This document shows positions 1 through 64,000 of a stretch of DNA of 64,000 bases, in pieces. Numbering within the stretch: the stretch's first letter is position 1; each line of letters begins with the position of its first letter. Origin of the DNA: Halosimplex halophilum. Lineage in GTDB: Archaea > Halobacteriota > Halobacteria > Halobacteriales > Haloarculaceae. The notes beneath the pieces were generated by a model. The model worked only from the letters and a program-made list of their open reading frames with translations. It searched no databases and had not been told where the DNA came from. The DNA is taken from positions 827,972-891,971 of the forward strand of contig NZ_ML214298.1 in assembly GCF_004698125.1 (NCBI RefSeq). Reading direction: 5' to 3'. The position numbers were made by a program, and so were the translations under genes.

Positions 1-62
1 GTTTACCCCCCCCACCCCCCCGCTCCCGACCCCCCCGCCCCCCCCCCCCCCCCCCCCCCCCC
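1..62. repeat. C-homopolymer tract at window edge
   Basis: The first 62 bases are almost pure C, broken only by a few other bases. The tract sits inside the reading frame of the TFB gene that starts at 168 on the minus strand, where it would encode a run of glycine straight after the zinc-ribbon knuckle. No TFB has such a run, so this is most simply a sequencing or contig-end artefact. Confidence 0.8.
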
Positions 63-168
63 ACGACTCGCACTCGGGACACTGCTGCTGTTCGGCCTGC
101 TCGTCCGCTTGTTCGTCCTGTTTTTCCTCGGACTCCACGCGCTCGCGCTGGCGGCTCGGCCGTTCCAT
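1..168 (-). CDS. tfb: Transcription initiation factor IIB (TFB), N-terminal fragment
   Basis: Reading from the ATG at 168, the peptide opens MERPSRQRER, passes through an E/Q-rich linker and reaches QCPECES, the first knuckle of the TFB zinc ribbon. Haloarchaeal TFBs typically begin this way. TFB binds TBP and the BRE element and recruits RNA polymerase, and haloarchaea carry several paralogues. Only about 36 residues are visible before the frame enters the C-tract at 1-62, so the rest of the ribbon and both cyclin folds lie outside the window or are lost. A TATA-like sequence stands about 30 bases upstream of the start. The family call rests on the N-terminal signature alone. Confidence 0.75.
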   Translation of the reverse strand, partial: MERPSRQRERVESEEKQDEQADEQAEQQQCPECESWGGGGGGGGGGVGSGGVGGVN

Positions 169-192
169 TGTTCTTATATAGACAAATTTTGG

Positions 193-206
193 GGACATAT
201 AAACCC
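193..206 (-). promoter_or_regulatory. TATA-like promoter of the TFB gene
   Basis: On the minus strand the sequence GGGTTTATATGTCC is centred about 31 bases before the TFB start at 168, the spacing expected of an archaeal TATA box with a very short leader. A second TATATA lies at about 173-180, too close to the start codon to serve it. Confidence 0.55.
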
Positions 207-426
207 TTCGCCCGACTTCCGTCGCATGTCAGCCGACACAACGTCCGGAAACGCACATATTCGGCTTTTCGGCGGTCGGATTCGGCGTTTCACGGGAACT
301 GGTCGGCTGGGAGACACGCGTCCGACGCGTGGCCGACGGCGGCGTTCACGGACCCGGTCGCGGGTTCGTATTGGCGCGTCGATACGATTCGCGGCCGGTC
401 CGGGCGGCTGCCAGGCGCGCTCGCGG

Positions 427-888
427 TCACTCGCGGCGCTCGACGAGGAACTTCATGTCGCCGGCGAAGACGGGTTCGCCGTCCTGGTTCGTCAGCTCGC
501 TGTCGAGGACCACGAGCCCGGCGTCGTCGCGGCTGTCGAGTTCGCGGGTCTCGGTCACCTCGAACTCGGCGGAGACGGTGTCGCCGGCGTACACCGGCGC
601 CGGGATGTCCATGTAGTTCATCCCGAGGAAGGCGACGACGCGGCGTTCGAGGAAGCCACACCGGTAGACGAACCCCGTCGCCAGGACGAAGGTCATCGGC
701 CCCTGGGCGATCCGCTCGCCGAACCCGCTGTCGGCGGCGTACTCGGCGTTGGTGTGCAGTTCCGTCCAGTCGCCCGAGAACGCCGAGTGGAGGACGAAGT
801 CCGCCTCCGTGACCGTGCGCCCGACGCTCTCGAAGGTCTGTCCCGCCTCGAACTCCTCGAAGTAGTGGGGCTCGTAGCTGTACGGCAT
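427..888 (-). CDS. MaoC-like hotdog-fold (R)-enoyl-CoA hydratase/dehydratase
   Basis: This 153-residue protein (start MPYSYEPHYF) has the single hotdog-fold layout of MaoC-type enoyl-CoA hydratases. It has an early FEAGQTFESVGRTVTEADF segment, then the hydratase-like stretch DWTELHTNAEYAADSGFGERIAQGP (quoted in part: the Asp and His of the catalytic dyad fall here). Such enzymes hydrate enoyl-CoA in fatty-acid or PHA metabolism in the cytoplasm. The frame stays open upstream, but the ATG at 888 is 28 bases from an AATTAAGC box, so it is the likely leaderless start. The divergent neighbour at 1011 encodes a 3-hydroxyacyl-CoA dehydrogenase-like protein, which fits an acyl-CoA role. Substrate unknown. 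Confidence 0.85.
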   Translation of the reverse strand: MPYSYEPHYFEEFEAGQTFESVGRTVTEADFVLHSAFSGDWTELHTNAEYAADSGFGERIAQGPMTFVLATGFVYRCGFLERRVVAFLGMNYMDIPAPVYAGDTVSAEFEVTETRELDSRDDAGLVVLDSELTNQDGEPVFAGDMKFLVERRE

Positions 889-1010
889 ATGGTATCTGTT
901 AGCACCCCGAACGCTTAATTTCCGAGGGCGGGGGGACGCGGAACGGGGCAGGGCGGGGCGGAGCGGGACGGGGAACAACGCTTAATCGGGTCGGCGCTCG
1001 CATGTGGGGT
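889..1010. promoter_or_regulatory. Divergent promoter region, MaoC / hydroxyacyl-CoA dehydrogenase
   Basis: The spacer between two outward-facing genes holds two near-identical boxes: GCTTAAT at about 981-987 for the plus-strand gene (about 27 bases before 1011) and its mirror image at about 911-919 for the minus-strand gene (about 28 bases before 888). The middle is a purine-rich G tract. Both genes are therefore predicted to be leaderless. Confidence 0.55.
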
Positions 1011-2051
1011 ATGGACGTAGCCGTACTGGGCGCGGGCGCGACGGGGCGCGGGATCGCGCAGTGTTGCGCGGCGGCGGGCCACGGCGTGACCCTCCACGAC
1101 GACGACGCCAACGTCGTCATGGACGCGGTCGACGCCGTCGAGGCGGGGCTGGACGACGCCGTGGCCGCGGGCGACCTCGCCGCCGCCGCGCGCGAGGCGG
1201 CCGTCGACCGCATCGAGGCGACCACCGGGCTGGAGGGCGCGGTCGCCGGCGCCGACGTCGTGGTCGAGGCGACCGACGCCGACCGCGACGGGCGGCGGGC
1301 GCTGTTCGCCGACGTGGAGGTGGCCGTCGACGACGGGGCGCTCATCGCGACCAGCGGCGCCGGGGTGTCGGTGACGGCGGTCGCCGCCGGGCTCAGGAAC
1401 CCCGGCCGCGCCGTCGGCCTGCAGTTCGTCGACCCGCCGGCGGCCCCGCTGGTCGAGGTCGTCGTCGCCGAGCAGACCACGGAGCCCACCCGGGAGACGG
1501 CCGTCTCGTTCGTCGACGGGCTCGGCCGGGAGGCCATCGTCGTCCGGGACACGCCCGGGTTCGCGGCGACGCGGCTGGGGCTGGCGCTGGCCGTCGAGGC
1601 GATGACGATGGTCGACGAGCGGGTGGCGGGCGTCGAGGCCATCGACCGGGCCACGACCGCCGGCCACGACCACCCCGTCGGCCCCCTCGCCGCGGCTGAC
1701 GAGCGCGGCCTCGACGCCACGCTCGACGCGCTCGAACACCTCGAAGACGCCCTGGGCGAGCGGTTCGCCCCGCCGCCGGTGCTCCGGGAGAAGGTCGCGG
1801 CGGGCGACCTCGGCCGCAAGACCGGCGAGGGGTTCTACGTCTGGGAGGGCGGCGAACCCGTCGAGCCGAGCGAGCCCGACCCGACGCCGGAGCTGCGCGC
1901 CGAGAGCCCGACCGACCCCGACGACCAGCCCGCGCCGGAGGAGGGGTCCGACGGCGAACCGGGCGACGGTCCGGTCGGCGGTTCGGACGTCGACGGCCCG
2001 GACGGCGGCCCCGACGACTTCGGCGGCCCCGTCGGCCCGGGTGACGGATGA
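1011..2051 (+). CDS. 3-hydroxyacyl-CoA dehydrogenase family protein
   Basis: The 346-residue product starts MDVAVLGAGATGRGIAQ, a Rossmann NAD-binding loop (GxGxxGxGIA) of the 3-hydroxyacyl-CoA dehydrogenase family, which oxidises 3-hydroxyacyl-CoA to 3-ketoacyl-CoA. The C-terminal substrate domain includes RDTPGFAATRLGLAL and ends near LGRKTGEGFYVWEGG at about residue 276. About 70 further residues form a Pro/Asp/Glu/Gly-rich disordered tail, an odd extension. An ATG 9 bases upstream is possible, but 1011 fits the TATA spacing. The stop overlaps the start of the next gene by 4 bases, so the two are probably cotranscribed. Confidence 0.85.
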   Translation: MDVAVLGAGATGRGIAQCCAAAGHGVTLHDDDANVVMDAVDAVEAGLDDAVAAGDLAAAAREAAVDRIEATTGLEGAVAGADVVVEATDADRDGRRALFADVEVAVDDGALIATSGAGVSVTAVAAGLRNPGRAVGLQFVDPPAAPLVEVVVAEQTTEPTRETAVSFVDGLGREAIVVRDTPGFAATRLGLALAVEAMTMVDERVAGVEAIDRATTAGHDHPVGPLAAADERGLDATLDALEHLEDALGERFAPPPVLREKVAAGDLGRKTGEGFYVWEGGEPVEPSEPDPTPELRAESPTDPDDQPAPEEGSDGEPGDGPVGGSDVDGPDGGPDDFGGPVGPGDG

Positions 2052-2770
2052 GCGACCGGGACGACCGAGGGGGTGGCGACGGGAGTGACGACGGGACTGA
2101 CGCCGCCGACGGCGGCGACGAGTGGGACGACGAGCAGTGGGCCGGCGAGGGCGAGGTCCCCGACGACGAGGGGTGGTGGGGCGACCGCGAGGTCGACCTG
2201 AACGACGCCGACGGACGGGGCGACGACGAGGAGGACCCGGACATGGGCGACCTGTTCGACGAACTCGCGGAGCTGGAGGACAGCGTCGACTCCCACGAGG
2301 AGCGCGAGCGGGTCCGCGAGACGATGCGGATGGCGATGGAGGTGCAGGACTCGGAGGTGTTCGGCCGCGTCGTCTTCGGCTTCGACCGCTCGGACGCCGC
2401 CGAGGCGCTGCTGGGGTCGCTCCTCTTCGGCATCCCGATGTTCGTCGAGGGCGGCACGGAGGAGGTCGGGCAGTTCATCGCCGACCGACCGCACTACTTC
2501 CTGCTGACGAACGCGCTGACGGTCGCGCTCGTGGTCGGGATCCTCTACGTCGCCGACTTCCAGGACGTTCGCGTCCACAACCCGCTCCTCGGCTTCATCC
2601 CGCGGAAGTTCGCCGGCGTGCTCGCCATCCCGCTGGTCACCGCCGTCGTCGTGATGACCGCCTGGGGCCGGGTCGACTGGGCCGACCCCTGGCTCGCGGT
2701 CTGCCAGGTCGCCGTCGCGCTCGTCCCGATGGCCATCGGCGCCGCGCTCGGGGACCTGCTACCGGGATAG
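2048..2770 (+). CDS. DUF2391-family integral membrane protein
   Basis: The 240-residue protein has a highly acidic, Gly/Asp-rich cytoplasmic N-terminus (about residues 1-115) followed by a membrane domain with about four hydrophobic segments. The stretch ALLGSLLFGIPMFVEGGT and the final MAIGAALGDLLPG resemble the DUF2391 (TIGR02587-type) membrane family, whose function is unknown. It overlaps the upstream dehydrogenase gene by ATGA, indicating translational coupling. Nothing in the sequence links it directly to acyl-CoA metabolism. Confidence 0.7.
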   Translation: MSDRDDRGGGDGSDDGTDAADGGDEWDDEQWAGEGEVPDDEGWWGDREVDLNDADGRGDDEEDPDMGDLFDELAELEDSVDSHEERERVRETMRMAMEVQDSEVFGRVVFGFDRSDAAEALLGSLLFGIPMFVEGGTEEVGQFIADRPHYFLLTNALTVALVVGILYVADFQDVRVHNPLLGFIPRKFAGVLAIPLVTAVVVMTAWGRVDWADPWLAVCQVAVALVPMAIGAALGDLLPG

Positions 2771-2772
2771 GG

Positions 2773-3162
2773 TCAGTGCTCGACGAACTCGATCAGGACG
2801 CCGCCGGTCGACTCGGGGTGGAGGAAGGCGACCTCGTGGCCCCACGCGCCGGGCCGCGGTTCCTCGTCGATGAGGTCGACCCCCGCGGCGCGGGCGCGGT
2901 CCAAGGCGTCCCCGATGTCGCCCGTTCGGAGCGCGAGGTGGTGGATCCCCCCGCCGCGACTGTCGAGGAAGTTCGGGATCGGTCCCTCGGCGTCGGCCGT
3001 CGGTTCGAGCAGCTCGAAGTAGCCGTTGCCCAGGTCGAGGAACGCGACTCGGAGTTCACCGAACTGTTCCTCGTGGGCGACCGAGGCGTCGAGGATCGCC
3101 CCGTAGCGGTCGATGAGCGCGTCGCGGTCGTCGGTCGCGATGCCCGCGTGGTCGAACTCCAT
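2773..3162 (-). CDS. mce: Methylmalonyl-CoA epimerase
   Basis: The 129-residue protein is a two-repeat glyoxalase/VOC fold with the usual metal ligands: His in MEFDHAGIAT, His in GGIHHLALRT and Glu in the terminal GVLIEFVEH. Methylmalonyl-CoA epimerase interconverts the (R) and (S) forms so that the B12-dependent mutase can pass propionyl carbon to succinyl-CoA. Length and motif spacing match the family. A GATTAAGC box lies 27 bases before the start. It converges with the DUF2391 gene with only 2 bases between the stops. No mutase gene is in the window. Confidence 0.88.
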   Translation of the reverse strand: MEFDHAGIATDDRDALIDRYGAILDASVAHEEQFGELRVAFLDLGNGYFELLEPTADAEGPIPNFLDSRGGGIHHLALRTGDIGDALDRARAAGVDLIDEEPRPGAWGHEVAFLHPESTGGVLIEFVEH

Positions 3163-3278
3163 ACCCGGTCTTGGCCCGTTCGCGGCTTAATCCCGGCGTC
3201 GACCTCCGGAGTGTCTGTTCATGGTGCGAGCGTCTCCGTCGCTTCTGGTTCGGTCGACGTGGAGGAACGCAGCGAGAC

Positions 3279-3662
3279 AGCGACCGCTCTCGACGGCGAG
3301 CGCTGAACGCCCTCGGCCCGCTCGCTACGAGGAACAGCACACATCGGAGACAGCAACCGATGAAAGCCCTCGGCCCGCTCGCGGTCGCTGAAGCGGGATA
3401 TCCGCGCTCTCGGCACCGCCCGCGCGGATAGTGGCCCGCTCAGGCGACTAAAGTGGACGCGAGCCCGCCTCGCCCTTTCAGTCCACCAGGACCGCACCCG
3501 CACCGCACGACACCGCGACCGCACCGCACGGCACCGCAGACGGCCACACACCTCCCCAGCCGATTGCGCTCCGCGCGCCTACGGCGTGCGGTGCTCATCC
3601 CTCGCGCGGCTACGGTCGCGCGCATGAACGCGCGCTCCAGCGCGCGCCGACCGCACCGCACT
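3279..3662 (-). repeat. Structured intergenic repeat, copy 1 (minus orientation)
   Basis: This fills most of the 580-base gap between mce and the gene ending at 3746, and no credible gene is seen there. Read on the minus strand it matches 63041-63584 in ordered blocks: the GTGCGGTCGGCGCGCGCTG start, AATCGGCTGGGGAGG, a TGCGG-rich microrepeat, CTGAAAGGGCGAGGCG (3466-3481), AGTCGCCTGAGCGGGCC, and an outer stem AGCGACCG/CGGTCGCT (3382-3389 with 3279-3286). The core hairpin at 3392-3440 pairs AGCGGG..TATCC with GGATA.CCCGCT and is extended by a GCGC/GCGC stem. The motif GAGCGGGCCGAGGGC followed by (T/G)TTCA occurs twice near the end. Confidence 0.75.
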
Positions 3663-3745
3663 AGCTCTCACCCGTCTCGAACGACACGGACCCGAGCGGG
3701 TTCGTCGTCGTCGGGAAACCGTGCGGTAACCGCCGCGCCGAGGGC

Positions 3746-4114
3746 TCACTCCGCCGTGGCGGCGTCGAGATTTTCGAGCGCGATGCCGGTCCCGGCGGCC
3801 ATCCCGAGGATCGCCGTCGCCACCAGACCCAGGATCACAACGAGCGGTTCGGCGTCGGTCTCGACCGTTTCGGCGACGAGCAGCATCGTGAACGTGAACA
3901 GGCCGGCGAACGCGCCGGACCACAGCGACGGGCGCTTCCACGAGTCGACGCGCGATTTCAGGTCGAAGTGGGCCCTGGCGAGCAGGCCCAGGGCGACCGC
4001 GTAGACGAGTCCGAACGCGACGGCGCCGAGGTGGAGGCCGGCGAACTCCCAGGAGACGGCGGCGACGCCGACACCGGCGGCGATGCTCAGCGGCCAGTAC
4101 AGGAGGGCACGCAT
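3746..4114 (-). CDS. Hypothetical four-helix membrane protein
   Basis: The 122-residue protein has four hydrophobic segments (about residues 4-22, 28-46, 64-83 and 88-110) joined by short loops, including FDLKSRVDSWKRPS between helices 2 and 3. It has no signal peptide, Cys pair or recognisable domain. A TATA-like CGTTTTTCGG lies about 29 bases upstream of the ATG, so it is probably monocistronic. I do not recognise the family. Confidence 0.7.
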   Translation of the reverse strand: MRALLYWPLSIAAGVGVAAVSWEFAGLHLGAVAFGLVYAVALGLLARAHFDLKSRVDSWKRPSLWSGAFAGLFTFTMLLVAETVETDAEPLVVILGLVATAILGMAAGTGIALENLDAATAE

Positions 4115-4198
4115 ACCTCCGGGTTGAGACCGCCGGCCGAAAAACGTTCCCGTGCGAACAGTTCGTGCGGTCGCGGTGGCTCCGGTCAGTTCGGCCGG

Positions 4199-6547
4199 TC
4201 AGTCTCCGTCGGCGCCGACGACGACGGTGACATCGTCGCCGTCGAGCCCGTCGGCGTCGGCCGCCACGTCGACCCGGCCGCCCTCGCGGTCCGCGCGGAC
4301 GACGGCGATGCAGGTCCCGTGGTAGGCCGAGCGGGTCTCGCCGACCCACGGCTCGTCGCTGTCGAGGTTCCCGTTGTCGACGCCGGCGATCTCGCCCGCG
4401 CCGGAGACCGAGAAGGCGACCTCGTGGTCCGCGCGGGGGACGCGCACGCCATCGTCGTCGACGACGGTCGCCTCGACGTACACGAGGTCGCGGCCGTCGG
4501 CGGCGAGCGTCTCGCGGTCGGCCGACAGTTCGAGGCCCGCGGGCTCGCCCGCGGTCTCCAGTTCGTGTTCGTCGACGACCTCGCCGTCTTCCTTCGCCAC
4601 GGCGCGCAGGGTGCCCGCCTCGTAGGGGACGTACCACTCGATGGGCCGGGGACCGTAGTCGTCGGCGCGCTGGGTGCCGAGGTACTCGTCGTTCTGGTAG
4701 AGATCGACTTCCTCGGCGTTCGTGAACGTGTAGACGTTGACGAAGCCCTGGGAGTCCTCGCGGTCGGGGAAGTTCCAGTGCTCGGAGAACGGCGGGCCGC
4801 TCCACGCCGGGCGACAGGCCGGGCGCTCCCGGTCGTGGTCCACGGCGGCGGCGAAGACCACGGGCTCGTCCGACCAGGCGGCCTGGTGGAACCGCCCCGA
4901 GGGCTTGATGGCGCCGGTGGTGTCGATCAGGCCGGTCGGCCACCCCTTGCTCGGCCAGTCGCGGGCCTCGCCGAGGTAGTCGATACCCGGCCAGAGGAAC
5001 TGGCCGCAGACGTCGTCGCGCTCCTCCACGTCGTACCACGGGTTCCGCGGGACGAACGCGAGGGGTTCGTCGTCGGCCCCGCGGAAGAAGCGGCGGTTCT
5101 CGGAGCCGAGGATGGGCAGGTCGATGCCCGCCTCGCGGTAGTCGTCGTACCAGTGCTCCTGGTAGTTGCCGACGAGCACGTCGACGTGCTCGGCGACGCG
5201 CTCGATGTTCTCGACGACGCCCTCGGTGCCGTCGCCCCACGGCGGGTTGCCGTAGGTCACGGGCCGGGTGGGGTCCATCTCGCTGGCGGCCTCGGTGAGC
5301 ATCGCGAGGTCCTCGATCATCTCGTCGGAGCCCTGGTCGAAGTTCTCGTTGCCGACGCTCCAGAGCACGACCGAGGGGTGGTTGCGGTCGCGGTCGATCA
5401 TCGCCGCGAGGTCGTCGGCCCACCACTCGTCGAACCACTCGTCGGCGCCGACGTGGCGCCACTTGTCGTACACCTCGTCGACGACGAGGAAGCCCATTCG
5501 GTCACAGAGGTCGAGCAGTTCGGGCTGGGGCGGGTTGTGCGCGGTCCGGATCGCGTTGCAGCCCAGCTCTTTGAGCGTTTCCAGCCGCCGTTCGAGCGCG
5601 CGCTCGGTGACCGCCGCGCCGAGACAGCCGGCGTCGTGGTGGAGATTCACGCCCTTCATGTCGACGGGCTCGCCGTTGAGGAAGAACCCCCGGTCGGCGG
5701 TCCACTCGAAGGTGCGGATGCCGAAGGGAGTGACGTAGTCGTCGACGGGTTCGTCCCCGCGGTAGACGACCGTGCGGGCGAAGTAGCGGGTGGGGCCGTC
5801 CAGCGTCCAGCGGTCGGGGTCGGCGACCGAGAGGCGCTGCTCGAACTCGTGGCTCTCGGGGGCGCCGGGGTCGACCGTCGCCTCGCTCCCGGCGGTCGCC
5901 ACGACGGACCCGTCCGCATCGACGATGTCGGTCTCGACGGCGACCTCGACCGGGCCGTCCTCGCCGTTTGCGACCTCGGTGAGCACCTGCACCTCGGCGC
6001 GCTGGCGGTTGACGGCGTTGGTCCGCACGTCGGTGCCGAACGGCGCGACCGCGACCGGGTCGGTCTCGACGAGGTGCACGTCGCGGTAGATGCCCGAGCC
6101 CGTGTACCAGCGGCTGTGGGGCTGTTCGCTGTTGTCGACGCGGACGGCCAGCGTCTCGCCGCCGGTCACGCCGAACTCGCTCAGGTCGTAGTTGACCGTC
6201 GAGTAGCCGTAGGGGCGGTGGCCGACGTGTTCGCCGTCGACGTACACGTCGAAGTTGCGGTAGACGCCGTCGAAGCGGACCGTGGGTTCGCCCTCGATGT
6301 CCTCGGGGAGCTCGCGGCGGTACCAGCCGACGCCCTCGGTGGCGTAGCCCTGCGAGGCGCCGCCGGGGTTGTCGGGGTCGAAGGGCCCCTCGATGCTCCA
6401 GTCGTGGGGCACCTCGACGCGCTCCCAGTCGCCGTCGTCGAGCGCGGGGTCGGCGCCGTCGTCGACGTCGCCGCGCGTGAACCGCCAGCCCGTCTCCAGG
6501 CGGCGCCGTCGTCGGTGCTCCTCGTCGGGACCGTCGTGCGTTGGCAT
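4199..6547 (-). CDS. Glycoside hydrolase family 2 (beta-galactosidase/glucuronidase-like)
   Basis: The 782-residue enzyme shows the GH2 order: a sugar-binding jelly roll (about 15-165, with VEVPHDWSIEGPF and GVYRNFDVYVDG), an immunoglobulin-like domain (about 170-275), a TIM barrel (about 280-570) and C-terminal beta-sandwich domains. The acid/base is Glu401 in SVGNENFD and the nucleophile is probably Glu483 in LGSENRRFF. GH2 enzymes remove terminal beta-linked galactose, mannose or glucuronate, and the exact sugar cannot be read from sequence. The ATG at 6547 is preferred over a GTG two codons earlier. There is no signal peptide, so it probably acts on imported oligosaccharides. It is divergent from cofD. 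Confidence 0.9.
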   Translation of the reverse strand: MPTHDGPDEEHRRRRRLETGWRFTRGDVDDGADPALDDGDWERVEVPHDWSIEGPFDPDNPGGASQGYATEGVGWYRRELPEDIEGEPTVRFDGVYRNFDVYVDGEHVGHRPYGYSTVNYDLSEFGVTGGETLAVRVDNSEQPHSRWYTGSGIYRDVHLVETDPVAVAPFGTDVRTNAVNRQRAEVQVLTEVANGEDGPVEVAVETDIVDADGSVVATAGSEATVDPGAPESHEFEQRLSVADPDRWTLDGPTRYFARTVVYRGDEPVDDYVTPFGIRTFEWTADRGFFLNGEPVDMKGVNLHHDAGCLGAAVTERALERRLETLKELGCNAIRTAHNPPQPELLDLCDRMGFLVVDEVYDKWRHVGADEWFDEWWADDLAAMIDRDRNHPSVVLWSVGNENFDQGSDEMIEDLAMLTEAASEMDPTRPVTYGNPPWGDGTEGVVENIERVAEHVDVLVGNYQEHWYDDYREAGIDLPILGSENRRFFRGADDEPLAFVPRNPWYDVEERDDVCGQFLWPGIDYLGEARDWPSKGWPTGLIDTTGAIKPSGRFHQAAWSDEPVVFAAAVDHDRERPACRPAWSGPPFSEHWNFPDREDSQGFVNVYTFTNAEEVDLYQNDEYLGTQRADDYGPRPIEWYVPYEAGTLRAVAKEDGEVVDEHELETAGEPAGLELSADRETLAADGRDLVYVEATVVDDDGVRVPRADHEVAFSVSGAGEIAGVDNGNLDSDEPWVGETRSAYHGTCIAVVRADREGGRVDVAADADGLDGDDVTVVVGADGD

Positions 6548-6645
6548 ACGCACAGGTCGCCCACCCGAGTCAACTAGCTTGCGGCATCGGCGGAGGGATC
6601 CGGGGTCGGTGACCGCGCCTCCGAGGCGCGGCGGTCGTCACGCAA

Positions 6646-6653
6646 GGTTTTAG
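6646..6653 (+). promoter_or_regulatory. TATA-like box of the cofD operon
   Basis: GGTTTTAG is centred 28 bases before the ATG of cofD, consistent with a leaderless or near-leaderless transcript for the whole 6678-9944 operon. Confidence 0.5.
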
Positions 6654-6677
6654 CCCGGGCTCGCACGTACCCGGGGT

Positions 6678-7670
6678 ATGGTGACGTTTCTGTCCGGCGG
6701 GACGGGCACGCCGAAGCTCCTGTCGGGCGCCGACGCCGTCTTCGAGCCCGCCGACGCGACCGTCGTCGGCAACACCGGCGACGACGTGGAGCTGGGCGGC
6801 CACCTCGTCTGTCCCGACGTGGACACCGTGCTCTACCTGCGGGGCGGCCGCCTCGACCGGGACACCTGGTGGGGGATCGCCGACGACTCGGCGACCACCC
6901 ACGGGGAGCTCGTCGACATCGCCGAGGCGGCCGGGCTGGGGACCGACCCCCGCTACCTCGACGACGAGCGACAGACCGCGGGCCGGGAGATCGCCCGCTG
7001 GCGGCGGTTCTCCGGCGTCGGCGAGTTCATGCACATCGGCGACGCCGACCGCGCCGTCCACGTGACGCGGACGAGCCTGATCGACGAGGGCCACACCCTC
7101 ACCGAGGCGACCCGACTCCTCGCCGACGCGTTCGGGTTGACCGTCGACCTGCTTCCGATGAGCGACGACCCCGTGGCGACCATCGTCCACACCGACTCGG
7201 GGTCGATGCACTTCCAGGAGTTCTGGGTCGCCCGCGGTGGCGAGCCCGCAATCGAATCCGTCGAGTTCCGGGGCAGCGAGGCGGCGACCGCGACCGACGC
7301 CGTCGTCGACGCGCTGACCGACCCGGTGGTGATCGGCCCCTCCAACCCGATCACGAGCCTCGGGCCGATGCTCGCGCTGGACGGGATTCGCGAGGCGCTC
7401 GCGGACACGCCGGTCGTCGCCGTCTCGCCGTTCGTCGAGGACACCGTCTTCTCCGGGCCGGCCGACGACCTGATGGCGGCCGAGGGCTACGAGGCCAGCA
7501 CCGCCGGGGTCGCCGAGGCGTACCCGTTCGCCGACGCGTTCGTCCTTGACGAGGCCGACGGCACCGACCTGGACCGACCGGTCGTCCGCACAGACACCCG
7601 GATGGACGACGAGCGCGACGCCGAGCGGGTCGCCCGCGCCGCTCGCGAGGCGCTGGAGGGAGTTCGATGA
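6678..7670 (+). CDS. cofD: 2-phospho-L-lactate transferase (coenzyme F420 biosynthesis)
   Basis: CofD joins the activated 2-phospholactate (or related) guanylyl intermediate to the deazaflavin Fo, giving F420-0. The 330-residue protein has the family's N-terminal glycine loop [15 protein letters not shown], then [25 protein letters not shown], and later [14 protein letters not shown], all typical of CofD. Length is normal. It is the first gene of a four-gene unit in which each stop overlaps the next start by 4 bases, so its partners at 7667-9944 are probably made stoichiometrically with it. An LLM-type flavin/F420 oxidoreductase gene lies at 39940 but is unlinked. Confidence 0.93.
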
Positions 7671-8527
7671 CCGGCGGAACCGACCCGGTCTCGACCGCCC
7701 CCTTCGAGCCCCGCGTGGCGCTGGCGAGCCTGAGCGGCCGGTCGGACGCCGACTGGGCGCGCGCCGCCGGCGAACTCGCCGGTGCGGCCTTTCTCGGCGG
7801 GATCGCGCTCGACGGACCGACCCGGGAAGCGGCCCGCGAGATGGTCGACCGCGACCGCGATGAGTTCCTCCCCGCCGACCCCCTGGCGTTCGTCGACGAG
7901 CAACTGGCCGCGCTGGCCGACGCGCCGCTCCTGGCGGGGTTCAACGTCCGCGCGAGCGACCCTGAATCGGTCCGCGAAGCCGCCGCGATCTGCGCCGAGC
8001 GGGGCGCCGTCCTCGAAGTCAACGCCCACTGCCGCCAGTCGGAGATGTGCGCCGCGGGCGCCGGCGAGTCGCTGCTGCGCGAGCCCGACCGGCTGGCCGA
8101 GTACGTCGCGGCCGCCGCCGAGACCGGCGCGACCGTGAGCGTGAAGGTCCGGACGGAACTCGCCGGCGTCGACCTGCCGGCGGTCGCAGGCCGAGTCGGC
8201 GATGCGGGCGCCGACATCCTCCACGTCGACGCGATGGACTCAGAGCGCGTGGTCGCCGACGTGGTCGAGGCGACCGACGCCGCGGTCGTCGCGAACAACG
8301 GCGTCCGCGACCGCGAGACGGTCCGCGAGTACCTCGCGTACGGCGCCGACGCCGTCAGCGTCGGCCGCCCGAGCGACGACCCGCGCGTCCTCCGGCAGGT
8401 CCGTGCCGCCGTCGACGAGTGGTTCGAGGGCGACTCCGGCGACCGCAACGACCGCGGCGGCTCCGGCGACCCCGGCGACGAGCCCCGGCGTCGCGCTCGG
8501 CCGACGGGCGGAGGGTCACAGCCGTGA
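7667..8527 (+). CDS. Dus-related TIM-barrel protein (archaeal, role uncertain)
   Basis: The 286-residue protein resembles tRNA-dihydrouridine synthase/DHOD-type FMN barrels: [33 protein letters not shown] at the usual Cys region, [14 protein letters not shown] (the K/R of the active strand), and [28 protein letters not shown] at the C-terminal phosphate-binding strands. True Dus enzymes are longer with a C-terminal helical RNA-binding domain. This one ends in a short disordered tail, so a small-molecule role is as likely as tRNA modification. It overlaps cofD by ATGA and the next gene by GTGA. Confidence 0.7.
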
Positions 8528-9369
8528 GGAACGTCGCTCAGAACGCCGAACTCGCCCTGTTGCTCGAAGTCGCGGGAACCCCGAAGCCCGGCAACGTCGA
8601 CCGCCGCCGGGAGTACGATGACCTCCGGTTCGAGCACTTCCTCGCCGGCGCTGTCGGGGCTCAGGAGGGGCTCCGGATGGCCGCCGACGGCGAGCCGCTC
8701 GGTGGGTCGTTCCAGCGAGCGATAGAGGGGATGAGCGAGCAGCGCGGCGGCAACACCCAGTTCGGCGCGATCCTGCTCCAGCTCCCGCTCGTCGCGGCTG
8801 CGGGCGACGACGACCGGGAACTGTCGCCCGAGGGTGCAACGGCGGTGGTCGAGTCCACGACCGTCGCCGACGCGGCGGGCTTCTACCGCGCCTTCGAGGC
8901 GGTCGACGTGGCCGTCGACGACCCGCCCGAGGACATGAGCGCGCTGGACGTGCGCCGCGGGGCCGACGCCGTGTCTGCGCTGGAGGAGCGCGGGCTCACG
9001 CTCGCCGACATCATGGAGCGGTCGGCCGACCGCGACGGCGTCGCCCGCGAGTGGGTCGAGGGCTTCGAGCGCACGTTCGCCGCCGCCGAGTCCATCGGAT
9101 CGGGCGACCCCGACCGACCGGTCACCGACCGCGCCGCAGACGCGTTCCTCGAACTGCTGGCCGCCGAGGTCGACACCTTCGTCGTCACCAAACACGGCCG
9201 CGCGACCGCCGAGCGGGCGACCGAGCGCGCGCAGGCGGCGCTCGACGGGGAGGTCGACCCCGAGGAACTCGCCGAGGAGTTCGTCGCCGAGGGGATCAAC
9301 CCGGGCACGACCGCCGACACGGTCGCCGCCGCGCTGTTCGTCGCGCTGGAGCGGGGGCTCGAAATATGA
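8524..9369 (+). CDS. CitG/MdcB-like triphosphoribosyl-dephospho-CoA synthase family protein
   Basis: The GTG at 8524 overlaps the preceding stop and gives a 281-residue protein beginning [33 protein letters not shown]. The TPKPGNVD segment, QRGGNTQFGAILLQLPLV and the late HGRATAE and FVAEGINPGTTADTVAAALFVAL are hallmarks of the CitG/MdcB family. Bacterial members make the prosthetic group precursor of citrate or malonate lyase, but no lyase genes are present here. Archaeal members commonly sit beside cofactor genes, so a phosphoribosyl transfer in a pterin or F420-type pathway is a reasonable inference, not a demonstrated function. Confidence 0.78.
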   Translation: MRNVAQNAELALLLEVAGTPKPGNVDRRREYDDLRFEHFLAGAVGAQEGLRMAADGEPLGGSFQRAIEGMSEQRGGNTQFGAILLQLPLVAAAGDDDRELSPEGATAVVESTTVADAAGFYRAFEAVDVAVDDPPEDMSALDVRRGADAVSALEERGLTLADIMERSADRDGVAREWVEGFERTFAAAESIGSGDPDRPVTDRAADAFLELLAAEVDTFVVTKHGRATAERATERAQAALDGEVDPEELAEEFVAEGINPGTTADTVAAALFVALERGLEI

Positions 9370-9944
9370 CCGGGGAAACGGGCTGGCCCGTCGAACTCTC
9401 GGGCGTCGTCGAGTCGGTCGTCGCCACGCTCGGCCCGAACGACCGCTGGAACGTCGCCGCGCTCGGCCTCCACGCCGGCGACCCGGTCACTGCCCGCACC
9501 TACGGCCGCACGCGCACGCGGCGCAACTTCCGCGAGCGCGACGGCGGGGTCGTCCAGTTCACCCGCGACCCCGTCGCGTTCGTCGACGCCGCGCTCGCGG
9601 TCCACGAGGTCGACGAGCCTGTCCTCGACAGCGCCGACGCCTGGGTCGAGGTCGAGGCCGAGCGCGTCGGGAGCGACCGCGAAGGCGACACCGAGATAGT
9701 GACGTGGGAGCTCCGCCCGACCGACAGCGGCGTCGAGCGACGGGTGGTCCCGACGACGAACCGCGGCTTCTACGCGGTCGTCGAGGCCACTGTCGCGGCC
9801 TCGCGGCTGGACGTGCCGGGCTACGACCGCGGCACGTTGCTCGACCGGCTGGCGTACTTCGAGACCGTCGTCGAGACCGCCGGCGGCGAGCGCGAACGGG
9901 CCGCGTTCGACCGGATCGACGAGTTGGTCGACGCGGAGTGGTGA
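9366..9944 (+). CDS. DUF447 family protein
   Basis: The 192-residue product starts at the ATG overlapping the upstream stop. Recognisable family features are ESVVATLGPNDRWNVAALGLH near the N-terminus, an RTYGRTRTRRNF segment, and TTNRGFYAVVEATVAASRL toward the C-terminus, matching the DUF447 family as I recall it (probably a flavin-type split barrel). The function is unknown. As last member of the cofD unit it is a candidate accessory enzyme of cofactor synthesis. From memory, DUF447 and CitG-like genes also occur together in methanopterin gene clusters of methylotrophic bacteria, which supports that reading but should be verified. Confidence 0.7.
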   Translation: MTGETGWPVELSGVVESVVATLGPNDRWNVAALGLHAGDPVTARTYGRTRTRRNFRERDGGVVQFTRDPVAFVDAALAVHEVDEPVLDSADAWVEVEAERVGSDREGDTEIVTWELRPTDSGVERRVVPTTNRGFYAVVEATVAASRLDVPGYDRGTLLDRLAYFETVVETAGGERERAAFDRIDELVDAEW

Positions 9945-9999
9945 TCTGACGTGGATCTTCTGCGGTCGACAAACCGATCACGAATGTGGCCTCTTTCGT

Positions 10000-10285
10000 C
10001 ACCGCGAACAGCGTGAAAGCCCCCGATTGCTCCGGTCCCGGGGCTCGTTGCGCTCCTCGGTCGTTACACTCCCTGCGGTGCTTACGTCGCCCGGGTTCCC
10101 GGAGCAATCGGCCCCTTTCATTCCCACCCGCGTCGGCTGGCCGGTCAGTCTGTGCGGGCAGGAATGAAAGGGGCGACGCGTTCGACGAAGCCCGACGAGG
10201 CAAGCACTGGAACGAGCGAAGCGAGTGAAGCGCGCAGCGAGGCGCGCGAGTCGAACGCGTCGGGGCTTTCACGCTGTTTGCGGTG
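10000..10285. repeat. Inverted-repeat cloverleaf element (four-way junction)
   Basis: Within the 438-base gap between DUF447 and moxR, four sets of inverted repeats abut exactly. The outer stem 10000-10023/10262-10285 pairs over 24 positions with one G-T wobble. Arm 1 is 10024-10035/10099-10110 (CGATTGCTCCGG), arm 2 is 10111-10124/10161-10174 (GCCCCTTTCATTCC) and arm 3 is 10175-10185/10251-10261 (GACGCGTTCGA). No base is left unpaired at the junction. Arm 1 has a further CCCGGG/CCCGGG stem (10037-10042/10090-10095). No credible gene overlaps it. Its TGAAAGGGGCGACGCG motif resembles one in the repeats at 3279 and 63041. Confidence 0.85.
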
Positions 10286-10382
10286 CTGGCGTCCCTGTCT
10301 GCTGCCGGAGTCCTCGTGCGGTCGCAAGTTCGCCCGACTCCGAGGCCGAAAGCATTTGGTCGGACGGTCCCGGACGGCGTGT

Positions 10383-11342
10383 ATGGACTACGACGAGGCG
10401 GGGCGGGTCTGCCGGCGGATCCTCGACGCGGTGGGCGAGGCGGTCATCGCCGACGACCGGTTCCTGGAGCAGGTCCTGACGGGCGTCCTCGCGCAGGGTC
10501 ACGTCCTGCTGGAGGACGTGCCCGGGACGGGCAAGACGCTGACGGCGCGGTCGTTCGCCAGCGCGCTCGGGCTGTCGTTCTCGCGCGTGCAGTTCACGCC
10601 CGACCTGCTGCCCTCGGACATCACGGGGTCGAACGTCTACAACGAGGCGACCGGCGACTTCGAGTTCGTGCCGGGACCGGTCTTCTCGAACGTCGTGCTG
10701 GCCGACGAGATCAACCGCGCGCCGCCGAAGACCCAGGCCGCGCTGCTGGAGGCGATGGGCGAGGGCCAGGTCACCGTCGACGGCGAGACGACGGCGCTGC
10801 CAGACCCCTTTTTCGTCATCGCGACGCAGAACCCCATCGAGCAGGAGGGCACGTTCGGCCTGCCCGAAGCCCAGCGCGACCGCTTCGTGTTCAAGCTCGC
10901 GATGGGGTATCCGGGGTTCGACGACGAGCGGACGCTGATCGACCGCCGCGCCGACCGGACGAGCAAGTCGCCGAGCGTCGACCCGGTGGTCGACCCGGAG
11001 ACCGTCGGGGAGCTGCAGGCGGTCCCCGAGACCGTCTCCGTCGACGGGAAACTGCGGGACTACGTGGTCGAAATCGGGCGGGCGACCCGCGAGGACGACC
11101 GCGTCGACGTGGGCGTCTCGCCGCGGGGCGTCCAGCGGCTGTTCGAGGCCGCGCGGGCGGCGGCCGTCATCGAGGGGCGCAGCTACGTCGTCCCCGAGGA
11201 CGTGCGCCGGGTCGTCCACGCGACGTTCGCCCACCGGCTCGTGCTGACGACGGAGGCGAGCGTCCGCGACGCCGACCCGGCCGACGTCGTCGACGACGTG
11301 CTGGAGCGGGTCGCCGTGCCGGCCGTCGACGAGTCGCGGTAG
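10383..11342 (+). CDS. MoxR-family AAA+ ATPase
   Basis: The 319-residue protein is a MoxR/RavA-type AAA+ ATPase: Walker A DVPGTGKT (about residues 45-52), the MoxR-specific RVQFTPDLLPSDITG, Walker B NVVLADEINRAPPKTQAALLEAM, sensor VIATQNPIEQEGTFGLPEAQRDRF and a C-terminal lid. MoxR proteins act as chaperones that mature protein or enzyme complexes, usually encoded beside DUF58 and transglutaminase genes. Here the partners lie immediately downstream but on the opposite strand, convergent, rather than in the same operon. The frame is open upstream through the cloverleaf element, but homology begins at the ATG at 10383. Confidence 0.92.
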   Translation: MDYDEAGRVCRRILDAVGEAVIADDRFLEQVLTGVLAQGHVLLEDVPGTGKTLTARSFASALGLSFSRVQFTPDLLPSDITGSNVYNEATGDFEFVPGPVFSNVVLADEINRAPPKTQAALLEAMGEGQVTVDGETTALPDPFFVIATQNPIEQEGTFGLPEAQRDRFVFKLAMGYPGFDDERTLIDRRADRTSKSPSVDPVVDPETVGELQAVPETVSVDGKLRDYVVEIGRATREDDRVDVGVSPRGVQRLFEAARAAAVIEGRSYVVPEDVRRVVHATFAHRLVLTTEASVRDADPADVVDDVLERVAVPAVDESR

Positions 11343-11367
11343 CCCGCCGGACCGGGTCCTCTCCGGA

Positions 11368-13044
11368 CTATCGCAGCGCGCCGACGAGCAACAGGAGTCC
11401 GGCGACGACGACCGCGAGGGCGAAGGGGACGGTCGTCACGTCGGCGATGGTGGCGTTCGCGGCGACCCGGTGGGCAACCGCGGCGAACCCCGCGGCGCCG
11501 ACGCCGACGGCGAGTGTCGCGCCGACGTGGACCGACTCGGGGGCGAGCGTGTCGGCGCCCCTGCCGACCTCCCGACCGAGCGCGGCGCCGTACTCGCCGG
11601 CGTCCCAGACGACGAAAGCGGCGACGACCCCGCCGAGGACGAGGGGTGGGCCGGCGTCCGCGCCGGGGGCGAACGCGGCGGCGACGAAGATACCGGCGGC
11701 CGCGAGCGCCGGGCCGGGCGCCGACTCGGGGAGCGCGCCGGTGCTCGCGACCAGCGCGAGCGCCAGCGAGAGCGCGGCGGTCATGCCGACGAGGACGGCC
11801 GCGAGCGTCGTGACGACGGGGAGCGACCCGTAGAACTCGACGACCGCGTCGGACTGGCGGACGAAGACCGTCTCGAAGCCGCCGGGGAGCGCGTCGGCGA
11901 CGAACGCCAGCGTCGGTCCGAGGACGACCCCGTGGGCGGCGACGGCGAGCGCGACGACCGCGCCGCCGCCGACGAACGGCGTGAGCGCGACGGCGGCGTC
12001 GGCCGCGTCCGTCCGCGCCAGGCGACCGAGCAGCCAGACGACGGCGGCGGTCCCGCCCGCGACGAGGACTGTCGCGAGCAGCAGCGCGCGCAGTCCGTGG
12101 TTCGCGGTCACGGCCGCGAGGAGGTCGTAGACGCCCGGGGAGAGCAGCGACCGCAGGTCCGCCGGCGCGAGGACGACCTCGACGAGCGTCACCGGGAGGG
12201 CGAACGCGGTGACGACGAGCGTCCGGCGGGCCGCGCGGACGACGGCGTCGGCGGTCGCCTCGACGCGGTCGTCGGTCCGCGGCGTCGACAGCTCGGCGAC
12301 GGGGAGCGCGTCGACGCCGCGGGCGACCGCCAGCGACGCCGCCGCGAGGAGGGCGGCGAACGTGAGCAGGTGCGTCCGTCCGGGGACCGGCGCGACGACC
12401 GCGCCGACGGCCCCGGCGACCCGCTCGGCGAGCGGCGCGAACACCGGCGCCTCGCCCGCCCCGCCGAGGCGGGCGAGGAGCGTGGTCAGGAGCATGAGCG
12501 CGGCGACGACCAGCGGGACGACGAACGTCTTGACCGCGAGCTTCGCGTACGCCCGGACCGTCGCCGGACGGAGCCGGCCCGCGGCGGTCGCGAACCCGCC
12601 GACCAGCGCGAGTGTCCCGCCGAGGACGACGACGGTGGCGCTGGCGACGCGGAGCCCGCGGGGGCGGATCTGGGCGACCTCCGGGACCGGGTACGCCGCG
12701 GCGAGCAGGGCGAGGAACGTGTAGCCGACGGCGACCGCGAAGCTCGCCCCGACGCCGAGCGCGAGCACGCCCGCGGCTGCGGTCGCGGTACCGCGCCACC
12801 GGTCGCGGTCGACCAGCCACAGGCTCGCCGCGAACGCCGCCGCGTGGGCGACCGCGACGACGGCCGGGAGCGTCGGCGCGACCCGTCCCATCAGCGCGAC
12901 GGCCGCCGCCAGCGTGACGACGAGCACGACCGCGGCGCTGGCCCGTGTCGGCAGTTCGGTCGCCGTCGACTGCCCGGACCGGGCCGACAACTCGGTCCCG
13001 CCCCCCTCGCCGTCCGCCGGGGCGTCACGGTGGTCGTCAGCCAT
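11368..13044 (-). CDS. Polytopic membrane protein of the MoxR/DUF58 cluster
   Basis: The 558-residue protein has a short hydrophilic N-terminus, then around a dozen Ala/Val/Leu-rich transmembrane segments running to the C-terminal end (VPFALAVVVAGLLLLVGALR). It is the last gene of the operon that begins at 18158 and overlaps the DUF58 gene by 8 bases. Haloarchaeal MoxR clusters often contain such a protein, probably the family now listed as DUF7519 (name from memory). It has no catalytic motif, so a structural or transport role in a membrane complex with DUF58 and transglutaminase is inferred only from context. Confidence 0.75.
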   Translation of the reverse strand: MADDHRDAPADGEGGGTELSARSGQSTATELPTRASAAVVLVVTLAAAVALMGRVAPTLPAVVAVAHAAAFAASLWLVDRDRWRGTATAAAGVLALGVGASFAVAVGYTFLALLAAAYPVPEVAQIRPRGLRVASATVVVLGGTLALVGGFATAAGRLRPATVRAYAKLAVKTFVVPLVVAALMLLTTLLARLGGAGEAPVFAPLAERVAGAVGAVVAPVPGRTHLLTFAALLAAASLAVARGVDALPVAELSTPRTDDRVEATADAVVRAARRTLVVTAFALPVTLVEVVLAPADLRSLLSPGVYDLLAAVTANHGLRALLLATVLVAGGTAAVVWLLGRLARTDAADAAVALTPFVGGGAVVALAVAAHGVVLGPTLAFVADALPGGFETVFVRQSDAVVEFYGSLPVVTTLAAVLVGMTAALSLALALVASTGALPESAPGPALAAAGIFVAAAFAPGADAGPPLVLGGVVAAFVVWDAGEYGAALGREVGRGADTLAPESVHVGATLAVGVGAAGFAAVAHRVAANATIADVTTVPFALAVVVAGLLLLVGALR

Positions 13045-14530
13045 GGGATCCCCCCGGGAGCTTCGCCAGCGCGGTCGCCAGCGCGCCCTCGATGGGGTCG
13101 TCGCGGTCCCAGTCGACGGCGGTCGCGCCGGTCGCCGACACGTCCGCCAGCCGGACGGCGCGCTCGTGGCCCGCGACCCGCCGGCCGAGCGACGCCCCGC
13201 CCGTGGCGCCCGGGCTGAGGACCACGACGGGGTACCCGCGGCGGCGCAGGCGGCGGACGACGGAGACCGGCCAGTCGTCGACCAGCGGCGTCACGAGGAC
13301 GACCCGCGCAGCCGGCGGGAACTGCGAGAACAGCAGGTCGACGGCGTCCGTCCCCCCGTCCGGCGTCGCTTCCCCCGGCGGGTCCGCCGGCCGCTGTCGG
13401 TCGGCCGCTCCGTCCCCCTCGCCCGCCGAACCGCCGGCGGTCTGGCCGGCAGTTCCGTCACCCGCGGTCCGGTCGACGCCGGCGGACACACTTCCGGACG
13501 CCGAATCGGTGGCGTCGGTGCCAGCGCCGGCCCCGACCGCTCCCCCGCCGGCGTCGGGGTCGTCGGCGACGCGCTGGACCGCGTCGAACAGCGTCCGGGC
13601 GACCGCGGTCGCGTCGTCGCGCTCGCCGTCGACCCAGGGGACCGGCCCCGCGCCCATCCGGACCGACGGGTCGGCGTCGACGCCGAACGCGGCGACGCTC
13701 GCCGTCACGTCGGCGGCGACCAGCGTCTCGTAGATCCGCTCGGCCGCGTAGCCGCACAGCGACGCCGCCGTGGGCGCGCCGGCGTGGGGCCGGACCCGCC
13801 CGACCGGCCGCGCGTCGACCGCGACGACGACCCTGGCGGCCCGCTCCTCCCGGTAGGAGACCGTCGAGAGCTCCTTCGTCTTCGCGAACCGGCGCCAGTC
13901 GATGCGGGCCATCGAGTCGCCCGGGCGGTACTCCCGCGTCGAGTGGAACTCCAGGCCCTCGCCGCCGCTGTCGGTCGGGTGCGTCCCCGCGCGCAGCGGC
14001 GTCGTCGACCCGGCCGGCGCCGCCGACACCGGGTCCAGCGACGACAGCTCCCGCTCGCCCGCCGCGGGGACGGTCTCGGTGACGAGGCGGTTCGCGCCCA
14101 GCGACCGCAGGCGGACGACCGGGTCGGCGAACGCGAAGTCCCCGCGCCTGGCCACCACGTCGTAGGCGACCGTCGCCGACTCGCCCGGCCTGAGGACGAC
14201 CGAGCCCCGCGGCGATCCGTCGACGACCGCCAGGTCGTCCGGTACGCCGTCGACCACGCGCACGTCCGGTAGCGTCGCTTCGGAGACGTTCTCGACGGTG
14301 AGCCGGACCGTCACCCGCTCGCCGGGCGGCGGCGTCGCCGACGCGAACGACCGCTCGACCCTGACCGCGGCGTCGGCCGGCACCGACGAGACGGCGCCGT
14401 AGACGACGTACGAGAGCGGGACCGCCGTCGCCGCGAGCAGGAGCGGCGACGCGTACAGCAGCCCGAGCGCGACGAGCGCCCCGGCCGCGACCGCGCCGAC
14501 CCGAAAGCGGTAGACGCGCTCGTGGCTCAC
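13037..14530 (-). CDS. DUF58 domain-containing membrane protein
   Basis: The 497-residue protein has two N-terminal transmembrane helices (about 10-45), a CARDB-like extracellular segment (about 55-160) and the DUF58 core with GEGLEFHSTREYRPGDSMARIDWRRFAKTKELSTVSYREE at about 200-245 (key residues YRPGD, R.IDW), followed by a von Willebrand-like fold interrupted by a long Gly/Ser/Asp-rich insertion at about 330-395. DUF58 proteins are partners of MoxR ATPases. It overlaps its upstream neighbour by 4 bases and its downstream one by 8, so the operon is tightly coupled. The low-complexity insertion is unusual. Confidence 0.88.
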   Translation of the reverse strand: MSHERVYRFRVGAVAAGALVALGLLYASPLLLAATAVPLSYVVYGAVSSVPADAAVRVERSFASATPPPGERVTVRLTVENVSEATLPDVRVVDGVPDDLAVVDGSPRGSVVLRPGESATVAYDVVARRGDFAFADPVVRLRSLGANRLVTETVPAAGERELSSLDPVSAAPAGSTTPLRAGTHPTDSGGEGLEFHSTREYRPGDSMARIDWRRFAKTKELSTVSYREERAARVVVAVDARPVGRVRPHAGAPTAASLCGYAAERIYETLVAADVTASVAAFGVDADPSVRMGAGPVPWVDGERDDATAVARTLFDAVQRVADDPDAGGGAVGAGAGTDATDSASGSVSAGVDRTAGDGTAGQTAGGSAGEGDGAADRQRPADPPGEATPDGGTDAVDLLFSQFPPAARVVLVTPLVDDWPVSVVRRLRRRGYPVVVLSPGATGGASLGRRVAGHERAVRLADVSATGATAVDWDRDDPIEGALATALAKLPGGSHG

Positions 14531-15213
14531 GCCCCGTCACCCCCGGGATCCGCCCGTCCGCTCGCTCCCGGCCGGTTCCCCGGCTCCGACTCGGCGAGGT
14601 CGTCCAGCGCCGCGACCGTCCGCTCGATCCGCCGCTCGCGCTCGCGCTCGGGGTCGAGCCAGAGGCGGAGCCGCGACCGGAGCGCCGCGACCGGCCCGTC
14701 CGCCTCCGAGAGGAACGCCGCGGCCGTGCGGTCATCGGTCCACGTCCCCTCGGCGACGGCGCGGTCGGCGGCCTCGCGGTCTCTGCCCGCGCGGGTGAGG
14801 CGCGCGACGGCCAGCCGCCGGAGCCGGTCCTCGACCGCCCCGCGCGCTCGCTCGTCGCCGGCGACCGCCCGCTCGACGGACTCGTCGAGCTCGCTAGCTG
14901 CCAGGGTCCCCTCGGGCGCCGTCGCGGTCTCCGGCTCGTCGGCGAGGACGGCCGCGAACCGCCGGCTCGCCGCCGGGGACCCGCCGACCAGCTCCGACTC
15001 GCGCGAGCCCACGGCCGCCCGTAACAGCGAGAGCCCGACCGCGGCGCTCCCGGCGACGAACAGGTCCCGCGGTCCGACGGCCGCGGCCGCGTCCACCAGC
15101 GCCGAGAGCGGCGCCGTCTCGGCGACCGCCGCCGGCGCCGCGACCGCCAGCGCACCCAGCAGCGTCGCGAGGACGCCCAGCCCGCCCAGCGCCGCGCGGA
15201 GCACCCCGCCCAT
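14527..15213 (-). CDS. Small membrane protein between transglutaminase and DUF58 genes
   Basis: The 228-residue protein has two N-terminal hydrophobic helices (about 5-30 and 48-65) and a long charged, helical cytoplasmic part (ELDESVERAVAGDERARGAVEDR and onward). Its ATG shares one base with the stop of the transglutaminase gene, and its stop overlaps the DUF58 start by 4 bases, which fixes the start and shows coupling. Proteins in this position in haloarchaeal clusters are, from memory, labelled DUF7269. Biochemical function unknown. Confidence 0.72.
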   Translation of the reverse strand: MGGVLRAALGGLGVLATLLGALAVAAPAAVAETAPLSALVDAAAAVGPRDLFVAGSAAVGLSLLRAAVGSRESELVGGSPAASRRFAAVLADEPETATAPEGTLAASELDESVERAVAGDERARGAVEDRLRRLAVARLTRAGRDREAADRAVAEGTWTDDRTAAAFLSEADGPVAALRSRLRLWLDPERERERRIERTVAALDDLAESEPGNRPGASGRADPGGDGA

Positions 15214-18158
15214 CAGTCCCCACCCGGCCCCCCGTCTCCGGTCCCGTCGGATCGGCGGTCGTGACCGGTCCCGGAACCACCGTGATCGGCACTGGCCTCG
15301 TCGTGATCGCCGTCGAGCGCCGACTCGATGCGTTCGATGGCACCCTCGACGGCGGGGACTGACTCGTCGGGCGAGCGGGGGCCGTACTCGACGGCGCGGA
15401 ACTCGTCGCGCAGCGTCGCCACCGCCCCGGGCGGGAGCCCGTCGGCCGTCACCGCGTGGTCGGCCAGCTGCCCCGGCGTCTTCGTCCACGGCCGCCGGAC
15501 CGAGACGTGCCCGAGGAACCGGCCCCACGCCTCCCGTATCGTCAGGTGGGCGTCGTCGCCGGCGGCGTCGCCACCTCGGTCCGCCGCCGAAGCGGCGCTC
15601 GCCCCGTTCCCCTCGGCCGCGGGCGCGCCGGGCCGGAGCCGCCGCGACCAGTCGGCCAGCCACGCGCCCAGCGCCGTTAGCAGCTCCGCCGGCGAGCGCT
15701 CGCCCGCGACCAGTCCGCGGAGCTGCGCCAGCGTCGCCCGGATACGCGCCGCGACCGCCACCGCACCGCCGACGAACGCCCGGACTGTCCCGCGAGCGAG
15801 CGTCCGCAGCGTCGCCGCGACCCGCCGCGGGACGGCCCGCGGATCGACCGACCGGCGAGCGACGCCGACCGCCGCGGCCGCGACCAGCGCGACCGCCGCG
15901 AGCGCGACCCCCGCCGCGTTGACCAGCGGGTTCGCGACCGCCGTCCGCGCGGTCTGGCCGCTCGCGTCGACCGCGACGGACGCCGACGACGCGAACGGGA
16001 GCGTGGCCGCCAGCGTCCCGTCGACGCCGGTCGTCCCGACACGGTCGCCGCCGAGGCGGACCGGCGCGCCGGCGACCGACTCGTTGCCCAGCCGCGCCGT
16101 CACATCGACGGGCGTGCCCGCGACCGGGAGCGGCCAGAGCGACTCCGCCTCGACGCGCAACCGGCCGAGTTCGAGCGTCCGCTCGCCGGCGACCGGGTCG
16201 CGGGCGACCCGCAGCGTGACGTTGCCCGGCGAGTCGGAGAGCGCGACGGTCGCCCGGCCGTCGGCGTCGGTCCGCGCCACCCGCTCGCCGTCGAGCGTCA
16301 CCGCCGCGTCGGGGACCGCGACGCCGTCGACGGTCGCCGTGACGAGCACGGTCGCGTTCGTCCGGGCGTCCCCCGAGACCGACAGCGTCGCGTTCGTCGC
16401 CACATCGAACGACCGCGACGTGTTCTCGGCCTGTCGGCGTGGCGAACTCTCCGAGGCTCCGGCCGACTCCGGCCCCGACCCCTCCGCCCCCTGCCCCGAC
16501 GCGTCGTCTGATCCCTCCCGCGCCACGGCGGCGGCGGTCCGGTCGTCGAACCACTCGCTCGCGGACGCGGAGGGCGCCGCCGGTTCCTCCAGCGCCGCCG
16601 CTCCACCGGTTCCGGAGCCCGTCCCCGTCGTCGTCCCGCCGGAGACGGTGACCGTCAGGTTCTCGGCGAACGGGACGCGGCCCGCGACCGTCCCGTCCCG
16701 GCCGGTCTGGCCGATCGGCTCCCCGTTGAACGCGACCGTCGCGCCCGCGACCGGCTGGGCGCCCGCCTCGACCGTCACCGCGACGGTCGTCCCGGGCACG
16801 GCCGTCCGGTTGAGCGACACGTCGTACCCGCCCGTCGGCTCGTCGGGGTCGTCCGACGGCGGCTCGTCCGGACCGCTCGGCGTCACCGGCGTCGGCGGCG
16901 TCGCGTCCGGCCCCGCCTGCGTCCCGGGGTCGGTGGTCGTTCCCGTCTCCTGCTCCGTGCCGTTCGCCCCGGGCTCGGCCGAGAACGTCTCGCCGGGGCT
17001 GCCCTCCTCCTGGGGCGCGTACCGTCCCGGCGCGTCGCTGTCCTCGTAGGCCGCCTGCTCGGCGCGGAGCCGCTCGGCGCCCGGCGTCGGGTCGAACCGG
17101 ACCCACCCCACGTCGGCGAAGTACACCTCGACCCACGCGTGGGCGTTCATCGCCCGCACCTGGAACGTGTTCGCGCCGACCTGGCGCCCCGTCGAGTAGC
17201 CGACGACGTACCGCGCGGGGATCTCCTGGGAGCGCAGCATCGTCACCATCGCCGTCGCGAAGTACTCGCAGTAGCCCGCGTCCATCTGCGTGACGAACTC
17301 CCGCGCGACGTTGTCGCCCGACGGCCGCGAGACGTTCAGCGAGTACTCCTTGTTGGTCTCCAGCCACCGCTCGACCCGCGTCGCCGTCTCGTAGGGGTTC
17401 TCGGCGCCCTCGGTGACGTTGTTCGTGAACGGCCGCAGCGACACCGCCGTGCTCGGCGGCAGCCGCGTGTACCGCCGCTCGACGGCGTCGGGGTAGTCAC
17501 GCCCCGTCGCCCGGAGGAGTTCGGGGTCCCGCGGCGGCGTCCGGCTCACGCCGACGTAACTGGTCCCCGCCGACAGCCGGTCGTCGGCGCGGGCCAGTCC
17601 GCCCTCCGTGAGCGAGACGCCCTCGGCGCGTTCGAGGTCGGTCGGCCGCCACACCGTCGGCGCCGCGCTGGCCGACTGGACGAGTTCGACGCGGTACCGG
17701 GTCTCCTCCCCCTCGACCGGCGCCGTCGCGTCGCTCGGCCCCGAGCGGGACCACCCGCTGCCCGTGTACGTGTCGTAGGCCCCTGTCCGCCAGTAGTTCG
17801 ACTCCTGGCTCCGCACCCGGAAGTGGACCTCCGTGTCCTGCGAGCGGAACGGGCTCTCGCCGCGCTCCCCGACCGGGCCGCCGACGGACGTGCTGTCGCC
17901 GACGTTCAGCGCGCCGAAGCCGCTCGCGCTGGCTCCGGCCGCGCCGTTGCCCTCCTCGCCCGCCCGCTCCGCCGCGCCGGGCGGCAGCGGGATCAGCGAC
18001 TCGGCGGGCGCGTCGCCCAGCCCGACCGACGCGGCCGCCGGGATCAGCGCCGTCGCGAGGACTGCCGCGACGACGCAGGCGGCCGCCAGCGCCACGACCC
18101 CGTACTCGCGGGTGGGTGCCGCCTCGCCGAACTCGAAGCGCTCGTCGGCGTCGCTCAT
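15213..18158 (-). CDS. Transglutaminase-like membrane protein with DUF4129 tail
   Basis: The 981-residue protein begins with a membrane segment (about 20-42), then an extracellular transglutaminase-like domain with a Cys-His-Asp triad: Cys297 in DAGYCEYFATAM, His340 in NAHAWVEVYF and Asp356 in RFDPTPG. Two Pro/Thr/Gly-rich regions carry repeated carboxypeptidase-like Ig folds (motifs such as VAGATVAFNGEPIGQTGRDG, about 455-700), then another helix and a DUF4129-like C-terminal domain (LTIREAWGRFLGHV). It is the TgpA-type partner of DUF58 and MoxR, probably processing or cross-linking cell-surface protein. First gene of the operon. No clear TATA box was found. Confidence 0.88.
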   Translation of the reverse strand: MSDADERFEFGEAAPTREYGVVALAAACVVAAVLATALIPAAASVGLGDAPAESLIPLPPGAAERAGEEGNGAAGASASGFGALNVGDSTSVGGPVGERGESPFRSQDTEVHFRVRSQESNYWRTGAYDTYTGSGWSRSGPSDATAPVEGEETRYRVELVQSASAAPTVWRPTDLERAEGVSLTEGGLARADDRLSAGTSYVGVSRTPPRDPELLRATGRDYPDAVERRYTRLPPSTAVSLRPFTNNVTEGAENPYETATRVERWLETNKEYSLNVSRPSGDNVAREFVTQMDAGYCEYFATAMVTMLRSQEIPARYVVGYSTGRQVGANTFQVRAMNAHAWVEVYFADVGWVRFDPTPGAERLRAEQAAYEDSDAPGRYAPQEEGSPGETFSAEPGANGTEQETGTTTDPGTQAGPDATPPTPVTPSGPDEPPSDDPDEPTGGYDVSLNRTAVPGTTVAVTVEAGAQPVAGATVAFNGEPIGQTGRDGTVAGRVPFAENLTVTVSGGTTTGTGSGTGGAAALEEPAAPSASASEWFDDRTAAAVAREGSDDASGQGAEGSGPESAGASESSPRRQAENTSRSFDVATNATLSVSGDARTNATVLVTATVDGVAVPDAAVTLDGERVARTDADGRATVALSDSPGNVTLRVARDPVAGERTLELGRLRVEAESLWPLPVAGTPVDVTARLGNESVAGAPVRLGGDRVGTTGVDGTLAATLPFASSASVAVDASGQTARTAVANPLVNAAGVALAAVALVAAAAVGVARRSVDPRAVPRRVAATLRTLARGTVRAFVGGAVAVAARIRATLAQLRGLVAGERSPAELLTALGAWLADWSRRLRPGAPAAEGNGASAASAADRGGDAAGDDAHLTIREAWGRFLGHVSVRRPWTKTPGQLADHAVTADGLPPGAVATLRDEFRAVEYGPRSPDESVPAVEGAIERIESALDGDHDEASADHGGSGTGHDRRSDGTGDGGPGGD

Positions 18159-18343
18159 CGGTCAGTCCCGGCGGGGAGGGTGAGGGGAAACGGTCCACTC
18201 CGGGCGATGCATTCACCGTTGGGTAGGCGGCCAGCGACAAATACTTCGTGGTCACACGTTCGCCTCGGGCCGCCTCCACCGGGTTCCCGCGGCCGCCCCG
18301 GGGACGCACAAGGGCTATGTGTCCCGCCGAGAGAGGGGTGGCC

Positions 18344-18463
18344 ATGATAGACGGCTCCACCTGCCCGAAGTGCAGCGGGCACGTCAGCACGGCCGACGGC
18401 ACGACCTACGTCTGCGACGACTGCGGCGCCGAGTTCGACTCCGCCGACCTCTTCCTGCCCTGA
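18344..18463 (+). CDS. Small CxxC...CxxC zinc-ribbon protein
   Basis: The 39-residue peptide MIDGSTCPKCSGHVSTADG continues to YVCDDCGAEFDSADLFLP. Its two CxxC pairs (CPKC and CDDC) form one predicted zinc ribbon. Such mini zinc-finger proteins are abundant in haloarchaea. Some affect motility or biofilm, most are uncharacterised. An in-frame ATG at 18317 would add nine residues without clear homology, so the shorter start is preferred. An oligo-T stretch follows at 18505 ahead of tRNA-Phe. Confidence 0.7.
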   Translation: MIDGSTCPKCSGHVSTADGTTYVCDDCGAEFDSADLFLP

Positions 18464-18504
18464 CCGCGTCAGCGAACCGACCGGTCGGTCCGGCTTTCGA
18501 AATC

Positions 18505-18511
18505 CTTTTTT
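18505..18511 (+). terminator. Oligo-T terminator candidate
   Basis: Seven consecutive T residues follow the zinc-ribbon gene by about 40 bases and precede the tRNA by about 40. Archaeal polymerase terminates at such U-tracts without needing a hairpin. Confidence 0.5.
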
Positions 18512-18548
18512 CTCCCCTCCCCGCACTCCGTGATACGCCCGACGGCGC

Positions 18549-18622
18549 GCCGCCTTAGCTCAGACTGGGAGAGCACTCGACTGAAGATCGAGCTGTCCCC
18601 GGTTCAAATCCGGGAGGCGGCA
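18549..18622 (+). tRNA. tRNA-Phe (GAA)
   Basis: A 74-base cloverleaf: acceptor GCCGCCT pairs with AGGCGGC and discriminator A. The anticodon stem CTCGA/TCGAG encloses CTGAAGA, giving anticodon GAA at 18583-18585. The T arm contains GGTTCAAATCC. CCA is not encoded and there is no intron. It marks the left edge of the AT-rich decayed island, a common position for integrated elements. Confidence 0.97.
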
Positions 18623-19057
18623 TCCTGTTGCCGCTCGATTGATGACCGACAGATGTGGCGCTATCCTGCGATTCGGATTCCCCTCATGCGAAGGCAACCG
18701 GTCACTGGATGTGTCCCGTCACGCCCGGCGTTCTGAAATTGTCGAAGAGTGTTGGGAAGTAGAAACTTTCGGCCCGATCGCGCGTATTGCTGTCAATTGG
18801 GTGTGTAGGCCTTGAATGGCACATTTTATTTTTAAGATTACATGAAAATTTATCCACGAAAACAAGTATCCCAATCGTAGAAATCGGTCCAGATACAACT
18901 CACTTTACCAGTATTTAATGATTCCAACAAATCGTGCCATTTCGACCGCCCGATCGTCATAGTATTAGATAGTGGTTGATACTGATACAATCCGAAATCT
19001 AGAGTACTACATATGAGGTGATAAACAGACGAGATATCATAGGTGGGTGGAGATGAT

Positions 19058-19450
19058 CACCCAGCAATTATCTACCTCGACAGAAGCACTCGCCCTCCCG
19101 ATAACGGTCCTGCAGCGATCGGCTACACTGTCAGGATAGGTGGCTCAACAGAGGAGAAAGAACACGACTGTATCGGAGAGACCCTGCAACGAGACAGAGT
19201 ACCACGCGCTTATCCGAGGTCTGGAAGCCGCCTTAGAGAAGATGTGCAACTGTCGAAGCAAGGGCTGATCCACAGTTAATCATCAATCAGGTCATGGGTG
19301 ACTGAGATACGAACGAGCAAAACTTCCGTGAACTTCGTGACCGTGCTCAAGAGTTGGCTGATGAGTTCAAGCGATTCAAGATACAGCACATTCGACAGGA
19401 GGAAAACTGGGAAGTTGATGCGCTGGTAGACCGAGCCTTCGACAGCCAAA
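19058..19450 (+). pseudogene. Degenerate RNase HI-like gene
   Basis: Pieces of a haloarchaeal RNase HI appear in order but in different frames: IIYLDRSTRPPDNGPAAIGY (compare the family's YxDGSxxxNPGPAAIGY, with its first catalytic Asp), then IGE, EYHALIRGLEAALEK, LIINQVMGD followed by a stop, and ADEFKRFKIQHIRQEENWEV leading to DALVDRAFD. Frameshifts fall near 19195 and 19250, and a stop near 19302. RNase HI removes RNA from RNA-DNA hybrids. This copy cannot make a functional enzyme. It may derive from a mobile element or a displaced paralogue. Confidence 0.75.
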
Positions 19451-19460
19451 TATATGAGTT

Positions 19461-20318
19461 CTATTTCTGGAAAGCAAACCGACTAGGGTCGACAAATTCA
19501 CTCATATGCTCTTGGATCTTAGTTATCTCATCATAATCAATCTCTATTGTTTCGGCATCTAGTGGTTTCATGCCAATGAATAATTTTCCTACCGTGTCTA
19601 TTTTTTCGACGTATCCCTGTTGAATGAAATGAGATATATATCCATATGACTCATAGTTCTTCCCATTGTTATTCCTTTCCATACTTGAATAATCATCCAC
19701 AATAATTATTGAGCCAGGAAGCAATAAGTCATAAAAATGTTCAAAATCTCTATATATTCGGGCGTCAGCGTCATGAAGTAACATAGCGTAGGGAGCATTA
19801 TTTTCTATTACATCTGGGGTATCTTCTTCAACCGTTAAACCTCTTGGGATGAGGTTTACATAATCCTCAACTCCATATTCTTTAATATTATTAGTAAAAA
19901 TACGTAAATTCTCATCTTTCCCACCATATTCTGCTCTCGAACCCCCCTCCATGCGTTCAAAGGTGAATACCTCCCCGTCAGAGCCTGAATTTTTAATTCC
20001 ACTCGCCATTGCTATTGTCCCTGACCCATGTGCTCCACCAACTTCCAACATGTTATGACTCTTATAATCGGATAGCCCACTAGCATAATTATATATTAAT
20101 TTATATTGTTTAGGTAGTAACATTCCGTTTGTACTCTTTTTAAGTTTTATAAACCAGAGTAGCTGAGCCCAGTTATACACCAACCTAGCAGGTGGACGGA
20201 TTAAATGAGGAAGACGGCCTTCTAAAGCATCAGCGAAATTATCAGTCCAAGTAGGTAAATCCCTCATATAGGTTGTCCTTTCTATAATTTTATTAAATTT
20301 TTGGTTCAGTCTCTTCAT
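19461..20318 (-). CDS. Class I SAM-dependent methyltransferase (Methyltransf_24-like), AT-rich
   Basis: The 285-residue protein has an SAM-binding motif I, MLEVGGAHGSG (about 90-100), a motif II acidic residue in EVFTFERMEGG, and the late LLHDADARIYRDFEHFYDLLLPGSIIIVDDY segment (key residues HDAD, PGS, VDDY) typical of the Methyltransf_24 group, which often modifies sugars in surface polysaccharides. Codon use is strikingly AT-rich with many Asn, Lys and Ile codons, unlike all neighbours, so the gene was almost certainly acquired by transfer. It is intact, whereas both flanking genes are decayed. A GT39-like gene lies 2.5 kb away. Substrate unknown. Confidence 0.8.
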   Translation of the reverse strand: MKRLNQKFNKIIERTTYMRDLPTWTDNFADALEGRLPHLIRPPARLVYNWAQLLWFIKLKKSTNGMLLPKQYKLIYNYASGLSDYKSHNMLEVGGAHGSGTIAMASGIKNSGSDGEVFTFERMEGGSRAEYGGKDENLRIFTNNIKEYGVEDYVNLIPRGLTVEEDTPDVIENNAPYAMLLHDADARIYRDFEHFYDLLLPGSIIIVDDYSSMERNNNGKNYESYGYISHFIQQGYVEKIDTVGKLFIGMKPLDAETIEIDYDEITKIQEHMSEFVDPSRFAFQK

Positions 20319-20404
20319 CGTGTTTAGTTAAGCGTGAAAAGTGTGGCAGCGAATTTCTTGCTGGTTCATGACAGAAATCACCCGATTCAGCGGTCATAGA
20401 GACT

Positions 20405-20660
20405 GGATAGATCTGGATTGAGCCATCGTCGGCGGCCGCTGGGTCGACGTGGCCGAAACAGTTTGAGAATGGATTAGTTCGTCGTTTCACCACGCGAAAG
20501 ATACGTTCAACATTGCTGCGATCTCCGTGGCGTTCGTATCTGAAATCGAGGTCGTGTCGATGATATGCTTCTTTCAGCCGTGGCGTCATAAACGAGAAAC
20601 ACGGCGTCGTCTGTGTCGTGTTTCTAGCGGATTTCACCAAATACAGCCATTATGGCGTGC
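20405..20660 (-). pseudogene. IS6-family transposase remnant
   Basis: On the minus strand, FGEIR, an in-frame TAG, KHDTDDAVFLV, then after a frameshift LKEAYHRHDLDFRYERHGDR and SNVERIFRVVKRRTNPFSNCFGHVDPAAADD match the C-terminal half of haloarchaeal IS6-type (ISH15-like) DDE transposases. The catalytic Glu region (NVERIFR) is visible. The N-terminal half is missing and the C-terminus drifts out of frame after AADD. No terminal inverted repeats could be identified. It is a dead insertion sequence fragment. Confidence 0.75.
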
Positions 20661-20918
20661 GATTCGGGCATGATTCTCTCAGAAAACGCTACGCCTCACC
20701 GTTCGATCCTTATCTGAACGCCCTCGTCTGGGCGGAGGCCGTCCGGCGCTTGAGGTCAGCCTGCTGGTGTCTGAGACGCAATGACCAAATACGGGAGACG
20801 GCACTTCTCCGAACCCGACCGCCGAGCACGGCGACTGTTGGTTCGAATGGTCTCGGACCGATCGGAAGAGCCGAAGCTCTCGACGACTTCGAGAAAGCCC
20901 GAGAACTGCGTCCCCGAC

Positions 20919-21290
20919 TCAGGCGGTCGCTTCGAGGCAGGTCTCGTGGACGGTCTCGTCGTCCTCGTTGGGGACGCGGATCTGGCCGGCGACGATGGGC
21001 TCGCCGCAGGCCGCACAGCGGAGGGGGCCGTCGTCGGCGTCGCCGCCGGCGCTCGCCGCGTCGCCGCTCTCGCCGCCCTCGCCGATCTCGAACTCCTCGG
21101 CGAGGGGGTCGGTCACGCCGTCGGCGTCGCTCGTCGCGCTGTAGCCGACCGCGGCGGCGCCGAGGCCGGCGAGGGCGCCGCGGAGTCGCTTCCCCTTCCG
21201 GAGCGACCAGAGCGCGGCCACACCCAGGCCGGCGGCGAGGAGTACGCGGGCGATACGGCCGTTGTCGTCGGGCAGCTGCTCCGAGTCCAT
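20919..21290 (-). CDS. Hypothetical membrane-anchored protein with C-terminal zinc knuckle
   Basis: The 123-residue protein MDSEQLPDDNGRIARVLLAA has one or two N-terminal hydrophobic segments (about 14-30 and 38-50), an acidic Gly-rich linker, and a C-terminal LRCAACGEPIVAGQIRV with a later HETC, a CxxC...HxxC zinc-binding arrangement. The ATG at 21290 is chosen over a GTG three codons upstream. It borders the decayed island but has normal G+C-rich codon use. The 293 bases between it and the gene ending at 21584 hold no gene I can defend. Family unknown. Confidence 0.65.
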   Translation of the reverse strand: MDSEQLPDDNGRIARVLLAAGLGVAALWSLRKGKRLRGALAGLGAAAVGYSATSDADGVTDPLAEEFEIGEGGESGDAASAGGDADDGPLRCAACGEPIVAGQIRVPNEDDETVHETCLEATA

Positions 21291-21583
21291 ACGCGACACA
21301 ACGCGCTCCGTCCCCTTGTACCCGTCTGTCCGGGACCGCGGTACGGGGTGGGCGCCGCTCGGATATCCGGTCGAGGAGCGACTCCGGGACCCGGCGTACG
21401 ACGTGATGCTTGACGGCGAGTTCGACCGCGATCAGGGTCGGCTCCTCGCGGCGCTGGCGGATCTCCGTCAGCGGGCCGGCTGCGGGCACCCCGCATCGAC
21501 GAAGATGTGGGCGCTCCGCCGCCGTACCCGTGCGTCCGTGGATACGCGTGGCGTCCGCGCTGGAGGGGGATGTCGCGGACTGA

Positions 21584-22663
21584 TCAGGAGTCGATCCGCA
21601 CCGGCTCGCCCCGCTCGGCCGAGTCGTAGACGGCCTCGATGATCTCGACGGCCTTGCGCGCCTCGCTCGCGTCGAGCATGTACGGGTCGCCCGTCCGGCG
21701 GGCGTCGAGGAAGTCTTCGATGTTGCGCCGGTGGTTGGCGTAGTCGATGCTCATCGGGTCGGCCGCGCCGCCGCCCGACTCCGTCTCGCCGAACCGCTCG
21801 CGAACCTCGGGATCGTCGTCGCGCTCCTCGCGGAACTGCCAGGTCACGAGCTCGTCCTCCACGACCTCGGCGGTGCCGTCCCGGCCGGCGACCTGGATCC
21901 GCTTCAGCGACCCCGGATACATCGAGGTCGCACCGAGGATCTGTCCGAGTGTGCCGTCGCGGTAGCGGAGGACCGCCACGGCGGAGTCCTCGACCTCCAC
22001 GATGTCGTCGCCGTGGGCGCGCCGGTCGGTGTAGGCGAACACCTCCTCGACCGGATTGCCGTCGGCGTCCCCGCCGGCCCCGGCCGCGCTCGCGATCCAC
22101 TGGACGGCGTCGACCCCGTGGATCGACTGGTTCATCAGCGCGCCGCCGCCGTCCAGGTCCCGCGTGCCCTGCCAGGCGCCGTCGTAGTAGTCGTCGTCGC
22201 GCCACCACGGGACGTAGGCGTTGGCGACCGAGAGGCCGCCGAACCGGCCCTCCGCGGCGGCCGTCCGCAACTGGCGGACGACGGGGTTGTACCGCTGGTT
22301 GAAGATCCCGCCCAGCCGGATCTCCGCCGCGTCGGCGGCGGCGACCATCTCGTCGATGCGGTCGGTCGTGATCTCCAGGGGCTTCTCGCAGAGCACGTCG
22401 ACCCCCCGGTCGGCCGCGGCGAGCGCGGGTTCGAGGTGGGCGCCGCTGGGCGTGCAGACCGAGAGCACGTCCACGCGTTCGGCGTCGAGCATCGCCTCGG
22501 TGTCGGCGTACCAGGTGCAGTCGTACTCGGCGGCGAACTCGCGGCCCCGCTCCTCCGTCCGGCAGGAGCCGGCGACGAGTTCGGCCCCGTCGATGTCGGC
22601 GACCGATTCGGCGTGCATCGACGCGACGGCGCCGATCCCGGCGATCGCGATGCGGGCTGTCAT
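21584..22663 (-). CDS. Gfo/Idh/MocA family oxidoreductase
   Basis: The 359-residue protein has an N-terminal Rossmann fold (MTARIAIAGIGAVASMHAES), the family signature DVLCEKPLEITTDRIDEM at about 90-107 with its catalytic EKP, and the C-terminal alpha/beta substrate domain with LDGGGALMNQSIHGVDAVQWI (key His). These enzymes oxidise or reduce sugars, inositols or nucleotide sugars with NAD(P). Length is typical. It is divergent from a glycosyltransferase-like gene at 22844, suggesting a role in sugar or surface-glycan metabolism, but the substrate is not evident. Confidence 0.88.
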   Translation of the reverse strand: MTARIAIAGIGAVASMHAESVADIDGAELVAGSCRTEERGREFAAEYDCTWYADTEAMLDAERVDVLSVCTPSGAHLEPALAAADRGVDVLCEKPLEITTDRIDEMVAAADAAEIRLGGIFNQRYNPVVRQLRTAAAEGRFGGLSVANAYVPWWRDDDYYDGAWQGTRDLDGGGALMNQSIHGVDAVQWIASAAGAGGDADGNPVEEVFAYTDRRAHGDDIVEVEDSAVAVLRYRDGTLGQILGATSMYPGSLKRIQVAGRDGTAEVVEDELVTWQFREERDDDPEVRERFGETESGGGAADPMSIDYANHRRNIEDFLDARRTGDPYMLDASEARKAVEIIEAVYDSAERGEPVRIDS

Positions 22664-22843
22664 ACGGCGGGGTTCTCGACGCCCCGGCAAAAAACCATCC
22701 GAGCGGGCGAACCGTTCCTCGAACCGCCGGGGCGGGCGGGGAACGGGTCGCCCACACGTCCCGCGACCCGACAGTAGCTGTCGCCTACCGGAGCGAAGGC
22801 GGGCCGTTTTTACCCTTCGGCCCGGTCGAATCGGGACGAACGA

Positions 22844-24616
22844 ATGGTCCTCGAACCGCTCCGCCGGGCGAAACGGCAGGTCGTCGACGACCTGCGCGCC
22901 GACCCGTACCTCCCCTACATCCTGCTGGCGGCCCTCCTGCTGTCGTCGTTCTGGATCTGGCACCGGCTGCCGAACTTCGCGACGCGGGACGAGCGCTGGC
23001 GCGTGGTCGACCCCGTCGAGGTGCTGGCGGCCGTCCTCGACGACCCGCGGCTGGCGTCGGTCTCCGAGGGCGTCGGCTACTGGCGGACCTACGGCTCGGC
23101 GATGTACCTCTCGGCGCTCGCGCTGATCCCCGTGCTGGTCGTCGCTCTCGCGACGGACGCGCTGCCGGCGTTCGCCGACATGGGCCGCCACCTCGACGTG
23201 GGCTACTGGACCCACTGGCTGCGGACGCCCGCGTGGATCTGGACCTGGAGCGTCCTGCTCGCCCGGCTGGCCAACGTCGCGATGGCCGTCGGCTGCGTCT
23301 ACGTCGTCTACCGCATCGGGACGACGCTCCGGGACCGCGCGACCGGCCGGCTGGCCGCCGCCCTGCTGACGGTCACCTGGGCCGTCCTCATCCTCGCCCA
23401 CGAGGCCGGCGAGGACGTCCCCTCCCTCTTCTTCCTGCTGCTGTCGCTGTACTACGCGGTCCGCTACGTCGAGACGGGCGTCGACCGGGTGTTCTACTGG
23501 GGGGCGCTGGCCGGCGGCGTCTCCATCGCGTTCAAGCTCTCGGGCGGCGTGAGCGCGATCCTGCTCGGCGTCGCGCACCTCCAGCGGGCCCGCCGCTCCG
23601 AGGACGGGTTCGTGGGCGGCGCCCTCCGGCCGAAGTTCCTCGCGACGGGGATCCTGATCGGGCTCGGGACCATCGCCGCGGGCTACCCGAGCGTCGTCTT
23701 CGGCGCGCCCGCGGAGTTCGGCGCCCGGCTCGCCCGCTCGTTCGGCGCGAAGTCCGAGCCCCACGGCTGGCTCGTCCAGCCGAGCTGGTGGTGGATCCTC
23801 CGGAGCTACCTCCACGCCGTCGGCCTCCCGCTGGCCGTGGGCCTCGCCGGCGGCGCGCTCGCGGCCCTGGCCCGGGTCCGGGAGGACTCGCTGCCCGCCG
23901 ACGGGCTGCGGCTGGCGCTGGTCGGAGCCGGCGTCTACCTCGCGGTGTACTCCTCGTGGCGCTACGTCCGCACGCACCACCTCCTGCCGGTGGTCGCGCT
24001 GCTGGTCGTCGTCCTCGCGGTCGGGCTCGGTCGCCTGCGCGACCGCCGCCCCACGGTCGGCCGGGCGGTCGTCGCCCTCCTGCTCGTCACCAGCGCGGTC
24101 TACGCCGGCGCGGGGACGCTCGCCTACGCCTCACAGCCCCGCGACCAGGCCGTCGACTACCTGCGGAGCGAGGCCGGCCCCGACGACACCGTCGAGACCT
24201 ACACCTACGACCCGCAGGACGCCGCCGTCCCCCACAGCGGCCGCGTCGACGCCCGCTTCGGCGTCAGCCCCGAGACCTTCGCGGACCGCTGCCCCGCCTT
24301 CGTCGTCCTCAACTACCACAAGTCGATCCTCTATCTCGCGCCCGACAGCTGGGGCAAGCGCGCGGAGACCCTCTCGAACGACGCGGTCGAGGACCACGTC
24401 CGGACCCTCCTCGCGGAGGACACCTACCCCTACGAGATCGCCGGCGAGTACGGCCGGGAGCCCCGGTTCCTCGACGGGAAGGGTCGCGCGCCGATGTCCC
24501 AGCGGCTCCTCCGGGTCGGCCTCCGCCCGCGGACGATGCAGTACGGCGACCCCCAGGACATGGGCGTCGACCAGTACACCGTCGTCCTCCGGCGGACCGG
24601 TCCCTGCGAGGGGTGA
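22844..24616 (+). CDS. GT39-like polytopic glycosyltransferase
   Basis: The 590-residue protein has about ten transmembrane segments and a hydrophilic C-terminal domain (about 440-590). The first large loop holds FATRDERWR (acidic/basic pair as in the D-E catalytic loop of dolichyl-phosphate-mannose mannosyltransferases), then a GVGYWRTYGSAMYLSALAL stretch. Members of this group transfer sugars from lipid-phosphate donors to proteins or lipids outside the membrane. An untranslated GTTTTTACCC element lies about 33 bases upstream. Donor and acceptor cannot be read from sequence, and other GT-C families are possible. Confidence 0.7.
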   Translation: MVLEPLRRAKRQVVDDLRADPYLPYILLAALLLSSFWIWHRLPNFATRDERWRVVDPVEVLAAVLDDPRLASVSEGVGYWRTYGSAMYLSALALIPVLVVALATDALPAFADMGRHLDVGYWTHWLRTPAWIWTWSVLLARLANVAMAVGCVYVVYRIGTTLRDRATGRLAAALLTVTWAVLILAHEAGEDVPSLFFLLLSLYYAVRYVETGVDRVFYWGALAGGVSIAFKLSGGVSAILLGVAHLQRARRSEDGFVGGALRPKFLATGILIGLGTIAAGYPSVVFGAPAEFGARLARSFGAKSEPHGWLVQPSWWWILRSYLHAVGLPLAVGLAGGALAALARVREDSLPADGLRLALVGAGVYLAVYSSWRYVRTHHLLPVVALLVVVLAVGLGRLRDRRPTVGRAVVALLLVTSAVYAGAGTLAYASQPRDQAVDYLRSEAGPDDTVETYTYDPQDAAVPHSGRVDARFGVSPETFADRCPAFVVLNYHKSILYLAPDSWGKRAETLSNDAVEDHVRTLLAEDTYPYEIAGEYGREPRFLDGKGRAPMSQRLLRVGLRPRTMQYGDPQDMGVDQYTVVLRRTGPCEG

Positions 24617-24734
24617 CGGCGTCCGATGGGGTCGCCGCCGCTCGCCGTCGCGGCTTCAACCCGCCGCCCCCGCGAGTGTGCGCGATCGCCGGGATAGCGG
24701 GGTTTAAACGGGCTCGTTCGCTAGCGGCGGGTAC

Positions 24735-25823
24735 ATGAGCGACAGCGAGTACGACGTGGTCGTGGTCGGCGGCGGCCCCGCGGGGCTGACGGCCGCGCTC
24801 TACACGACGCGGCTGGGGCTGGACACCGCCCTGGTCGACCGCGGCGGCGGCCGCGCCGCGATGATGCAGGACACCCACAACGTCATCGGCGTCACCGAGG
24901 AGACCAGCGGCGTCGAGTTCCTCGAAACGGCGAAAGAGCAGGTCGCCTCCTACGGCGCCGACGTCCATCGGGACTTCGTCGAGGCCGCCGAGCGGGGTGA
25001 CGACGGGTCGTTCGCCCTCGAGGGCGAGGACGGCGAGTACGCCGCGGACAGCGTGGTGCTGGCGACGGGCTTCTCGGACGTGCGGCCGGACCCGCCCCTG
25101 CCGCCGACGGGTCGCGGGCTCCACTACTGCCTGCACTGCGACGCCTACATGTTCGTCGACGAACCCGTCTACGTGATGGGGACCGGCGACTCGGCGGCCT
25201 ACGTCGCGATGATCATGCTGAACTTCACCGACGACGTGGACGTGCTGCTGCGGGGCGACGACCCCGAGTGGAGTTCGGACACCCAGGAGATGCTGGACAA
25301 CCACCCCGTCGAGGTGGTCGAGGCGGAGATCGCCGCTTCCAACCGCGACGACGACGGCTGGCTCGAATCCTTCGAGTTCGAGGACGGCCGCGTCCGGGAG
25401 TACCGCGGCGGCTTCCCGATGCTCGGCTCGGAGTACAACACCGACCTCCACGAGTCGCTGGGCTGTGAGATCAACGACGACGGCACCGTCGAGGTCGACG
25501 ACCACGGCCGCACGAGCGTCGACGGCGTCTACGCTGTCGGCGACGTGACCCCCGGCCACAACCAGATCCCCGTCGCGATGGGCCAGGGCGCGAAAGCCGG
25601 CATCGCCATCCACATGGACACCCGCGAGTTCCCCCGGTCGACGGAGGCCATCGACGACCTCGGACCGGTTTCCTCGGGCGACGTGCCGGCGCTCTCCGAG
25701 GAGCTGCTCGCGACGGCGGTCGCCCACGAGGGCCACGCCGGCGGACCGCGGGTCGAAGCGGACGACGCGGCCGGGGGCGGCGAGCAGTCCGCGGACGACG
25801 AACAGCCCGCGGACGACGACTGA
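24735..25823 (+). CDS. Thioredoxin reductase-like FAD/NAD(P) oxidoreductase
   Basis: The 362-residue flavoprotein starts with an FAD loop DVVVVGGGPAGLTAALYT, has a CxxC in HYCLHCDAYMFVDE at about residue 131-136 (thioredoxin reductase usually has CATCD or CPYCD here), a second Rossmann loop YVMGTGDSAAYVAM and the C-terminal VDGVYAVGDVTPGHNQIPVAMGQGAKA (key GD motif). The NAD(P) loop GTGDSAA is atypical of GxGxxA/S, so cofactor use may be altered. A disordered acidic tail follows residue 340. TTTAAAC at 24703-24709 lies 29 bases before the ATG and is the likely promoter. Confidence 0.85.
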   Translation: MSDSEYDVVVVGGGPAGLTAALYTTRLGLDTALVDRGGGRAAMMQDTHNVIGVTEETSGVEFLETAKEQVASYGADVHRDFVEAAERGDDGSFALEGEDGEYAADSVVLATGFSDVRPDPPLPPTGRGLHYCLHCDAYMFVDEPVYVMGTGDSAAYVAMIMLNFTDDVDVLLRGDDPEWSSDTQEMLDNHPVEVVEAEIAASNRDDDGWLESFEFEDGRVREYRGGFPMLGSEYNTDLHESLGCEINDDGTVEVDDHGRTSVDGVYAVGDVTPGHNQIPVAMGQGAKAGIAIHMDTREFPRSTEAIDDLGPVSSGDVPALSEELLATAVAHEGHAGGPRVEADDAAGGGEQSADDEQPADDD

Positions 25824-25955
25824 TCGGACGGTGGCCGCCGACCGCCCGGCGGCACCCGCCGACCATCCGGCGGCGCCCGGTTCGGCCGTTGGCCGCCGGC
25901 AGCCGCGCCCTCGACCCAAAGTTTGAATTGTGTCGTCGAGAGTGACATCCGTATC

Positions 25956-26042
25956 ATGGGACAGACCGCGTCGGCCCTCGGAACCGCGACCGGAACCGCT
26001 CCGCCCGACCCGACGACGGCCGGGTCCGCCCGGGGTGAGTAG
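25956..26042 (+). CDS. Possible 28-residue leader peptide
   Basis: An ATG at 25956 opens a 28-codon frame (MGQTASALGTATGTAPPD then TTAGSARGE) that stops 3 bases before the next gene. A TTTGAATT element about 30 bases upstream suits a leaderless start. The peptide is Thr/Ala/Gly-rich with no domain. It may simply be an untranslated leader of the 26046 gene. Confidence 0.3.
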   Translation: MGQTASALGTATGTAPPDPTTAGSARGE

Positions 26043-26045
26043 CGT

Positions 26046-26288
26046 ATGCCGGCGAAGACGGGGGCGTCACACGCGCTCGCCGCCCTCGTGAGCATGCTGG
26101 CCGGGACCGTCCTCTCGAAGTACGTCTGGGAGCTGCTCCCGCCGCTGGCGTCCGTCGGCGAGTCGGTCTCGGCGGGCCTCGTCGCCGCCACCGGCGTCGC
26201 GCTCCCGCGGCCGCTGTCGGGGTCGCTCGTCGTCATACTCGGACTCTCGTTCGTCTGGGGCACGATCTACCACTACGCTCGCCACTGA
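26046..26288 (+). CDS. Hypothetical 80-residue membrane protein
   Basis: The protein has two hydrophobic segments: about 9-27 (HALAALVSMLAGTVLSKYVW) and about 57-76 (LSGSLVVILGLSFVWGTIYHY), separated by an amphipathic loop. No known domain. It may be cotranscribed with the 28-codon frame 3 bases upstream, and it converges on another small membrane protein gene at 26323. Confidence 0.6.
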   Translation: MPAKTGASHALAALVSMLAGTVLSKYVWELLPPLASVGESVSAGLVAATGVALPRPLSGSLVVILGLSFVWGTIYHYARH

Positions 26289-26322
26289 CGCCCCGGTCGG
26301 CCGGGTCGGTGCCGACCCGGCG

Positions 26323-26529
26323 TCAGGACTCGCCGATCCCGTAGACGTGGTCGACGCCGAGGTAGACGAACCAGACCATCCAGACGGTGAAGATGACCAG
26401 CCACGCGCCGTACTGGACGTAGGGGTGGGGGACGAGGACGTAGGCGACGACGAGCAGGGCCGCGGCGCTGACGGCCGCGGCCACGTTGTACCGCGTCGGC
26501 GCGAACACGTCCGCGACCAGGTCGCGCAT
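26323..26529 (-). CDS. Hypothetical 68-residue membrane protein
   Basis: From the ATG at 26529, MRDLVADVFAPTRYNVAAAV leads into two transmembrane helices (about 13-31 and 38-59) and ends VDHVYGIGES. An upstream GTG at 26556 would add nine basic residues and is less likely. No family recognised. It lies between the otsB end and a convergent small membrane protein. Confidence 0.6.
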   Translation of the reverse strand: MRDLVADVFAPTRYNVAAAVSAAALLVVAYVLVPHPYVQYGAWLVIFTVWMVWFVYLGVDHVYGIGES

Positions 26530-26602
26530 CGAGCGTAGCGTTCGGCCCCGGGCCACATTACTGTTGGCGGCCGTCCGCCGGGCGCCCGCTCACCCGCCGC
26601 GC

Positions 26603-27433
26603 TCACCCCCGCTGGGCGTCGGCGACCAGGTCGAGCAACTCCCGCACGTCGCGCTGGCTCTCCAGTCGGTAGCCGGCGGCCGTCTCGCGCTCGCCGACGA
26701 GGATCCCGACTCCGTCGGGCGACCCGCTCCCCTCGTCCAGCGCGCGGAACGCGTCCTCGTCGGTCATGTCGTCGCCGACGTAGAGGGGGAGCCAGCCGTC
26801 GGGCGCCGCCTCGGCCAGTCGCCGGACTGCGCGGCCCTTGTCCCAGTCGACGGCGGGCCGGATCTCGCGGATGGCCTTGCCGTCGCGGATCTCCATGGCG
26901 GGGCCGCCGGCGCTCATCGCTTCCTCGACCGTTTCCCTGACGACGCGCTCCACCTCGGGGACCCGGTCGTCGGGCACGTCGCGGACGTGGACTGTCGCGG
27001 TGAGGTCCTTGTCCTCGATCCCGACGCCGGGGACGTGCGCGAGGCGGTCGCCGAGGCGGTCACAGACCCGCGCGACGGCGTCGGCGCTCCGGCGGGCGTC
27101 GGGCGCGACCGACCGCTCGCCGTCGACCCGGCGTTCGAGGCCGTGGTTGCCGGCGTAGGCGATTCCCTCGATCCCGACGCGCTCGCGCAGGTCGGCGAGT
27201 TCGCGGCCGCTGACGACCGCGACGCGGACGGACTCGCACTCGCGGAGGCGGGTGACGCGCTCGCGTAGCGGCGGGGGCATCGCGGCGGCGTCGGGGTCGT
27301 CGACGATGGGGGCGAGTACCCCGTCGAAATCCAGGCAGCAGACGACGCCGGGGGCGGCGGCGAGCCGGTCGGCGACGGCCTCGCGGGCGAGCCCCAGTGG
27401 CGTCGCGTCAGTGGTCTGCACGGGTGGGGACAC
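26603..27433 (-). CDS. otsB: Trehalose-6-phosphate phosphatase
   Basis: OtsB dephosphorylates trehalose-6-phosphate to trehalose, a compatible solute. The 276-residue HAD-family protein has motif I CLDFDGVLAPI (nucleophile and acid Asp), motif II VAVVSGREL, a cap with YAGNHGLERR typical of trehalose phosphatases, and motif IV LPLYVGDDMTDEDAFRAL. The GTG start at 27433 overlaps the end of otsA by 26 bases, a second GTG at 27421 is also possible. Both indicate coupling with otsA. Confidence 0.92.
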   Translation of the reverse strand: MSPPVQTTDATPLGLAREAVADRLAAAPGVVCCLDFDGVLAPIVDDPDAAAMPPPLRERVTRLRECESVRVAVVSGRELADLRERVGIEGIAYAGNHGLERRVDGERSVAPDARRSADAVARVCDRLGDRLAHVPGVGIEDKDLTATVHVRDVPDDRVPEVERVVRETVEEAMSAGGPAMEIRDGKAIREIRPAVDWDKGRAVRRLAEAAPDGWLPLYVGDDMTDEDAFRALDEGSGSPDGVGILVGERETAAGYRLESQRDVRELLDLVADAQRG

Positions 27434-28973
27434 CCCCGTCGGGTCGCGCGACGCGGGCGACCGCCCCGAGCACGTCGCGGAGCCACGCGTCGAGGTCGCC
27501 GTCCTCGACGCCGTCGGCCAGCGCGTTCGCGCGGCGGCGCCGCTGGCGGTCGGGCATCGAGAGGGCGTCGTCGAGCGCGGCGGCGAACCCCTCGGTGTCG
27601 TGCGGGCGCACGGAGACCGCCCACTCGCCGAGTTCGTCGTGGACGCCGGCCTGGTCGCTGAGGACGAGCACCCCCGGGTCGTCGGCCTGGGCGGCGACGA
27701 ACTCCTGGGCGACGAGGTTCATCCCGTCGCGGACGGGGCTGACGACCGCGAGGTCCGCCTCGCGGTAGAGTCCGGCGAGCCCCTCGTTCGAGATCATGTC
27801 CGTCGTGTAGACGACCGGCCGCCAGCCGTCGGTCGCGAAGCGGTCGTTGACCCGCTCGACGGCCGCCTCGACGCGGTCCTGGTAGTCGGCGTAGGCGGGG
27901 ATGGCCGAGCGGCTCTCGGTGCCGACCTGGACGAACGTGAACTCGCCGCGGTAGTCGGGCTGTTCCGCGAAGAGCCGCTCGATGGCGTCGAGGCGCTGGA
28001 CGATCCCCTTGGTGTAGTCGAGGCGGTCGACGCCGACGCCCAGCCGGGTGTCGCGGTCGATATCCCTGTTCTTCCGGAAGGCGGCGCGGAAGCCCGTGGC
28101 TTCCATGCTGTCGGCCTGCTCGCGGATGCGGTCGACCGGGACGCCCATCGGCGCGGCCCGGACCGCCGTCGTCCGGCCGCGGTAGTCGACGGTCCCGGCG
28201 TCGAAGTCGACGGTCGTCCCGTCGAGTCCCCGGTCGGCGCTCCGCAGGAAGTTCGCGCAGTACCGGGGGACGTGGAAGACGAGCAGGTCGTTGCCGAGCA
28301 GGCCGTCGAGGACGGCCTCGCGGTTCGGGCAGGCCCGGAACGTGTCCCAGCTGGGCCACGGGATGTGCCAGGTGTGGGCGAGCGTCGGGTCGCGGGTTCC
28401 GGTCCCGGGACCGTCGGTCGCGGTCCGCTCGCGGACCTGCCGGGGCGCGAGCGCGAGGTGGTAGTCGTGGAGCCAGACGAGCGGGTCGCCGTCGGCGGCG
28501 GCGTCGGCCATCGCGTCGGCGAACTGGTCGTTGACCCGGCGGTAGTCCCCCCAGGCGTCGCCGCAGCTCTCCACGGTGCCCAGCGCGGCGTGACACAGCG
28601 GCCACAGCACCCGGTTGGCCATCCCGTAGTAGTAGCCCTCGACCTCGTCGTCGTCGAGCCACAGCCGGCGGAGGGTGTAGGTCTCGTCGTCACCGTCGGG
28701 CGGTACGGTCACCGTGTCGTCGCCGTCGACGACGGCCGCGTCGGCCTCGCCGTCCCCCCAGGCGATCCAGGTGCCGTCGACGCGCCGCATGACCTCGTCG
28801 AGGCCGGCGGTCAGCCCCCCGGCCGGGCGGTCGACGGTCACCGCGCCGTCGTCGCCGTAGTCGTGTCTGTACGGCTGTCGGTTCGAGGCGACGACGAGGT
28901 CGTCGCCGGTCGCCGCCAGGAGTCGGTCGAGGTCGGCCTCGACGCGGTCCGCACGCAGGTGTGTCCTCGCCAT
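27408..28973 (-). CDS. otsA: Trehalose-6-phosphate synthase
   Basis: The 521-residue GT20 enzyme makes trehalose-6-phosphate from a nucleotide-glucose donor and glucose-6-phosphate. Motifs: DDLVVASNRQPY and RPAGGLTAGLDEVM near the N-terminus, DYHLALAP, HIPWPSWDTF (family HIPFP), GVDRLDYTKGIVQRL in the donor domain and SPVRDGMNLVAQEFVAAQ. Lengths and order match OtsA. The ATG at 28973 is chosen because similarity begins there although the frame continues upstream. It forms a two-gene operon with otsB, giving the cell a de novo trehalose route for osmotic or desiccation stress. Confidence 0.95.
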   Translation of the reverse strand: MARTHLRADRVEADLDRLLAATGDDLVVASNRQPYRHDYGDDGAVTVDRPAGGLTAGLDEVMRRVDGTWIAWGDGEADAAVVDGDDTVTVPPDGDDETYTLRRLWLDDDEVEGYYYGMANRVLWPLCHAALGTVESCGDAWGDYRRVNDQFADAMADAAADGDPLVWLHDYHLALAPRQVRERTATDGPGTGTRDPTLAHTWHIPWPSWDTFRACPNREAVLDGLLGNDLLVFHVPRYCANFLRSADRGLDGTTVDFDAGTVDYRGRTTAVRAAPMGVPVDRIREQADSMEATGFRAAFRKNRDIDRDTRLGVGVDRLDYTKGIVQRLDAIERLFAEQPDYRGEFTFVQVGTESRSAIPAYADYQDRVEAAVERVNDRFATDGWRPVVYTTDMISNEGLAGLYREADLAVVSPVRDGMNLVAQEFVAAQADDPGVLVLSDQAGVHDELGEWAVSVRPHDTEGFAAALDDALSMPDRQRRRRANALADGVEDGDLDAWLRDVLGAVARVARPDGGVPTRADH

Positions 28974-29077
28974 GTCAGCTACCCGCTCTTGCCCCGCCAG
29001 GGGGGTATGGCCGCGGCTTGCACCTGCGGGCGTCACCCGGATCGTCACGCGTCCGGAAACCGAGGGTTTGAGGAGGT

Positions 29078-32760
<3,683 letters not shown>

Positions 32761-32893
32761 CCGCGCCCCGGGCGCTTCGACCCGGAGTAGCCCCGCCACG
32801 ACGCGGCTGACCCCGGCCGGGACTCTCCCTCCGTTTTCCGGCGCGGTCGCGCGATCCGATGTGATTTAGCACTCACCGACCGTAGCCGCGCGT

Positions 32894-33067
32894 ATGAGCG
32901 ACGACGACCTCCACTGCGAGACCTGCGAGCGGTCGGTCCCCCGCGAGGCGGCCACCCGGAGCGAGACCATCGCCGACCTCGACCCGACGAAGTGGCAGGC
33001 GCTGTGCTGTCCGGACTGCGGGCGGAAGCTGAAGACCGTCTTCGTCGCGCGCGAGCGGCTGGAGTGA
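32894..33067 (+). CDS. Small zinc-ribbon protein (57 residues)
   Basis: The peptide begins MSDDDLHCETCERSVPREA and ends CCPDCGRKLKTVFVARERLE. CETC and CCPDCG supply four zinc ligands about 40 residues apart, typical of haloarchaeal mini zinc fingers. A GATTTAGC element about 28 bases before the ATG is a plausible promoter. It converges on an acetyltransferase gene 11 bases away. Function unknown. Confidence 0.65.
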   Translation: MSDDDLHCETCERSVPREAATRSETIADLDPTKWQALCCPDCGRKLKTVFVARERLE

Positions 33068-33078
33068 CTGCGGCCGCG

Positions 33079-33519
33079 CTACAGCGACTTCCGCATGACC
33101 GTCGCGCTCGCCGGACACAGCTCCGCGAACTGCTCGGTGGCCCGGATCGCCGCCGGTACGTCCTCGCGTTCGACCGATTCGTAGCCCAGTCCGGCGAAAA
33201 AGTCGCTCGCGGTCGTGGTGAGCAGGAAGAGCCGGTCGACGCCGGCGTCGCTGGCCTCCCGTTCGAGGCCGTCGACGATGGCGGCGCCGTAGCCCGCTCC
33301 CCTGTGTTCGGGCTCGACCGCGACCGACCGGAGCAGGCCGTCGCGCCCGTGGCGTTCGAGCCCGCCGACGCCGACCCGCTCGCCCGACGCACGCGCGACG
33401 TAGCAGTCGACGGCGTCGCGCCCGAGGTCCTCGGTCGGCAGGCCGGCCTCGGCCAGGACCGATTCGAGGTACTCGGCAGACGGGTCCGCCGGGTCGAGCG
33501 CGACGACGGGTCCGGCCAT
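33079..33519 (-). CDS. GNAT acetyltransferase, ArsN2-like
   Basis: The 146-residue protein shows the GNAT acetyl-CoA loop in LRSVAVEPEHRGAGYGAAIVDGLE (R/Q-x-x-G-x-G/A pattern RGAGYG) and the characteristic LFLLTTTASDFFAGLGYESVEREDVPAAI region (key LLTTTA and FF..LGY) of the arsenic-resistance acetyltransferases ArsN2. Those acetylate arsenical compounds. No ars genes are adjacent, so the substrate assignment is tentative. The ATG at 33519 is preferred over a longer basic extension. Confidence 0.75.
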   Translation of the reverse strand: MAGPVVALDPADPSAEYLESVLAEAGLPTEDLGRDAVDCYVARASGERVGVGGLERHGRDGLLRSVAVEPEHRGAGYGAAIVDGLEREASDAGVDRLFLLTTTASDFFAGLGYESVEREDVPAAIRATEQFAELCPASATVMRKSL

Positions 33520-33609
33520 GCGGGGACGTTCCGCCGCCGACGCAAAGACGTTTTTCGCAGTCGGGGGGCTGCCCCCGCCGAACCCCACCCGGCCTTCCGG
33601 CTTCCCCGC

Positions 33610-33640
33610 GGTTTAGTGAGTGGAACCCTGAGGGAGGTGT
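33610..33640 (+). promoter_or_regulatory. TATA-like box and Shine-Dalgarno of the aldo/keto reductase gene
   Basis: GGTTTAGTG at 33610-33618 lies 29 bases before the ATG. A strong GGAGGTG at 33633-33639, four to five bases before the start codon, is an unusually good ribosome-binding site for a haloarchaeon and supports the start at 33644. Confidence 0.5.
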
Positions 33641-33643
33641 GCT

Positions 33644-34510
33644 ATGGCTGACGACGTACACAACGAGAGCGACACGTTCGACATCGGCGGGGAGCTGACC
33701 GTCCACCGCCTGGGCTTCGGCGCGATGCGGCTGACGGGCGAGGACATCATCGGCCGCCCCGACGACGAGGAGACGGCCCGCAGCGTCGTCCACCGCGCGG
33801 TCGAACTCGGCGTCGACTTCGTCGACACCGCGGACTCGTACGGGCCGGGGGTCAGCGAGCGGGTCCTCCGGGAGGCGCTGGCCGAGGTCGACGCCGAGCC
33901 CGTGGTCGCCTCGAAGGCGGGGCTCCTCCGGCACCGCGACGGCGAGTGGCTGCCCCACGGCGACCCGGACTACCTCCACAACCAGGTCCTGGCCAGCAAG
34001 GACCGCCTGGGCGTCGACTCCATCGACCTCTACCAGTTCCACCGGCCGGACCCCGACACGGACTTCGAGGACTCCGTCCACGCCTTCGCCGAGATGAAAG
34101 ACGCCGGCCAGGTCGACCACGTCGGCCTCTCGAACGTCACCGTCGAGCAGCTGGACACGGCCCGGGACATCGTGGACATCGCGACGGTCCAGAACCAGTA
34201 CAACGTCGCCTACCGCGACGACGAGGACGTGCTGGCCGCCTGCGAGGAGTACGACGTGGGCTTCATCCCGTGGGGGCCGCTCTACACCGTCGACGACGAG
34301 GGCGTCGCGGAGGTGCTGGACGAGGTCGGCGAGGCCCGCGACGCCAGCCGGCGGCAGGTCGCGCTCGCGTGGCTGCTCGAACACTCCGACGTGACCCTGC
34401 CGATCCCGGGCACCTCCAGCGTCGACCACCTCGAATCGAACGTCGCCGCCTCCCAGGTGGAACTCACCGACGAGGATATGGCGAAGCTGAACGACATCGA
34501 CTCGCAGTAG
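33644..34510 (+). CDS. Aldo/keto reductase
   Basis: The 288-residue TIM barrel has GFGAMRLTG at the N-terminus, the catalytic Asp/Tyr in VDFVDTADSYGPG, the Lys in VVASKAG, the substrate-strand IDLYQFHRPDPD (His), and the cofactor-binding PIPGTSSVDHLESNV (family IPGAxx). It reduces aldehydes or ketones with NADPH, or the reverse. The family in archaea is broad, so the physiological substrate is unknown. It stands alone between ArsN2-like and cold-shock genes. Confidence 0.92.
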   Translation: MADDVHNESDTFDIGGELTVHRLGFGAMRLTGEDIIGRPDDEETARSVVHRAVELGVDFVDTADSYGPGVSERVLREALAEVDAEPVVASKAGLLRHRDGEWLPHGDPDYLHNQVLASKDRLGVDSIDLYQFHRPDPDTDFEDSVHAFAEMKDAGQVDHVGLSNVTVEQLDTARDIVDIATVQNQYNVAYRDDEDVLAACEEYDVGFIPWGPLYTVDDEGVAEVLDEVGEARDASRRQVALAWLLEHSDVTLPIPGTSSVDHLESNVAASQVELTDEDMAKLNDIDSQ

Positions 34511-34636
34511 CGACGCCCCGTTTTCCGACGCCGTCGCTGGCCGTCGTGTAATGCCTGGGGAGCGACGGCGCCGTCGCTCGCCGGTGAGAAATTGTGAAAA
34601 TTCGGAGTCAGCGGAACTGACCCGAGTTACTGCGAC

Positions 34637-34831
34637 TTACTGTCGGGTGAGGTTCGACGCGCGCGGGCCCTTGTCGGCCTGCTCGATGTCGAACTCCACG
34701 TCCTGGCCCTCTTCGAGGTCCGGGCCACCGACGTCTTCCATGTGGAAGAAGACGTCGTCGTCGGCATCCTCGGTCTCGATGAAGCCGTAGCCGCCAGTGT
34801 CGTTGAAGAAGTCGACAGATCCGGAGGCCAT
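34637..34831 (-). CDS. Cold-shock domain protein, copy 1 (distal)
   Basis: The 64-residue CspA-type OB fold keeps the RNP motifs GGYGFIE and DVFFHMED that bind single-stranded RNA or DNA. It is the last of three tandem genes and shares one base with the previous stop. Relative to copy 3 it differs at about five positions (Lys5 to Ser, and the C-terminus SNLTRQ instead of TNLERL), making it the most diverged copy. The acidic residues between motifs fit a high-salt cytoplasm. Confidence 0.95.
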   Translation of the reverse strand: MASGSVDFFNDTGGYGFIETEDADDDVFFHMEDVGGPDLEEGQDVEFDIEQADKGPRASNLTRQ

Positions 34832-35025
34832 CAGAGGCGCTCCAGGTTGGTCGCTCGGGGACCCTTGTCGGCCTGCTCGATGTCGAACTCGACTTCCTGA
34901 CCCTCTTCGAGGTCGGGGCCGCCGACGTCTTCCATGTGGAAGAACACGTCGTCGTCCTCCTCGTCGGTGTCGATGAAGCCGTAGCCGCCAGTGTCGTTGA
35001 AGAAGTCGACCTTACCGGACGCCAT
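34831..35025 (-). CDS. Cold-shock domain protein, copy 2 (middle)
   Basis: A 64-residue CspA-type protein with the same RNP motifs. It differs from copy 3 only in the loop after GGYGFI, reading DTDEEDDD in place of ETEDADDD. Its ATG shares a base with the stop of copy 3 and its stop with the ATG of copy 1, so the three are translationally linked. The near-identity points to recent duplication or gene conversion. Confidence 0.95.
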   Translation of the reverse strand: MASGKVDFFNDTGGYGFIDTDEEDDDVFFHMEDVGGPDLEEGQEVEFDIEQADKGPRATNLERL

Positions 35026-35219
35026 TAGAGGCGCTCCAGGTTCGTCGCGCGCGGGCCCTTGTCGGCCTGCTCGATGTCGAACTCCACTTCCTGTCCCTCT
35101 TCGAGGTCCGGACCGCCCACGTCCTCCATGTGGAAGAAAACGTCGTCGTCAGCGTCCTCAGTCTCGATGAAACCGTAACCGCCCGTGTCGTTGAAGAAAT
35201 CAACCTTACCGGATGCCAT
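35025..35219 (-). CDS. Cold-shock domain protein, copy 3 (promoter-proximal)
   Basis: The first gene of the tandem, 64 residues, MASGKVDFFNDTGGYGFIE. The upstream in-frame extension is not used: the ATG at 35219 is 29 bases downstream of a clear TATA box, giving a nearly leaderless transcript. Cold-shock domain proteins act as RNA chaperones. No transcription terminator is evident between the copies. Confidence 0.95.
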   Translation of the reverse strand: MASGKVDFFNDTGGYGFIETEDADDDVFFHMEDVGGPDLEEGQEVEFDIEQADKGPRATNLERL

Positions 35220-35242
35220 TGCGACTAAACACAGACGCGGGG

Positions 35243-35254
35243 GATGTATAAGCA
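35243..35254 (-). promoter_or_regulatory. TATA box of the cold-shock tandem
   Basis: On the minus strand ATGCTTATACATCC contains CTTATACA centred 29 bases before the ATG at 35219. It is the best TATA box of the window, consistent with strong expression. Confidence 0.7.
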
Positions 35255-35385
35255 TTCCGAGAGAACCGTTACCACGACCCGTCACGGAGCCGGGATCGGG
35301 GATTCTCAGCCGCGTGAGAGTCGTGGCGGCGGGGTGATCGCAAGCGGGCGAGGGGTTTTTATCGAGCGGGGCGGAGTAACTGGTA

Positions 35386-36138
35386 ATGAGCGACGCCGGG
35401 GAACCGCTGTACGTCGGCGCGGCCTGGTCCGAGGGCTCGTGGTTCGCGGTGGCGTTCGACCGCGAGGGGTTCGACCACGCCGCCGTCTTCGCGGAGGTGG
35501 GCGACCTGTGGGTCCGCTACGAGGAGACCGCCGAGCGGGTCCTCGTGGACGTGCCGGTCGGCCTCGTCGAGGAGGGCGAAGAGGGGCGCCGCTGCGACGA
35601 CCTCGCACGGCGCGTGCTGGGGCCGATGAGCGGCGCGGTCGTCACGCCGCCGGTGCGGGAGGCGACGCGCAAGCGGCGTTACCCCGCCGCCCAGCGGGTC
35701 AACGAGCGCAAGGCCGGCCGGGGCATCTCCGAGCGGGCGTTCGAACTGAGCGACGCCATCGTCGCTGTCGACGAGCTCCTGCAGAACGTCCCCGAGGCCC
35801 GGGCGGCGTTCGCGGAGAGCCACCCCGAGGTCTGCTTCCGCGCGCTCGCGGGCGAGCCGCTGGAACACGGGAAGGCCTACGCCGCGGGGTACGCCGAGCG
35901 GATGCGGACGCTCGCCCGCCACGACCGCGACGCGCCGCCGGTCGTCCAGGCCGCCGCCGAGGCCACCGAGGGCCACGAGGTCGCCGTCGCCGACGTGCTC
36001 GACGCGGTCGCGCTGGCCTACACCGCCGCCCCCGGCGCGGGCGAACTCCGGACGCTCCCGGCGGACCCGCCGACCGACGCCGAGGGGCTCCCGATGGCCG
36101 TCACGTACCGGGCCGAGAGCGCGCTCACGACCGAGTGA
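35386..36138 (+). CDS. DUF429 domain-containing protein
   Basis: The 250-residue protein belongs to the DUF429 family, an RNase H-like-fold group of predicted nucleases with unknown role. Visible family features are an N-terminal strand LYVGAAWSEGSWFAVAF, VLVDVPVGLVEEGEEGRRCDDLARRVLG (acidic residues and R-x-C-D) and SHPEVCFRALAG (Glu). A late DVLDAVALAYTA supplies another Asp. AGGGGTTTTTATCG about 28 bases upstream of the ATG is the likely promoter. Not linked to other genes of known function. Confidence 0.82.
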   Translation: MSDAGEPLYVGAAWSEGSWFAVAFDREGFDHAAVFAEVGDLWVRYEETAERVLVDVPVGLVEEGEEGRRCDDLARRVLGPMSGAVVTPPVREATRKRRYPAAQRVNERKAGRGISERAFELSDAIVAVDELLQNVPEARAAFAESHPEVCFRALAGEPLEHGKAYAAGYAERMRTLARHDRDAPPVVQAAAEATEGHEVAVADVLDAVALAYTAAPGAGELRTLPADPPTDAEGLPMAVTYRAESALTTE

Positions 36139-36241
36139 GGGCGACCGGCGGCGGGTCGTCGACCGACTTACCGCTGGTCGACCGGCGACACGCACCCGTC
36201 CGGCGACAGGGATATCGTATCGGCGAACCAACAGGGTGTCC

Positions 36242-36931
36242 ATGGAGCACGAGATCTCCCACAGGCCGTCGTACGCGCAGCTGACGCTCGACCTCGGGCC
36301 CGGCGAGTCCGTCCGCTCGGAGGCGGGCGCGATGGTGAGCAAGTCGCCCTCGGTCGAGGTGGAGACCAGCGCGGAGGGGGGCATCCTCAAGTCCATCTCG
36401 CGGTCGCTGTTCGGCGGCGAATCGTTCTTCATGAACACGTTCTCGGCGCCCGACGGCGGGCAGATCCAGCTGGCGCCGGCCCTCTCGGGCGACGTGCAGC
36501 ACCACCGGCTCGACGACGAGACGCTGTACGTCCAGTCGTCGTCGTTCCTGGCCTCGGATCCCACGGTCGAGGTGGACACCGAGTTCGGCGGCGCGAAGAC
36601 GTTCTTCGGCGGCGAGGGACTGTTTCTCCTGCGGCTGTCGGGGAGCGGACCCGTGTTCCTGTCGAGCTACGGCGCCATCGACGAACACGAGGTCGGGGCC
36701 GGCGAGTCGTTCGTCGTCGACACGGGCCACATCGTCGCCTTCGAGGAGTCGCTGTCGTTCGACGTGCGGAAGGTGGGCGGGCTGAAGTCGACGCTGTTCA
36801 GCGGCGAGGGGCTGGTCTGCGAGTTCTCCGGCGAGGGGACCGTCTGGACTCAGACCCGAAGCCCCGACGCGTTCCTCTCGTGGCTGATCCCGAAGATCCC
36901 CCAGCGCAACACGACCACGACGACCACCTGA
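36242..36931 (+). CDS. AIM24 / TIGR00266 family protein
   Basis: The 229-residue protein has the beta-helix-like repeats of the AIM24 (TIGR00266) family: LGPGESVRSEAGAMVSKSPSVEVET, GILKSISRSLFGGESFFMNTF, VFLSSYGAIDEHEVG and LSFDVRKVGGLKSTLFSGEGL. Members occur in all domains, with unclear function (a mitochondrial inner-membrane homologue affects cristae). The ATG at 36242 is chosen over a GTG two codons earlier. The C-terminus is a run of threonines. GGGATATCG about 30 bases upstream may be the promoter. Confidence 0.88.
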   Translation: MEHEISHRPSYAQLTLDLGPGESVRSEAGAMVSKSPSVEVETSAEGGILKSISRSLFGGESFFMNTFSAPDGGQIQLAPALSGDVQHHRLDDETLYVQSSSFLASDPTVEVDTEFGGAKTFFGGEGLFLLRLSGSGPVFLSSYGAIDEHEVGAGESFVVDTGHIVAFEESLSFDVRKVGGLKSTLFSGEGLVCEFSGEGTVWTQTRSPDAFLSWLIPKIPQRNTTTTTT

Positions 36932-37030
36932 CCGGCGCGGCGCCGCCGCGGAACCCCGGCTCCTGCGATCGGGCGGACAGCCGGCGGAACCCGCACAATC
37001 GTTATGACAGGGCCGTGCGAACGGACGGAC

Positions 37031-37399
37031 ATGAGCGAACGAGCCGAACTCGACTCGGAGTCGCTGGCGTCGCGCGTCGTGGCCGCGGGCGTGGTCGAAC
37101 TGTCCGTGCGCGGCGAGACGCCGGCCCACGCCGGCGAGATCCGGCGGGCGTGCAACGACGCGATGGACGCGGTCGCGGGCGAGGTGCTCGGGTCGGTGAC
37201 CGAGGCGGAGGTGGCCCGGACGCTGAACGAACTCGAGGCCGACGGCGTCGTCGAGGGCGTCCGGGAGGACACGTCGCCCGCCGGCAAGGGCCGGCCGAAC
37301 TACCGGCTGGTGCCGCCCGCCGACGCGGTCCGCGCGGCGCTGGCCGACGACGACCGCACCGCGGGACTGGCGGACCGGATCGAGTCGCTCGACGCCTGA
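37031..37399 (+). CDS. Winged-helix regulator-like protein
   Basis: The 122-residue protein has a predicted winged-helix fold: helices in PAHAGEIRRACNDAMDAVAG, a recognition-helix-like SVTEAEVARTLNELEADGVVEGVRE, and a wing GKGRPNYRLVPP. This resembles archaeal PadR/ArsR-like DNA-binding domains, but the family is not certain. TCGTTATG 27 bases upstream of the ATG is the probable promoter. No obvious target operon adjoins it. Confidence 0.65.
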   Translation: MSERAELDSESLASRVVAAGVVELSVRGETPAHAGEIRRACNDAMDAVAGEVLGSVTEAEVARTLNELEADGVVEGVREDTSPAGKGRPNYRLVPPADAVRAALADDDRTAGLADRIESLDA

Positions 37400-37479
37400 C
37401 GGTTCTCCCCCTGCGACTCCGCCGAGTTCGACGCCGGCCGGCACAAGACCCTTGTGTCGTCGGGCTGACGACCCGATGT

Positions 37480-37623
37480 ATGCTCGAAGCAGAACTCGAA
37501 GTGTGTACGGACTGTGGCGTAGTACACATGGAAGGCGGCCCGGCGCCGACGAACGTCAGCGAGTGCTCGGCCTGCGGCGGCCGCGTCAGGGACGTGGAAC
37601 TCGACGACCTCGTCGGCCTGTAA
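37480..37623 (+). CDS. Small zinc-ribbon protein (47 residues)
   Basis: MLEAELEVCTDCGVVHMEGG is followed by VSECSACGGRVRDVELDDLVGL. Two CxxCG knuckles 21 residues apart make one zinc ribbon, characteristic of haloarchaeal mini zinc fingers. An out-of-frame ATG four bases upstream is not used. Function unknown. Confidence 0.7.
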   Translation: MLEAELEVCTDCGVVHMEGGPAPTNVSECSACGGRVRDVELDDLVGL

Positions 37624-37725
37624 GGCCCGGGACTCCGGCGTCGCCGCGGTCGCGCGGCTCGGACCCCTTCCCGACCCCTCGTTCGCCAGCGAGGGGGTTC
37701 GACCGGCCGCGGCGAATCCCCTCGC

Positions 37726-37900
37726 ATAGGCATCTCCGACACGGTCAGGGACGTGCTCGTCCCGGACGACGAACCCGGTGTCCGCTACGAGTGCGCCGAC
37801 TGCGGCGAGCGGTTCGACGACGCCCGGGCCGACTGCCCGAACTGCGGCGGCACCGACATCGAGGAGGCCAGGGGCTTCGACGCGGCGCCGGACATCCGAC
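37726..37900 (+). pseudogene. Zinc-ribbon fragment with altered start
   Basis: In this frame the peptide GISDTVRDVLVPDDEPGVRY is followed by ECADCGERFDDARADCPNCGG, a convincing rubredoxin-like zinc ribbon. The codon where ATG is expected reads ATA (37726-37728). The only near alternative is GTG at 37753. No stop follows for over 1.2 kb because the frame runs antisense through the Gln-rich gene, so the natural 3' end seems lost. It may be a decayed gene or one using GTG with a frameshift. Confidence 0.4.
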
Positions 37901-37957
37901 GGCGCGGCGGTCGTCCGCGACGGCCGGAGCCTCTCGACGGCCGAGGGTCCCTCACCG

Positions 37958-38998
37958 CTACCGCCCGGTCGTGTTCTCGCTGCCGACGTGAGCCGGGTCG
38001 TGCCCGTGGCGCGCTTCGCCGCCGTAGCGGAGCCCCTCCTCCGACCAGGTGCCGGTGTGCTGGCTGGGTTCCGTGTCCGGCCACTGCTGGCCGCCCCCGG
38101 TCGGCTGTCCGGGTCGCCCGCCCGTCCGCTGGCTGTGCTGTTGCCGGCTCTGGACCTGCCCCCCGCGCTGCTGTGACCGCTGCTCGTTCGGGTGGTGGTC
38201 CGCGCTGCTGGCGGTCCGGTCGCCGCCTCGATGCCCGCCGGTCCCCTGCTGCCCGCCCCGTCGATAGTTCTGCTCGCTCGGGCGGTGTTGCGGGCTGCTG
38301 GCCGTCCCGGAGTGCGACCCCTGTTGGCCGTGGTGCCGTGGCTGCTGGTCGCGGTGCTGTGACCGCTGACCAGTCTGCTGCTGAGGCTGTCGACCGGCCT
38401 GCTGCTGGGGCTGCTGGTCGGTGTGCTGTTGAGGTTGCTGGCCGGTGTGTTGTTGAGGTTGCTGGCCGGTGTGTCGCTGGCCGGAGCGTTGCCGTGACTG
38501 CTGGCCGGTCTGCTGCCGGGACTGCTGGCCACCCTGGGCCTGGCCACCGGTTCGCGGTCGTCGCTCCGGCGACACCGCGCCGCGCTCGCGCTGGTGTTCG
38601 GAGCGCTCGCGCTGGTGTTCGGAGCGCTCGCGCTGTGGCGGCTGGACGTAGTCGCTCCCCGTGCCACCCTGGGGGTGCTGTGTCCGGCGGGCGCTCCGCT
38701 GGCGGCGGTCGCGGTCGGCGCGGCGCTCCCGGTCGGTCGCCCCCCAGTCGGTGCGCTGGGCGTCCCCGCCGCCGAAGTGGCGCCCCACCTGTTCGTGCTG
38801 TTCGCCGGCACCGGCCTGCTGGCGGTTCTCGCGTCGCTGACGCTGGCGGGACCCGTGGCCGCCGCCCGCGTCCTGCGACCGGGGCTGGCCCGTCTGTCGG
38901 TACTGGTCGGCGTTCTCGGCGCCGCGGCGGTGCTCGCCCCGCCGCTGCTGGCGGTCGTGCGTCTGCCGGTCGGAGTCGTGCTGGTGAGTGTGATGCAT
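37958..38998 (-). CDS. Gln/Arg/His/Gly-rich low-complexity repeat protein
   Basis: The 346-residue protein starts MHHTHQHDSDRQTHDRQQRR. Almost half of it is Gln, Arg, Gly and His, with very few hydrophobic residues, so it should be intrinsically disordered. Residues about 90-160 contain an exact repeat RERSEHQ, and about 160-215 contain degenerate 8-residue units around TGQQPQQH. Between units the DNA differs mostly at third codon positions (CAA/CAG, CCT/CCC, GGC/GGT), which shows this frame is the translated one. A basic, Gln-rich protein is exceptional in an acidic haloarchaeal proteome. There is no signal peptide or membrane segment. Role unknown: nucleic-acid binding, metal binding through His, or condensate formation are guesses. 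Confidence 0.7.
   Translation of the reverse strand: MHHTHQHDSDRQTHDRQQRRGEHRRGAENADQYRQTGQPRSQDAGGGHGSRQRQRRENRQQAGAGEQHEQVGRHFGGGDAQRTDWGATDRERRADRDRRQRSARRTQHPQGGTGSDYVQPPQRERSEHQRERSEHQRERGAVSPERRPRTGGQAQGGQQSRQQTGQQSRQRSGQRHTGQQPQQHTGQQPQQHTDQQPQQQAGRQPQQQTGQRSQHRDQQPRHHGQQGSHSGTASSPQHRPSEQNYRRGGQQGTGGHRGGDRTASSADHHPNEQRSQQRGGQVQSRQQHSQRTGGRPGQPTGGGQQWPDTEPSQHTGTWSEEGLRYGGEARHGHDPAHVGSENTTGR
38371..38530 (-). repeat. 24-base coding repeats of the Gln-rich gene
   Basis: Degenerate 24-base units encode TGQQPQQH-like octapeptides. The units at 38421-38444 and 38445-38468 differ by one base, a synonymous CAG/CAA change on the minus strand. Outer units drift further. Confidence 0.75.
38580..38630 (-). 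repeat. 21-base coding repeat (RERSEHQ)
   Basis: A perfect tandem of 21 bases (plus-strand unit starts GCGCTCGCGCTGGTGTTCGG) occurs twice with a partial third, encoding RERSEHQ-RERSEHQ-RERG. Confidence 0.8.
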
Positions 38999-39159
38999 GG
39001 GGATCGCCGGGCGCGAACCCGGCGACGGAAGTCCGGCCGGCCGCCGGAAATAGGACCGACTCCGTTTTCCGGGCGCGCGCGGACCCCGCGGGGATAACCC
39101 GGTCTTATCCGTCCGCGGGACGGCATCCGCCCACGGTCCGGGCGCGGCCGCCCCGGTAA

Positions 39160-39822
39160 TCAGCGGGTACCGTCGCGGCGGGGGAGCGCGGACCGACCGC
39201 CTCGGTCGAGCACGCGCCGCCGCTCGGTGAACGTCGCGTTCCCGCCCGCCCAGCGGACGGTCGTCTCGATGCGGACTCGGCCGTCGTTGCGGGCGACGCG
39301 GAACAGTTCGCCCAGCGACAGCTCGATCTTGGCGGTCCGCCCGGCCGACGCGTTCGCCGAGAGGTTCCCGAAGCGGTGGTCCCGGGTCCAGATCCGGCTG
39401 TCGGCGGCGAAGATCCGCGTCTCCGCGGTGACGTTCCGGATCGTCTCGTTGCCGGTGTTCGTGACGTTGGCCGTCACCCGGCGACAGCGGTCGCCGCACG
39501 TCCGGACCCGCGTCACGTCGAGGGCGACGACCTCGGATCCGTTCGGCCCCGCTACCGCTGTCCCGTTCGACCGGGCGGCGTCGCTCCCGTTACCGGGCCG
39601 AGGGGTGGCGGCGTCCGCGTCCGAATCGATGCCGTTCGCGTCCGAGCCGACGCTGTTCGCGTCCGGTTGGTCGCCGTTCGCGGGCGGCTCGCCGGAACTC
39701 GCGGGCCCGGCGGCGGCGACCCCGGCCCACGCGAGCGACGCGACGACCGCGAGCGCGACGGCGGTCGGTATCGACCACGAGCCTGACGGTTCGGCGTCGG
39801 TCCGTTTCTCGGAGCGGGTCAC
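39160..39822 (-). CDS. Hypothetical exported protein with CARDB-like domain
   Basis: From a GTG at 39822 the 220-residue protein has a basic N-terminus (VTRSEKRTDAE), a hydrophobic segment at about 18-38 (signal peptide or anchor), an Asp/Asn/Gly-rich linker (about 40-95), and a beta-rich domain with VTANVTNTGNETIRNVTAETRIF resembling CARDB/FxLYD folds. A Cys pair (RTCGDRC) may form a disulfide outside the cell. Several NxT/S sites could be N-glycosylated. Start is uncertain and no ATG fits. Function unknown. Confidence 0.6.
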   Translation of the reverse strand: MTRSEKRTDAEPSGSWSIPTAVALAVVASLAWAGVAAAGPASSGEPPANGDQPDANSVGSDANGIDSDADAATPRPGNGSDAARSNGTAVAGPNGSEVVALDVTRVRTCGDRCRRVTANVTNTGNETIRNVTAETRIFAADSRIWTRDHRFGNLSANASAGRTAKIELSLGELFRVARNDGRVRIETTVRWAGGNATFTERRRVLDRGGRSALPRRDGTR

Positions 39823-39939
39823 ACGGGCGTTCGGGGAGGGCGGGGGAAGTGCGACCGGCCGGCAGTGCCAGGGTGGTCGCGGGTCGCTCGCGGGTCGAGA
39901 CCGGGAGGTTCTCCACGGGGTCGGCCCAACGGACGACCG

Positions 39940-40866
39940 ATGACCGACCACGCGAACCGCGGGTACCGCCGGATGTTCGACGACGACTTCTCCGTCGGCC
40001 TCTTCTTCCCGATCACGACCGCCGACGGGCCGGTCCCGCCGCTGGGCGAGCAGACCGACCTCGCGGCCTACGCCGAGGAGCTGGGCTTCGACGCGCTGTG
40101 GTTCCGCGACGTGCCGCTGTTCTGGCCGAAGTTCGACGACGCCGGCCAGGTCTACGACCCCTGGGTGTTCCTCTCCCACGTCGCCGCGAACACCGACGAC
40201 GTGGCGCTGGCGACCGGCAGCGTCGTCCTCCCGCTGCGCCATCCGCTCCACGTCGCCAAGGCCGCGGCGTCGGTCGACCGGCTGTCGGACGGGCGGCTCG
40301 TCCTCGGCGTCGCCAGCGGCGACCGGCCGCCGGAGTACCCCGCCTTCGGCGTCGACGAGGACGACGCCGGCGAACTCTTTCGGGAGAGCGTCCGGACGCT
40401 CCGGACGGTCTGGGCCGAGGAGTACCCCGAGATCGACACCCCCTTCGGGAGCCTCGACGGGTCGATGGACCTCCTGCCGAAGCCGACGACGGAGACGCTC
40501 CCGCTGCTGGTGACCGGCCACGCGAACCAGTCGCTTGAGTGGATCGGCGAGCGCGGCGACGGCTGGGTCTACTACCAGCGCACCGCCGAGGGCGTGGCCG
40601 AGCAGGTCGAGGAGTGGCGGGACGTGGCAGGGGAGAAACCGTACGTCCAGGTGCTGCACGTCGCCCTCGCCGAGGACCCGGCGGCCGGCCCGGAGCGGAT
40701 CCACCAGGGGTACGCCGCCGGGACCGACTGGCTGCGCGAGCACGTCCGGGACCTGCGGGACGCGGGGGTCGACCACGTGATGGTCAACGTCCGCCAGACC
40801 GACCCCGACCGGGACGTGCGGGCGGTCCTCGATCAGTTCGCCGACGGGGTGCTGGCCGAACTGTAG
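39940..40866 (+). CDS. LLM-class flavin/F420-dependent oxidoreductase
   Basis: The 308-residue luciferase-like TIM barrel has SVGLFFPITTADGPV, YAEELGFDALWFRDVPLFWPKF, a conserved SHVAANTDDVALATGSVVLPLRHP strand and RLVLGVASGDRPPEYPAFG (phosphate-binding loop). Members use FMN or F420 to oxidise or reduce small molecules. The F420 gene cofD at 6678 makes F420 available in this cell, but FMN is equally possible. Start taken at MTDHANRG, another ATG twelve codons later is possible. Upstream gene is divergent. Confidence 0.85.
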   Translation: MTDHANRGYRRMFDDDFSVGLFFPITTADGPVPPLGEQTDLAAYAEELGFDALWFRDVPLFWPKFDDAGQVYDPWVFLSHVAANTDDVALATGSVVLPLRHPLHVAKAAASVDRLSDGRLVLGVASGDRPPEYPAFGVDEDDAGELFRESVRTLRTVWAEEYPEIDTPFGSLDGSMDLLPKPTTETLPLLVTGHANQSLEWIGERGDGWVYYQRTAEGVAEQVEEWRDVAGEKPYVQVLHVALAEDPAAGPERIHQGYAAGTDWLREHVRDLRDAGVDHVMVNVRQTDPDRDVRAVLDQFADGVLAEL

Positions 40867-40967
40867 CGCTGCGGCGGCCCGTCCCCGGCCGTGCCGGCTC
40901 CCGGTCCAGCCTGCCGCTATGTCCACCCTTATTGGCCTCCCATCGAGTCTCCGTGACGAGAACGTCA

Positions 40968-41687
40968 ATGACGCTCACACCCGAGAAGCGCGACCGCCTG
41001 GAGAACCTCCACAGCGCCCTGATCAACGACATCACCGACGAGATGGGTATCGACGACAACGTCATCCCCGGCACCCGCATCCGTCCCGTCTGGTCGAAGG
41101 AGCCGACCGTCGGGACCGCCCACACCGCCCAGCGCGTCGACATCGGCTACGCCGAGGGCGAGTGGGACCCCGAGGACGGCGACGACGGCGAAGGCGAGGC
41201 CGTCGAGGACGACCGCGACGCCGAGGACATCGACTTCTTCCAGTACCTCGAAGCCACCGACGAGGGCGACTTCGTCGTCATGGCCGCGCCGAAGGACACC
41301 GAGGTCGGGCTGTGGGGCGAGCTCCTCAGCACCATCGTCCAGGAGAACGGCGCGACCGGCGCGCTCATCGACGGCCCGACGCGGGACTCGACGATGATCG
41401 AGCAACACGAGTTCCCCGTCTGGTCGGACGGCCACAGCGCCATCGAGTCGTTCGGCCGCGTCAGTTTCCGCGAGTGGGACGTGCCCGTCGAGGTCCACGA
41501 CGTGACCATCGCGCCCGGCGACGTGATCTTCGCCGACTACCAGTCGATCGCCGTCATCGACCCCGACATCGTCGACGAGGTGCTCGAACGGGGCGAGGAG
41601 GAACTCGAACAGGAGAACAACGTCCGCCGGGACATCCGCGACGGCGACAGCGTCTACGAGGTGTGGGACCGCTACGGCACGCTGTGA
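40968..41687 (+). CDS. RraA / aldolase-type (HMG/CHA aldolase superfamily) protein
   Basis: The 239-residue protein begins MTLTPEKRDRLENLHSALIND and contains GLWGELLSTIVQENGATGALIDGPTRDSTMI and VEVHDVTIAPGDVIFADYQSIAVIDPDIVDEVLERGEEE (key GDVIFAD, E), the signature of the RraA/4-hydroxy-4-methyl-2-oxoglutarate aldolase-like family. RraA inhibits RNase E in bacteria, but many family members are aldolases or decarboxylases. RNase E is absent in archaea, so an aldolase-type reaction is more likely. An acidic insertion (about 65-90) is haloarchaeal. The frame extends upstream without homology. Confidence 0.8.
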   Translation: MTLTPEKRDRLENLHSALINDITDEMGIDDNVIPGTRIRPVWSKEPTVGTAHTAQRVDIGYAEGEWDPEDGDDGEGEAVEDDRDAEDIDFFQYLEATDEGDFVVMAAPKDTEVGLWGELLSTIVQENGATGALIDGPTRDSTMIEQHEFPVWSDGHSAIESFGRVSFREWDVPVEVHDVTIAPGDVIFADYQSIAVIDPDIVDEVLERGEEELEQENNVRRDIRDGDSVYEVWDRYGTL

Positions 41688-41727
41688 GAGGCGACCGTCA
41701 CGGCGGGTCGAGCGCGCGTCACCGCGC

Positions 41728-41853
41728 TCACAGGTCGAACACCCGCGCCGCGACGCCGGCCAGCAGGATCAGCCCGCCCAGGACGAAGGTCCCGGGGACG
41801 GGGAGGACGAACACGAGCGCGCCGACTACCAGAATCTTCGTCGAGAGTCTCAT
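41728..41853 (-). CDS. 41-residue single/double-helix membrane peptide
   Basis: MRLSTKILVVGALVFVLPVP continues GTFVLGGLILLAGVAARVFDL. The two hydrophobic halves are separated by VPGT, so it can be one long or two short helices. An AT-richer CCGTATCC about 30 bases upstream may be the promoter. Small membrane peptides of this type are common in haloarchaea and usually hypothetical. Confidence 0.6.
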   Translation of the reverse strand: MRLSTKILVVGALVFVLPVPGTFVLGGLILLAGVAARVFDL

Positions 41854-41926
41854 GTCCTCTCGTCCTTCGTCTCCCGACGGATACGGCTTGGGTCGGTCCC
41901 AGTCCGCGCGGCCCGACCCGAGCGGT

Positions 41927-43384
41927 TCACTGGAGGTACCCCAGCTGTTCGAGCCGCGCCTTGCGCTCGGCGCCGATGGAGACGGACTCGCGCTCGCCGG
42001 CCGCGTCGACGGAGTCGAGCCAGTCGTCGAGCGCGTCGGTCAGGTCCGCGACGACCGCCGGGTGTGACTCGGACACGTCGCTCGTCTCGCCGGGGTCGGC
42101 GTCGAGGTCGTACAGCCGCTCGGAACCGTCCGAGCCGCGGACCAGCTTGTACTCGTCGGTCCTGATGGCCCGCAGCGACCGGTCGTAGGTCCGGAGGTCG
42201 TCGGGCACCCGACCCAGATTGCGTTCGAGCGCGGCCATCGACGGCTGGGGCGCCATGTACTCGCTGACGGCGAACTCCCGGGCCGGGGTCTCGGCGTCGG
42301 GGTGGAAGGAAGTGCCGTGGAACCCCTCACGAACGTCGGGGGCCTCGATGCCGGCGGCGTCGAGCAGCGTCGGCGGCAGGTCCAGCAGGCTCACGAGGTC
42401 GTCCAGGTCGGTGCCGCCGGTGAACGCGCCGCCGTGGAGGACCAGCGGGACGCGGACGAGCGTGTCGTAGAGGCAGTACTGGTGGTCCATCAGGCCGTGG
42501 TCGCCGATGTTCTCGCCGTGGTCGGCGGTGACGACCAGGACCGTGTCCTCCCACTCGCCGGCGGCCTGCAGCGCGGTCCGCAGCGCGGCCAGCTGCTCGT
42601 CGAAGTAGGTGATCTCGCCCCGGTAGAGCGCCCTGATGAGGGCCAGATCTCGGTCGGAGAGGTCGATATCGCCGGCGAGATACTCCCAGGGCTCCTGGGG
42701 CACCTCCATCGCCTCCTCGTAGGTGGCACCCTCCGGGAGGTGCCGTTCGGTCGTCTCGCGGGGCGGCCGGTATTCGAGGTGCGGTTCGAGGTAGTTGACC
42801 AGCAGGAAGAACGGGTCGTCGCTCGACCGGTCGGCGAGCCAGTCGGCGATCCACGCCGTCGACCGCTCGGCGCCGTCGTCGGCGCGGTCGCGGACGAACC
42901 CCCGGTAGAGCGTGTTGGCGGCGTTGACGAGGGGGTTGCCGTCGAAGAGCTTCCGCGCGACGAGGCGGGCGCGGCTCTGTTCGGTCTCGTCGACGAGCTC
43001 GGAGAGGGCGTTGTCGGACTGGACGAGCTGCCACATCTGGCGGAACTCGTCGAAGCCCCGGTCGAAGCCCGACTCGGCGCTGAGCCAGGTGTTGTTGGAG
43101 ACGCAGACGGTCTCGTAGCCCGCCGCCCGGAACGGTTCGGGCAGCACCGGGAGTCGGTCGTCCAGGCGCTCGTGGTCGGCGTGGGCCCCGTGTGCCGAGG
43201 GCGGGGCCCCGGTCAGCAGCGAGGCGTGGGAGGGGAGCGTCCACGGGGCCGCCGAGACGGCCCGCGTGGCGCGGGTCCCCGAGGTGGCGAGCTCTGCGAG
43301 GGTCGGCGCGACCTGCGAGTCGTAGGCGTCGTCGACTCGCGTGGTGTCGGCGACGACGACGACGACGTTCGGCTGTGCGGCCAT
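41927..43384 (-). CDS. Sulfatase-superfamily hydrolase
   Basis: The 485-residue alkaline-phosphatase-fold protein starts MAAQPNVVVVVADTTRVDDA (first metal Asp pair), has VSAAPWTLPSHASLLTGAPPSAHGAH where sulfatases carry their catalytic C/S-x-P-x-R motif, and TVLVVTADHGENIGDHGLMDH (metal Asp-His). The formylglycine Cys is not present: the site reads PWTLPSHAS, so it may be an alkaline-phosphatase or phosphodiesterase-type member, or use the Ser/Thr. No signal peptide. The frame opens further upstream but similarity begins at the ATG at 43384. Substrate unknown. Confidence 0.85.
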   Translation of the reverse strand: MAAQPNVVVVVADTTRVDDAYDSQVAPTLAELATSGTRATRAVSAAPWTLPSHASLLTGAPPSAHGAHADHERLDDRLPVLPEPFRAAGYETVCVSNNTWLSAESGFDRGFDEFRQMWQLVQSDNALSELVDETEQSRARLVARKLFDGNPLVNAANTLYRGFVRDRADDGAERSTAWIADWLADRSSDDPFFLLVNYLEPHLEYRPPRETTERHLPEGATYEEAMEVPQEPWEYLAGDIDLSDRDLALIRALYRGEITYFDEQLAALRTALQAAGEWEDTVLVVTADHGENIGDHGLMDHQYCLYDTLVRVPLVLHGGAFTGGTDLDDLVSLLDLPPTLLDAAGIEAPDVREGFHGTSFHPDAETPAREFAVSEYMAPQPSMAALERNLGRVPDDLRTYDRSLRAIRTDEYKLVRGSDGSERLYDLDADPGETSDVSESHPAVVADLTDALDDWLDSVDAAGERESVSIGAERKARLEQLGYLQ

Positions 43385-43656
43385 TGTCGCCCGGGCTTGG
43401 AGGGCCAGCCCGATAGCAATTGACCGCTTACTTCCGGCGGTTTCGGCCGTTTCATCGCGGTGGCCGCGCACGCTCGGTACCGGGGGCTTACCGCCGTCGA
43501 ACCGCCGTGTCACTGCGCGGCCTCGATCCCGCTCACGCGGGCGCCGTGTCCGGTAAGACCGACTTACGCGGGCGCCGAGCCGACGCGAGTTCCCGGCCTC
43601 ACCGATGATCCCGGCCATCCGAAGACGGTAAGTATTGCACACGAATATCGCTCGGC

Positions 43657-44874
43657 GTGTTCGGCCCTCCACCCCGCAGAGCGCTCGTCAGATACGCGGC
43701 CGCCTGCCTCCTCGTCGTCGCGGCGACCGGCGCGGCGGCCGCAGCGGCGACGGTCGCCACGGCATCGACGGGTGCGCCCGCCGACGGAGCGAGCGATCCG
43801 GCGGCCGCGACCGCGACACCCACCGTGTCGTCCGGAACTGCCGCCGCGTCGCCCGGGACGCCGACCCCGACGGCGACGCCGCGGCGGTGTCTCGACGACG
43901 AGTACGACCCGCCCGTCCTGCCGGCCGACTGGACGGCGGGGCTGGTCGACCACCTGTCGAGCGAGTCGCTCGACCGGTGGACCGGCGGCCGGATCGCCCC
44001 GGTCGGCGCCGGGGGCGACTGCTCGCTGTTCGTCGCGGACGGCGAGCGCGCGACCCTCTCGGCGACGACCGTCGATCGGTCCCGCGGCGTCGTCACCGGA
44101 ACGCTCGATCTCGGCGCGAACGGCTCGCTCCGGCTGATCGAGGCGGACACCGGGCCGACCGCCGCCGGCGCGGGCGCCGAGACGACCGCCTCGACCGTGA
44201 CCGGCGCCTCGACCTCAACCACGTCGGGCGACGACGGCGCTGCGCTCGCCATCGAGAACCGCGGCCCCGACTTCTCGACCGAGGCTGTCGTCGCGGTCGG
44301 GAACCGGTCCGAGCGGGTCGCGCTCCCGTCGGGCCGGTTCTTCGAGTTCGCGGTGGTCCGGGCGGCCGACGGCGACGTGCGCGTCGCCCTCTGGGGGTCC
44401 GACCGGGTGTGGAACGAGGAGTGGGACGCGACGTTCGACTCGGTCCCCGATCGGGAGTGGCGCGTGCGGGTCGACGGCCGGGCGTTCCTCGACGGCCTCG
44501 CGGTCGGAACCGCCGACCCGGCGACGCCGACGGCCGAACCGCCGGTCGGCGACGACACGCCCACGCCGACGGAGGACCCGTTCCCGGAGTTCCCCGACGA
44601 CCCGGATTCCGGCTTCGAAGACCCCGAGTCCGAACGCTCGGGGGACTCGGCCTTCGCGTCGACGCTCCTCGGGCTGATCGTGATCGGCGTGGGGGCGGTC
44701 ATGGTCCGGTACGCCTACGGGATATCCCGGTTCAGCGAACAGCTGGACGCCATCGGCAGCACGACGCCGGCTCACGAGGTCGAACCCGCCGCCTGGAACG
44801 TCGCGCTCACGAAGATCGGGGGCGGGCTCGCGATCGCCTTCGGGCTCTACCTGGTCGTCTCCGCCCTCCTGTGA
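43657..44874 (+). CDS. Hypothetical exported membrane-anchored protein
   Basis: From a GTG at 43657 the 405-residue protein has a basic N-terminus and signal-like hydrophobic stretch (about 9-35), a Thr/Ala/Pro-rich region, a beta-rich extracellular domain (about 75-280; starts CLDDEYDPPVLPADW), an acidic Pro-rich stalk with TPTPTEDPFPEFPDD, then two C-terminal transmembrane helices (about 333-352 and 382-404). No catalytic motif seen. Two Cys could pair extracellularly. A surface or envelope role is inferred from topology. It is divergent from the sulfatase gene, with a 272-base spacer between them. Confidence 0.65.
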   Translation: MFGPPPRRALVRYAAACLLVVAATGAAAAAATVATASTGAPADGASDPAAATATPTVSSGTAAASPGTPTPTATPRRCLDDEYDPPVLPADWTAGLVDHLSSESLDRWTGGRIAPVGAGGDCSLFVADGERATLSATTVDRSRGVVTGTLDLGANGSLRLIEADTGPTAAGAGAETTASTVTGASTSTTSGDDGAALAIENRGPDFSTEAVVAVGNRSERVALPSGRFFEFAVVRAADGDVRVALWGSDRVWNEEWDATFDSVPDREWRVRVDGRAFLDGLAVGTADPATPTAEPPVGDDTPTPTEDPFPEFPDDPDSGFEDPESERSGDSAFASTLLGLIVIGVGAVMVRYAYGISRFSEQLDAIGSTTPAHEVEPAAWNVALTKIGGGLAIAFGLYLVVSALL

Positions 44875-44899
44875 GGGCGAAGCCGGTCGGACGCCCGGC

Positions 44900-46516
44900 T
44901 CATCCCTCCCCGACCATGCGGTCCTCGTCGTCCCACTCCTTCGCGCGCAGTTCGTACTTCTGGACCTTCCCGGTCGCCGTCGTCGGGAGGTCGTCGACGA
45001 ACTCGACGGCGCGGACGGCCTTGTAGCTCGCCAGCCGGTCGCGGGTGAACGAGGCCAGTTCGTCCTCGAGCGCGCCGGGGTCGTCGGGCTCCCCGTCGGG
45101 GACGACGAACGCCTTGGGCTTCTCGCCCCACTCGTCGCTGGGCGCGGGGATCACGGCCACGTCCGAGACCGCCTCGTGTTCGAACAGCGCGTCCTCCAGC
45201 TCGATCGAGGAGATGTTCTCCCCGCCGGAGACGATGATGTCCTTCTTGCGGTCCTGGATGGAGATCGCGCCGTCCTCGTCGACGGTCGCGAGGTCGCCGG
45301 TGTGGTAGTACCCATCGGCCCGCTCGGAGAAGGCCCGTTCCGTGGCCTCGGGCTTGTTCCAGTAGCCCTCCATCACCTGGTTGCCGCGGACGACGACCTC
45401 GCCGATGGTCTCGTCGTCGCGGGGCACGTCCGCGCCGTCCTCGTCGACGACGCGGACCTCGGTGCCGAGGTAGCCGATGCCCTGTCGCTTCTTGACGGCG
45501 AAGCGGTCGGCGCTGTCGTCGTCGAAGTGCCGGCGGGCGTCGGAGGTGGTGATGAGGGGACCGGTCTCGGTCGCGCCGTAGACGTGTTTGAGGTACCAGC
45601 CGAACTCGTCCTCGACGGTGCGGATGGTCGCCTCCGGCGGCGCGCTGCCGGCGGTCGCAACGCGCACGTCGGCGTCGCCGGTCGTCGCCGGCGCCTCCGC
45701 CTCGTAGTGGTCGATCAGCCGGTTGAGGACCGTCGGGGCGCAGCAGAGGTAGGACACGTCCTCGGCGGCGACGGCGTCGAAGATCCGCTCGGCGTCGACG
45801 CCGCGCGTGCAGACGTGGGTCGCGCCCAGGCCCGTGACCGCGTAGATGTGGCCCCACCCGTTGACGTGGAACATCGGCAGCGTCCACAGGTACGTGTCGT
45901 CGTCGCGGATCTCCTGGTGGACCGAGACCAGGTAGGCGTGCAGCGTCTCGGTGCGGTGGGTCCGCATCACGCCTTTCGGGTCGCCCGTCGTCCCCGAGGT
46001 GTAGTTGATCGTGATCACGTCGTCCTCGTCCATCTCCGGGCGGTCCACGTCGGGGTCGGGTCCGGCGGCGTCGAGGAGCGCGTCGAAGTCCTCCCAGTCG
46101 CCGTCGACCGCGTCTGCCCCGTTCGTCACGAACGTCTCCGTCGGCACGTCGTCGCGGATCGGCTCGATCTTCCCGGCGTACTCGCGGTCGGCGTAGATGG
46201 CGTCGACCTCGGCGTCCGAGAGGATGTACGCGAAGTCGTCGGGCGTCAGCCGGTAGTTCAGCGGCGTGTGGACCGCGCCCAGTTGCATGATCCCGTAGGC
46301 GGCTTCGAGGTGGTAGTGGGTGTTGGGGTCCAGCACCGCCACGCGGTCGCCCTGTCCGACCCCTCGCTCGCGGAGCGCCGCCGAGAAGCGGTCGGCCCGC
46401 TCGCCCAGTTCCTCGTAGGTGTACCGTTCGCCGGTCGTCGCCACGACCGCCTCGTCGCCGCCGTAGTGGCGCCGCGCGCGGTCGAGGAAGTCCGTCACCA
46501 GCAGTGGCTTGTGCAT
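44900..46516 (-). CDS. AMP-forming acyl-CoA synthetase (long-chain fatty-acid CoA ligase-like)
   Basis: The 538-residue adenylating enzyme has the ATP motif INYTSGTTGDPKGVMRTH (about 180-197), KHVYGATETGPLI at about 313-325, HTGDLATVDEDGAISIQDRKKDIIVSGGENISSIELE (A8 motif, key HTGD, RKKD) and a C-terminal catalytic Lys region TATGKVQKYELR. It activates a carboxylic acid, probably a fatty or aromatic acid, to its CoA thioester. A CAATTTATGG box lies about 38 bases upstream. It is divergent from a sugar isomerase-like gene. Chain length cannot be inferred. Confidence 0.9.
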   Translation of the reverse strand: MHKPLLVTDFLDRARRHYGGDEAVVATTGERYTYEELGERADRFSAALRERGVGQGDRVAVLDPNTHYHLEAAYGIMQLGAVHTPLNYRLTPDDFAYILSDAEVDAIYADREYAGKIEPIRDDVPTETFVTNGADAVDGDWEDFDALLDAAGPDPDVDRPEMDEDDVITINYTSGTTGDPKGVMRTHRTETLHAYLVSVHQEIRDDDTYLWTLPMFHVNGWGHIYAVTGLGATHVCTRGVDAERIFDAVAAEDVSYLCCAPTVLNRLIDHYEAEAPATTGDADVRVATAGSAPPEATIRTVEDEFGWYLKHVYGATETGPLITTSDARRHFDDDSADRFAVKKRQGIGYLGTEVRVVDEDGADVPRDDETIGEVVVRGNQVMEGYWNKPEATERAFSERADGYYHTGDLATVDEDGAISIQDRKKDIIVSGGENISSIELEDALFEHEAVSDVAVIPAPSDEWGEKPKAFVVPDGEPDDPGALEDELASFTRDRLASYKAVRAVEFVDDLPTTATGKVQKYELRAKEWDDEDRMVGEG

Positions 46517-46663
46517 GGTATCGCCTCGGCCCCGATATCGGGCGGCGACCCCATAAATTGGATGTTCGATTGTGAACTTCCGGGGCGGTCGAGCGGGGTC
46601 GTACTACTGGCTCTCCTCTCCGGGGGCGCAAGACACACGACCCCGCGCGCCGACCGGCGAGAC

Positions 46664-47503
46664 ATGACCGCACCCCTGCCGATCAGCGGGTTCGCCGACG
46701 AGATCGCCGACGACCTCGACGACCAGCTCGCGACGCTCGAATCGCTCGACATCAGCCACCTCGACCTCCGGGGCGTCTGGAACGAAAACGCGCTCGACCT
46801 CTCGGCGGACCGGCTGGACGCCCTCGAAGCGACGCTGGCCGAGCGCGGCTTCGCGGTCACCTCCATCGGCTCGCCGATCGGCAAGATCGGCGTCGAGGAC
46901 GACTTCGACCCCCACTTGGAGCGACTGGAGCGCGCGCTCGAACTCGCGAACCGCTTCGACACCGACCGTGTACGGGTGTTCTCCTACTACATCCCCGACG
47001 GCGACGACCCGGCGGACCACCGCGAGGAAGTCCTGCGGCGGACCCGCACGGCGGTCGAGAAGGCCGAGTCGGCGGGCGTGACGCTCGTCCTGGAGAACGA
47101 GAAGGACATCTACGGCGACACGCCCGGCCGGATGCGCGACCTGCTGACGACCATCGACTCGCCGCACCTGCGGGCGGTCTTCGACCCCGCGAACTACCTC
47201 GAAATCGGCGTTCGGCCGTATCCCGACGCGCTCCTGCAGGTCGTCGAGTACGTCGACCAGGTCCACGTCAAGGACGCCGAGTTCGGCGAGCGCGGCGAGA
47301 TCCGCCCCGCCGGCGAGGGCGACGGCCGGATCGGCGAGACCGTGGCGGCGCTGCACGAGCGGGGCTTCGACGGCCCGCTGTCGCTGGAGCCGCACCTGGC
47401 GTTCGCGGGGTCGGCCTACGGCTACAGCGGCCCCGAGGGGTTCGAGGCGGCCGCCGGAGCGCTGAAAGACGAACTAGACGAGGCGGGCGTCGAGTACGAG
47501 TAA
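46664..47503 (+). CDS. Sugar phosphate isomerase/epimerase-like TIM barrel
   Basis: The 279-residue AP-endonuclease-2/xylose-isomerase-type barrel has ISGFADEIADDLDDQLATL, SHLDLRGVWNENALDL, TLVLENEKDIYGDTPGRM (metal Glu), AVFDPANYLEIGVRPYPDAL (metal Asp) and QVHVKDAEFGER (HxKD metal site). These proteins isomerise or epimerise sugars using divalent metal. Start at MTAPLPISG; the frame is open far upstream but without homology. Substrate unknown, but nearby sugar-related genes are consistent. Confidence 0.88.
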   Translation: MTAPLPISGFADEIADDLDDQLATLESLDISHLDLRGVWNENALDLSADRLDALEATLAERGFAVTSIGSPIGKIGVEDDFDPHLERLERALELANRFDTDRVRVFSYYIPDGDDPADHREEVLRRTRTAVEKAESAGVTLVLENEKDIYGDTPGRMRDLLTTIDSPHLRAVFDPANYLEIGVRPYPDALLQVVEYVDQVHVKDAEFGERGEIRPAGEGDGRIGETVAALHERGFDGPLSLEPHLAFAGSAYGYSGPEGFEAAAGALKDELDEAGVEYE

Positions 47504-47529
47504 CTTCGGAGAGCGGGATCTGGATGAAT

Positions 47530-47751
47530 CTACGAGTCGTCGGCCTCGTTCCCTGATCCGTTCAGGTCTTCGCGGGCCTCTTTCATGCCTTCGGCAACCC
47601 CAGGTCCGCCGAACCCTGCCATCTCACGGACATCGGACTCGCTCCGGGTGACTGCCAGCCTGCCGAGTAGTTCGTCGAACGTCTCGTCGTCCCGTTTCAC
47701 CGCTTCGAGCTTGCGTTTCGTCTCCTCGGAAATGCGAATGGACGTGGTCAT
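47530..47751 (-). CDS. Ribbon-helix-helix antitoxin-like protein
   Basis: The 73-residue protein MTTSIRISEETKRKLEAVKRDDETFDELLGRLAV is a short RHH domain of the archaeal VapB/DUF7557 type, normally the DNA-binding antitoxin of a VapBC pair. No PIN-domain toxin follows within the downstream 25 bases or the neighbouring gene, so this is an orphan. The acidic tail (about 52-73) would contact the toxin. It could regulate elsewhere or be a relic. Confidence 0.8.
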   Translation of the reverse strand: MTTSIRISEETKRKLEAVKRDDETFDELLGRLAVTRSESDVREMAGFGGPGVAEGMKEAREDLNGSGNEADDS

Positions 47752-47834
47752 ACTGCGTGTGAGGTGATAGAGTCGAGTATAGCTTGCGCCGGCTCGGCCC
47801 AAGAGGTTTACAGCAGCCCGACGGAACCGGACGC

Positions 47835-48680
47835 ATGGCCGGCGACGACGCATCTGGGGCCAGCGGCGAGGACGCATCGACTTCCTCGCATCCGCTGACG
47901 ACCGTCGACGGGTCTGACCGGCCGCTCGTGGGCGCTCTCCTCGCGGCTGCGGCGGCCGTCGCATACGCGGTCGTGCTCGGGTTCGCGATCGAACTGCCCG
48001 ATCCAGCGCAAGCGGCGACGTTCGTCCTGTACTTCGGCGGTCTCGGTGCCGGCGTCGGATTCACTCGCCGACGAGCACCTACGTCGGCCGGGATCGGCGT
48101 GGTCGCCTTCGCGGTCGTGCCGTGGGTGCTGACCTGGGGGTTCGGGCTGAACCGCGGGCGTCCGGGGACAGCACTGTGGTCGGCCGGCGCGATCGCCTTC
48201 GGCGTCTTCCTCCTGGCGTTCGGATCGGAGTCGCTGCTCCGCTGGCCATCGTCCGTCCGGTCGCTGCTGTCCGGACGGGACGCGCTCGCGGGCGGGGCCG
48301 TCGGCGCAGTATCGGCGGTCGCGGTCTTCCTCTCGTGGACCTCCGTTCCGACCACCTACGGGTCCGCGTGGATCCGGGGTATCCACTACGTCGCCGTCGC
48401 GACGCGGGGTCTGTTCCTCGTCGCGGCCGTGACGGCCGCGGTCCTGTTCGCGACCCGGAAGCGGACGGTCGCTCCCGCGCTGCTGGTCGCCTGGGCGTTC
48501 ACCGTTGCCCTCCTCGGCGACGCTCGCGGGACCGCCGTCTGGTCCGCCACGCCGGACTACCTCGCCGAGTTCGGCGTCGTCGTCCTCGCCCTGACGCTCG
48601 CGGCGGGCCTCCTCGAACTCGCCGTGCGTGGGCTTCTCGGCCGCTTCGGCGACTTCGACTCGATACCTGTCGGCCGGTGA
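47835..48680 (+). CDS. Hypothetical polytopic membrane protein
   Basis: The 281-residue protein has an acidic Ser-rich N-terminus (about 1-28) and about eight transmembrane helices to the C-terminus. It lacks motifs of known transporters. A TTTACAG box about 24 bases before the ATG may serve as promoter. It lies directly upstream of mutS, with an 81-base gap that holds a separate promoter, so coexpression is not required. Confidence 0.7.
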   Translation: MAGDDASGASGEDASTSSHPLTTVDGSDRPLVGALLAAAAAVAYAVVLGFAIELPDPAQAATFVLYFGGLGAGVGFTRRRAPTSAGIGVVAFAVVPWVLTWGFGLNRGRPGTALWSAGAIAFGVFLLAFGSESLLRWPSSVRSLLSGRDALAGGAVGAVSAVAVFLSWTSVPTTYGSAWIRGIHYVAVATRGLFLVAAVTAAVLFATRKRTVAPALLVAWAFTVALLGDARGTAVWSATPDYLAEFGVVVLALTLAAGLLELAVRGLLGRFGDFDSIPVGR

Positions 48681-48761
48681 CCCGGCGGCCCCACGCGAGA
48701 CGGCGACCACTTCCGCTCCGGACCCGTAGCCTTTTACCCCGGTTCGGACACACCTCCCTGT

Positions 48762-51551
48762 ATGACCGAGGCGACGGGTATCGTCGGGGAGTTCCTCTCG
48801 CTGAAGGAGGGGACCGACGCCGACTTGCTGGCGATGCAGTGCGGCGACTTCTACGAATTCTTCGCCGAGGACGCCGAGACCGTCGCGGACGAATTGGATC
48901 TCAAGGTCTCCCAGAAGTCCTCGCACGGCTCGTCGTATCCGATGGCGGGCGTGCCGCTGGACGACCTGACCCCCTACCTCTCCGCGCTGGTCGAACGGGG
49001 GTACCGCGTGGCCGTCGCCGACCAGTACGAGACGGCGGACGGCCACGCCCGCGAGATCACGCGGGTCGTGACCCCCGGGACGCACCTCGAAACGAGCGAC
49101 GACGACGCGCAGTACCTCGCGGCGGTCGTCCGCGAGGGCGGGAGCGGCCGCGGCGACAGCGGCGGGAGCGATGGCGACGACGCCACCTACGGCATCGCCG
49201 TCGCGGACGTGACGACGGGGCAGTTCCTCGTCACCGAACAGTCGGGGGCCGACGCGACGAGCGCGGCGCTGACGGAGCTGTACAAGTTCGACCCCGCGGA
49301 GGTCCTGCCCGGCCCCGAGGTCCGCTCGGACGACGACTTTCTGGACGAGATCCGCGAGCGCACCGACGCCTCGCTCTCCTTGCACACCACGGAGGCGTTC
49401 GCGCCGGGCCGCGCCCGGCATCGCGTCCGCGAGCAGTTCGGCGACGAGACCCTGGAGAGCGTCGGCATCGCCGACGCGGAGGCCGCGGTCCGGGCCGCGG
49501 GCGCCGTCGTCTCCTATGTCGACGAGACGGGCGCGGGCGTGCTGGCGTCGATGACGCGCCTGCAGTCGTTCGACGAGTCGGCCTACGTCGACCTCGACGC
49601 GACGACCCAGCGCAACCTCGAACTCACGGAGACGATGCAGGGGGATCGGAAGGGATCGCTGTTCGACACGGTCGACCACACGGTCACGAGCGCCGGCGGA
49701 CGGCTCCTCCGGGAGTGGCTCCAGCGCCCGCGCCGCTCGCGGGCGGAGCTCGGCCGCCGCCAGTCCGCGGTGGCGGCGCTGGCGGAGGCCGCGATGGCCC
49801 GCGACCGGTTGCGCGAGACGCTCGGCGACGCCTACGACCTCGAACGGCTGGCATCGAAGGCCGCGTCGGGCAGCGCCGACGCGCGGGACCTCCGGGCGAC
49901 CCAGGAGACGCTCGCGCTGCTCTCCGCGGTCGGGGATCTGGTCGCCGACAGCGAGCGACTCGCCGACTCGCCGCTGGCCGAGGTGCTCGACCGACCCGAC
50001 CGCGAGGCCGCGGCGGAACTCGCCGCTGATCTGGACGAGGCGCTCGTCGAGGACCCGCCCGGGACGGTGACCCAGGGCGGGCTGATCCGGCCGGGGTTCG
50101 ACCCCGAACTCGACGAGATCATCGACGACCACGAGGCGGCGCTCGACTGGATCGAGCACCTGCCCGAACGGGAGAAGGAACGGACGGGTATCACGCACCT
50201 CTCGGTCGACCGCAACAAGACCGACGGCTACTACATCCAGGTCGGCAAGAGCGAGACCGACGCGGTGCCCGAGGCCTACGAGCAGATCAAGACGCTCAAG
50301 AACTCAGAGCGGTACGTCATCGACGAGCTGGCGGAGAAGGAACGGGAGATCCTCCGGCTGGAGGAGCGCCGCCACGAACTCGAACGGCAGATCTTCGAGC
50401 GGCTGCGCGACCGCGTCGCGGCCCGCGCCGAGGTCCTCCAGGAGACCGGGCGGGCGCTGGCGGAGTGCGACGCGCTGGCGAGCCTGGCCGCCCACGCCGT
50501 CCGCAACGACTGGACCCGGCCGGAACTGTCCGACGGCCGCGAGCTTGTCGTCGAGGGGGGGCGGCACCCGGTCGTCGAGCAGACCACGCAGTTCGTGCCG
50601 AACGACCTGCGGATGGACGACGACCGGCAGTTCCTCATCGTGACGGGGCCGAACATGAGCGGGAAGTCGACCTACATGCGCCAGGCGGCGCTGATCACGC
50701 TGCTCGCACAGGTCGGGAGCTTCGTGCCCGCCCGCTCGGCGCGGGTGGGGCTGGTCGACGGCATCTACACGCGCGTCGGCGCGCTGGACGAGCTCGCGCA
50801 GGGCCGCTCGACGTTCATGGTCGAGATGCAGGAGCTGTCGAACATCCTCCACTCGGCGACCGACGACTCGCTCGTGATCCTCGACGAGGTGGGCCGCGGG
50901 ACCGCGACCTACGACGGCATCTCGATCGCGTGGGCCGCCAGCGAGTACATCGTCAACAACGTCGCGGCGAAGACGCTGTTCGCCACCCACTACCACGAGC
51001 TGACGGTGCTCGGCGAGGAACTGCCGAGCGTCCAGAACGTCCACGTCGCCGCCGAGGAGCGCGACGGCGACGTGACCTTCCTCCGGACCGTCGAGGACGG
51101 GCCGACCGACCGCTCCTACGGGATCCACGTCGCCGACCTGGCGGGCGTGCCCGACCCCGTCGTCGACCGCTCGCGGGAGGTGCTCGACCGGCTCCGCGAG
51201 GAGGAGGCCATCGAGGTCCGCGGGAGCGACGGCGGGTCGGGCACCACCCAGGCCGTCTTCGACCTGAGCAGCGGGCAGTTCAAGACGGGTGGGAACGGAT
51301 CGTCGGCCGGCAGCGAGGGAGCGAGCGACGCCGGGCCGGCGGCCGACGCGGGGACGGGCTCGGGCAGCGAGCAACTCGCCACCGACGGCAGCCACGCGGT
51401 CGAGGGATCCCCCGCCGACACGGGGCCGACGCTCGACCCCGAGGTCGCGGAGGTGCTGGACGAACTTCGGGACCTCGACGTGAACGAGACGCCGCCGGTC
51501 GAACTGATGGCGAAAGTGCAGGACTGGCAGGCGGAGCTGGACGAGGAGTGA
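48762..51551 (+). CDS. mutS: DNA mismatch repair protein MutS
   Basis: The 929-residue protein is a full MutS1. The mismatch-binding domain carries the Phe-x-Glu motif in MQCGDFYEFFAED, the connector and lever domains follow, then a clamp (about 440-560) and an ATPase with Walker A TGPNMSGKST (about 628-637), SLVILDEVGRGTATYDG (Walker B), and the helix-turn-helix dimer region ending FLRTVEDGPTDRSYGIHVADLAG. It recognises mismatches and starts repair with MutL, not seen here. A Ser/Gly-rich insertion (about 830-885) precedes the C-terminal helices. CTTTTACC lies 27 bases upstream. Confidence 0.97.
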   Translation: MTEATGIVGEFLSLKEGTDADLLAMQCGDFYEFFAEDAETVADELDLKVSQKSSHGSSYPMAGVPLDDLTPYLSALVERGYRVAVADQYETADGHAREITRVVTPGTHLETSDDDAQYLAAVVREGGSGRGDSGGSDGDDATYGIAVADVTTGQFLVTEQSGADATSAALTELYKFDPAEVLPGPEVRSDDDFLDEIRERTDASLSLHTTEAFAPGRARHRVREQFGDETLESVGIADAEAAVRAAGAVVSYVDETGAGVLASMTRLQSFDESAYVDLDATTQRNLELTETMQGDRKGSLFDTVDHTVTSAGGRLLREWLQRPRRSRAELGRRQSAVAALAEAAMARDRLRETLGDAYDLERLASKAASGSADARDLRATQETLALLSAVGDLVADSERLADSPLAEVLDRPDREAAAELAADLDEALVEDPPGTVTQGGLIRPGFDPELDEIIDDHEAALDWIEHLPEREKERTGITHLSVDRNKTDGYYIQVGKSETDAVPEAYEQIKTLKNSERYVIDELAEKEREILRLEERRHELERQIFERLRDRVAARAEVLQETGRALAECDALASLAAHAVRNDWTRPELSDGRELVVEGGRHPVVEQTTQFVPNDLRMDDDRQFLIVTGPNMSGKSTYMRQAALITLLAQVGSFVPARSARVGLVDGIYTRVGALDELAQGRSTFMVEMQELSNILHSATDDSLVILDEVGRGTATYDGISIAWAASEYIVNNVAAKTLFATHYHELTVLGEELPSVQNVHVAAEERDGDVTFLRTVEDGPTDRSYGIHVADLAGVPDPVVDRSREVLDRLREEEAIEVRGSDGGSGTTQAVFDLSSGQFKTGGNGSSAGSEGASDAGPAADAGTGSGSEQLATDGSHAVEGSPADTGPTLDPEVAEVLDELRDLDVNETPPVELMAKVQDWQAELDEE

Positions 51552-51572
51552 GGCGTCGCCGAGCGGTCGAGC

Positions 51573-53075
51573 TCACTCGGCGGGCTCGAAGACGCCGAGC
51601 CGTCCGTCCCCGAACCCGGCGTAGACCGTCCCGCCGAACCCCGTGACGGTGAACACCGAGGCGTCCGGCCGGTAGACGGCCCGCGGCTCGCCGGTCGCCG
51701 CGTCGACGGCGAAGAGGCTGGTGAACTCCGCCTTCTCGGGGGTTATCGCCTCGGCGACGAGCGTCTCCGCCGTGGCGGCGGCCGGCCAGCCGTTGTTCGA
51801 GGGGGTGACGAACCGGAACGGCCGGTCGCCGCCGGGGCGGTCGTAGGCGTCGACGGCGTTCATCCGCGCGTTGGTCCGGGTGTACAGCCGCTTCCCGTCC
51901 GCGGAGAGCAGCGGGTCGTGGGCGTAGGCCCGCTCGCGCCAGGCGACGGTCCCGTCGGCGGCGACGGCGGCCACCGACTCGTTCCCGACGTACACCCGGT
52001 CGTCGGTCGGGACGAACCACCGCGCCGACAGCGGGCGCGTCCACAGCGTCTCGCCGCCGGTCGAGAGGCCGACCAGCGAGGAACCGTCGTCGCTCTCGCC
52101 GACCGAACAGACGACGGTGTCGCCGAGGACGGTGGCCAGCCGGACGGGGGCGGCGAGTTCGCGGCGCCACCGCCGGTCGCCGCCCGGTCCGTACGCCGAC
52201 AGCGTCCGGCCGCTGGCGGCGTACACCGCGTCGCTCCCGACCGCGAAGGCAGTCGCGCCCGCGAGCGACGCCGACCACCGCGAGTCGCCGCTACCGGTGT
52301 CGACGGCGTAGACCGTCGTCTCCAGCGGCTCTTCGGGCGTGTCGTGGGTGTGCTCGGGCTCGAAGAACTCCGTGGCGCGGACGACGACGGCGCCGTCGAG
52401 GAAGCCGGCGACGCCGAGGCGCCGCTCGCGCTTGAACGACCAGCGTTCGGTTCCCGTCCCCGCGTCGAGGGCGTGCAGCGCCGTCCACTCGTAGGCGTCG
52501 CCGCGGCCGTGGACGCTGTAGACGGTCCCGTCGCCGACGGTCACGCCCCAGGTGTCTGTCGCGTCGGTCGGTTCGTGGTGTGAGCCCGCCTCGGCCTCGC
52601 CCGCGAACGACTGCACCCAGTCGAACTCCGCCCGACCGGGCGACAGCGCGGCGACAGCCGAGCGGCCGCCGCCGTCGGTGCCCAGCGTGGCGTAGAGACG
52701 GTCTCCGCCCCCGTCGAGCCCGAGCACGTCCGCGTATTCGGTGTCGACCCAGCGGGCGGCGGTCCACCCGGGGAGGTCGCCCGAGACGCGGGTGACGGTC
52801 GCGGGCGGCGACGGCGTGGCGGGGTCGGCCGTCTTCCGGGGTTCGTCGGTCCCCGCGACGGTGGGCGTCCCGTCGGGCCCCGGGGTAGGCGTCGCCGACG
52901 GCGACGGCGTCGGGGCGGCGCCGTCCGTTCCCGTCGATATCGTGTCGTCCGCCCCGGTCGTGGGGGAGCCGTCCGTCGGGGGATCGGTCCCGCTCCCGGC
53001 GTCGCCGTCGCCGAGACAGCCGGTCAGTGAGGCGAGGCCGGCGGCGAGCGCGAGCGTCCGGCGTCGAGTGGGCAT
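51573..53075 (-). CDS. Secreted lipoprotein with PQQ-type beta-propeller
   Basis: The 500-residue protein starts MPTRRRTLALAAGLASLTGC, a twin-arginine-like signal with a lipobox (LTGC) at residue 20, then a Thr/Asp/Gly-rich linker (about 25-95). The body (about 100-500) repeats strands such as LYATLGTDGGGRSAVAALSPG and VYVGNESVAAVAADGTVAW, typical of PQQ/quinoprotein-like propellers with about seven blades. Such domains bind ligands or scaffold proteins at the cell surface. It is divergent from a second propeller lipoprotein at 53215. No PQQ dehydrogenase signature seen. Confidence 0.85.
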   Translation of the reverse strand: MPTRRRTLALAAGLASLTGCLGDGDAGSGTDPPTDGSPTTGADDTISTGTDGAAPTPSPSATPTPGPDGTPTVAGTDEPRKTADPATPSPPATVTRVSGDLPGWTAARWVDTEYADVLGLDGGGDRLYATLGTDGGGRSAVAALSPGRAEFDWVQSFAGEAEAGSHHEPTDATDTWGVTVGDGTVYSVHGRGDAYEWTALHALDAGTGTERWSFKRERRLGVAGFLDGAVVVRATEFFEPEHTHDTPEEPLETTVYAVDTGSGDSRWSASLAGATAFAVGSDAVYAASGRTLSAYGPGGDRRWRRELAAPVRLATVLGDTVVCSVGESDDGSSLVGLSTGGETLWTRPLSARWFVPTDDRVYVGNESVAAVAADGTVAWRERAYAHDPLLSADGKRLYTRTNARMNAVDAYDRPGGDRPFRFVTPSNNGWPAAATAETLVAEAITPEKAEFTSLFAVDAATGEPRAVYRPDASVFTVTGFGGTVYAGFGDGRLGVFEPAE

Positions 53076-53214
53076 GGTCGGAACTATCGCGGGTACCGGA
53101 AAGGGCCTTCTGGAGGGTCAAACGACCGCCGAACGACCGAGCGGCGGGGGCCACCGCCGGACGCAACGGGTCGGACGGGGACGTTTTTGTACGGTCGGGC
53201 CGGGAGTAGCACCC

Positions 53215-54465
53215 GTGCAGAGTCGACGGACGCTGTTGCGTTCGCTCGGGGTCACAGCCGCCGGGCTCACCGCCGGCTGCGGACGACTCCGCCGGTTCGC
53301 CGGCGAGCCGTCGGAACTGGCGCGAAACGAGGTCAGTTCCGAGACCGGCGGCGGCGGATCCGTCCCGATGCACCAGCGGACGGCCGGCCACACCGGCTAC
53401 GTCTCGGGGACTGCGTCCGACGAGTCCGGCGCGGACCGCTGGGTGAGTACCGTCGACCCGCCGGACATCAGCTCCGCGGTCGTGCTCTCGGAGGATTCGG
53501 CGTTCGTCCCGAGCGGGGACGGCGTCTACGCGCTCGACCGGAGCGACGGGAGCTATCGGTGGGACCGTCGCCCGGACGCCACCTTTCCGACGGGCCCGGT
53601 CGTGAGCGACGGTACCGTCGTCGTCGGTGAGCTGTTCGAGGGGACGGTCGAAGACGAGGTCGGCGCGGTCGCCTACGACGCCGCCGACGGGACGGAGCTG
53701 TGGGAGACGACCGACGTGTCGGGGGGATGGAGCCGCCCGACGGTTCGCGACGGGACCGTCTACCTCTCGGGCGGCCCCGTCGACCCGGGCGTCACGGCCG
53801 TCGACCTCGCCGATGGGAGCGTCGAGTGGGAGGCCCGCCTCGACGCGGAGACCGGGCGGGTCGCCGTCGACGACAGGGGCGTCTACGTCGTGCAGGAGAC
53901 GGGCGTTCGAAAACTCGACCACGAGGGGTCGAGCCTGTGGCACCGGCCGACGACGGGGGAACCGCGCGGACCGCCCACCGTCGCGAACGGGACGGTGTAC
54001 GCCCAGACCGGGCCGGCGACGTTCGCCGCGCTGGACGCGGCGACCGGCGAACCCAGGTGGGAGACCACCGCGCCGGCGGAGACCGAGTTCTCGGCGGTGG
54101 TCGCCGACGGGACCGTCTACTGCTCGGGGGTCGACCTCGTCGCGCGCCGGGCGGCCGACGGGCGCGAGCGCTGGCGCCGTTCGTCCACCGAAGCGGGCGC
54201 GAGCGTCGAGACTGCCACGGACGGCTACGGCGACCGCGGTTTCGGGGAACTCGCAGTGACCGACGACGCGGTCTACGTCGGTCACGGCGACGGACTGCTC
54301 GCCGTCGCCCCCTCCGACGGGTCGCCGCGGTGGCGACACCCGTTCCGCGACCGGGTGAAGGGCGGCGACATGGTCTTCGGTGGCTCTCCCGGTGCACCCG
54401 CGGTGGCAGGCGACACCGTCTTCACGTTCACGAGCGGCGGCGACTGCTACGCGGTCGCCCGGTAG
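53215..54465 (+). CDS. Secreted lipoprotein with PQQ-type beta-propeller (paralogue)
   Basis: From a GTG at 53215 the 416-residue protein starts VQSRRTLLRSLGVTAAGLTAGC, with an RR motif and lipobox Cys at about residue 22. Propeller blades repeat motifs such as GVYALDRSDGSYRWDRRP, AVDLADGSVEWEARLD and LVARRAADGRERWRR (Ala-Asp-Gly-x-x-x-Trp pattern). It resembles the divergent neighbour at 53075 in architecture and length, indicating a paralogous pair. A CGTTTTTGTA box lies about 30 bases upstream. Function unknown. Confidence 0.85.
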   Translation: MQSRRTLLRSLGVTAAGLTAGCGRLRRFAGEPSELARNEVSSETGGGGSVPMHQRTAGHTGYVSGTASDESGADRWVSTVDPPDISSAVVLSEDSAFVPSGDGVYALDRSDGSYRWDRRPDATFPTGPVVSDGTVVVGELFEGTVEDEVGAVAYDAADGTELWETTDVSGGWSRPTVRDGTVYLSGGPVDPGVTAVDLADGSVEWEARLDAETGRVAVDDRGVYVVQETGVRKLDHEGSSLWHRPTTGEPRGPPTVANGTVYAQTGPATFAALDAATGEPRWETTAPAETEFSAVVADGTVYCSGVDLVARRAADGRERWRRSSTEAGASVETATDGYGDRGFGELAVTDDAVYVGHGDGLLAVAPSDGSPRWRHPFRDRVKGGDMVFGGSPGAPAVAGDTVFTFTSGGDCYAVAR

Positions 54466-54554
54466 CTCCGGTTCAGGTCGAGTCCCACGGCCCCGTTCCC
54501 AGCGACTGAGAGCGCGGTCCCCTTCTTAACCCGATGGGGGCGGGACACTCAGTC

Positions 54555-55235
54555 ATGACCGACGCCGACGGGACGTGCACGTACTGGGCGCCGACGGAGT
54601 GCGAGGGGTCGGCGCACTGCCCGCCGCGCTGTCCGCGGTTCGTCGACCGGACGGGCGAGGCGTGGGTGGTCCGCCCCGCGACGGGCGAGGACCGGGAAGC
54701 GCTCGTCGCGATGTACGACGACTTCGCGCCGGGGGAACAGGCCCAGGGGCTGCCGCCCCGTCACCGCCCGCGGCTCGAAGACTGGGTCGACGACTGCCTC
54801 TCGGAGGGGTGTAACTTCGTCGTCGCGGGCGACGACCGACTGGTCGGCCACGCGCTGTACACGCCGACCGACGCGGCCGAACCGGAGTTCGCCGTCTTCG
54901 TCCACCAGGACTACCAGGACCGCGGGCTCGGCACGGAGGTGAGCAAACACGTCGTCGCGGCGGCGGCCGTCGCCGACCGCGACGCGCTCGCGCTCGTCGT
55001 CGAACCCGACAACCGCGCCGCCCGGCACGTCTACGACGAACTGGGCTTCGAAACCGAGTCCGAACCATCGGTCGCCGGCGGGAGGCTGGGGGCCGTCCGG
55101 ATGCGCCGACCGCTCGACGCCGAATCGACGGCCCCGTTCTGTCATCCGCCGGTCGTCCGGAACGGGTCTGCCGAGCCCGGAAGCGGAGCCGACGCGACCG
55201 CGAGGTCCGGCCCCGGCCCGGCGGCGTCCGACTGA
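54555..55235 (+). CDS. GNAT acetyltransferase with Cys-rich N-terminus
   Basis: The 226-residue protein has an N-terminal CTYWAPTECEGSAHCPPRCPRF (four to five Cys, a possible zinc knuckle) and a GNAT domain (about 35-185) with HPDYQDRGLG-like acetyl-CoA loop (VHQDYQDRGLGTEVSKHVV) and VVEPDNRAARHVYDELGFETE. It transfers an acetyl group to an amine of unknown identity. The C-terminal 40 residues are disordered. TTCTTAACC 27 bases upstream is the likely promoter. Confidence 0.8.
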   Translation: MTDADGTCTYWAPTECEGSAHCPPRCPRFVDRTGEAWVVRPATGEDREALVAMYDDFAPGEQAQGLPPRHRPRLEDWVDDCLSEGCNFVVAGDDRLVGHALYTPTDAAEPEFAVFVHQDYQDRGLGTEVSKHVVAAAAVADRDALALVVEPDNRAARHVYDELGFETESEPSVAGGRLGAVRMRRPLDAESTAPFCHPPVVRNGSAEPGSGADATARSGPGPAASD

Positions 55236-55348
55236 AACGTCGCGGATACGGTGGTCGCTCTGCAGAAGACCGGCCGCTCGTCGGGGGAAACGGTCGAGAA
55301 AACAGTGTGCGGTCGTAGAGCGTGGGAAAATCGAGGGGAGCGCGGCTC

Positions 55349-55921
55349 TCAGCCGAGAACGTACTCGAGACGGGGGTAGCGCTCGACGAGCGTCTCGCCG
55401 CCCACGTCGTAGTTCTCGATGTAGGCGTCCAGCCCGAGGATCCGTCCGGCGCCGAAGGCGGCGACGGCGAGGAACACGAGCATGTAGGCGAAGTCGCCGT
55501 TGATGAACCCGTGTGCCATGTCCCAGTTGCCGAAGTAGAACATGAGCATCATCAGGGCGCCGAAGAACGCCGCAAGGCGGACCAGCGCGCCGACGAGCAG
55601 GCCGAGCCCGATGAGGACCTCGCCCCACGGGACGGCGACGTTGGCGAACTCGACGAACCAGGGCGTCGACCCCATCCACGCGAACAGCCCGGCCAGCGGG
55701 TTCCCGTTGGTCGCGGCGACGTTCGACAGGTAGCCGCCGGAGTCGAAGCCGCCCGCGAGGACCTTCGTCGCCCCTGAGTACAGGAACGCGTAGCCCATCA
55801 TGAGTCTGAGCGAGAGGACGAACCACGCCGACAGGCTGTGGGCGCGGCCGCCGACCGTGTAGCCGCCGATTGTGCTCTCGAAGGTGTTGCGAGTGTCGGG
55901 GGAGATAGTTGAGGCTGTCAT
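55349..55921 (-). CDS. DoxX/DoxD family membrane protein
   Basis: The 190-residue protein has four transmembrane helices with the DoxX-family pattern RLMMGYAFLYSGATKVLAGGF in the first, VPWGEVLIGLGLLVGALVR in the second, FFGALMMLMFYFGNWDMAHGFINGDFAYM (quoted in part; key W, H, N) in the third and a terminal AFGAGRILGLDAYI. DoxX-like proteins relate to the thiosulfate:quinone oxidoreductase subunit DoxD and to redox stress systems. The upstream region is AT-rich with an operator-like repeat at 55989. Archaeal members often respond to oxidants or electrophiles. Confidence 0.88.
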   Translation of the reverse strand: MTASTISPDTRNTFESTIGGYTVGGRAHSLSAWFVLSLRLMMGYAFLYSGATKVLAGGFDSGGYLSNVAATNGNPLAGLFAWMGSTPWFVEFANVAVPWGEVLIGLGLLVGALVRLAAFFGALMMLMFYFGNWDMAHGFINGDFAYMLVFLAVAAFGAGRILGLDAYIENYDVGGETLVERYPRLEYVLG

Positions 55922-55988
55922 GATACAGGAAGGGAACTTCCTACTACAGACGACGACCGGAGGGGTAATAAAGTAATATGTACAGGCG

Positions 55989-56000
55989 TTACCATGGTTA
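55989..56000. promoter_or_regulatory. Operator-like repeat upstream of doxX
   Basis: TTACCATGGTTA contains the perfect palindrome ACCATGGT within the 165-base gap before the DoxX gene, surrounded by TATA-like stretches (CTTATACATAA at about 56001-56015 and CTTTATTACC at about 55965-55975 on the minus strand). Its TTACC half-site also occurs in the palindrome before the pirin gene at 63753. Confidence 0.45.
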
Positions 56001-56086
56001 TGTATAAGTTATGAAGATGGGATCGTGGGTGTCCGGGTCGGAGAGAGGGCGTGGCGAGGAGGGCCGAACCGGGGGACCGACGCCGG

Positions 56087-57259
56087 TCAGTAGAGGGGCG
56101 AGATCTCCTCGGCGCCCTCGTTGAGGAGGCGGTCGAGGTTGTCCTCGCGCTCGGCCCGCAGGCGGTCGATGTTCTCCCGGGCCTCGATGGCGACCTGCTG
56201 GAGTTCCTTCACGCGGGGGACCTTGTGGACGCCGGAGAAGAGGACGGCGCTCGCGACGGTCCCGGAGTCGGGGAGCGGGTAGTCGCCGCCCCGGACCTCC
56301 ATGCTCCCGGTCTCCTCCTCAAGCCAGGAGCGGCCGCGCTCGATGCCCTTCCGATTGAGCTGGTCGGGCGGTCCGCCGACGACGAGCAGCGAGCGCTCGG
56401 TCCCCGAGAGGTCGCAGGGGAGCGTGAGCCTGCCGAGCGCGGCCTTCCGGACGAGCGAGGTGATGCGGTTGGTCGTGTTCGTCTCGTCGAACGCCTCGTC
56501 GTCGTCCCGGCGGATCCGCGAGCGGAGGCCGCCGTCGTCGTCCCGGACCGATTCGGCGGCGTAGCCGACGGTGGAGACCCCGCCGCCGGCGAGCGTATTG
56601 ATGATCTCCGAGGAGTCGACGACGCTCTCGGCGACCCTGTCGTTGCCCTCGGTCTCGCCGGCGCCGAACAGCATCCCGAACCGGCGGACGATCTCGCGGT
56701 TGATCTCCTCGTAGCCGCCGGCCATCGACTCGCCGGTCCGGCGCCAGGCGTCGTTGTCGAACACGAGGACGTTGTCCGACTCGCGGACGAACGTCTGGAA
56801 CGAGCGGGCGGCGTTGAGCGTGTAGATGCCGCCCTCGTCGGCCGCGGGGAGGACCCCCAGGCCGAAGACCGGCTCCGTGTAGATGCGCTTGAGGTGCTTG
56901 GCGAGCACCGGCGCGCCGCCCGATCCGGTCCCGCCGCCGAGGCCGGCGACGATCAGGAACGCGTCGACCTCGTGGACGGGGATCTCGTCGAGGGCGGCCT
57001 GCACCTCGTCGATGTCCTGTTCGGCGATCTCGGCGCCGAGTTCGTTGTCGGCGCCGACGCCGTGGCCCTTCACGCGGGCCTGGCCGATGAGGACGCGGTT
57101 GTCTGTCGGAACGTGCTCCAGTCCGTGCAGGTCCGTCTTCGCGGTGTTGACCGCGACGGGGGCGGTGAAGATGTCGAGTCCCGTCCGCCGCTCGTAGGCG
57201 ACGAACTCGTCGGCGATCTTCCCGCCCGCCTGTCCGAACCCGATGAGTGCGAGTTTCAT
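56087..57259 (-). CDS. cetZ: CetZ tubulin-family GTPase
   Basis: CetZ proteins are archaeal tubulin/FtsZ-superfamily GTPases; in Haloferax CetZ1 controls cell shape and motility. The 390-residue protein starts MKLALIGFGQAGGKIADEFV, has the GTP-binding T4 loop LGGGTGSGG at about residues 107-115, NTAKTDLHGLEHV, and a T7-like NEE..-type catalytic region at about 210-225. It lacks an FtsZ C-terminal ZipA-binding tail, in line with CetZ. Start assigned at the ATG at 57259. No ftsZ gene lies nearby. Confidence 0.9.
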   Translation of the reverse strand: MKLALIGFGQAGGKIADEFVAYERRTGLDIFTAPVAVNTAKTDLHGLEHVPTDNRVLIGQARVKGHGVGADNELGAEIAEQDIDEVQAALDEIPVHEVDAFLIVAGLGGGTGSGGAPVLAKHLKRIYTEPVFGLGVLPAADEGGIYTLNAARSFQTFVRESDNVLVFDNDAWRRTGESMAGGYEEINREIVRRFGMLFGAGETEGNDRVAESVVDSSEIINTLAGGGVSTVGYAAESVRDDDGGLRSRIRRDDDEAFDETNTTNRITSLVRKAALGRLTLPCDLSGTERSLLVVGGPPDQLNRKGIERGRSWLEEETGSMEVRGGDYPLPDSGTVASAVLFSGVHKVPRVKELQQVAIEARENIDRLRAEREDNLDRLLNEGAEEISPLY

Positions 57260-57518
57260 GGGTGTCTGTGTGCCGGGGTCGCTCGCCCGCAGCCCGACTC
57301 CGGTCGCACCGCCACGACTCGCCGCTCGCCGCGCCCCGGTTCACCCGGACTCGCGGCCGGTTTCCGTATTGTTATGGACCGTCTTCCACTTGCCTGCCGG
57401 TCGGTCCGCCCGGAGCGTCCGTCCGCCAGTCCGGCGAACGCGACCGTGGAAGCCCGCCGACCGGTCGAACGGCGACCCCCGACCGGGCGGATTTACGTCC
57501 GAGACTCCAAGGGGGACC

Positions 57519-58604
57519 ATGAGTCGGGGAGACACCGGCCACGACAGCATCGCGGACGAAGACAGCGCCCGGTCGGGGGAAACCGGCGATGGCGACCGGG
57601 GAGCGTCCGGGCTCGCCTCGCGCGTCCGAAAACACGCGCAGTCGGGGACGCTGGCCGGCGTCCTCGGCGGCGCCGCGGTCCTCCGGGGAGTCCGCTCGCT
57701 ACGGGCCGGCGAGCGCGCCCGCGGGCTCGGTCGCCTGGCCGTCGGCGGCGGGCTGCTGGCGGTGGCGGCCGCCCAGCGACGGGTCCGCCGCGAGCCGAGC
57801 GGCGAACGCATCGACATCGACCAGTCGGACGTGGTCGACACCGCGCCCGACATCGACGCCGTCGGGTCGTCGAGCGAGGAGGGCGACCGCGCCGGCGGCG
57901 AGGCGGCCTCGGAGGTGGTCGACACCGGACCGGACATCGGCGACGCCACCGAGAGTGACGAGGCGGGAAGCGACGGTGCGGGAGCCGAGGTCGACGAGGG
58001 AAACGGAACCGGGACCGGTGGGGGCGACGCCGGTGGGACCGCCGACGAGGCGAGCGCCGAGGGATCGGAGGGGGCACCAGGGGACAGCGAGGGGGCCGGA
58101 GACACCGGAGCGGCCGACGCCGGAGCGATAGACACCGGCGCGGGCGGGACGGCTGAAGCCGGGTCGGGCGCGGCGCCCGAGGCCGGGTCGGAGGCCGGCG
58201 CGGAGCCGACGGCGTTCGACCGGCTGGGGGAGGCGGCGTTCGACGAGCACAGCAACGAGGTCCCGGTCCCCCAGCAGGCGTTCAACCGGGGGTTTCTCGC
58301 GCTCGGCGAGGAGGCCCACTGGGGCGTCCGCGACGACGGGAGCGTCGTCGTCTCCGAGCGGTTCGACCCGGTCCAGGGCGGCGACGGCGTCGACTACGTC
58401 GCCAGCACGACGGTCGACGACGACCGGACCCTGACCGTTCCGGACGAGGTCACCGACCACTGGAACGCGGCCGTCGGCGGACCGATGGCCGTCGAGAGCG
58501 GCGACGGCGTCGTCTTCGCGACGAGCGACGACCTGGCGACCGACCGCCAGTTGCTCGTCGTGCCCGCGGCGTGGGCCGACGACGCGCTGGGCGAGGGGAC
58601 GTAG
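57519..58604 (+). CDS. Hypothetical haloarchaeal protein with acidic central linker
   Basis: The 361-residue protein begins MSRGDTGHDSIADEDSARSG, has a weakly hydrophobic Gly/Ala segment (about 40-80: LAGVLGGAAVLRGVRSL), then a long Gly/Asp/Glu/Ala-rich disordered linker (about 95-225) with repeated VDTAPDID and VDTGPDIG, and a folded C-terminal part (about 228-361) including FNRGFLALGEEAHWGV and VVFATSDDLATDRQLLVV. The GATTTACG box 27 bases upstream supports the start. Family unknown; the repeated VDT(A/G)PDI may mark interaction sites. Confidence 0.6.
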   Translation: MSRGDTGHDSIADEDSARSGETGDGDRGASGLASRVRKHAQSGTLAGVLGGAAVLRGVRSLRAGERARGLGRLAVGGGLLAVAAAQRRVRREPSGERIDIDQSDVVDTAPDIDAVGSSSEEGDRAGGEAASEVVDTGPDIGDATESDEAGSDGAGAEVDEGNGTGTGGGDAGGTADEASAEGSEGAPGDSEGAGDTGAADAGAIDTGAGGTAEAGSGAAPEAGSEAGAEPTAFDRLGEAAFDEHSNEVPVPQQAFNRGFLALGEEAHWGVRDDGSVVVSERFDPVQGGDGVDYVASTTVDDDRTLTVPDEVTDHWNAAVGGPMAVESGDGVVFATSDDLATDRQLLVVPAAWADDALGEGT

Positions 58605-58655
58605 CGCCCGCGGCGGCCGTCGCGCCGGTTCGGCCACCGCTCCGAGGCGGGCCGG

Positions 58656-59078
58656 TCAGTTCCGCCGGAACTCGGCGCCGGACGACCCCTCGGGCGGGGA
58701 GGCCTCGACCCAGTTGCTCTCGTCGAGGGCGATCCGCGCGGCGACGGCGGCGACCCGGCGGGCGGTCCCCTCGCGCTCGAACAGCGAGACGTTGCCCAGC
58801 GAGTCGCCGACGCTCTTGCTCACCTCGCGCGTCGGGACGGACTCGTCGCCGACGACCGCTTCGAGTTCGCGGGTGAGCCGTTCGTCGAGTTCCTTCCGGG
58901 CGGGCTTCGAGAGTTCCCGGCCCGCGGGCAGCAGGTCGTAGGTGACGGCGTAGCCCTCGTCGTAGCGTTCGACCGCGAAGAAGGGCGTCCCCTCGCGTTC
59001 GGCGCGCTCGTAGGCGGCGTCGCGCTCGTCAGCGTCCTCGTAACACGGTATCTCGGACGGCTCGAATCCCACTGGCAC
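58656..59078 (-). CDS. Hypothetical 140-residue protein
   Basis: From a GTG at 59078, VPVGFEPSEIPCYEDADERD leads to an acidic alpha/beta protein ending VEASPPEGSSGAEFRRN. An in-frame ATG at 59105 is overlapped by the TATA box TTTATG itself, so the transcript should start about 27 bases lower, at the GTG, giving a leaderless message. No domain recognised; helical segments at about 15-35, 60-85 and 100-120. It could be a small regulator or enzyme; no basis to choose. Confidence 0.6.
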   Translation of the reverse strand: MPVGFEPSEIPCYEDADERDAAYERAEREGTPFFAVERYDEGYAVTYDLLPAGRELSKPARKELDERLTRELEAVVGDESVPTREVSKSVGDSLGNVSLFEREGTARRVAAVAARIALDESNWVEASPPEGSSGAEFRRN

Positions 59079-59283
59079 GCGTCCGCCTACGCCCCTGACC
59101 GGCATAAACGTCGGGCGCGAGCGCCGGCCGCGCGGACCGCAGCCGCCCGGCGAGCGGACGGTCGCGGTCCGCGCGCTGCGGTCCGCGCGGGCGTCCGGTC
59201 GCGCAGGCGTGCGACTGCGTGACTAAAGGCGCTCTTTGAGTAAGCGATACCTACTCCGTCGGCCGCCGAGTGGAGTCGAACAC

Positions 59284-61791
59284 ATGTCACGCGAACAGAC
59301 AGCCTGCTGGCTGGCCGCACTGATGGTCGTCGGCACCCTCGCCGCAGTGGTGCCGGCGGGTGCGACCGCCGCAGGGCCCTCCAGCCCGGCCGGGCCGGCG
59401 GACGCCTCCGCCGCGGCCCCGGTCGGCGCGCAGTCGCACAGCCCCTACGGAGACGTGGTCCCGACGGCGATCGAGAAGACCGACGACGCGACCGTCGCCG
59501 GCGGCGTCGTGCTGCCGGAGAACTACAGCGTCCGCGCGGCCCCGCAGACGGTGAACGGCTCGGTCGTGCGCGTCGAGGACGACCGCACCGTCTGGGAGCG
59601 GACGTTCTCGACCGTGAACGCGACGACCCAGGTCGCCGAGGTCGCGGTCGGTCCCGACGGCGACGTGTACGCGCTCGTCTCGACGCAGTCGGCGCAGATC
59701 GGGTCGTACCCGCCGGAGACGACAACCGAGGTCGTCCACCTCACCCCCGAGGGCGACCTGACCTGGCGGTACGAACTCAACGCCAGCGTGGGCGCGGCGG
59801 TCGGGGCGGGCGGCGAGACGCTGCGCGCGACCGACCAGGGCGTCGCCGTGGTCCACGCCCTGCCCGGCGGCGACGGCGTCCGCCTGGCCGAGCTGACCGG
59901 CGGCGACGCCATCTGGACGGAGACCTACGGGATCAGCGCCGAGCCGACGACGCTGCGGGCGACCGACGACGGCTTCCTCGTGGCCGGGACGACCGGCTAC
60001 GCGAACCCGTGGGTGCTGCAGACCAGCGCCTCGGGCGCGGTCGAGCTCAACCGGACGGTCCGCGGGAGCGTCGACCAGCGCGTCGTCGGCGCGGTCCCGA
60101 CCGACGACGGCGGCGTCCTGCTGGCCGGCTCCCGGACCACCTTCGGCGACGGCGCCACCGCGAACGCCTGGGTCAGTCGCCTCGACGACGACGGCGTCAC
60201 CCGCTGGAGCCGCGTCTACGGCTCCGACGCCCGCTCGACCGTCCAGGGGGTCGCGCCCCACGGCGACGGCGTCCTCCTGGTCGAGCGGGGCGAACTCGCG
60301 ACTCGCGGCGCGACGACCGTGCGGCTCCGCGGCGTCGGCGGCGACGGCGCCCAGGAGTTCGTCGAGTCCACCGAGTTCGACGGCACGACGACCGCGACCC
60401 ACGTCGGCGACGATGCGGTCACGCTGGCCGGCGTCACGAACCTCCTCGCCGGCAACTACACGGTGAACACGGCGACCGTCGACGTGCCCCGCGGCGGCGA
60501 CGGCGAGTACGCCTTCGAGGCCGACGCGGGACCGCCCTCCAACGAGACGGTCTACCGCGGCCAGAACCTCCGGTTCGCCGACCCGAGCGCGACCGGGGAG
60601 ACCTACGAGCTCGTCCGCCTGCCCGGCGAGCACGACGAGTTCGAGCCCCACGTCGTCCGCCGGCTCGCCTTCGAGGACGACGAGGTCCTCGTCGAGTCGG
60701 CGACGCTGCCCGCCGGCGAGTACGTCCTCCGGAACGCCGACGGCGAGCCGGTCGTCCTCGACGACGGTCGGGTCACCGAGGCCGGCGAGCGCTCGGCGGC
60801 CGCGTTCGAGCTGGCGAGCCAGGACTTCTTCCACCTTGAGACCAACCGGACGTTCGTCGACGCCGCCGCCGGCCAGGACGGCGTCTCGCTGTCGCTGCAC
60901 TCCGGCCGCACGGACTACGTCCTCCACGCGTCGGCGACCGACTCGGACGGCGAGTCCGCCTCCGCCGAGGAGCTCCGGAACGCCTTCGAGGCGGTCGACG
61001 GCTTCGACGGCGTCGAGACGGTCGACGGCCGCGAGGTCGCCCGCATCGAGGTCGGCGACGACGAGGAGGTCCGGATGAACGTCTCGGCGGCCGCGTTCGA
61101 CGCCGGCCTCTACGAGGTCACCGTCGCGAGCCCCGACACCCGCGAGGCCGGCGGCGTCGCCACCGGGCGCGTGGTCGTCGCGCAGGACGCCGGCCGCGAG
61201 GTCGGCGTCTCGCTCAACCGGAGTTCGCTGACCGTCCCCGTCGACGGGTCGGCCGCGGCGAACGTCACGCTGACGGGCGTCGACGACGGCATCACCGCAC
61301 TCTCGCTGTCGGCCAACCGCACGGGCGAGCCCGCGGTCCGGCCGCGCCTGGACCTGCAGGTCAACGCCTCGCGGATCTCCGCCGGGATCGGGATCGGCGG
61401 TGGCGAAGCGACCACCGAGACGACCGCCTTCGAGGCGAACACGCCCAACGGCACCGTCGAGGTCGGGGTTCTCGAAGTCGGGACCGAGCGCTTCGGCGAC
61501 GAGACCGTCGCGACCGGCAACAACACCGTCGCCTTCCGCGTCGACTGGGTCGTCGGCGAGGACGGCATCCCCTACAGCGTCCCCGAGACGATCACCGTCC
61601 CCGTCGAAGTCGTCGAGGCAACGAACGCGACCGCGCCCGGCGAGCCCGACGAGGGCGGCGTCGTCGGTACGGACGGCGAGGGCGGGAGCGACTCCGACGA
61701 CAGTTCCGCGAGCGGCTCCGACGGCGGGTCGGCGAGCGGCTCCGACGGCGATTCGAGCGAGTCCGGTTCCGTCGCAGCCCCCGACCGGTAA
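59284..61791 (+). CDS. Large exported surface protein with N-terminal beta-propeller
   Basis: The 835-residue protein has a signal peptide (about 1-31, MSREQTACWLAALMVVGTLA, then a likely cleavage after AGATAAG), an N-terminal domain (about 55-415) rich in repeated short strands suggesting a propeller, a middle region with VYRGQNLRFADPS resembling the BGTF domain of haloarchaeal surface glycoproteins (tentative), and beta-sandwich repeats to about 775. The C-terminus is a Ser/Gly/Asp-rich stalk without a clear membrane anchor or PGF motif. Many NxS/T sites suggest glycosylation. It is an S-layer-like or extracellular protein. Confidence 0.75.
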   Translation: MSREQTACWLAALMVVGTLAAVVPAGATAAGPSSPAGPADASAAAPVGAQSHSPYGDVVPTAIEKTDDATVAGGVVLPENYSVRAAPQTVNGSVVRVEDDRTVWERTFSTVNATTQVAEVAVGPDGDVYALVSTQSAQIGSYPPETTTEVVHLTPEGDLTWRYELNASVGAAVGAGGETLRATDQGVAVVHALPGGDGVRLAELTGGDAIWTETYGISAEPTTLRATDDGFLVAGTTGYANPWVLQTSASGAVELNRTVRGSVDQRVVGAVPTDDGGVLLAGSRTTFGDGATANAWVSRLDDDGVTRWSRVYGSDARSTVQGVAPHGDGVLLVERGELATRGATTVRLRGVGGDGAQEFVESTEFDGTTTATHVGDDAVTLAGVTNLLAGNYTVNTATVDVPRGGDGEYAFEADAGPPSNETVYRGQNLRFADPSATGETYELVRLPGEHDEFEPHVVRRLAFEDDEVLVESATLPAGEYVLRNADGEPVVLDDGRVTEAGERSAAAFELASQDFFHLETNRTFVDAAAGQDGVSLSLHSGRTDYVLHASATDSDGESASAEELRNAFEAVDGFDGVETVDGREVARIEVGDDEEVRMNVSAAAFDAGLYEVTVASPDTREAGGVATGRVVVAQDAGREVGVSLNRSSLTVPVDGSAAANVTLTGVDDGITALSLSANRTGEPAVRPRLDLQVNASRISAGIGIGGGEATTETTAFEANTPNGTVEVGVLEVGTERFGDETVATGNNTVAFRVDWVVGEDGIPYSVPETITVPVEVVEATNATAPGEPDEGGVVGTDGEGGSDSDDSSASGSDGGSASGSDGDSSESGSVAAPDR

Positions 61792-61905
61792 CGAGCGGTA
61801 GTTTCCTTTTCCTGCCGACCCGTTCGACTTCGCTCCGACCGGCGGCCGCTCCGCGCGCCGGACCGGTTCCCGGCAGCGGCCGGCGCCCCGAGCGGCGTCG
61901 GCGAG

Positions 61906-62886
61906 TCAGTACTCCCGGAGCAGTTCCAGCATCTCCCGGTCGAGGTCGTGGCCGTGCCAGTCCTCGTAGTCGACGTCGTCGCGGTCGCTGTCGAGGACGC
62001 CGAATGGGCCGCGGAAGTTCCACAGCGCCCAGCCCCAGCCGGCTTCCTCCCACAGCGAGAGGGCGTCCTCCATCCACGCGAGGGTCACGTCGTGGGGCGT
62101 GCGGTTGTAGACGCCCCACTCGCCGACGTGGACGCCGACGCCCATCGACGCCAGACGCTCCCACTGGGCGACCCGGGTCGACCGCAGCCACGCGCGGTCG
62201 CGGACCTTCCCCGCGTCGTCGACGCAGGGCCACGCCGGCGGCTCGTCGCGGTCCACGTCGGTCCACTCGGCCTCGTGGTGGGTCAGCGGGAACGGGTCGT
62301 ACCCGCGGGTCGACTGCGCGCACTCCACGTCGGCGAGGTCGAAGACGGGTTCCCGACCGTAGCGCATCCCGTCGGCCACGACGAGCCGGTCGGGGTCGAC
62401 CTCGTGGACGGCTCGGACGGTGTCGCGGACCACGTCGGCGTAGGCGCCGTGGCTCGTCTCGGCGGGCTCGTTGATCAGGTCGAAACTCAACTGCTCGCTG
62501 GGGACCCCCTCGTAGCGCTCGGCGAACCGCCGCCAGTGCTCGGCGAACACGTCCTGGGTCTCGGCGTCGGCCCACAGATCCGTCTCCTCGGGCGGGTCGG
62601 CGACGGTGAACCCCGGGCCGCGGTGGAAGTTGAGTTGCACGTGGACGCCGTGTTTCCGCCCGTACTCGACGGCCTCGTCGATCTCTTCGAGCGCGTCCTC
62701 GTCGAAATCGCGCCAGTCCTCGCCCGTCCAGCAGCGGTAGTCCATCGGCAACCTGGCGAAGTCGAAGCCCCACTCGGCCATCCACTCGAAGTCTTCCTCG
62801 CGGAAGCGCTCCTCGTCGTCGGCCATGAACTTCGCCTGCAGATTGAACCCGCGCCACCGCGGCAGCGAACTCGCGTTCACGTCCAT
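61906..62886 (-). CDS. GH5-like glycoside hydrolase
   Basis: The 326-residue TIM barrel has the family 5 acid/base Glu140 in FDLINEPAE and nucleophile Glu256 in VHVGEWGVYN, plus WMAEWGFDFARLPMDYR and VHVQLNFHRGPGF (quoted in part; key His). GH5 cleaves beta-1,4 or related glycans such as cellulose, mannan or glucan. No signal peptide is present, so it may act on imported oligosaccharides. The ATG at 62886 fits a GTTAAATG promoter 28 bases upstream, giving a leaderless start; the longer frame is not used. Confidence 0.88.
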   Translation of the reverse strand: MDVNASSLPRWRGFNLQAKFMADDEERFREEDFEWMAEWGFDFARLPMDYRCWTGEDWRDFDEDALEEIDEAVEYGRKHGVHVQLNFHRGPGFTVADPPEETDLWADAETQDVFAEHWRRFAERYEGVPSEQLSFDLINEPAETSHGAYADVVRDTVRAVHEVDPDRLVVADGMRYGREPVFDLADVECAQSTRGYDPFPLTHHEAEWTDVDRDEPPAWPCVDDAGKVRDRAWLRSTRVAQWERLASMGVGVHVGEWGVYNRTPHDVTLAWMEDALSLWEEAGWGWALWNFRGPFGVLDSDRDDVDYEDWHGHDLDREMLELLREY

Positions 62887-62910
62887 GACTCCCTGCCGGG
62901 CCGCGTTCGA

Positions 62911-62918
62911 GTTAAATG
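62911..62918 (-). promoter_or_regulatory. TATA-like box of the GH5 gene
   Basis: On the minus strand GCATTTAACTCG places CATTTAAC about 28 bases before the ATG at 62886, supporting that start codon. Confidence 0.6.
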
Positions 62919-63040
62919 CGCGACTCCCGGAACTCCCCGCCCGTTTCGGATACATGTCGGAATACATTTATAGATCGAAGTATGACTAGAACTCTCGCAG
63001 TGGAACGTACAGGCGGTAACGGTTGCGGTGAGCGGTCGCA

Positions 63041-63584
63041 GTGCGGTCGGCGCGCGCTGTCGTCTCGGAATCGCTTGCGATTCCGATGGGCCGTCAGAGC
63101 TTGCTCTGACGTTGGCGCGCTTTCATGCGCGCGAGGTCTTCGCGAGCCTGCGAGCGAAGGCTCGTCAGCGCGTGCTCTGACGGTGGATGAGACGCGCAGG
63201 AGCTTGCGACGAGCAGCGAGGGACCGGCGGTCCCTCGGCCGTGCGGGCGACACTCGGATCGCCCGCAGGCATCGAATCGGCTGGGGAGGTTCGTGGCCGT
63301 CTGCGGTGCTGTGCGGTTGCGGTGCTGTCCTGGCGGACTGAACGGGCGAGGCGCGCTCGCGCCGGGAGTCGCCTGAGCGGGCCACTATCCGAAGCGGCCC
63401 CTGGGCCGCGAGGATATCCCGCTTGGTTCGAGAGAGCGAAGCGCTCTCGTCACTGAGCGAATCGGAGATTCGCGAGGTCCGCAGGAGCTCCACTCCTGCG
63501 AGACCCCGAAAATCCTCGATTTTCGGAGACAGCGACCGTGAGCGCGCAGAGGGTTTTCAGCGCGTACCGTCGAGTGCGGTCGCT
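63041..63584 (+). repeat. Structured intergenic repeat, copy 2 (plus orientation)
   Basis: This occupies most of the 881-base gap before the pirin gene, which holds no credible gene. The skeleton of 3279-3662 recurs in order, with the motif CTGAACGGGCGAGGCG at 63338-63353, core hairpin 63376-63423 (AGCGGG..TATCC with GGATA.CCCGCT) and outer stem AGCGACCG/CGGTCGCT (63531-63538/63577-63584). Between blocks lie perfect hairpins absent from copy 1: 63066-63085, 63093-63110, 63144-63163, 63218-63236, 63243-63266, 63432-63448, 63458-63472, 63481-63499 and 63506-63526. Confidence 0.8.
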
Positions 63585-63752
63585 TTCCATCTCGTTTCTT
63601 GCGCAGATACTCAACTCGAAACCCTACTCGACTCGCACGGGATCGGCGTGGAATTGAAATAACTGCTTTCTAGCTAATACTCGAACTAGACAGAATACGT
63701 ATCTTTTATTGGTACATTCGCCATCGACCGCCGGGTATTAGTCCGCCCGGAG

Positions 63753-63768
63753 TTTACCAGATGGTAAA
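63753..63768. promoter_or_regulatory. Perfect palindrome at the pirin start codon
   Basis: TTTACCAGATGGTAAA is a 16-base palindrome (TTTACC-AGAT-GGTAAA) whose last base is the A of the pirin ATG. Such a site would let a dimeric regulator block transcription or the leaderless start. The half-site TTACC is shared with the region upstream of doxX at 55989. Confidence 0.6.
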
Positions 63769-64000
63769 TGAAAACGAACGGGAGCACGGACGGCGGCGTC
63801 GAGGTGCAGAGCGCAGAGGACATCACGCACCCGGGCGGGATGCGCGGGAATCGGGTGATGCCGACGCCGCGGCGGGACCACCTCGACCCGTTCGTCGTCT
63901 TCGAGCGCTTCTTCATCGCGGCCGACCAGGGGTTCGACACCCACCCCCATCGCGGGTTCGAGATCGTCTCGTACATGCTGGAGGGCGGGATGGTCCACGA
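63768..64000 (+). CDS. Pirin family protein (C-terminus cut by window edge)
   Basis: The visible 77 residues include MKTNGSTDGGVEVQSAEDITHPGG, LDPFVVFERFF and HPHRGFEIVSYMLEGGMVH (quoted in parts), the pirin N-terminal cupin with its metal-binding His pair (HPHRGFE). Pirins are Fe-binding cupins, some with quercetinase or redox-linked regulatory activity. The gene continues past the window. The palindrome at 63753 abuts the ATG, suggesting tight regulation. A second ATG in another frame at 63761 lies inside the palindrome and is not used. Confidence 0.85.
   Translation, partial: MKTNGSTDGGVEVQSAEDITHPGGMRGNRVMPTPRRDHLDPFVVFERFFIAADQGFDTHPHRGFEIVSYMLEGGMVH

Follow-up and report, generated by a model that had tools for sequence, protein, structure and literature searches.

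What is the four-way arrangement of inverted repeats that lies just upstream of a moxR gene in Halosimplex, and does its structure matter to the cell? The region was examined as a window of 64,000 nucleotides. A sequence-only reading had described an outer stem of 24 base pairs and three arms with stems of 12, 14 and 11 base pairs, abutting with no unpaired base at the junction, and it considered a chance arrangement very unlikely. We re-measured the stems, and the observation holds: all four are as described, except that the stem of arm 3 has 12 base pairs and not 11. The single exception in the outer stem is a G-T pair, and there is no spare base at the junction. The coordinates are collected below.

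Features of the cloverleaf element and its flanks, in window coordinates (G000 is the genome of the window; R1 is the covariance model of the unit described in the text)
Position	Strand	Feature	Supporting observation
10000..10023		5′ half of outer stem, terminal inverted repeat CACCGCGAACAGCGTGAAAGCCCC	24 bp with one G-T against 10262-10285; core ACAGCGTGAAAGCCCC conserved in Halosimplex copies
10262..10285		3′ half of outer stem, GGGGCTTTCACGCTGTTTGCGGTG	re-measured stem
10015..10130	-	hairpin unit 1 as modeled by R1 (its GNA strand is the minus strand)	R1 hit G000:C2:837986-838101:-, 133 bits, E 1.4e-21
10155..10270	+	hairpin unit 2 (its GNA strand is the plus strand), inverted relative to unit 1	R1 hit G000:C2:838126-838241:+, E 3.6e-20
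10024..10110		arm 1: variable, perfect 12-bp stem CGATTGCTCCGG/CCGGAGCAATCG plus inner helices	predicted fold; re-measured stem
10111..10174		middle arm: conserved GCCCCTTTCATTCC/GGAATGAAAGGGGC stem formed between the inner ends of the two units	perfect 14 bp, with more pairs after a small internal loop
10175..10261		arm 3: variable, perfect 12-bp stem GACGCGTTCGAC/GTCGAACGCGTC	apical GCGAAGC mini-hairpin
9362..9944	+	upstream flanking gene	no Pfam or NCBIfam match
10383..11342	+	downstream flanking gene, MoxR-type AAA ATPase	AAA_3, AAA_lid_2

The predicted minimum-energy fold, which had been proposed in advance as a check, shows the same cloverleaf. Folded as RNA the element has -187.4 kcal/mol (z -10.97, with 0 of 100 shuffles as good), and folded as DNA it has -102.1 (z -8.42) on the plus strand and -100.9 (z -9.65) on the minus strand, with 0 of 200 shuffles as good in each case. 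Chance is excluded because the structure recurs in other copies with different stem sequences that still pair. The natural unit, however, is not the whole cloverleaf. The element consists of two hairpin units of ~116 nt in inverted orientation.

Is this a lone feature of the moxR locus? A search of the window's own genome, which the sequence-only reading had asked for, found 14 places with the element or parts of it. Each full copy is a near-palindrome of about 285 bp made of two inverted hairpin units. We refer to the strand that reads CGGGYGGGAMTGAAAGGGGC-[12-bp stem]-...-[stem′]-GGGGCTTTC as the GNA strand. Relatives carry it widely, and a pattern scan of named genomes found at least 120 loci, all haloarchaeal among those inspected. 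The covariance model R1 finds 13-43 units per Halosimplex genome, and units in 243 of 292 genomes of the class Halobacteria. In a phylum sample it gave 54 hits, all inside the class and within the same order. A scan of the whole window against Rfam matched only a tRNA, and a pattern scan of IMG/VR together with a BLAST against phages returned nothing, so there is no sign of a viral element in these collections. Literature searches with the element's own sequence and by topic, which covered open-licence papers only, gave no earlier description, and a 2010 survey of structured RNAs does not mention halobacteria. The family is apparently undescribed in the literature searched. It would be among the most widespread structured non-coding elements of the haloarchaea, present in most genomes sampled.

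The absence of homologs with compensatory changes had been named beforehand as the outcome that would count against the structure, and we find the opposite. In an alignment of 63 units, 22 of 30 pairs have double changes, 97.8% of cells are paired, and there are 417 double-changed cells versus 133 in shuffled alignments. All measures exceed all 500 shuffles and all slid controls. The 12-bp stem was used to pick the units, and it is therefore biased, but the inner helices were not, and they covary too (helix 3 and helix 5). The inner and apical pairs include 702 Watson-Crick, 16 G.T, 4 A.C and 31 other cells. In 163 distinct 12-bp stems, 1846 cells are Watson-Crick, and on the GNA strand the mismatches are G.T 48, A.C 18 and others 44, so that strand looks like the structured one. 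Conserved mismatches recur (A.G at columns 46/92, G.A at 45/93 and 57/81), and a GNA triloop, closed by C-G in most units, is present in 52 of 62 units with an apical hairpin, versus 7% of shuffles. GNA loops such as d(GCGAAGC) make extraordinarily stable DNA mini-hairpins (PMC4686876).

Is the folded molecule RNA or DNA? A structured non-coding RNA, in which the GNA strand would be transcribed and the hairpin would function as RNA (a regulator, riboswitch-like or trans-acting), is a main rival. The very strong covariation, the conserved internal A.G/G.A mismatches and the excess of G.T over A.C on one strand fit RNA as well, and 60 of 65 Halosimplex sites lie upstream of at least one gene. 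On the other hand, G-T/U pairs are rare (2.5% of stem cells on the GNA strand), many changes are G-C to C-G with no wobble step, and the apical loops are of the DNA-type C-GNA-G. The scarcity of wobble pairs, the DNA-type loops and the strand bias point to single-stranded DNA without proving it. No RNA control, such as the tRNA stems of the same genomes, was completed, and there were no data on expression, binding or strand state. Moreover, the two-armed element carries one sense and one antisense unit on each strand and inverts in place, which an RNA gene would tolerate badly, and copies come and go at a site. The RNA reading is not excluded, but we consider it unlikely; folded DNA fits better. 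Covariation between Watson-Crick pairs with few wobble steps also offers a test case for telling selected DNA folds from RNA folds.

We next looked at how the element behaves at shared sites. Twelve of the 14 sites of the own genome are occupied at the same place in at least one other Halosimplex species. All 65 Halosimplex sites examined are intergenic (48 tandem, 12 divergent, 5 convergent), according to a simple home-made gene finder and with sites that are not independent. GC-rich hairpins in intergenic gaps could suggest a transcription terminator or an mRNA-end stabilizer, but with only 5 of the 65 sites between convergent genes, and no T-run as part of the conserved unit, this reading is very improbable, in agreement with the sequence-only reading that the element does not look like a known terminator. 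Between orthologous sites, 64 of 82 changed stem pairs are full replacements of one Watson-Crick pair by another. Some pairs of species keep 98-99% arm identity while the flanks are at 86-88%, and in three such cases the whole element or the matched arm is inverted relative to its flanks. Arms are also lost or gained. The two arms of one element often start with opposite base pairs (one C-G type, one G-C type), an observation not tested statistically, which would keep them from pairing with each other in one long hairpin.

At the moxR locus itself the element is full in G000, in the related genomes G002 and G004, and, inverted, in Halosimplex pelagicum R2 (G003). It is collapsed in G007 and absent in G006. 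The link to moxR therefore looks incidental, and a special tie to that gene is not supported. The insertion boundaries in Halosimplex could not be drawn from the empty site in G006 (locus L238; loci are numbered with L), because it differs by more than the element. In G006 an IS6-family insertion (L251/L268) sits at the locus that in G000 carries a one-armed element (L233). A double-stranded cruciform site for a chromosome-organizing or junction-binding protein would be compatible with near-palindromic, intergenic elements with gap-free junctions, at roughly 6-19 places per Halosimplex genome and mostly at shared loci. But many genera carry the one-armed form, sites are lost in close relatives, and the G.T asymmetry points to one strand, so we regard the cruciform as improbable.

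Can the element move? In other genera, recent copies are ~377-bp MITEs with IS6-type ends and 8-bp target duplications. In one such genome (G267) several copies are nearly identical and carry GGTACTGTTTAGATTAGC... and ...GCTTATCTAAACACTACT ends, with target duplications TCGAACCG (L260) and TCAGCGAC (L261). Two other copies of that genome (L257 and L258) appear to have exchanged flanks, since a flanking 8-mer of one (CTCGCGAC) equals the opposite flank of another, suggesting recombination between copies and a chromosomal rearrangement. Similar ends lie mostly 39-42 nt outside the core in several other genera. Of 243 outer ends, 33 score >=10 versus 2 controls, although the scoring matrix was drawn partly from these ends. 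Target duplications, read by eye, are perfect in L260, L261, L034, L266 and L044, and agree at 7 of 8 positions in L144, L058 and L079. The same kind of end borders genes for an IS6-family transposase (NF033587, 191 bits), and archaeal IS6 elements typically make 8-bp duplications (PMC6807381, PMC7986276). By contrast, the Halosimplex copies lack recognizable IS6 ends. There is no GTRSTGTTYAGATWAGC in the own genome and no such end near the window element, so the window copy is either an old derivative or moved otherwise, and how it arrived is not shown.

These observations raise the possibility of an inert MITE, in which the fold is only a by-product and pairing is kept by template-switch correction between the arms of a palindrome during replication, with no selected function. 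The IS6-type ends, the target duplications, and the deletions, inversions and losses at the same site favor this reading, and the Watson-Crick to Watson-Crick double changes are what arm-to-arm copying would give. However, arm-to-arm copying should also erase the conserved mismatches, internal loops and triloops, which instead persist across the class. The 98-99% conservation at sites with flanks at 86-88% suggests selection, which a plain MITE does not need. This, together with the plasmid arrangement described next, makes the inert reading doubtful.

BLAST of plasmids found one-armed units. Of 17 plasmid regions opened, 15 have a gene of about 285-300 codons, annotated as DNA-binding protein, OB-fold protein or hypothetical, that points away from the unit, with its start 423-617 bp from it in the 14 measured. 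Eleven of the proteins were aligned, and they share a C-terminal OB fold related to replication factor A. An example of the plasmid RPA-like proteins is WP_254534065 of Natrinema gelatinilyticum. Starting from the protein instead, 12 of 20 best loci in 20 genomes have a unit (E < 1e-4) within 1.5 kb, always upstream and always with the GNA strand as the template strand of the RPA/SSB-like gene. With 13-43 units per genome, we estimate that a 3-kb target would hold one by chance about 1-3% of the time. The association is not universal: 8 of the 20 loci lack a clear unit, and the RPA-like gene of the own genome (L307) has none within 1.5 kb. The non-coding gap of about 0.5 kb between the gene start and the unit (L276-L286) contains several further highly conserved inverted repeats (e.g. 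GCGCTCTCGCTCGCGCCTTCG, GCCCGGAATGGTCGGTCGCGA), as might be expected of an origin or leading region.

Our preferred reading, to which we give a probability of about 0.6, is that the feature is a two-armed chromosomal copy of a haloarchaea-wide family of foldback DNA elements. Each arm is a unit whose GNA strand folds into a long hairpin with a freely varying but nearly always paired 12-bp stem, fixed internal mismatches and apical GNA triloops. The analysis demonstrates the family itself, its covariation, its mobility as IS6-ended miniature transposons in several other genera, the inversion in place with loss or gain of arms, and the linkage of a one-armed form to an RPA/SSB-like gene on plasmids. 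What we infer, beyond this, is that the unit acts as folded single-stranded DNA, exposed during replication or DNA transfer, and is recognized by a protein, for which the RPA-like product is the candidate. On plasmids it would probably serve the single-stranded stage, for example as a start site for priming or transcription on a single strand. The copy near moxR is most likely a settled descendant of the mobilized form and not a moxR regulator, while the analysis gives no reason why Halosimplex keeps old copies at fixed sites. The interpretation in the sequence-only reading, which offered a structured RNA, a cruciform target for a protein or a mobile hairpin element, is thus partly supported, the last option being supported for the family.

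How does this family compare with known systems? IS6-family MITEs of haloarchaea are already known (ISFinder lists MITEHarch3; PMC6807381, PMC7986276), and share the IS6-type terminal inverted repeats, the 8-bp target duplications, the lack of a gene and a size of a few hundred bp. Here the interior is a conserved, covarying folded structure, and the Halosimplex and many other copies lack the IS6 ends. The sequence of MITEHarch3 was not compared with the family. REP/BIME/REPIN repeats with RAYT transposases are also dispersed extragenic hairpins, often an inverted pair, with a presumed single-stranded stage, but the units here are ~116 nt with multi-part folds and not 20-40 nt, the own genome has a single Y1_Tnp match, which is not at an element, and the linked plasmid gene is RPA-like. 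In integron attC sites the structure is also conserved while the stem sequence varies, and one folded strand is the active one. The units here were not seen as arrays with gene cassettes, and no integrase link was looked for. Haloquadratum SMRs and PATEs (PMC3119063) are small haloarchaeal repeats without a transposase and with inverted repeats or palindromes. SMRs make no target duplication and PATEs have IS605-type ends; kinship by sequence was not examined.

In the F plasmid, a folded single-stranded DNA promoter, Frpo2, lies upstream of ssb (PMC9849209). The plasmid members have the corresponding arrangement, a non-coding folded element upstream of an SSB-like gene with the structured strand as template, whereas the window copy has no such neighbor. 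The likeness is of layout only; our elements are archaeal, have no known sequence relation, and are also dispersed on chromosomes. A more speculative reading, which we hold only tentatively and for which transcription or priming from single-stranded DNA was not assayed, is an archaeal counterpart of the bacterial single-stranded promoter/primer site: a plasmid-borne folded single-stranded DNA element that switches on an RPA-like gene when the DNA is single-stranded, and that has spread over haloarchaeal chromosomes in transposon-borne two-armed form and been kept at fixed sites. The gene linkage makes it possible to ask whether archaea use folded single-stranded DNA in plasmid replication or transfer, a poorly known area.

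The family also includes variations on the unit. In L008, L013, L054, L057, L078, L092 and others, the arm loops hold extra small hairpins of a shared repertoire (GAGAGAGCTTCGCTCTCTC, GAAAATCTTCGATTTTC, AAGGCGCTTTGCGCCTT), as if hairpins were inserted into hairpins. A variant unit in L063 (near 1500), L067, L093 and L097 keeps AAAGCCCC..GCCCCTTTCA and the variable stem but has an unrelated interior with ATATTC/GAATA motifs. The elements may also affect gene annotation. Halar_0093 (L271, 1488-2021), annotated as a hypothetical protein, overlaps the unit and may be spurious. In the window the arms also give an open frame in phase with moxR (SEASEARSEARES; ORF 10152-11342), so a start about 230 bp too early is possible in automatic annotation.
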